Shown here: piece by piece, positions 1 through 22,797 of the stretch
How the letters are laid out: the number at the start of each line of letters is the position of its first letter
Numbering within the stretch: position 1 is the stretch's first letter
DNA from: a virus
Length of the DNA: 22,797 nucleotides
IMG/VR virus record: IMGVR_UViG_3300030390_000106
Coordinates: 1 to 22,797 of that record
Direction: 5' to 3' (one strand)
The notes under the pieces: generated by a model
Told to the model about the DNA's origin: nothing
The model's input: the letters and a program-made list of their open reading frames with translations, nothing else
Databases searched by the model: none
Translations under genes and position numbers: made by a program

Positions 1-426
1 TGCAGTTGTTGCATTACCAGCAACATATGCATTATTTGCAAATAAAGCTTTTTCAATATCAAGCTTTTGCTCTTTAGCAATTTTTAACACTTGATATGCC
101 ATCTCAGCAGAACGACCAGCTTTATCTAGTCCTTCGTCTGTATCAGGAATAACTACAGCGTTCTTAAAGATTTGCGTGTAGTTACCTAGGCGAACAGTTG
201 CCACTCTTGCTTCTGCGGCAGTTGCGTCACCTTCAATATGAGCATTAGCTGCTGATGCACGTAGTGTATCTGTCTGCCACTCATGGTAAGTGTTAGTTGC
301 TTTTGTTTTTTTAATTGATGAGTAGAAAGGAGTTTCTTCAGGACTAATGTCATGAATAACATTGGATAAATCCTCACGAATACCTTTCACGTCATAGCTG
401 TCGAACGTATGTTGCGGTTGTGCCAT
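1..426 (-). CDS. Major capsid protein, SU10/DUF5309 type (N-terminal part, cut by window edge)
   Basis: The first 142 codons of a gene that runs off the left edge. The ATG at 426 follows a good Shine-Dalgarno (TGGAGAAATAAA before ATG), 12 bases after the scaffold stop. The N-terminal segment containing ETPFYSSIKKTKATNTYHEW, followed by TDTLRA, then a segment ending in RLGNYTQIF, is the signature I know from the DUF5309/SU10 major head protein family, an HK97-fold capsid subunit. It forms the icosahedral shell. Its position directly after portal and scaffold genes is the classic head order. The C-terminal half is not visible, so full length and fold cannot be checked. Confidence 0.85.
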   Translation of the reverse strand, partial: MAQPQHTFDSYDVKGIREDLSNVIHDISPEETPFYSSIKKTKATNTYHEWQTDTLRASAANAHIEGDATAAEARVATVRLGNYTQIFKNAVVIPDTDEGLDKAGRSAEMAYQVLKIAKEQKLDIEKALFANNAYVAGNATTA

Positions 427-438
427 TTTATTTCTCCA

Positions 439-1437
439 CTATGTATTTAAAATTAAGTTCACAGCATCATCTAGACTACCTGAACCCTTGAGTTTTGCCT
501 GTTGGCGTTCACGAATTTTAGCATTTGGAGTAGCAGTTCTCTTAGCACCCGGCTTCATAACAGATTTCGCAGACTTAGTTTTTACCTGAGCCTTTGACTT
601 GCCTGAAATAATATCCTGATACCTCTGAGCGTCTAGCAAGACTTTAATAGCTCTTGCATCAGTTATGTTTGAAATTTCATTATCGGTATAACCGTAATGA
701 TTTGTTCCAGTTGTAACCAAACGTTCTCTTAATTTGCCAGCTTTAGTAGCATCAGCAAACGCTGGAATTTCCTTTTGAAGGATTTGCATTTGTTCTTGTA
801 AATAAGCCTTTTTAGCATTATCTTGAGCCGCACTATTTTTTTGTGCAACTTGTTGAATTTGTGCCATTTGGTTATTGTACTCTGCACTAGCTTCCTCAAA
901 TTCAATGTTCTTTTGCATGTACCCTATAGGGTCTGAATCGAACTCTTCTTTTGTAGGTTTCACCGGTGGAGCTTGCATACCATTCTGTTGGATTTGGTTA
1001 TATAACTGAGCTATTTGCTCTCGTTCGTTATTTAAGGCTGCATAGACTGCTTCAGCTTCTTTCTTTTGTGCTGACGCTTCTTGCATCCCTTTTTGGACGT
1101 ACTCCTGTCCACTATAGCCTTGCTTTAAGTCCTCTAGAGTTACTTCACGCTCCTGTCCATCTACCTTGACAGTATGCATTAAAGGCTCACTAGGACTGGC
1201 GTCCTCTATTAGGTCATCGTCATCCTCAGCATCAGAAGCTTCAATTTCTACTTCTTCGTCTGTGTTATCATCATCTAAGTCAATATCAGTATCTGTATCA
1301 GTATCAGCAGAGGCATCTATATCCTCTGTTATCTGAGGTTCTTCTGTTACATTTTCTTCTATTGTCTCTTCAGGCATAATAATGCTTGATACAGCACTAT
1401 CTATGTCGGTTATATTTTCAGTCGTTGATTCACTCAC
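439..1437 (-). CDS. Head scaffolding protein candidate
   Basis: 332 residues, starting at a GTG (1437) with AAGGAG ten bases upstream; the start overlaps the previous stop as GTGA. Residues about 20-85 are extremely acidic, with alternating Asp/Thr and Asp/Glu tracts. A short conserved patch follows (HTVKVDGQEREVTLEDLKQG, residues about 88-107). Residues about 110-220 are rich in Glu, Gln and Ala and look helical or coiled coil, and the C-terminus is basic (KSAKSVMKPGAKR region). Acidic N-terminus, helical middle and basic C-terminus, placed between portal and capsid, is the usual architecture of scaffold proteins that guide procapsid assembly. The basic tail would contact the capsid. The assignment rests on composition and position rather than a specific motif. 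Confidence 0.75.
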   Translation of the reverse strand: MSESTTENITDIDSAVSSIIMPEETIEENVTEEPQITEDIDASADTDTDTDIDLDDDNTDEEVEIEASDAEDDDDLIEDASPSEPLMHTVKVDGQEREVTLEDLKQGYSGQEYVQKGMQEASAQKKEAEAVYAALNNEREQIAQLYNQIQQNGMQAPPVKPTKEEFDSDPIGYMQKNIEFEEASAEYNNQMAQIQQVAQKNSAAQDNAKKAYLQEQMQILQKEIPAFADATKAGKLRERLVTTGTNHYGYTDNEISNITDARAIKVLLDAQRYQDIISGKSKAQVKTKSAKSVMKPGAKRTATPNAKIRERQQAKLKGSGSLDDAVNLILNT

Positions 1438-1682
1438 GGTGCTGATTCTCCTTTATTTTGTTTGTGATTGTACATTACTTCATCTGTTTTAACAGAGTCG
1501 AAATAATCATCAATCTTTCTAAGCGCACATATCATATCGTGTGCTTCCTCACGCTGTTCTAAACTAGAATCAGCATCTACAAAAACAGCAACTTGCTGTT
1601 CATTGATTTCTTTTAAGGCTAATTGAAATACATCATCAGCCTGTAATGTTCGCATCTTAGCACTTTTTTCAACAATATGCAC
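1434..1682 (-). CDS. Small conserved-looking protein between portal and scaffold
   Basis: 82 residues. It starts at GTG (1682), overlapping the last base of the portal stop (TAGTG), with GGAGG-like spacing upstream. It ends in a 4-base GTGA overlap with the scaffold start. The protein is mixed helical and acidic (AHDMICALRKIDDYFDSVKT near residues 48-67), with no signal peptide, membrane segment or recognisable catalytic motif. Tight coupling on both sides says it is made in step with head proteins. It could be a head-completion factor or portal/scaffold partner, but I cannot name a function. Confidence 0.6.
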   Translation of the reverse strand: MHIVEKSAKMRTLQADDVFQLALKEINEQQVAVFVDADSSLEQREEAHDMICALRKIDDYFDSVKTDEVMYNHKQNKGESAP

Positions 1683-3775
1683 TAGAATCGACCTCCAGTT
1701 ACTGCCTGTGCTGGTGATTGGTCAGGGTATCTAGCTTCTTGTTGTGCCGTTTTAATCTTTGCTGTATCTACGGAAGTACCGTATTTACCTAATATTTCGG
1801 CTACTTTAATCATTAACTCTTGGTCAAGTTTATCGCGCTCTCTATCATCTACAGCAATAGCTTTTTGTGCATCAATCTGAAGTTTAATCATGTTCATTTC
1901 TGCGGCTTTATCTGCTTTGTATTGCTCTGCTTGTACTAAAGCATCCGCTTCAGACAATTCAGGGTTTTCTTCTGCTTGTTGCTGTTGCTGTTGCATTAGT
2001 TCCTGTTCGATTTCAGGTGTTAAAGGACTAAAGTATCTATCTACATTACGAACGCCCTGTAAAGCTAACATATCGCCAAGAGCATTTCTAATTCCAGTCA
2101 TAGTAACCATGCCATTACCGCTACCATATTGCGTCCAAATTTGCATTTGCATTTGTAAAGCTTGAGATAGTGCTGCGTGTCTTTCACCTTCTTGACCTGT
2201 ACCAACGCCTACATTAACAGTCATATCCATGCCTGTATTCCAAACTCTAGGGTCAATTGGTTGAAACTGTCCATTTAAACGCATCATAGTTTCTTCACAG
2301 CTATTTTCTACTAAAAGGTCTAGCATTAGCTTAAATAAACGTTTCATTCCGCCTTCAGCAATATTTCTAGCCATTACTTCTATTTGAGCTGAACCTTGTT
2401 GAGCCTGTAATCTAGCAGCAGTTGCTGAAGTATTTTGTAAAGCGTCAGGGTCTAATCCCATAGAAGCTTTTGTTACACCAGTTTTGCCTTCAATAGCGGC
2501 GTCCATGTATTGCATAGCTGTTAAAACTTGCCCAGCTACAAATGGCGTAGCAATATCTACTAATGCTTGTGGAGACTTCATTCTAACTAAACCACCAATC
2601 TCATTGTTCATTAAATCGTCTACATTAACCTGTCCTTGTACATAACCTTGTCTAGGAGAGTTTGTTAACGCTACGTTGTCCATCATTCCTCTAAGCATCG
2701 CTGTAGAAGAGTCTTGGTCGTTCATAATTAGGTCTGCTACACTTCTACCGAAGAATGTATGTGGTTCAGGGTCTACTTCAAAAACTGCAAATGGAACTTC
2801 ACCGTAAGGCTCACACTCTAACACTTCGCTTTCACCGCCAGCTAATAAAATCCTGTACATACTAGCGACACCAGTACCTTCTTTATCCATTTTCATGTAC
2901 GCTTCAGTAACTTGTACTTGCTTCATTGAAGGGTCTTGTATATTTTCTTCGTCTTCTTGTTCGTAACCTTGACGCTCAAATTGTTCATTATCTGTATATG
3001 TGCTATCCGTACTTAACCCTGATAAATCGTGAACTTGTTCATGGTCAAAACCCATAGATATTAAATCACTCACACGCATTTCAGTTTTATGCGCCACTAT
3101 ATACGCATCGCTTACACTTTTAGCATTTCTATCTACAAGGAACTCTTCAGGTGGTACACCCTCAATTTTAAGTCCACCAGTAGATTTTTCATGACTTACT
3201 TTAAGGTCATGTATAGGTTGTTCAATTTCCTGACCAGTTTCATCCGGCATCATCTGCATTTCTGTAGAATGTTCTAAGACTGTGACGTCATCGTCATTAA
3301 CAATAGCCATCATTTCTTGTTCAGTAACATTTGAATAATTATGGATTGTAGCTTCAGTATTGTCTTCCCACCATATTTTTAAAATACCTGTTTTTTTAAC
3401 TAAGGCATCATGTATTGCGTCATTAAGTAGTTTATAGCCATCTAATTGTTGAAACTTCCAATGAGCGTATTTAGTTGCTTGTTCTGCATTATTAACATCT
3501 TCTTGGCTAGTAGGAACAAACTCTACAGGGTTCTCTGAGGACAAAAACACACGCATTAGACTTGGTTTTATGGCTCTTATTGTGTCTCTTACCTTTGTAG
3601 AAACAATTTTAGAGCGTCCATCCTCTTGACCAATATCTACTTCACCTTCAAAATAACGTTGTGATTTAATTCGGTCTTGTGATATTTCACTTTCAACAAA
3701 AGACGTTGCAGAGCTTAATGCATCCTTTACTATGTCTTGAACATCATCATCACTCAATCTTTTTAGTTTACCCAT
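1682..3775 (-). CDS. Portal protein, P22-like
   Basis: 697 residues, close to the size of P22-type portals. The N-terminal region (SQRYFEGEVDIGQEDGRSKI, then STKVRDTIRAIKPSLMRVF, residues about 40-77) is typical of P22/SU10 portals: an early helical wing followed by the segment that precedes the clip. A conserved GRSVADLI patch lies in the middle (nt about 2750). The C-terminus (about 590-690) is Gln/Glu-rich and helical, as expected of a barrel domain. The dodecameric portal sits at one capsid vertex, is the channel for DNA entry and exit, and docks the terminase and tail. ATG at 3775 with AGAGG upstream; three bases separate it from the 774-residue gene, and it overlaps the next gene by one base. 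Confidence 0.9.
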   Translation of the reverse strand: MGKLKRLSDDDVQDIVKDALSSATSFVESEISQDRIKSQRYFEGEVDIGQEDGRSKIVSTKVRDTIRAIKPSLMRVFLSSENPVEFVPTSQEDVNNAEQATKYAHWKFQQLDGYKLLNDAIHDALVKKTGILKIWWEDNTEATIHNYSNVTEQEMMAIVNDDDVTVLEHSTEMQMMPDETGQEIEQPIHDLKVSHEKSTGGLKIEGVPPEEFLVDRNAKSVSDAYIVAHKTEMRVSDLISMGFDHEQVHDLSGLSTDSTYTDNEQFERQGYEQEDEENIQDPSMKQVQVTEAYMKMDKEGTGVASMYRILLAGGESEVLECEPYGEVPFAVFEVDPEPHTFFGRSVADLIMNDQDSSTAMLRGMMDNVALTNSPRQGYVQGQVNVDDLMNNEIGGLVRMKSPQALVDIATPFVAGQVLTAMQYMDAAIEGKTGVTKASMGLDPDALQNTSATAARLQAQQGSAQIEVMARNIAEGGMKRLFKLMLDLLVENSCEETMMRLNGQFQPIDPRVWNTGMDMTVNVGVGTGQEGERHAALSQALQMQMQIWTQYGSGNGMVTMTGIRNALGDMLALQGVRNVDRYFSPLTPEIEQELMQQQQQQAEENPELSEADALVQAEQYKADKAAEMNMIKLQIDAQKAIAVDDRERDKLDQELMIKVAEILGKYGTSVDTAKIKTAQQEARYPDQSPAQAVTGGRF

Positions 3776-3778
3776 TCC

Positions 3779-6103
3779 TTACCTCTGTAAAAAATTAGAA
3801 ATACCTAACAATAATTTGTCTTCAACTTCAGTATCTTGCATAACTTGCGTTGTAAAGTTAATAGGAGAAATTGTTAAACGACTTGCAATTAACTCTGAAA
3901 TTTTTAATATTTGTGCCTCTGTAGCTTCGCCTCTTTTTACTGACTCATATAATAGTTTGTATTGTTTTCTTGCGGCTATACCTTTTGTACCTAATAAAGC
4001 ACTTGCAAGCTCTTTCATTATAAGGTTTTTTCTTTTACCAGTAATGGTTTTAGCTTGTAATACCTTTTGCAACATTTCTTGTCCAGCCAAAACAGGCTGT
4101 ATATTTGTCATTTTATTAATAACACCTTCATTCAATACTTCATCTACATTGCCGGCGGCTATACCTCTTGTAGCTGTTTGTGAGCCTTTGGCTATTGAAG
4201 CTTTTAATTTAAGCGCTGACTCAGCCATCTCAAGTGTTTTAAATACGCTGTTAGCTTTTTGGTCACCTAATAGTATTTTTAACTTACCTCTTACATTATC
4301 TGTAGATAACGTTTTAAGTAATTGATTCATTTTATTAAGGTCTATATCAGGAGAATTTATTGTTGCTTTAACATTTGCTAACAAATCTTCTATAGAGCCT
4401 CTTAAACCAAACCGCGCCATTTCTTTTTCTGCGTCTCCCGCATCTTTAAACATTGTACTAACAGTTTTACGGTTCATTTTTGGACTTAATATGTTTCCGC
4501 CTATGTCTAATGCATTCTGTCTTGTTATTTTATCTTGTCCTAAACGAGTTGCTTTTTCGTATGCAGACTCACCATTTTTAGGTTTACCTATAGTTTTTAA
4601 GACTGCATTTAATTCTGCACGTATTTTGTTATAGGCTCCAGCTTCAGGACTTAATTTTAAACCGCCTTTTTTCATTATGTCCGGTGTACCATAAGCTAAT
4701 TCACCTAATGCTCTTTTAATATAATCCAGTTGCATCATATTTGGATTATTCTTCATGATAATAGTTACGCCATCTTCTGCTATGTCAAAACCATTTTGTC
4801 CAAGTGGCATACCTTTCATAATAAGCATGTTATTAGCTTTCTTTATTGCTTCTTTTTGTATATCCGGAGGTATTCTAGCTAAAACTTCATTTATAGCTTT
4901 ACCCTCAGACCCAGTCCAATTAATTTTTGTTGCATGAGCTTTTTTGTAAGCCGCAGTTCTAGCTGGTGCAGTAGATTGAGCAAGGTCTTTTGCTATAGTT
5001 GTTGCGTCATCCACAATACCATCTTTATCTTTTCCTAAAACAGCTATATTTCTGTTTAAACTGCCATCAACCCCAGCCGCAACAGTTTGCGCTCTTTTAT
5101 TTACTTTTTGTACTACCGTAGCACCACCATTTCCACCAGTAATTACTATTAAATCTAACAACGAAGCTATAGCGTCATCTGCATCAGGTATTTGTCCTTG
5201 ACTACCACCTTTACGCAATCTTTCTATCATGGTGTTTAATCCGGCGCTAGTACCAGCAACAGTTGCTTTTATTATGTCAACTGTTTTATCACTTGTAAGA
5301 CTAAATAATTCTTTAATTTCTGCTTTCGTAGAGTTTTTAAGACCATCTCTAATTCTAACCCATGCTAAAGCGCCAACATCACTTAATGCTTGTCCACCAA
5401 TTGAGCCAAGTCCTCCCCATACACCACCTGAGATTCCTAAATCAAACATATTCTCACCTCTTGACTGCGTTCCACCTGTCTCGTCCGAGCCTTGAATACC
5501 AGCACCTGAAACAGCACCTTCAGTAAAACCGAAACTGCTTCCCATACCCGCCATCATTATATATTTTTGCAGAAAAGGTAATCCTTGAGCAAATTTATAC
5601 ATTTTTTGTGTAGTTGCTAACATTGCTATTGGAGCGGCACTAGCAATACCACCAGCTACTCTTAAAGCTATGTTAGTCTTTGGATATTCTTCTTCAAAGG
5701 CCATTTGGAGTCTTCTTTGTTCCTCCATTTTTTCATCACCCATAACAGCACCTACAGCTTCGTCAACGTATTCACCAACAAACATTGCGCCTGAAAGAGT
5801 AGAACCGGCAATTGCTCCACCCATTTTTTCGCTAAGTAAATGTTTATTCATTCTTGTTCTTTCACTATCTGCTAATGTAGCATCGCCTAATTTACGAGCT
5901 TCCTTGTTTTGCAAATCCATTTCTAGTTGTTCTGGTGTATATGGATACGGTTCTAACGCCGGGTCACCCATTTCAGCTTGTGCATTTGGGAAATCGCGGT
6001 TTAATATTTCACGTACTAGTTGTGCATTTTCACTATCACCAGAATTTTCCAATTCTAAAATACGTGCCATTAAAATATCTTTGGTAACTACTTGTTCGGC
6101 CAT
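3779..6103 (-). CDS. Large internal virion / ejection protein candidate
   Basis: 774 residues, long and mostly helical. Residues about 90-250 contain Gly/Ala-rich hydrophobic stretches (SEKMGGAIAGSTLSGAMFVG; GGVWGGLGSIGGQALS) that could insert in a membrane. The middle section has LDYIKRALGELAYG followed by AGAYNKIRAELNAVLKTIG and AYEKATRL, a pattern I associate with large uncharacterised virion proteins of alphaproteobacterial podoviruses. The C-terminal third is basic and helical. Its place just before the portal, after three other candidate ejection proteins, fits a protein packaged inside the head and released with the DNA to cross the cell envelope, like P22 gp7/16/20 or T7 gp15/16. No peptidase or transglycosylase motif was recognised. 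Confidence 0.6.
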   Translation of the reverse strand: MAEQVVTKDILMARILELENSGDSENAQLVREILNRDFPNAQAEMGDPALEPYPYTPEQLEMDLQNKEARKLGDATLADSERTRMNKHLLSEKMGGAIAGSTLSGAMFVGEYVDEAVGAVMGDEKMEEQRRLQMAFEEEYPKTNIALRVAGGIASAAPIAMLATTQKMYKFAQGLPFLQKYIMMAGMGSSFGFTEGAVSGAGIQGSDETGGTQSRGENMFDLGISGGVWGGLGSIGGQALSDVGALAWVRIRDGLKNSTKAEIKELFSLTSDKTVDIIKATVAGTSAGLNTMIERLRKGGSQGQIPDADDAIASLLDLIVITGGNGGATVVQKVNKRAQTVAAGVDGSLNRNIAVLGKDKDGIVDDATTIAKDLAQSTAPARTAAYKKAHATKINWTGSEGKAINEVLARIPPDIQKEAIKKANNMLIMKGMPLGQNGFDIAEDGVTIIMKNNPNMMQLDYIKRALGELAYGTPDIMKKGGLKLSPEAGAYNKIRAELNAVLKTIGKPKNGESAYEKATRLGQDKITRQNALDIGGNILSPKMNRKTVSTMFKDAGDAEKEMARFGLRGSIEDLLANVKATINSPDIDLNKMNQLLKTLSTDNVRGKLKILLGDQKANSVFKTLEMAESALKLKASIAKGSQTATRGIAAGNVDEVLNEGVINKMTNIQPVLAGQEMLQKVLQAKTITGKRKNLIMKELASALLGTKGIAARKQYKLLYESVKRGEATEAQILKISELIASRLTISPINFTTQVMQDTEVEDKLLLGISNFLQR

Positions 6104-6105
6104 TA

Positions 6106-7698
6106 TTACATATTCCCAAAAATTAAGTTTCTTTCTGCTTGTGTATAAACTGGAACGTTATCGTTAGGTTTAAGCTCACCAGTAGTTGTGTACCTTCTTA
6201 GTGGCTCAATGTCGATTTTTCCACGTTTTGGTAGATTAGGGTTTTCATTATGCATCTTAAAGTACCCACTATCCACTTTAGCGTTATATTTTTCAAGACC
6301 ATCAATGTACATCTGTAATCTAAACTTAGTCATGTACTTTAATGTATCAATAGTCATGTTAGGTAGACCTGTCATAACACTAATCAAGAAATCTCTTTCT
6401 GCTGGTGTATCTAGTCCTCTAGCGCCAATTCCTAATGAACTAATCATAGGGAATACGTCACTACCAGTCATAACTTTTGTAATCTCAGTCTTAACTAGTT
6501 TTTCATAAAGTATATCTCTAGCAGTTGCTTTTGCATCACCTGTAGAATTTTTGTATGCTTCAATTTCTGAGGCATATTTTTTGTCTATCCCTAATGACGT
6601 TACTACTCGTGATGCTTGTGTCAGGAAAGGTTGGAAGATACCGGTGTATGGTTCTACACCTTTAACGCCATTGTCAGCCTCTAATATATCTAATAAATTA
6701 CCTAATTTTTCAACTTGTGTTTGAGCTGTATCTACATCTTGCATAATTTTTGTACTATCTTTAATGTACTGCGGCATATATTCTTTTAAATATAGATTAC
6801 TAGCTGATTCTGGTGAGTCCATGTCAATATCAATATCAACGCCGCTTCCAGCCATGTTAACATCAAAGAAATCATTCCATTCTTTAGTACCTTTAACCAA
6901 GCCTCGGTCTTCAGCTACCATACTTAGCAGTTTGTATTTTGGTGTCTCACCATCATCAGGTGCTTGCCCTGTAATTAATTGCAATTCAAAATCATCATAT
7001 TGGTCTTGCGTAATGCTCCCAGACTTTAACTGTTCTTTTAAATCTTCTATTTTTTGTTTGTACTCTAATGGTCTACTAACACCTAAGACTTGTAATTCAC
7101 CATCAGATAATTCAGGATTGTCGTGTACATATTCTAATTTTTGTTGCCAATCTGATTTATTTGTTGCTATTCCAAGAATAGCTCTTTGGTCTTCACTAAG
7201 ATTGTCATTGTTCTTTAAAAAATTCATTTTTTCTTGTAAAGCAGTGGTTGGTTTAACAGTTCTTGCTTCATTTAAAGCATCTGTCGATGGCATTAACCCA
7301 CTTTGTATCAATTGAATTAGGTCTTGCCTACCGTTAGGGTACTCAGTACTTTTTAGTGTCTGTAAATACGCAATAGTGTCATTGTTTTTTGCCGTAAGTA
7401 ATTTGTTTTTACTTATTTTGTCTATCTTAGACTGAAAATTTGCAGCAAGTTTATCATCAGGCTCTAATCTTAATGTATTAAAAGCCATACCCATATTGTA
7501 AACTTCTTCTCGACTCATTCCTTTAAACAAAGAATTGCTTACATTACTTAAAAATCCGCCACCGCTTTGAGGTGTTTTGCTTGCAACTTGAGTCGGCATT
7601 TGTTGTTGACTAGCTTGTATTTCTTTGTCTTCGTCTTTGCCTATATTAAATCCAAGCAAATCTAATATTCCGCCAGCTCTTTCACCTATTCCAGCCAT
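6106..7698 (-). CDS. Internal virion protein candidate carrying a GARGLDTPAERDFL motif
   Basis: 530 residues, soluble and helix-rich, with no membrane segment. It starts at ATG 7698 after a strong GGAGG site and ends two bases before the next ATG. The N-terminus has a Gln/Ser/Gly-rich linker (residues about 25-50). Residues about 330-440 hold the part I recognise from marine phage virion proteins: VEPYTGIFQPF, a helical stretch, TKVMTGSDVFPMISSLGIG, then GARGLDTPAERDFL (425-438). The same short motif appears twice in the 227-residue protein at 12863-13546. Position in the ejection-protein block suggests a structural or injected protein. Function beyond that is unknown. Confidence 0.6.
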   Translation of the reverse strand: MAGIGERAGGILDLLGFNIGKDEDKEIQASQQQMPTQVASKTPQSGGGFLSNVSNSLFKGMSREEVYNMGMAFNTLRLEPDDKLAANFQSKIDKISKNKLLTAKNNDTIAYLQTLKSTEYPNGRQDLIQLIQSGLMPSTDALNEARTVKPTTALQEKMNFLKNNDNLSEDQRAILGIATNKSDWQQKLEYVHDNPELSDGELQVLGVSRPLEYKQKIEDLKEQLKSGSITQDQYDDFELQLITGQAPDDGETPKYKLLSMVAEDRGLVKGTKEWNDFFDVNMAGSGVDIDIDMDSPESASNLYLKEYMPQYIKDSTKIMQDVDTAQTQVEKLGNLLDILEADNGVKGVEPYTGIFQPFLTQASRVVTSLGIDKKYASEIEAYKNSTGDAKATARDILYEKLVKTEITKVMTGSDVFPMISSLGIGARGLDTPAERDFLISVMTGLPNMTIDTLKYMTKFRLQMYIDGLEKYNAKVDSGYFKMHNENPNLPKRGKIDIEPLRRYTTTGELKPNDNVPVYTQAERNLIFGNM

Positions 7699-7700
7699 AA

Positions 7701-8456
7701 TTAACCTCCGTAAGCTTGCGTAGCAGCAGTTAAGTAATCAAACAACCCATTTTTCTTTGTTGTTGTTTGTGATTCAGGAACTGGTGTGTTACCAAGAGCC
7801 GCACTCACATATCCTAACCCGGCTGCTGGATGATTCTTAAATCCTTGGAAATCAGCTTGTGCCGCATCAAACAAAGCTTGTTGCATTGCTTGTTGTTGCA
7901 TACCTTGTTGCGCTAGGTTATTGTTAACAGTTTGACCCATACCAAAACCCAAGTTAGAAATTTGACCTAACTGATTTGCTGCGCCTAATCTTTGTTGTGC
8001 GCCTTGCATGTCAGCGCCCTGATTAGCCATTTGACTTTGCAGATTATTGCCAATGTCATACTGCGCCATGTTCTGTGCATTTTGAAAGCCAGCCTGTCTA
8101 AGTCCAGCAGAAGATTGTGCTAGTTGTGATGCCACTCCTCTACCCATCTCACCCATAGCAACTCCATGTCTTGAGCCACCAAATGCGTTTGCCATTTGCG
8201 CCTGTGCGCCTAAATCGTTAAGACCTAATTGCGCTCCACGAAGTATGTCAGTTTCATTAGCTTTTATAACGTCATCCGTATATTTGTTCATGTACGGTGT
8301 TAAAGAAGTAGTGCTTAATTGATTAGCATTCACAGATAATGGTTTGTAACCCATACCTTGAGCTGAACCCATTCCAGCACCTTGTATTCCTTGTGCCGCT
8401 AAACTATTTATGTTAGGTGGTGTTTTTTGTCCACCCGGTAATCCTTGACCAGCCAT
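7701..8456 (-). CDS. Gln/Ala-rich ejection protein candidate with FGGSRHGVA motif
   Basis: 251 residues. ATG at 8456 follows a near-perfect AGGAGGT and overlaps the previous stop as TAATG. The protein is low-complexity and rich in Gln, Ala, Gly and Asn. After a disordered first 50 residues comes PYMNKYTDDVIKANETDIL, then GAQAQMANAFGGSRHGVA (about 83-100). FGGSRH after a PYxxxYTxDV segment is a signature of small podovirus internal proteins annotated as DNA-transfer or internal virion proteins. Long amphipathic Gln/Ala helices (residues 100-210) suit an ejection-tunnel component. It is neighbour to a second small virion protein of similar style. The assignment is by family resemblance. Confidence 0.6.
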   Translation of the reverse strand: MAGQGLPGGQKTPPNINSLAAQGIQGAGMGSAQGMGYKPLSVNANQLSTTSLTPYMNKYTDDVIKANETDILRGAQLGLNDLGAQAQMANAFGGSRHGVAMGEMGRGVASQLAQSSAGLRQAGFQNAQNMAQYDIGNNLQSQMANQGADMQGAQQRLGAANQLGQISNLGFGMGQTVNNNLAQQGMQQQAMQQALFDAAQADFQGFKNHPAAGLGYVSAALGNTPVPESQTTTKKNGLFDYLTAATQAYGG

Positions 8457-9229
8457 TATCGACCTCCTGTTATGCGTCTACCTGAAGTGCCATAGTTTCT
8501 AGCTGTTCCACCAGCCGCCACTCCGGTTTGTCTTACAGGAGAAAAAGCAATTCTATTGTTTATATCAGGTGTTGTACTAACATTTGTAATTATTGGTGTT
8601 GCTGTTGATGTTAGTACTGGTGTTGTTCCTCTAATTCCAGCTCTTGATTGATTACCTTGTCCTGTGTACCCTTTATTCCCAGCCGCGTCTACTACTGTAT
8701 CAGCATATCTTTTATCCATAGCTGCTACATAAGCTGCACCACTTGGCATTGCTCCGGGGTCGTTCGTTGGTGTACGTGGAGCAGAAGGATTAGCACTACC
8801 ACTAAATCTACTATTGCTTGTAGCACCGCCTCCTCCAGTTGGACTAAATGTAGTTCTACCACCAAATAATGCGTCATAAGCATCCATATTTTCAGGGTTA
8901 GAAGCTGTTAACTCTTTCATAGCTTGGTCATAAATAGGCATAGAGCTGTAACCTTTCATACCATTAGCGTATGTTGTAGGTGTAGGCATGTCAGCCATTA
9001 CATCTGTAGGTGCGAGCAAACCAAATGCTGAAGCCGCGTTTGCATTGTTTTGCATTGCATTAGTTTGGTTCTCATTTAATGCTGCTACTTGAGCCCCAAA
9101 ATAAGGCATGTATTCAAGTTGTTGTACAGCTTCGGCTCTTTGCAGATTTCTGTCTGCTGGAGCGCGTACCCATTCAGGTATCGTTGTTTCGGTAGTCTTG
9201 CTACCACCTTTTCCGCCACCACCACTCAT
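8456..9229 (-). CDS. Gly/Thr/Ser-rich virion protein candidate
   Basis: 257 residues. ATG at 9229 has AAAGGAG upstream; only one base separates it from the previous gene. It begins with a poly-Gly tract and TTETTIPEWVRAPADRNLQR (12-31), then EYMPYFGAQVAALNENQ (39-55) and, further on, GYSSMPIYDQAMKELTA (about 93-109). I recognise this series (IPEW, Y-P-Y-GxxVA, GYSSxPxYDxA) from uncharacterised proteins next to ejection proteins in alphaproteobacterial podoviruses. Residues about 128-257 are disordered and rich in Gly, Ser, Thr and Pro. It is probably a virion component acting with the 251-residue protein downstream. No enzymatic motif is visible. Confidence 0.55.
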   Translation of the reverse strand: MSGGGGKGGSKTTETTIPEWVRAPADRNLQRAEAVQQLEYMPYFGAQVAALNENQTNAMQNNANAASAFGLLAPTDVMADMPTPTTYANGMKGYSSMPIYDQAMKELTASNPENMDAYDALFGGRTTFSPTGGGGATSNSRFSGSANPSAPRTPTNDPGAMPSGAAYVAAMDKRYADTVVDAAGNKGYTGQGNQSRAGIRGTTPVLTSTATPIITNVSTTPDINNRIAFSPVRQTGVAAGGTARNYGTSGRRITGGR

Positions 9230-9230
9230 G

Positions 9231-9608
9231 TTAAAACTCCTTTGCTAATGTTGTAAATTGTTCTTTCCATCCTTTAGATGATAGAACTTTTTTCCATCCT
9301 TTTCTGCCAGCAACAGTCATACCATCGCATCCTTGTTCTTTACCCCATGCCATTGCGTCATCGTGCATGTCTGTAATTTGTTTAATTCCATAGCCTTTAT
9401 TACCACCAGCTAAAAACACATGAAGCACTTTCTTATTAGGATACACGATAATTTCTGTTACTGCACATCCGTTTGACCCCATCCACAACTGCATGTGACC
9501 ACTTAACACACCATCTACAATATCTTTAAAGTCGTGCGTGTCTCCACCTTTATTAAGTGCTGACTGTATCCAATCTTTACCACGCAGTAATTCTTCTTGT
9601 ATATTCAT
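9231..9608 (-). CDS. Small protein resembling the GNAT-like internal virion protein (T7 gp13 type)
   Basis: 125 residues. ATG at 9608 overlaps the previous stop as ATGA and has no clear Shine-Dalgarno, so it probably depends on translational coupling. Features: a strand-rich core (TEIIVYPNKKVLHVFLAGGN, 51-70), a helix with the sequence DDAMAWGKEQGC (83-94), then MTVAGRKGWKKVLSSKGWKE (97-116). The order strand, helix, G-C, GRxGWxxxL, GW resembles the short acetyltransferase-fold proteins found in podovirus internal-protein clusters, of which T7 gp13 is the named example. These lack obvious catalytic activity and help assemble the internal core. Neighbouring ejection-protein candidates support this; I infer a structural rather than enzymatic role. 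Confidence 0.55.
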   Translation of the reverse strand: MNIQEELLRGKDWIQSALNKGGDTHDFKDIVDGVLSGHMQLWMGSNGCAVTEIIVYPNKKVLHVFLAGGNKGYGIKQITDMHDDAMAWGKEQGCDGMTVAGRKGWKKVLSSKGWKEQFTTLAKEF

Positions 9609-9820
9609 GGGTCGTATTTTAACTTAACCCAAGCACCATTTTTAGAAACTACTACTGCATTTTGAGCTTCATCCCACATTATAACGCCATCTTCTGTAGC
9701 TTTAGAATCAGCATCTTTAAATTCTAATTTGTTACGTGTTCCAACTATAAATTTGTTAATACGTTCTGCCCATATATTCCATTTGTCTCCTAATGGCGCT
9801 GGTGGTAATTGTCCACTCAT
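9605..9820 (-). CDS. Small virion-cluster protein of unknown function
   Basis: 71 residues, coupled to both neighbours by ATGA overlaps. The first half is Pro-rich then helical (LGDKWNIWAERINKFIVGTR, 10-29). The second half looks like a small beta unit (GVIMWDEAQNAVVVSKNGAW, 45-64), a form common in tail-associated proteins where a display strand ends in a Trp. No known domain was recognised. Its location between the nozzle candidate and the GNAT-like protein suggests a tail or tail-interface part. Confidence 0.55.
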   Translation of the reverse strand: MSGQLPPAPLGDKWNIWAERINKFIVGTRNKLEFKDADSKATEDGVIMWDEAQNAVVVSKNGAWVKLKYDP

Positions 9821-11295
9821 CGTTTGCTGCCAGCACTTGCTTCAATTCGCATAACACCTGACCTCCAGTCAGCTAGTTTTTCACCTTCTACACGTATTCG
9901 TATCTGTCTACCTGAGAACCTTACTGAAGTTGGATTAGATAATGAAAATGCACCGTGAGATGTCTCTGTATCATTTGGATGAAATCTAGTTTTAAACGTA
10001 ACCTTAACATCACCTTGATTTAATTCATCAGGTATCAGTTTAGTTACTTTCATAATTTGGTCACCGTTACCAAGGCTAATAGACCCTGACTCAGCGTAAG
10101 GTTTGTATGTTCCATGTGCAACACCATATTCGTGATTGTAAAGATTACCGCCAGCATCTGCCCATATTGGATTGTCAAACACACCCCTATCAACTGCAGC
10201 TGTTCTGTCTAATTCACCAACTGCCCAATGCCCTTCTTTGTAATCATACGTTACATATCTGTCATTTTCTGTAGAGTTCTCTGAAGTATAGAACCACCAT
10301 ATCTCACTATGTTGGGAGTTATGTACTGCGTATGCTTTACTAATTTGACTGTTACTTATATTGGTGAAAACTAAATCATGCACATCACATTTAAGTTCTG
10401 TTGCTACACTTCCATCAAACATAAAGAAACCATTGTTGCCCATCCAAAATGCACCTTGGTCAATAGCTACAGCCGCCTTTCTTGAAGCGACTCCACATGC
10501 AGTTCCAACTCTTTCAAAGCCATAGACAAATGGCGCACCTGAATATCTTGCTTGGTGTGCATCTGTGTCTGTTAGTATTAATGTTGAGCCTCTCATGCGT
10601 AGACCACACATAATTTGACCACTCGTAACTAATTCAAAATCACCAGCTTCGTTTGTAGCTGCTGGAGACCATACAGTATTTGCTTCGCTATCGCACCATT
10701 GAACTTTACGTGGATTACCACCAGCACCTAATGCAAAAATAAATCGCTCTTCGGTTACAACCATAGACAAGTTACTTGTTGGCGCATTTGCTATTGCTGC
10801 GGCTTTGTTATTAACATTTAGTGTCCACTCCCATAACTTGCCATCCTTAGATGAACACGCTACTAAGTTTTGTCCAAAGTTATCTAATGCCCACGTAGTT
10901 GCTTCTTGGTAAATGCCAGTATTAGGTCGGGTAATACCGTACATACCCGTATTCCAAAAACCTCCACCATAAGCTACATTTAATGTTGCATTAACATCCC
11001 CTGAAGTAAATCCTGAAGAAGGTGTTATATCAGTTACTGTGCTTGAAGCATTAACATACAATAATTTGTTGTGTGTTCCTAATGCTAGTGCAGAGCCATC
11101 TGAATTGTCAACCCAAGCATGCATACCTCTAGGCACAGAAGCTGATGCGTTGGCTTTTCTTGTATCCCAACCACCAACAGGACGTAAAGAACCATCTTGC
11201 CACCTAACTAAATTAGAATCAAGCCATCTATTTGATGATTCAAAGTCTGTACCATTCTTGTAGACACCCGGTGGTATTTGTAATGGTATTAACAT
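9817..11295 (-). CDS. Tail nozzle / packaged-DNA stabilisation protein candidate (P22 gp10-like)
   Basis: 492 residues, close to the length of P22 gp10 (about 470). The N-terminus (PPGVYKNGTDFESSNRW, then NLVRWQDGSLRPVGGW, residues 8-43) is a signature I know from large beta-rich tail proteins of alphaproteobacterial podoviruses. The rest is almost all beta strand, with repeated W- and G-containing blades about 45-55 residues apart, as expected of a propeller: GGGFWNTGMYG, GKLWEWTLN, KVQWCDSEANTVW, FWMGNNGFFMFDG, EIWWFYTS. It would sit below the adaptor ring, plug the channel and hold the packaged genome. The start has only a weak Shine-Dalgarno, two bases after the preceding stop. Family identity is inferred from length, fold pattern and position. 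Confidence 0.6.
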   Translation of the reverse strand: MLIPLQIPPGVYKNGTDFESSNRWLDSNLVRWQDGSLRPVGGWDTRKANASASVPRGMHAWVDNSDGSALALGTHNKLLYVNASSTVTDITPSSGFTSGDVNATLNVAYGGGFWNTGMYGITRPNTGIYQEATTWALDNFGQNLVACSSKDGKLWEWTLNVNNKAAAIANAPTSNLSMVVTEERFIFALGAGGNPRKVQWCDSEANTVWSPAATNEAGDFELVTSGQIMCGLRMRGSTLILTDTDAHQARYSGAPFVYGFERVGTACGVASRKAAVAIDQGAFWMGNNGFFMFDGSVATELKCDVHDLVFTNISNSQISKAYAVHNSQHSEIWWFYTSENSTENDRYVTYDYKEGHWAVGELDRTAAVDRGVFDNPIWADAGGNLYNHEYGVAHGTYKPYAESGSISLGNGDQIMKVTKLIPDELNQGDVKVTFKTRFHPNDTETSHGAFSLSNPTSVRFSGRQIRIRVEGEKLADWRSGVMRIEASAGSKR

Positions 11296-11296
11296 A

Positions 11297-11842
11297 TTAA
11301 GCTGCTATCTCTGTCCATACTTTTGTTCCTTCTGCTATTAATTCCCATTTTCTTCGACCTGATGAAGCTATAGCTGCACTAGAATTTATGTCGCTTACGT
11401 TTACTGTGTGTTTAAATCCACCTCTAGGGGCAGATAGGCTAGAAGAAGATGTTACAGCAGCACTTGCTAACATAATTAATTCAGAGTCACTTACAACAGT
11501 TGAAATTCCATAGATAGCGAAAGAATCTGTCATCAATCCAAGTCGTACACGTTGACCAGCACTTGATATTGTACTTGCGGCTGTTGCACTTGCAGAACTT
11601 AGTTTTATTTTTTCTGCTGCACAACTTGTAGAACTAGCTACTGATAACTGTGCTTGTACGACTGCTTCTAGGTTTGCTACAGAAGTTACAACAGTTACAC
11701 CAGCAGATACAGCGCCTGATGTGCGTACACGTACCGCAGAGACACTAGCTACACTAGAATTAGCTGTTACAGCCGATGCGCCTTCTTCTAAATCAGCAGT
11801 AGAATATGCACCTCTATTAAATTTATACTGACCATACTTCAT
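11297..11842 (-). CDS. Ala/Ser/Val-rich repetitive tail protein candidate
   Basis: 181 residues, 11 bases after the preceding gene. The N-terminus MKYGQYKFNRGAYSTADLEE resembles short tail proteins of podoviruses that begin with a Tyr/Gly patch. Residues 20-140 are a degenerate repeat of Ala, Ser, Val and Thr in alternating order, for example ASVSAVRVRTSGAVSAG and KLSSASATAASTISSAGQRV, spaced about 25-30 residues, which suggests stacked beta strands or a beta solenoid. The C-terminus contains RRKWELIAEGTKVWTEIA, a pair of Trp motifs about ten residues apart. It could be a tail-fibre shaft or adhesin element. I do not recognise a named family. Confidence 0.5.
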   Translation of the reverse strand: MKYGQYKFNRGAYSTADLEEGASAVTANSSVASVSAVRVRTSGAVSAGVTVVTSVANLEAVVQAQLSVASSTSCAAEKIKLSSASATAASTISSAGQRVRLGLMTDSFAIYGISTVVSDSELIMLASAAVTSSSSLSAPRGGFKHTVNVSDINSSAAIASSGRRKWELIAEGTKVWTEIAA

Positions 11843-11853
11843 TTGAAGTTAGC

Positions 11854-12234
11854 CTAGTTCAATGTAATATCTAAATCACCCGATGGAACTCTAAATACAT
11901 CTCCTGATGCGACAGCTTTACTTGCAGTTAATGTAGCGTATACCATTAAGTTTCCTGATGTAGCTGCATCAAAAACACCCACATGAGTTACTGTACCCCA
12001 CGAGCCTGTCGCTGTTGGGAATTCTACTGCTGCGTTATTACTTGTTGTTGCACCTGAAGTAGAAAACGCTATAGCTTTTCTTGTGTAACCACTACCTGAC
12101 AATTCTGTACCACCACCAGTTTCGCCCGGAGCTGCTGTAAATAGTCCTAAGTATTTTGTTGAAGGAGCTGTATAAGCTGCACCAGCAAAAACGTGGTCTA
12201 ATATCTCTGTTTCTAAAAAGTTAGTAAAACTCAT
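11854..12234 (-). CDS. Phage tail-fibre-like protein
   Basis: 126 residues. It begins at ATG 12234 in a 4-base ATGA overlap with the adaptor gene, with AGGGG upstream inside that gene. The layout matches a family common in tailed phages and usually annotated as tail fibre protein: an N-terminal helix ending in ETEILDHVFAGAAYTAPST, the strand LGLFTAAPGETGGGTELSG, then GYTRKAIAF, a Ser/Thr/Asn segment, EFPTATGSWGTVTHVGVFDA and a final strand SGDVFRVPSGDLDITLN. It would be a compact beta domain. Functional data for the family are thin; the fibre name is by convention. Confidence 0.65.
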   Translation of the reverse strand: MSFTNFLETEILDHVFAGAAYTAPSTKYLGLFTAAPGETGGGTELSGSGYTRKAIAFSTSGATTSNNAAVEFPTATGSWGTVTHVGVFDAATSGNLMVYATLTASKAVASGDVFRVPSGDLDITLN

Positions 12235-12860
12235 ACTAATCCCCTAATTTTTAATTTTAATCCTGAACCACTATACCGTGCTGATTCAGAGGCTGTGTTT
12301 AATTGCGACACAGAAGCAGAATACATCTGCGCCCATATTGCTACCCTTTCGTCTTCTGCTAGATACGGTGCTGAATGTAATAACGCTCCATAGAGGTATA
12401 CATCAGGCGCTTCTAGTAAAAGCCAGTTATCTGCGTTACTACTACTTAAAGCTGGAAGCTTCTGATAATAGAGTAACTCAAAATCTGTTTCTGCACCCGG
12501 AGTTGGATAAAGTTGAAACTGTCCATCTGCGTGTGTGTAATTTGTTGGTGCGCCGCGCGCATTCTCAGCTCCGGCTCTTTTATCTGCCATTGCATCTCGT
12601 GATATAAGATTAACAGGTGAAGTTCCTGTTCCTGTTAAATGTAAGCGTATAGTCTCAAGCCAATCAGGAGGTGTTTGTAAATATTCATCACCCGCATCTT
12701 GTACTCCGTTTGCTCGTGCTTCCATCTTCATGTGTCTTATGTCTCTGTTAATTTGTGACTCCGCTAAAGTTATGAAGTCTTCAATAGCAGAAGTTAAATC
12801 ATCTCTGTTTAAGAAGTCCGCAATACTAGCTTTAAGTCCTGTGTAATTAGATAGAGCCAT
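12231..12860 (-). CDS. Head-tail adaptor protein, SU10/P22 gp4-like
   Basis: 209 residues. Helical N-terminus NYTGLKASIADFLNRDDL, then FITLAESQINRDIRHMKMEA (about 29-48), EYLQTPPDWLETIRLHL, a strand-turn region (GAPTNYTHADGQFQLYPTPG), ELLYYQKLPALSSSNADNWL and APDVYLYGALLHSAPYLAED. This series is the hallmark of the SU10-type adaptor family, which forms the dodecameric ring that extends the portal and starts the tail. ATG at 12860 has GAGGA upstream; two bases separate it from the previous stop. One of the safest tail assignments here, and consistent with a short-tailed virion. Confidence 0.85.
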   Translation of the reverse strand: MALSNYTGLKASIADFLNRDDLTSAIEDFITLAESQINRDIRHMKMEARANGVQDAGDEYLQTPPDWLETIRLHLTGTGTSPVNLISRDAMADKRAGAENARGAPTNYTHADGQFQLYPTPGAETDFELLYYQKLPALSSSNADNWLLLEAPDVYLYGALLHSAPYLAEDERVAIWAQMYSASVSQLNTASESARYSGSGLKLKIRGLV

Positions 12861-12862
12861 TC

Positions 12863-13546
12863 TTAGTATCCTCTTGTAAAGTCTAACCTTTCATCTTGAA
12901 CCGCAAAACCACCTAAAGGCGCTCCAGTTAATCCAGCCGCAAAGTTTGCTTTTTCTAAGTCATCCATGTTAGCCATAATTTCTTCTACATTTCTTTTTTC
13001 TTGCCTACTCAATGCTGCAAATTGCTTATTAAATTGTTGCCTGTCAATAACTGGTGCATTCATGTTAGGCTCACCTGACCCAGCATAATTCATCTCAGCG
13101 TCACTCATCATTGTTCCATCAGGCATTCTATGCATTCCAGTTGGCACTACATCAGGTATAGTTGGCGTCCTACCGGGCATCAATTCGGTGTTTGAGGCAA
13201 ATTCGGTAGATAAGAAATCTCTTTCAGCCGGAGTATCTAATCCCCTAGACCCAAGACCAAGGTTTGATGCGTCAGGTGCAAAACCACCTAATAAAGCTCC
13301 TCTCTCTGCTGCTGTGTTACCTATGTCAGTATCTGTAATATTGGCGTGTGTTAGTTCGTCTTTTGCTCCAGCACCATTACCCATTACACTATTTAAAAAA
13401 CTTGATTCTGCTTTACTATTTAAGCCTCTAGCGCCTACACCATCCATAACACCAGTAACATTGTTATTAACATTATCCATTGATTGTGCAAAGCCGCCTT
13501 TTAACTTTGCCATATATTCTTGAAGTGCTAATTCGTATTCATTCAT
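12863..13546 (-). CDS. Protein with duplicated RGL-x-AE-x-FL motif, function unknown
   Basis: 227 residues, hydrophilic, probably largely disordered. It contains GARGLNSKAESSFLNSVMG (38-56) and GSRGLDTPAERDFL (99-112), two copies of one motif, plus a weaker NTAAERGALLGGF (77-89). The same motif occurs once in the 530-residue virion protein (425-438). The C-terminal part is helical (RQQFNKQFAALSRQEKRNVE, about 169-188) and ends FAVQDERLDFTRGY. A good AGAGGA site precedes ATG 13546. The gene is the first after the internal promoter at 13575-13603, so it leads the structural block. It may be a docking or cargo protein of the virion; that is inference from motif sharing and position. Confidence 0.55.
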   Translation of the reverse strand: MNEYELALQEYMAKLKGGFAQSMDNVNNNVTGVMDGVGARGLNSKAESSFLNSVMGNGAGAKDELTHANITDTDIGNTAAERGALLGGFAPDASNLGLGSRGLDTPAERDFLSTEFASNTELMPGRTPTIPDVVPTGMHRMPDGTMMSDAEMNYAGSGEPNMNAPVIDRQQFNKQFAALSRQEKRNVEEIMANMDDLEKANFAAGLTGAPLGGFAVQDERLDFTRGY

Positions 13547-13574
13547 AAAACAGTCCTCTGTCTAATTAAGCGTA

Positions 13575-13603
13575 AGTATATCATCTCTTTTATATGTTAT
13601 CAA
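13575..13603 (-). promoter_or_regulatory. Internal late-arm promoter (TTGATA-17-TATACT)
   Basis: In the only sizeable gap of the leftward arm (13547-13608), the minus strand reads TTGATA, 17 bases, TATACT. Each hexamer is 5/6 to sigma70 consensus, and a TG one base before the -10 makes it an extended -10. The start of transcription would be near 13568, some 20 bases before ATG 13546. This would let the adaptor-to-capsid genes be expressed apart from the terminase and ADP-ribosyltransferase-like gene upstream. Confidence 0.5.
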
Positions 13604-13608
13604 TTAAT

Positions 13609-16293
13609 CTAGAAATCTAACAACCCTCTAGCTTTTTGGTTTTCTAGATGTCTTAACTTTTCATATGTAAGCAATCCAGTTGGTGTCGCTTGCATGTTTA
13701 TCTTTCTGTAATCATTATCTGTAAAGTTAGCTCTAGTCATTGGCAATACAGTACCATCTTTTTTAGGTGCTTTAGTGTTATCAAATATATCTAATAGACT
13801 AAGGTTCTCTGTAATCCTTGCATCTGCTGTTCCACCTAAAGCATTAGGATAAGTAGTATGTCCTGAAACTTTTCTAAAAGCATTGTCAGTATCTACTATA
13901 CCTACATTGCGTAAAGTTAAAGCTTCTTTGTTAGTTTGATAAGGGTCTGTATTTGCTATACGGGCTTGCGGTAAAGATATACTACCAAGTGAATTTGCAT
14001 CATATATTTTGCTACTCTTTTTAGTTAATTGCCCACCCTCTTTTCTAAAGTCTCTATCAAGTATTCGAGCTATCTCTTTACGTTGGTCACCGGTTGTGCC
14101 ATCTAAGATATTTGGTGTCTCTAGTCCTTCAAAGTCAGTATTGATATATTGTAGCGCTGGCTTAGTGCCACCATCAGGTGTTGGCGGTTGGTATGTGGAG
14201 TCTTTTCTAATTTGTTTGTTAGCCATAGCTAATTGTTTTGGTGTCAGATTAGCTAATGCTGCTTGTATCATTGTATCTGTTACTTGCTTACTAAAGTCCA
14301 TGCCAGTAGGTTTCATAGCAAACGGTAAATATAAAGGGTCTTTGCCAAACGCATCTTTTGCAGTCTTAGCCGCATCTACTAATTTGTTAATTGGTGTATT
14401 AGCTGATGCCCATATTAGATTATTCTTTACACTATTAGGCAATGCCATAAAATCTTGACCACCTAACATCTGTACTAACTCTGCTAATTTTTGTCCACCT
14501 ACTTCAGACAACGCACCACCAGCACGTGTTAAATCAGACTGACTAGCAATCCATGGAAAGCCTTCATAATCAAATATAGATTTGTTAGGTAAGTTTACTA
14601 GCTCTTCACCTACAATGACATGACCAAATTGGTCTAACAATCCACTCTCTAGTTTCTTTATGTCTCCTGTGCGGCTTGCCATACCAATGTCAACATCTTG
14701 GTTAGGCGTCCATATAATTTTGCTCTTTGTGTTATCTATCTTTACATCATTTGCTTCAAGTATCTTAGACGTGTCAGCATTAAATGTTACAAAGTTTCTA
14801 GTAGGGTCACCAAGATTTATTCCATCTCTTGTATTTGCATCAAAATACGTTCTACCTTTTATGCCATTAGCATCTAGTCTTTGCGAGATAATCTTTTCTA
14901 TTGCTTCATTTCGTATGCCACCACTATCCATTTTAAGTGCTGAAGCTGGTATACCATTTTGTGTTATCTCTCTAGTTACTAACCAATTGTAGATTCCTCC
15001 ACCGTTAGCTGGATGTGGTATGTTTGCATCCATAGACATAATATCTGCTAATAATGTTTCTCTTGCTTCTCCGACTGCTTTAACTTCTAACATTAATGCA
15101 TTACGTTTAGCGTCCGGTAATGAATCATCACCTAATAACTTTCTTATTTGTGTATATCTTTCTTGTAAAGGTTTGTATGCCATGACACCATCCATGTAAG
15201 CACCATGTTCTTTACGTAAAAAATCTCTTACTACCTGTGGTTGGTCATAGACTGGTAGTTCATCGTCCATCATAGTAGCGATTGCTTTGTCAGGTAAATC
15301 TACTTTGTATCTTCGAGCAGTTGAATCAGCAAAATCTTCTTGCCATTGTGCATGTATGTCTTTTAGCTTTAATTCAATTTCAGCAAAGTTAGGCTTATCT
15401 TTGTAAGCATTAAGCATGAATGCTAATGAATCACTAGGACTGTCAAAATCTAAAGCGTTTTCCCACATTTCAGATTCTAAATAATCTCCTCTATCTCTAG
15501 CATCGTCAAGCATTCTTCTCTGATTTTCATTTAACCAATCATCATCACCTTCATAGCTTCTTGCTACTCTCTTATTTTGTGCATGATAAACGCCCCATCC
15601 ATAAGCCTGTGCGCCTTCACCACTACCCATAAATTTAGTATTAAATCTAGTAAAACTAGCGTCTGAGCCATGCCAAACTGTTAAAGGAACGTTAGCAAAG
15701 ACTGGAGGAAATACATTATCCATTAAGTCATTACCATTTTCTATGCCCATCATGACACGTGAAGTAGCTAACTCTGCGTTCTCTATTGCCTTGGCTACTA
15801 CTGGAGCTGTAACGTTCTTTACTTGTCTAGCAACTAAGCCAGCACCTGTAAGTTCTAGCATAGCTTGAAATGGATGTTCTTGCGCCCACTTCTTAAATGC
15901 TGGGATACTACCATGTGTCTCAACAATTTCTGCCCATGCATCTTCAGCTATCTTTTCATTTGGTGAGCTATCGTAGCCAACCATCTCATCAAAAGACTCA
16001 AGCGCATTCATTACACCTTTTGGCATAAATGTCTTTAACATCTTTCTCCATGCGCCACCACCAACATCAACTATAGCTTTACCAGTCTCTATTGGGTTTT
16101 CAATCATAGTCTTGACATCTACAGCCGATTCTCGCATGTCAGGTCTAAAGTTTTTTGCTATGGTTTCATAATTTACATTAGCACCTAACTCAGCTTCTTG
16201 TATGTCACCGGCAAAGAACTCACTAATTGGACTACCTACGTTTTCTTGTAAGTTTTCTTTAAGTACATCCCATATGTTTCCTAGTCCACTCAC
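13609..16293 (-). CDS. Polyvalent virion-cluster protein with ADP-ribosyltransferase-like domain
   Basis: 894 residues. GTG start at 16293 (GTGA overlap, AAGGA upstream). Residues 1-200 are helical. Residues about 204-240 read PLTVWHGSDASFTRF, then GSGEGAQAYGWGVYHAQNK: a match to the ADP-ribosyltransferase fold of polyvalent proteins, with H208 and Y236 as the first two signature residues that grip NAD. A long helical insert follows, including YKVDLP and DDELPVYDQPQVVRDFL (about 329-359). The fold closes with GGGIYNWL (431-438), ANGIKGRTYFD (475-485) and NFVTFNADTSKIL (500-512). The third catalytic residue is not clear. Residues about 570-680 form another domain I know from large alphaproteobacterial phage proteins (IFDYEGFPWIASQSDLTRAG, GGQDF, WASAN, DFSKQVTDTMIQ). 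Probably packaged and injected to modify host proteins; the target is unknown. Confidence 0.65.
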   Translation of the reverse strand: MSGLGNIWDVLKENLQENVGSPISEFFAGDIQEAELGANVNYETIAKNFRPDMRESAVDVKTMIENPIETGKAIVDVGGGAWRKMLKTFMPKGVMNALESFDEMVGYDSSPNEKIAEDAWAEIVETHGSIPAFKKWAQEHPFQAMLELTGAGLVARQVKNVTAPVVAKAIENAELATSRVMMGIENGNDLMDNVFPPVFANVPLTVWHGSDASFTRFNTKFMGSGEGAQAYGWGVYHAQNKRVARSYEGDDDWLNENQRRMLDDARDRGDYLESEMWENALDFDSPSDSLAFMLNAYKDKPNFAEIELKLKDIHAQWQEDFADSTARRYKVDLPDKAIATMMDDELPVYDQPQVVRDFLRKEHGAYMDGVMAYKPLQERYTQIRKLLGDDSLPDAKRNALMLEVKAVGEARETLLADIMSMDANIPHPANGGGIYNWLVTREITQNGIPASALKMDSGGIRNEAIEKIISQRLDANGIKGRTYFDANTRDGINLGDPTRNFVTFNADTSKILEANDVKIDNTKSKIIWTPNQDVDIGMASRTGDIKKLESGLLDQFGHVIVGEELVNLPNKSIFDYEGFPWIASQSDLTRAGGALSEVGGQKLAELVQMLGGQDFMALPNSVKNNLIWASANTPINKLVDAAKTAKDAFGKDPLYLPFAMKPTGMDFSKQVTDTMIQAALANLTPKQLAMANKQIRKDSTYQPPTPDGGTKPALQYINTDFEGLETPNILDGTTGDQRKEIARILDRDFRKEGGQLTKKSSKIYDANSLGSISLPQARIANTDPYQTNKEALTLRNVGIVDTDNAFRKVSGHTTYPNALGGTADARITENLSLLDIFDNTKAPKKDGTVLPMTRANFTDNDYRKINMQATPTGLLTYEKLRHLENQKARGLLDF

Positions 16294-16535
16294 ATAATTC
16301 CTTGTTGCATAGGATTAGACTCTTGCATGAGTTGCATTAGCATTTGATTAAACTGTTCCATCTGACCAGTAGCTTCTGCTTGTTGTCTCATTTGTTCTAT
16401 CTGCACTAACATCTCTTGCGGTAGATTACTTAAAAAGACTCTAACTTCCGGACTATCTGTTACATTAACTAAAGCTTCCGGCGGTGTATCCATCATCTCT
16501 TGTTCTGTAAATTGCATTAATCCTTGTATTGACAT
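16290..16535 (-). CDS. Small Met/Gln-rich protein after terminase
   Basis: 81 residues. ATG at 16535 overlaps the terminase stop (TAATG) and follows AAGGAG. Very rich in Met, Gln and Glu, and likely one or two long amphipathic helices (QEMLVQIEQMRQQAEATGQM, about 39-58). The first half includes PPEALVNVTDSPEVRVFLSN. No transmembrane segment and no known domain. Placed between TerL and the large polyvalent protein, with 1- and 4-base overlaps, so it is probably co-translated. Function unknown. Confidence 0.55.
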   Translation of the reverse strand: MSIQGLMQFTEQEMMDTPPEALVNVTDSPEVRVFLSNLPQEMLVQIEQMRQQAEATGQMEQFNQMLMQLMQESNPMQQGIM

Positions 16536-17836
16536 TAAACTACTCCTTGTAAGTTTCTTCTAATAGGTTTATCCCACGACTCATTGTATGGCGTGTATCC
16601 AATAGCAAGATACCTCATTGAGTCTGCTGCATGTGAACTCCAATCGTGCTTTGGTCTCATTCTCCACGTTTTACCATTATCATCCCAATCGCGTGAGTAA
16701 TTTAACAAAGAATCAATCAGCTTCTCACATTTTGTCTCATCTAAGAAACACTTGTCTAACATCTCTCTAACCTTTTGTATGCCATCATCTATTAACAATG
16801 AAGGTGCTATCTCTATATCTCTAATGCCTAATGCTTCTAATGTTTCGATACGACTCTTACCTGTTCCAAGCTCTCTAACTCTAACGTCATGTGGGAATAC
16901 ATGTTGGTCGTAAACGTATCCTTTGTCTTGTAACACCTTAGCGTAATGTTCTAGTCCAGCACCTGAAGCTTCATAATAGTCAATGATGTGAATTTCAGTA
17001 CCAATAAACTGTGCGAATACGATTGACGTGCTGTCACCTATTCCTAAATCCCAGCTTGTAACTACACCTTTAGCTCTGTCATATCTTACCTTAGTAATTC
17101 TTTCTTCATCCTTAGCTCTTCTCATTTCTGCGCTATAGTAACTACCTTCTGAATAAATTAAGAAACCACCACTCCAAATATGCTCATACATATCAGGACG
17201 TTTTTCTTTGTCTTCTATTCGTTGGTCATCTAATACAGTAGGAAACCATGGATTGTCTGTGTAATTAAGCTGGACTATCTTAGCATTGTTAGGTTGTTGC
17301 GCTCTAAATCTTTCATGGGTAGCTGAATACTTTGACTCCGGATTCCATGTTATCCATACCTCTGAGCTAAAACCAATTGATTTATCTTCTTCTCTTATTG
17401 ATGGCAACAGAATATCGTAAGCTCTAGCACTACACACATCAGCCTCATCAATCCATGCTAATAGTATGCGAGACTTTGATTTAATAGAGTCTAGTGAGCG
17501 CCTAAGACCAGCAAACGTGTATGTGATGTTGCCATCATGACTCTTAATGTATTTATCTCCAATCTCATAGTAGGCTTCTAACCAAGGAACTGACCTGATG
17601 GCTGCTTTAATTTCTTCTAGTGATGACTCTGTAAGCGAGTTCATAAACTCACGACCACAAAGTATTGTGCCTTGGACACCTGAGCTACCCCAACGATAAC
17701 CAAAGACTGCACTCATTAATGCAAAGCTTCTTGTCTTACCTGAACCACGTCCGCCATAAGCACCACGTATTCTTGCTTCGCCCTCAAAGATTGGTACTAA
17801 TTTAGGTGGCAGCTCTATCTGTGCTAACTCACTCAT
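16535..17836 (-). CDS. terL: Terminase large subunit (packaging ATPase and nuclease)
   Basis: 433 residues, the normal length for a TerL of this class. Walker A is GGRGSGKT (28-35), Walker B with the catalytic Glu is ILLAWIDEAD (124-133), and the coupling motif is WNPES (164-168). The nuclease half begins SWDLGIGDSTS (261-271), with Asp263 a likely metal ligand, and ends with HDWSSHAADSMRYLA near the C-terminus. It pumps DNA into the procapsid through the portal and cuts genome units. It overlaps TerS by 8 bases, and its start has AAGGT upstream. Very secure. Confidence 0.95.
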   Translation of the reverse strand: MSELAQIELPPKLVPIFEGEARIRGAYGGRGSGKTRSFALMSAVFGYRWGSSGVQGTILCGREFMNSLTESSLEEIKAAIRSVPWLEAYYEIGDKYIKSHDGNITYTFAGLRRSLDSIKSKSRILLAWIDEADVCSARAYDILLPSIREEDKSIGFSSEVWITWNPESKYSATHERFRAQQPNNAKIVQLNYTDNPWFPTVLDDQRIEDKEKRPDMYEHIWSGGFLIYSEGSYYSAEMRRAKDEERITKVRYDRAKGVVTSWDLGIGDSTSIVFAQFIGTEIHIIDYYEASGAGLEHYAKVLQDKGYVYDQHVFPHDVRVRELGTGKSRIETLEALGIRDIEIAPSLLIDDGIQKVREMLDKCFLDETKCEKLIDSLLNYSRDWDDNGKTWRMRPKHDWSSHAADSMRYLAIGYTPYNESWDKPIRRNLQGVV

Positions 17837-18227
17837 TTACCTTAGCAACTAATTGAATAGTAGTAGGCTTCATAGTTTTGTCTGAGCTTGTATGGTCTAT
17901 GCTTGTCTTATCTCCATACTTCTGTGGCACTAACTTAGAAGCTACCCACTTACGAGCGTCTATCTGCAACCTAGCGACTTGGAAGTTCTGATTGTCTGCT
18001 TCATCTGCAATAGCTAAGATTTGGTCAGCATGAAATTCACTTGAAATACTCTTAGCGCGCGTGTATCTATCGGATAATCCTTCTATCTTATACATCCAAC
18101 GATACCAAGTATCTGCATTCGGAGTCCACTTCTCTTCTCTACACATACTAATTACACTTCTACCTGACGCTATCTCTTCTAGCATTTTCTCTTCTAACTC
18201 TTTAGTATATATACTTGGTCTAGCCAT
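17829..18227 (-). CDS. terS: Terminase small subunit
   Basis: 132 residues. An N-terminal helix-turn-helix region (YTKELEEKMLEEIASGRSV to TPNADTWYRWM, about 7-45) would bind the packaging site. The central helical assembly region includes FHADQILAIADEADNQ, followed by VARLQIDARKWVASKLVPQKYGDK (in two parts, about 85-107), a diagnostic segment of Sf6 gp1-like small terminases. It recognises phage DNA and hands it to TerL, encoded immediately downstream with an 8-base overlap. ATG at 18227 follows directly on the stop of the 50-residue gene, with AGAGG seven bases upstream. Confidence 0.9.
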   Translation of the reverse strand: MARPSIYTKELEEKMLEEIASGRSVISMCREEKWTPNADTWYRWMYKIEGLSDRYTRAKSISSEFHADQILAIADEADNQNFQVARLQIDARKWVASKLVPQKYGDKTSIDHTSSDKTMKPTTIQLVAKVNE

Positions 18228-18380
18228 TTAGATACCTCTGTTCTTTGCAGTCTTTGCTGCTTGCCTAAAGTTCATAGCTGATGGTCTACCCTTCTTACCT
18301 TTCTTCTTCATAGTCTCACCGCTACCATCTTTAATGCGCTGTCTCTTCTTATGAATGTTTGCATACAGTCCGTTAGTCAA
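18228..18380 (-). CDS. Conserved 50-residue basic protein upstream of TerS (TTG start)
   Basis: A short gene found by reading the third frame between NinB and TerS. It starts at TTG 18380 with GGAG eight bases upstream, inside the end of the NinB-like gene (8-base overlap), and stops immediately before the TerS ATG. The protein begins MTNGLYANIHKKRQRIKDGS, then GETMKKKGKKGRPSAMNFRQ, then AAKTAKNRGI. I recognise this layout (LYANIHxKxxRIxxGSGExMxKxGxxGxPxAxxFxxAAKTAK) from many small unannotated phage proteins near terminase genes. Strongly basic, so nucleic-acid contact is possible. Function unknown. Confidence 0.8.
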   Translation of the reverse strand: MTNGLYANIHKKRQRIKDGSGETMKKKGKKGRPSAMNFRQAAKTAKNRGI

Positions 18381-18786
18381 CTAATTTTCTCCAATTATCC
18401 GGTAGGTTGAGTTTAATACCTAAGTCATTACCAACCCAAGCTATAATCTTATCTAAATATTCACCCATCTCTTTTGTATTTAATTCTGTAGTCGATTTTA
18501 ACACCACTACTGATGACTTGACAACCTCCTCTATTCTTATTTCTAAAAATTCTTTTCTACAGTAGTCATGAATAGCATTTTTTGTGTTGCCTGTTTCAAC
18601 CATAATTTGCTGAATGATAGACCAGTAAAGATTATTTTGATGTCCAGTCCTAGTCATTTTGTTTGCCTTAATACTTATTACAGCTTCATCACCGCTAGTG
18701 TTCTTAAAAAAAGTTCGTGTCATGCCTTCTACTATGTCCGCTTTAGGTTTGTCTCTCTTTAATATTCTAGTTAATGTCTCACTCAT
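18373..18786 (-). CDS. NinB-like recombination protein
   Basis: 137 residues from ATG 18786 (MSETLTRILK). A longer frame begins at 18828, but the extra 14 residues lie over the end of the YbcO-like gene and look artificial, while 18786 has AGGA six bases upstream. Central RTGHQNNLYWSIIQQI (46-61), then HDYCRKEFL (73-81) and the C-terminal STTELNTKEMGEYLDKIIAW (98-117) followed by GIKLNLPD match the NinB/Orf-type family. Lambda NinB binds single-stranded DNA and aids recombination as a mediator that replaces RecFOR. It sits in a module with two other nucleic-acid proteins upstream. Confidence 0.75.
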   Translation of the reverse strand: MSETLTRILKRDKPKADIVEGMTRTFFKNTSGDEAVISIKANKMTRTGHQNNLYWSIIQQIMVETGNTKNAIHDYCRKEFLEIRIEEVVKSSVVVLKSTTELNTKEMGEYLDKIIAWVGNDLGIKLNLPDNWRKLVD

Positions 18787-19126
18787 ACGGTGTCCTAGGA
18801 GCAGAAGCACCTTCAGAATAATACTCATCTACCAATAAAGCTCGAACTAATTGTCTCTTGGTTCTAGTAATAGCGAACTGAGCCATCTCTTTGATAAAGT
18901 GTGGTTTGTAATAAGGATGGTCTAGTGTGTCGTAAAGCGCATGGCACGAATGGCAACCATAAAAACCTATGTCATTACCACGACTATCTTTAGCTTTAAT
19001 TCCAACTCCTGAAACATTCTCGTGACAGAAGACAACGTTAGAATTTTCAACCCCACTATCACAGACATCACTTCTGAAGGTACATGCTTTGCCTCGTGCT
19101 GATTTAGTTATTGCGTTTTGTTTAAT
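18779..19126 (-). CDS. YbcO/DUF1364-like nuclease-family protein, no standard start codon
   Basis: 115 codons fill the space between VRR-NUC and NinB. The frame begins after a TAG (19132-19130) and contains no ATG, GTG or TTG until codon 81, although the conserved family N-terminus is already present: ITKSARGKACTFR (6-18). Core residues are C15, C22, C34-H35, then GFYGCHSCHALYD with C58, H59, C61 and H62, a Cys/His arrangement suited to zinc. This matches YbcO (DUF1364) of the DLP12 prophage, an HNH-like putative recombination nuclease. The best start is ATT at 19126, overlapping the VRR-NUC stop as ATTAA; a +1 frameshift at the CAT-TAA end of VRR-NUC would instead give a fusion. Gene identity is firm; the start is not. 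Confidence 0.75.
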   Translation of the reverse strand: MKQNAITKSARGKACTFRSDVCDSGVENSNVVFCHENVSGVGIKAKDSRGNDIGFYGCHSCHALYDTLDHPYYKPHFIKEMAQFAITRTKRQLVRALLVDEYYSEGASAPRTPYE

Positions 19127-19472
19127 GACCTATCCCCCAATCTATAAATTTTTCAATGACATCTGCCACACAATATACCACAGCACACTCAGCACCATTA
19201 TCAGTAAGCTTGTCCATCATATCTGTTTGATTTTTACTTACTCTACCCTTTGGTATTAAACCATTCTTAGGTCTTTTAACTTCTAAAAAATAACTCATTC
19301 CTTCCCATACAAAACATAAGTCAGGCACGCCACTCTTAACACCTTCAGCTCTAAATTTTGCTGCCTCTATTTTTCCACGCTTACCACCATTAGGAATAGC
19401 AAAGTAACACACACGTCTAATGTCTAAATACTCACAAATTGCTTTCTGAACTAAATGTTCATCGTTTCTCAT
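19122..19472 (-). CDS. VRR-NUC domain nuclease
   Basis: 116 residues covering one VRR-NUC domain, a stand-alone PD-(D/E)xK nuclease. Visible motifs: Glu5 and VQKAICEYL (8-16), FAIPNGGKRGK (24-34), then GVPDLCF with Pro50-Asp51, FLEVKRP with Glu64 and Lys66, and GRVSKNQ with Gln82. These are the expected catalytic acidic pair, Lys and Gln. Phage members are structure-specific nucleases that probably resolve branched DNA before packaging, a job that fits their place upstream of terminase. ATG at 19472 lies in the last bases of the previous gene (14-base overlap), with a purine-rich but weak ribosome site. Confidence 0.85.
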   Translation of the reverse strand: MRNDEHLVQKAICEYLDIRRVCYFAIPNGGKRGKIEAAKFRAEGVKSGVPDLCFVWEGMSYFLEVKRPKNGLIPKGRVSKNQTDMMDKLTDNGAECAVVYCVADVIEKFIDWGIGH

Positions 19473-19635
19473 TATCTTTTTTTTCTTTTACTCTATCTAT
19501 AATCATAGTAAATTTTAGTTGGTCACACAATGCAATAATTTGGTCTTCTAAATCACTCTTGAGTTTCTTATCTTCAATCTTACTTAACAATGACATCAAA
19601 GAATGAATTGATTCTGCTACTTCTTCATTGGACAT
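19459..19635 (-). CDS. Small helical protein, unknown function
   Basis: 58 residues from ATG 19635: MSNEEVAESIHSLMSLLSKI, then a charged helix and a Lys/Glu tail (VKEKKDNEKR). An in-frame TTG at 19662 would add nine residues (MEQKKICNV) and has the better ribosome site (AGGA seven bases upstream). The ATG was preferred because it keeps the overlap with the helix-turn-helix gene to 11 bases, so translation could be coupled; this choice is uncertain. It looks like one or two amphipathic helices, possibly a coiled coil. No family recognised. It lies between a DNA-binding protein and a nuclease in one transcription unit. Confidence 0.55.
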   Translation of the reverse strand: MSNEEVAESIHSLMSLLSKIEDKKLKSDLEDQIIALCDQLKFTMIIDRVKEKKDNEKR

Positions 19636-19831
19636 TACGTTGCAGATTTTCTTCTGCTCCAAGATAATTTCCTAAACCATAAATTGCCCAATGTAGTTGT
19701 TGTTTGTCTGCTTTGATACGATGCGTTAAACCACTTAAAGAACAACCTAAATACGTAGCACACTTTGCTTGTGTTAAGCCTAATCGCTTGATTTCTGTTG
19801 GGATAGAATTGTAATATATTGTTTTAGACAT
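19625..19831 (-). CDS. Small helix-turn-helix DNA-binding protein
   Basis: 68 residues. Residues about 12-40 (TEIKRLGLTQAKCATYLGCS then LSGLTHRIKA) have the Xre/Cro helix-turn-helix form: LGLTQ as the first helix start, Ala-Thr-Tyr-Leu-Gly at the turn, and Ser-x-Ser-Gly-Leu-Thr in the recognition helix. The tail LHWAIYGLGNYLGA is hydrophobic and may dimerise. It is the first gene of the leftward arm and faces the control region, so it is a candidate regulator of one or more central promoters. ATG 19831 lacks a Shine-Dalgarno and sits about 20 bases from the predicted start of transcription. Confidence 0.65.
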   Translation of the reverse strand: MSKTIYYNSIPTEIKRLGLTQAKCATYLGCSLSGLTHRIKADKQQLHWAIYGLGNYLGAEENLQRNVQ

Positions 19832-19857
19832 AGTAATAATATATAGTAAATGAATCT

Positions 19858-19866
19858 ATTATATCA
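19858..19866 (-). promoter_or_regulatory. Extended -10 promoter for the helix-turn-helix gene, with inverted repeat
   Basis: The minus strand reads TGATATAAT, a perfect TATAAT preceded by the extended TGn. No good -35 is seen 17 bases upstream. The start would lie near 19851. An inverted repeat ATATC-6-GATAT (19861-19876) overlaps the box and could be an operator, possibly for the gene's own product. Confidence 0.45.
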
Positions 19867-19953
19867 ATAAAGATATTGTTTGTGTGTTGTTTTAGCTTTT
19901 TTTTCTTGCATGTACTTCTCCTTCGGAGACTGACCTTTGTAAAGCTTAGGAAT
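19864..19953 (-). CDS. Tiny lysine-rich reading frame, possible leader peptide
   Basis: ATG at 19911 has an ideal AAGGAG (19918-19923) six bases upstream and encodes only MQEKKAKTTHKQYLY, ending at a TGA that lies within the extended -10 of the next promoter. The same frame is open further upstream, after a TAA, and reads naturally from an ATT at 19953 with AAGGA nearby (PKLYKGQSPKEKYMQEKKAK), which is the extent given here. It is on the leftward transcript from the 20482 promoter. It may be a leader peptide or a chance frame. Expression is unproven. Confidence 0.25.
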   Translation of the reverse strand: MPKLYKGQSPKEKYMQEKKAKTTHKQYLY

Positions 19954-20054
19954 AAATTCCTTTTTTTAAAGCTCTTTACTTATCGGGTAATTCCTGAGTT
20001 GGGAGTTTCGGAGCAAAGAAATCCCTAACCACTAATCAAAGCAGTTAGAGATTG

Positions 20055-20201
20055 TCATCGGTATAAGTCCTTCGCAGTATTATCCGTATGCCTGAAACCA
20101 TTACAACTAATCAGGTCAGAGTCATCGCTACCTTGTAATAGGTACTCAGCCTTCTGCACTCTGCGCTTAGATTTATTAGCCTCCGAGGTGGTTACCAACA
20201 T
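20055..20201 (-). CDS. Possible 48-residue protein in the divergent gap
   Basis: An ATG-initiated frame (MLVTTSEANKSKRRVQKAEY, then LLQGSDDSDLISCNGFRHTD, then NTAKDLYR). The ribosome site is weak (AGATAAGAACC before TTTATG). The stop is TGA at 20055. The amino-acid mix looks like a normal soluble, basic-then-polar protein, but a frame of this length can arise by chance and it covers several of the inverted repeats. It would be read from the leftward promoter at 20482. Confidence 0.3.
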   Translation of the reverse strand: MLVTTSEANKSKRRVQKAEYLLQGSDDSDLISCNGFRHTDNTAKDLYR

Positions 20202-20220
20202 AAAGGTTCTTATCTAAACA

Positions 20221-20295
20221 TCAATCAACAGCCTCTTGGAACACATAGCTGAATCTCTTTTTTTTAAAGGTGTGAGTGAAACCGAAGTCAGACAT
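20221..20295 (-). CDS. Possible 24-residue protein in the divergent gap
   Basis: The frame MSDFGFTHTFKKKRFSYVFQ-EAVD begins at ATG 20295 with a fair GAGAGGTGAT site just upstream and ends at TGA 20221. An A8 run encodes the three lysines. It lies 25 bases after the stop of the 29-residue frame. The ribosome site is the main support; there is no homology I recognise. Confidence 0.3.
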   Translation of the reverse strand: MSDFGFTHTFKKKRFSYVFQEAVD

Positions 20296-20317
20296 ATCAC
20301 CTCTCGTATCCTGATAC

Positions 20318-20345
20318 TTGCTAATACGTTGTGAGATGGTATAAT
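20318..20345 (+). promoter_or_regulatory. Possible rightward promoter (TTGCTA-16-TATAAT) with dyad over the -10
   Basis: A perfect TATAAT at 20340-20345, with TTGCTA (4/6) 16 bases upstream. Arms CGTT-GTGA (20327-20334) and TCAC-(AG)-AACG flank the -10 as an inverted repeat. Together with the terminator at 20383-20413 it would make an RNA of about 60 bases antisense to the leftward leader. Weak -35, so tentative. Confidence 0.3.
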
Positions 20346-20410
20346 ATTTCACAGAACGGTAGCCAAAATACCAGTTTAGAAATGTCTAGGGCTTCAACCA
20401 CCCTAGGCAT
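20321..20410 (-). CDS. Possible 29-residue protein at the start of the leftward leader
   Basis: The frame from ATG 20410 reads MPRVVEALDISKLVFWLPFC then EILYHLTTY, hydrophobic in the middle. There is no strong Shine-Dalgarno (AAGAGATTAGATAGCAAA before ATG). It would be the first frame on the transcript from the promoter at 20454-20482, and it lies opposite the possible antisense unit. A chance frame is quite possible. Confidence 0.2.
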   Translation of the reverse strand: MPRVVEALDISKLVFWLPFCEILYHLTTY

Positions 20411-20413
20411 TTT
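20383..20413 (+). terminator. Rightward hairpin terminator in the divergent gap
   Basis: Stem TGTCTAGGG (20383-20391), nine-base loop, CCCTAGGCA (20401-20409), followed by TTTT. Nine pairs with one T-G wobble. The U tract is on the plus strand. It would end a short rightward RNA before the main early promoter. On the minus strand the following tract is only TTTCT. Confidence 0.5.
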
Positions 20414-20453
20414 GCTATCTAATCTCTTAAATAACTCTAAACCAAGAACACAA

Positions 20454-20482
20454 ATCATACCCTTCGATTAAATGTAGGTCAA
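20454..20482 (-). promoter_or_regulatory. Leftward sigma70 promoter (TTGACC-17-TATGAT)
   Basis: On the minus strand, TTGACC (20482-20477), 17 bases, TATGAT (20459-20454); both hexamers are 5/6. The start of transcription would be near 20447, more than 600 bases before the first clear leftward gene at 19831. It lies back to back with the rightward promoter at 20522, so the pair forms the divergent control point. Confidence 0.6.
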
Positions 20483-20500
20483 CCCATTTTGATTTATTTT

Positions 20501-20527
20501 GTCTGTTTAATTAAATAAAGCTTGACA
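20501..20527 (+). repeat. Promoter-upstream direct repeat, copy 1
   Basis: These 27 bases, an AT-rich tract ending in AAAGCTTGACA, recur at 21750-21776 with two differences. The AT-rich part lies where an UP element would sit, directly upstream of and including the -35. The third early promoter at 22756 lacks it. Confidence 0.7.
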
Positions 20528-20550
20528 AACGACCTCAAATGGTGTATAAT
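20522..20550 (+). promoter_or_regulatory. Early rightward promoter 1 (TTGACA-17-TATAAT)
   Basis: Perfect consensus -35 (20522-20527) and -10 (20545-20550) with a 17-base spacer and an AT-rich upstream tract. The start is expected near 20557, about 42 bases before ATG 20599. It should be read by host RNA polymerase at once after entry and drives the 78-residue and DUF932 genes. Confidence 0.85.
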
Positions 20551-20565
20551 TACCCCGTAATTGAG
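20534..20565. promoter_or_regulatory. Operator-like dyad centred on the -10 of promoter 1
   Basis: CTCAA (20534-20538) and TTGAG (20561-20565) form an inverted repeat of 32 bases in total, centred on the -10. Promoter 2 has the same arms at the same spacing, and the right arm recurs as ATTG at promoter 3. A dimeric repressor binding here would block open-complex formation. Confidence 0.45.
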
Positions 20566-20598
20566 ATGAATTACCTACTTTAACCCATAGGAGATACA

Positions 20599-20835
20599 AT
20601 GAACAAATTTAACAAAGACCAATTTAATTTTGATGGACTATATCTTACTTACGATTTTCTTGATGGTGAACGTGGAGCTTTTGTTGGAAGATTTAAATAC
20701 AACAGAAGCATAGCATTACGTTTTATTACTTTTTTAGTAAACAACATGACTGTCTCAGAATATTTTGATTTGCTTGAAGATGGACAAACTCCGGGCAGAA
20801 TTACAATGGACAGAGGCTTTAAATTTATACTTTAA
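20599..20835 (+). CDS. Small conserved-looking early protein, function unknown
   Basis: 78 residues. The first gene after early promoter 1, with AGGAG five bases before the ATG. The sequence FNFDGLYLTYDFLDGERGAF, then VGRFKYNRS, ITFLVNNMTVSEYFDLLEDG resembles small unannotated phage and plasmid proteins with the layout DGxYLxY, VxRFKY, FLxxNxTVxEYFxxLExG. It is probably one compact alpha/beta domain, with no membrane segment or catalytic motif. Its early position suggests a host-takeover or regulatory role, but that is only inference. Confidence 0.65.
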   Translation: MNKFNKDQFNFDGLYLTYDFLDGERGAFVGRFKYNRSIALRFITFLVNNMTVSEYFDLLEDGQTPGRITMDRGFKFIL

Positions 20836-20841
20836 TTACTC

Positions 20842-20865
20842 GGGGAGGTTGCCCTCCCCACTTTT
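20842..20865 (+). terminator. GC-rich hairpin after the 78-residue gene (attenuator or weak terminator)
   Basis: GGGGAGG (20842-20848), loop TTGC, CCTCCCC (20853-20859), then ACTTTT. Seven G-C-rich pairs but a short, interrupted U tract. It probably ends only part of the transcripts, lowering expression of the DUF932 gene relative to the first gene, or protects the upstream mRNA end. Confidence 0.55.
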
Positions 20866-20883
20866 AACTTTTAGGAGATACAC

Positions 20884-21690
20884 ATGGAAATAGTAAATGA
20901 ATATAACGAAGTATACGAGCAAAGCTTATTTACAAAACGCAATTTTCTTGAGCGTTCTGTTGAATCACACAAAGGCATAACTAACGAACAAGGTGATTGC
21001 ATAGCAGTCGTAGGTAAAAATTACAATTTAGTTCAGAACTCTGCCATCATGCCTCAGTTTCACGAAGTTATCTTAGCTTCTGATTTAGACAAGACTGACA
21101 TGACTAAAGACATCCAACAGTCTCACATGGGAGCAAAAACTATTGTTACTTATACTTTCCCATCTCACAGGATTGAGATTGACACAGGTGACTTTGTTGA
21201 CCTTAAAATTATGGTTCTTAACTCTTACGATGGTTCTTGGAAGTTTATGTCTATGGTAGGAGCTGTTAGATTGGCTTGTATGAACGGTCAAGTAATTGCT
21301 GATGCATTCTCTGAGTATAGTGCTAAACACACAAGGAGCTTAGATATTGACGTTGCTGTAGCTAAACTTGAAACTGCTCTTATAGTCTATACAAAAAATA
21401 CTGAGCTTTGGAAAAAATACCCACAGTCTCCAGTTACTAATGCACAGGCTACTGCAATCTTTCAAAGAGTTTCAGGTAAGAGTGACAGACTTGAGGTTTT
21501 ACTTGAGGAAACTTACTTAAAGTATGTTGACGAAATGGGTAAGAACCTTTGGGCAGTTTTTAATACTTTAACTGATTGGTCTAGTCATGCGAAATTTAAG
21601 AATGAAGCGAATAAAGTTGCTACAATATACAATCGTGAGGCTAAGGTAAGAAAAGTTATTCCTATGCTTAATGAGTTACTTGTAGCTTAA
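20884..21690 (+). CDS. DUF932 family protein
   Basis: 268 residues, ATG with AGGAG six bases upstream. The core LKIMVLNSYDGSWKFMSMVG (107-126) followed by AVRLACMNGQVIAD and KHT (148-150) is the DUF932 signature: NSYDGS, a short strand, R-L-x-C-x-NG and a downstream His. An N-terminal YNLVQNSAIMPQFHEVI segment also fits. Family members occur on phages, plasmids and integrative elements; the biochemical role is not settled, though links to DNA metabolism or anti-defence have been suggested by context. It is second in early unit 1 and followed by a strong terminator. Confidence 0.75.
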   Translation: MEIVNEYNEVYEQSLFTKRNFLERSVESHKGITNEQGDCIAVVGKNYNLVQNSAIMPQFHEVILASDLDKTDMTKDIQQSHMGAKTIVTYTFPSHRIEIDTGDFVDLKIMVLNSYDGSWKFMSMVGAVRLACMNGQVIADAFSEYSAKHTRSLDIDVAVAKLETALIVYTKNTELWKKYPQSPVTNAQATAIFQRVSGKSDRLEVLLEETYLKYVDEMGKNLWAVFNTLTDWSSHAKFKNEANKVATIYNREAKVRKVIPMLNELLVA

Positions 21691-21718
21691 CTTCTCCAAT
21701 AAACGTAAGTAACGTTTC

Positions 21719-21749
21719 CCCTCGGCTTTATTCACCGAGGGTTTTTTTT
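21719..21749 (+). terminator. Strong intrinsic terminator of early unit 1
   Basis: CCCTCGG (21719-21725), nine-base loop, CCGAGGG (21735-21741), then eight T (21742-21749). Classic Rho-independent form, 29 bases after the DUF932 stop and just upstream of promoter 2, isolating the two units. Confidence 0.9.
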
Positions 21750-21776
21750 GTCTATTTAATTAGATAAAGCTTGACA
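21750..21776 (+). repeat. Promoter-upstream direct repeat, copy 2
   Basis: Copy of 20501-20527 with two mismatches in 27 bases, starting immediately after the terminator T tract and ending in the -35 box. Confidence 0.7.
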
Positions 21777-21799
21777 TTCTGTCTCAATGGTGGTATAAT
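21771..21799 (+). promoter_or_regulatory. Early rightward promoter 2 (TTGACA-17-TATAAT)
   Basis: Perfect -35 (21771-21776) and -10 (21794-21799) with a 17-base spacer. The start is expected near 21806, some 37 bases before ATG 21843. Leader and ribosome site (TTTTAACTTATAGGAGAT) resemble those of unit 1. Confidence 0.85.
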
Positions 21800-21814
21800 A
21801 ACCTTGTTATTGAG
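21783..21814. promoter_or_regulatory. Operator-like dyad centred on the -10 of promoter 2
   Basis: CTCAA (21783-21787) and TTGAG (21810-21814); including flanking bases the arms extend to TCTCAAT and ATTGAGA. Same 32-base span and same register to the -10 as at promoter 1. Confidence 0.5.
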
Positions 21815-21842
21815 ATAAACTTTTAACTTATAGGAGATTTAA

Positions 21843-22211
21843 ATGAGTATAGATATCAGAATAGATTCATATGACATTAGCGACATGGACGAAAGACTTG
21901 ATAGAGCATTTGACATTAGAAATGGTTGGGGTACTGATGCTGTAAGTGATGACAACATAATGTGTACAGACAATCTTGGTCACTTTCCTCAAGGAAGTAT
22001 CCACGCTGTCATCCAAAATCAACAATGTCAAATTTTTGACCAACAAGACAAAATTGATAGTCTACAAGGACAACTTAATAATCTTATTAGTATTGTTAGA
22101 AAAATTGATGGTACTGTTTTTGAAATTACTGATGCCTTAGATAGTGTTGGTAAAAACTTTTTTGCAATAGGTATGAAGCAAAATTCTAAAGCAAACGCTG
22201 AGGTTAAATAA
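21843..22211 (+). CDS. Early protein with coiled-coil segment, function unknown
   Basis: 122 residues. ATG has AGGAG six bases upstream. The N-terminal half is acidic and probably extended (DISDMDERLDRAFDIRNGWG, 11-30). Residues about 57-90 (NQQCQIFDQQDKIDSLQGQL, then NNLISIVRKIDG) show heptad-like hydrophobic spacing and are a probable coiled coil for self-association. There is no recognised domain. It is first in early unit 2 and overlaps the zinc-ribbon gene by one base (TAATG), so the two are likely made together. Confidence 0.6.
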   Translation: MSIDIRIDSYDISDMDERLDRAFDIRNGWGTDAVSDDNIMCTDNLGHFPQGSIHAVIQNQQCQIFDQQDKIDSLQGQLNNLISIVRKIDGTVFEITDALDSVGKNFFAIGMKQNSKANAEVK

Positions 22212-22759
22212 TGCACACAATTACTCACGATACTAAATACGTTAATAGATACACTAGAAGTGGAGTTGATGGTAAAGAAATCATTTGTCCAGTATGTGAT
22301 AAAAATTCTACTGTCTATCATTTTTCTTGGTCTGCAATTGAATGTGATGGATGTCATTCAGATGTAGAAAAAAATGCTTGGATAATTAAAAGTAAAAAAC
22401 CTAATGAAGGAGACATTATGACTACAGTTAAAGCATTAGAAGATGGAGAGTTTGGCGTTTCATTAGAAGACTCAATACAACCTGTTAAATTTGATGGTGA
22501 GGGAGACGTTGAGATTTTTTCAACATGGGTTAAGGCTAAGTGGACAAGAGTTGCTGTTTCAATTGATGACGAGACTCGTAAAAAATTGGTAAAGTTTCCA
22601 AGCGCTCAATATCTAAGTTTACAGTCTAGCGATTTAGTTGTACGTAATGATATTGATGATATTGCTTTAGATACTCTACGTCTTAAAAACTTTATATCTT
22701 GGGATATACATTTATATTGTAAGCGTAATCAAGTAGACGAAATTATATTTAGGGGTTGA
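22211..22759 (+). CDS. Zinc-ribbon protein, probably composite with a second domain
   Basis: 182 residues. ATG overlaps the previous stop, and GAGG lies seven bases upstream. Residues 1-65 form a zinc ribbon: CPVC (26-29), YHFSWSAIECDGCHSDV (36-52) with the CDGC pair (45-48). This layout, with the YHFxWSAxxCxxC stretch, is known from small phage proteins of about 70 residues. Here the frame continues for a further 113 residues of mixed strand and helix with no family I recognise (SIDDETRKKLVKFPSAQYLS, about 117-136). Met70 has a perfect ribosome site in front of it, so the second part may also be made as a separate protein. It ends just before early promoter 3. Confidence 0.65.
   Translation: MHTITHDTKYVNRYTRSGVDGKEIICPVCDKNSTVYHFSWSAIECDGCHSDVEKNAWIIKSKKPNEGDIMTTVKALEDGEFGVSLEDSIQPVKFDGEGDVEIFSTWVKAKWTRVAVSIDDETRKKLVKFPSAQYLSLQSSDLVVRNDIDDIALDTLRLKNFISWDIHLYCKRNQVDEIIFRG
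22406..22420 (+). promoter_or_regulatory. Internal ribosome site and start within the zinc-ribbon gene
   Basis: GAAGGAG (22406-22412), five bases, ATG (22418-22420), in frame with the zinc-ribbon gene at Met70. It matches the consensus better than the gene's own start, and would give a 113-residue product lacking the zinc ribbon. Confidence 0.5.
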
Positions 22760-22784
22760 CAAATCATATCGAATGTTGTATAAT
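22756..22784 (+). promoter_or_regulatory. Early rightward promoter 3 (TTGACA-17-TATAAT)
   Basis: Perfect -35 (22756-22761) and -10 (22779-22784) with a 17-base spacer, overlapping the end of the zinc-ribbon gene by four bases. The right dyad arm begins as ATTG at 22794 in the same register as at promoters 1 and 2 before the window ends; the left arm (ATCGAAT) is degenerate. It should drive a third early unit beyond the edge. Confidence 0.85.
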
Positions 22785-22797
22785 CACATCGTGATTG

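Follow-up and report, generated by a model that had tools for sequence, protein, structure and literature searches.

We are highly confident, on the strength of sequence comparisons, that the divergent intergenic gap of this viral record holds a conserved structured non-coding RNA, which we term RNA1. Judged by its lack of covariance-model matches, this RNA is absent from Rfam and is neither GOLLD nor ROOL. Its 5′ part is probably covered by a short plus-strand antisense RNA, RNA2, a transcript that is predicted from sequence and has not been observed. We further propose that RNA1 and RNA2 form a ColE1-like, antisense-controlled, RNA-primed replication origin; this function is inferred, and we consider the chances that it is correct to be about even.

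The window, by which we mean the entire 22.8 kb stretch of virus DNA that was analyzed, contains genes in both orientations. The leftward (minus strand) genes comprise a portal-to-terminase block, NinB, a VRR_NUC nuclease, and then a 68 aa HTH-like protein (19625–19831) that adjoins the gap; the rightward (plus strand) genes start with a 78 aa ORF (20599–20835) and include a gene encoding a DUF932 protein. The initial annotation of this DNA had described a densely structured divergent gap of about 770 bases, and the interval between the HTH-like and 78 aa ORFs (19832–20598) is indeed 767 bases long. The same annotation placed consecutive inverted repeats at about 19917–20217; structure is present there, but that extent is too small, given that the structured part reaches from about 19890 to 20447. 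Single-sequence folding of the whole gap only modestly surpasses shuffled sequences (z of −2.67 for the plus and −2.30 for the minus strand), the core of the window gives a z-score of approximately −0.6, and nothing was found by a seed-based search for repeats. The proof of an RNA is comparative covariation and not folding energy. On its rightward side, the gap contains an early promoter with a 12/12 match to consensus (TTGACA-N17-TATAAT, 20522–20550, plus strand), which lies within the first of two copies of an early-promoter repeat element of approximately 100 bases (20493–20595 and 21742–21838, 77% identical); further copies of this element are present in relatives. Elsewhere in the window, an 894 aa protein encoded downstream of the terminase (13609–16293, minus strand) has a weak match to ART-PolyVal that is below the cut-off and is possibly a polyvalent protein.

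A scan for DUF932 yielded 65 loci, 36 of which have a homologous gap with 72–92% identity, and more diverged members were added via a conserved 16-mer, an HTH profile, and a gapped motif. The resulting 174 loci, many of which overlap as fragments of a single contig, contain 68 distinct sequences and were represented by a reduced set of 59, so that the RNA family is seen in dozens of distinct sequences. The near-complete genomes among the relatives are 36–41 kb in length, and each has a single copy of the RNA. The initial annotation had suggested that relatives be checked for conservation across the gap and for covarying pairs; the former is evident in the identity given above, and the latter were found in tests against a tree-based null and as double changes. 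The gap has no match by blastn in phage and plasmid collections, and an Rfam search at the gathering score and at E-values up to 10 returned nothing relevant in it, including no match to GOLLD or ROOL. The conserved 16-mer gave 11 matches in bacterial genome contigs; we rejected these matches as chance because none of them extended.

Covariation was tested against the tree-based null on 48 and then on 59 sequences. Many Watson–Crick pairs covary above the null in the set of 48, and five helical pairs do so at E ≤ 0.05 in the set of 59 (20216–20168, 20214–20170, 20303–20267, 20040–20033, and 19958–19951). A few column pairs that are not Watson–Crick also score highly in these tests, and therefore only helically placed Watson–Crick pairs were counted. 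In the core of RNA1 (20008–20168), which was examined in 52 sequences, 93.8% of cells are paired, compared with 87.0% after shuffling and approximately 34% with slid partners. Changes on both sides occur in 21 of the 48 core pairs, and this was reached by none of 500 shuffles. The percentage paired is biased toward the core structure, which was partly derived from the same sequences, and the double changes are thus the stronger evidence for the core.

RNA1 is predicted to be approximately 560 nt in length (19890–20447, minus strand), a delineation based on covarying helices, counts of G–U and A–C pairs, and a promoter. Its 5′ end at 20447 is inferred from that promoter (TTGACC-N17-TATGAT, 20454–20482, minus strand), which was found by consensus scan and is matched by a TATNAT sequence at the same place in relatives; the 3′ end is approximate and has not been defined. 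Proceeding from the 5′ end along the minus strand, the first helix listed is a hairpin of the AGGUG...CACCU type (20267–20304), in which the pair 20303–20267 covaries with an E-value of about 0. The branched element at 20167–20217 recognized in the initial annotation is real and recurs in relatives, two of its pairs (20216–20168 and 20214–20170) covarying; in some relatives (L030, L028, and L024) the branch is deleted as a unit and a short stem remains. The core stem and its inner hairpin follow (20117–20163), its outer and inner helices being paired in 96–100% of cells and showing double changes, and next to them is a hairpin (20091–20115) in which all five pairs show double changes and 100% of cells are paired. 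The loops of these two hairpins, 20134–20139 and 20100–20105, are complementary (AUUACA/UGUAAU) and are predicted to form a kissing loop, with 95% of cells paired and three pairs double-changed. Across relatives the same contact is found as AUUACA/UGUAAU, AUCACA/UGUGAU, AUCAUA/UAUGAU, and AAUACA/UGUAUU, and it is supported by these compensatory changes, in which pairing has been restored in several lineages. In one relative (L171) the outer stem is mostly replaced and its pairing is retained.

The stem at 20056–20090, for which a one-base bulge on each side had been claimed from the single sequence, is likewise real and recurs in relatives, with 87.9% of cells paired. It is followed by a hairpin of 14 pairs (AAUCUCUAAC...GUUAGGGAUU, 20020–20053) and a conserved UUUCUUU sequence, a pattern that is terminator-like; a U–G pair in this hairpin is conserved in 51 of 52 sequences. 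The hairpin and UUUCUUU resemble a weak intrinsic terminator and might act in pausing or attenuation. Toward the 3′ end are a small hairpin preceded by an A-tract (19949–19960), with covariation of the pair 19958–19951 (E about 0), and a 3′ hairpin (19917–19929) whose stems exchange between UCUC/GAGA and UCGC/GCGA in relatives. Three relatives (L094, L231, and L238) have a recurring insertion between RNA1 and the promoter of the HTH gene that contains an AACGAACGAAGTGGAGTGCG-like or related hairpin sequence. A terminal helix joining the ends of RNA1 (GGUUUAG/CUAAACC) was rejected, as it is inconsistent across relatives.

The assignment of RNA1 to the minus strand is based on the asymmetry of G–U and A–C pairs. 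When pairs predicted on both strands outside the RNA2 terminator hairpin are read on the minus strand, G–U outnumbers A–C by 119 to 17 cells, and the same contrast holds when pair types are counted (31 vs. 11, p = 0.003). The terminator hairpin of RNA2 reverses the asymmetry (14 vs. 35 cells), as expected of a plus-strand element; this reversal is not significant by pair types. Mean fold z-scores are −1.8 for the minus and −0.95 for the plus strand and, together with the G–U and A–C counts, led us to reject the plus strand for this RNA. A long-range closing helix in the plus-strand fold (ATTATATC/GGTATAAT) was also rejected, its two halves being −10 boxes. The gap does contain ORFs of 43–50 aa, which would favor the competing reading in the initial annotation that it is a run of tiny genes. 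We regard this reading as having almost no chance of being correct, as no gap ORF is conserved: across 58 relatives, each of five ORFs lacks internal stops in only 0–10 and keeps its start in 3–18, and length changes are not multiples of 3 in about half or more of the relatives. The main reading in that annotation, a large structured non-coding RNA or long leader, is supported by the covariation, the conservation, and the absence of a conserved ORF.

RNA2 is predicted from a promoter and a terminator to be a plus-strand RNA of about 63 nt (20351–20413) that faces nucleotides 30–100 from the 5′ end of RNA1 and is complementary to it. Its promoter (TTGCTA-N16-TATAAT with a TG before the −10, 20318–20345) is conserved in relatives: the TATAAT −10 is present in 59 of 59 and TTGC at the −35 in 51 of 59, with a spacer of 15–17. 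We note that the promoters of RNA1, RNA2, and the early rightward genes in the window were all found by an independent pattern and consensus scan. The RNA2 terminator, a hairpin and T-run at 20380–20413, is found about 50–75 nt past the promoter in 50 of 59 relatives. The hairpin upstream of it (20358–20372) shows co-changing pairs in the alignment of relatives (GGUA/UACC, GGUG/CACC, GCAG/CUGC, and GGAA/UUCC). The predicted starts of RNA1 (about 20447) and RNA2 (about 20351) are about 95 nt apart, a distance that is approximately 70 to 110 in other relatives. The promoter and terminator of RNA2 rank with the least variable parts, and RNA2 could itself be the functional product, acting as a plus-strand small RNA for which RNA1 serves mainly as a titrating antisense or sponge; we consider this very improbable, as the body of RNA1 remains strongly structure-constrained, with a conserved kissing loop, for hundreds of bases past RNA2.

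The gene neighborhood of the RNA is conserved on one side only: the operon that follows RNA1 is retained, and the rightward neighbors are variable. The RNA adjoins the gene for the HTH-like protein, the first gene of the leftward operon, in 59 of 59 members of the reduced set (the protein cluster, c0, has 52 members over 53 contexts). In nearly all relatives RNA1 is upstream, in the sense direction, of this HTH-VRR_NUC-NinB-terminase operon, the leftward genes span most of the near-complete genomes, and the window has no strong terminator between RNA1 and the HTH gene. These features would suit a 5′ leader of the leftward late operon that acts either in cis by put-like antitermination or as an attenuator under RNA2 control. 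We nevertheless judge such a leader improbable. Past RNA1, a conserved promoter serves the HTH operon itself, with a −10 (TGATATAAT) at 19858–19863 (minus strand) in the window; 53 of 59 relatives have a −10 no more than 90 nt from the start of the HTH gene, and in 49 it is TG-extended. In addition, in one lineage represented by two contigs (L184 and L188), the unit composed of the RNA1 start and RNA2 is inverted and faces away from the operon while both flanking promoters are unmoved (L184:3085–3885); the RNA body in these contigs has no detectable homology to RNA1. As read from sequence, this inversion argues against a strict late-operon leader and would be tolerable for an origin. A leader also leaves unexplained the missing replicases described below. 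In another relative (G008; L258/L259) the RNA, the left operon, and SSB are held in common, the structural genes are largely different, and the terminase is 38% identical, which is module exchange around the RNA. A conserved protein of 52–72 aa (19459–19662, minus strand), probably a helical hairpin and of the size of Rop, is encoded two genes away; a profile comparison gave no Rop relationship, and we rejected it as a Rop-like partner.

The gene content of the relatives bears on the function of RNA1. We searched 22 records for replication genes, 13 that bear the RNA and nine DUF932 relatives that lack it. None of the 13 RNA-bearing records contains DNA_pol_A (family A polymerase) or DnaB_C (DnaB-type helicase), which are present in 8 and 9, respectively, of the 9 RNA-less records; Phage_rep_O, the lambda O-type initiator, was absent from all records searched. 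The RNA-less relatives encode primase-helicase and polymerase-like proteins in their early region. In the near-complete genomes the early region is short and encodes SSB and small proteins, and the RNA-bearing phages encode SSB and, where seen, a phrog_11717-like protein that we infer to be an annealase. We are cautious about this contrast, which derives from a few clades, possibly with partial records, and not from many independent events. No initiator protein was recognized in the early genes, although an initiator could be among the approximately 10 early ORFs of unknown function. The gap contains no DnaA boxes, and GC skew was set aside as origin evidence, being confounded with gene direction.

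The origin reading draws on the ColE1-like layout of the RNA pair and on its occurrence in phages without recognizable DNA-copying proteins; no transcript, primer, RNA–DNA hybrid, or replication start has been observed. According to this model, host RNA polymerase would transcribe RNA1, the fold of which would keep its 3′ part hybridized near 19900 to the template DNA. Processing of this hybrid and its extension by host polymerase would then start DNA synthesis in the leftward direction, with no initiator protein from the phage. The hairpin loop of RNA2 would bind nascent RNA1, alter its folding, and limit priming, and later replication would probably proceed by recombination using the phage SSB and annealase-like protein. 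More tentatively, and at somewhat less than even chances, we suggest that this widespread phage family discarded its replication proteins and that its sole replication start is a structured RNA primer under antisense RNA control, a system with no recognized sequence relationship to ColE1. How replication starts in phages without recognizable replication genes is an open question, for which RNA1 is a concrete and testable candidate.

The most serious alternative to an origin, although we think it unlikely, is that RNA1 is a stand-alone ornate RNA of the GOLLD/ROOL type, for example an RNA cage or trans-acting structural RNA, that is regulated by RNA2 as an antisense and has no role in replication. 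Like GOLLD and ROOL, RNA1 is a large phage RNA with a kissing loop, its size, complexity, and domain deletion also resemble ornate phage RNAs (PMC12286853), and the presence of one copy per near-complete genome is compatible with this alternative. It does not account for an antisense unit at a ColE1-like distance, which distinguishes RNA1 from GOLLD and ROOL, or for the match with absent replicases. Furthermore, GOLLD and ROOL are often encoded near tRNA islands (PMC12286853), and no tRNA genes were found in the window. Even if RNA1 is not part of an origin, it represents a new family of large structured RNAs in which covariation supports a kissing loop and an antisense unit is conserved.

Several known systems share features with the proposed origin. 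In the cluster A mycobacteriophages Alma, LadyBird, and RedRock, prophage replication has been reported to depend on a non-coding RNA (PMC7157519). As in the gap system, a phage RNA of a few hundred bases is implicated in replication and RepA is absent; however, that RNA functions in prophage maintenance beside parABS, its deletion leaves lytic growth normal, and we found no description of an antisense RNA for those origins (PMC7157519). The phages with the gap RNA, unlike those of cluster A, lack any recognized replicase. The ssr7036/asRNA1 pair of the Synechocystis plasmid pSYSA also consists of overlapping RNAs with ColE1-like control, but the primer is an mRNA, 304 nt separate the starts, and the system depends on a Rep protein (PMC9978351). 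The closest parallel in layout is ColE1 itself, although we found no match of RNA2 to the Rfam RNAI model (RF00106) at the gathering score or at E-values up to 10 and no testable sequence likeness between RNA1 and ColE1 RNAII. The gap system also differs in its location in phages, in having no Rop homologue that we could find, and in the form of its antisense RNA, which is predicted to have two hairpins in approximately 63 nt whereas ColE1 RNAI is 108 nt long with three stem-loops. In ColE1, RNA II spans the 550 nt leading up to the origin, RNA I corresponds to nucleotides 2–110, and there is no plasmid initiator (PMC5043065); the starts of RNAI and RNAII are 108 bp apart (PMC9978351). In the gap system no initiator protein is recognized among early ORFs of which several have unknown functions, and the same arrangement is predicted: a long structured RNA of similar length (about 560 vs. 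about 550 nt) with its own promoter, for which priming has not been shown, and a short antisense RNA over its 5′ part with its own promoter and terminator, the two starts being about 100 nt apart as in ColE1.
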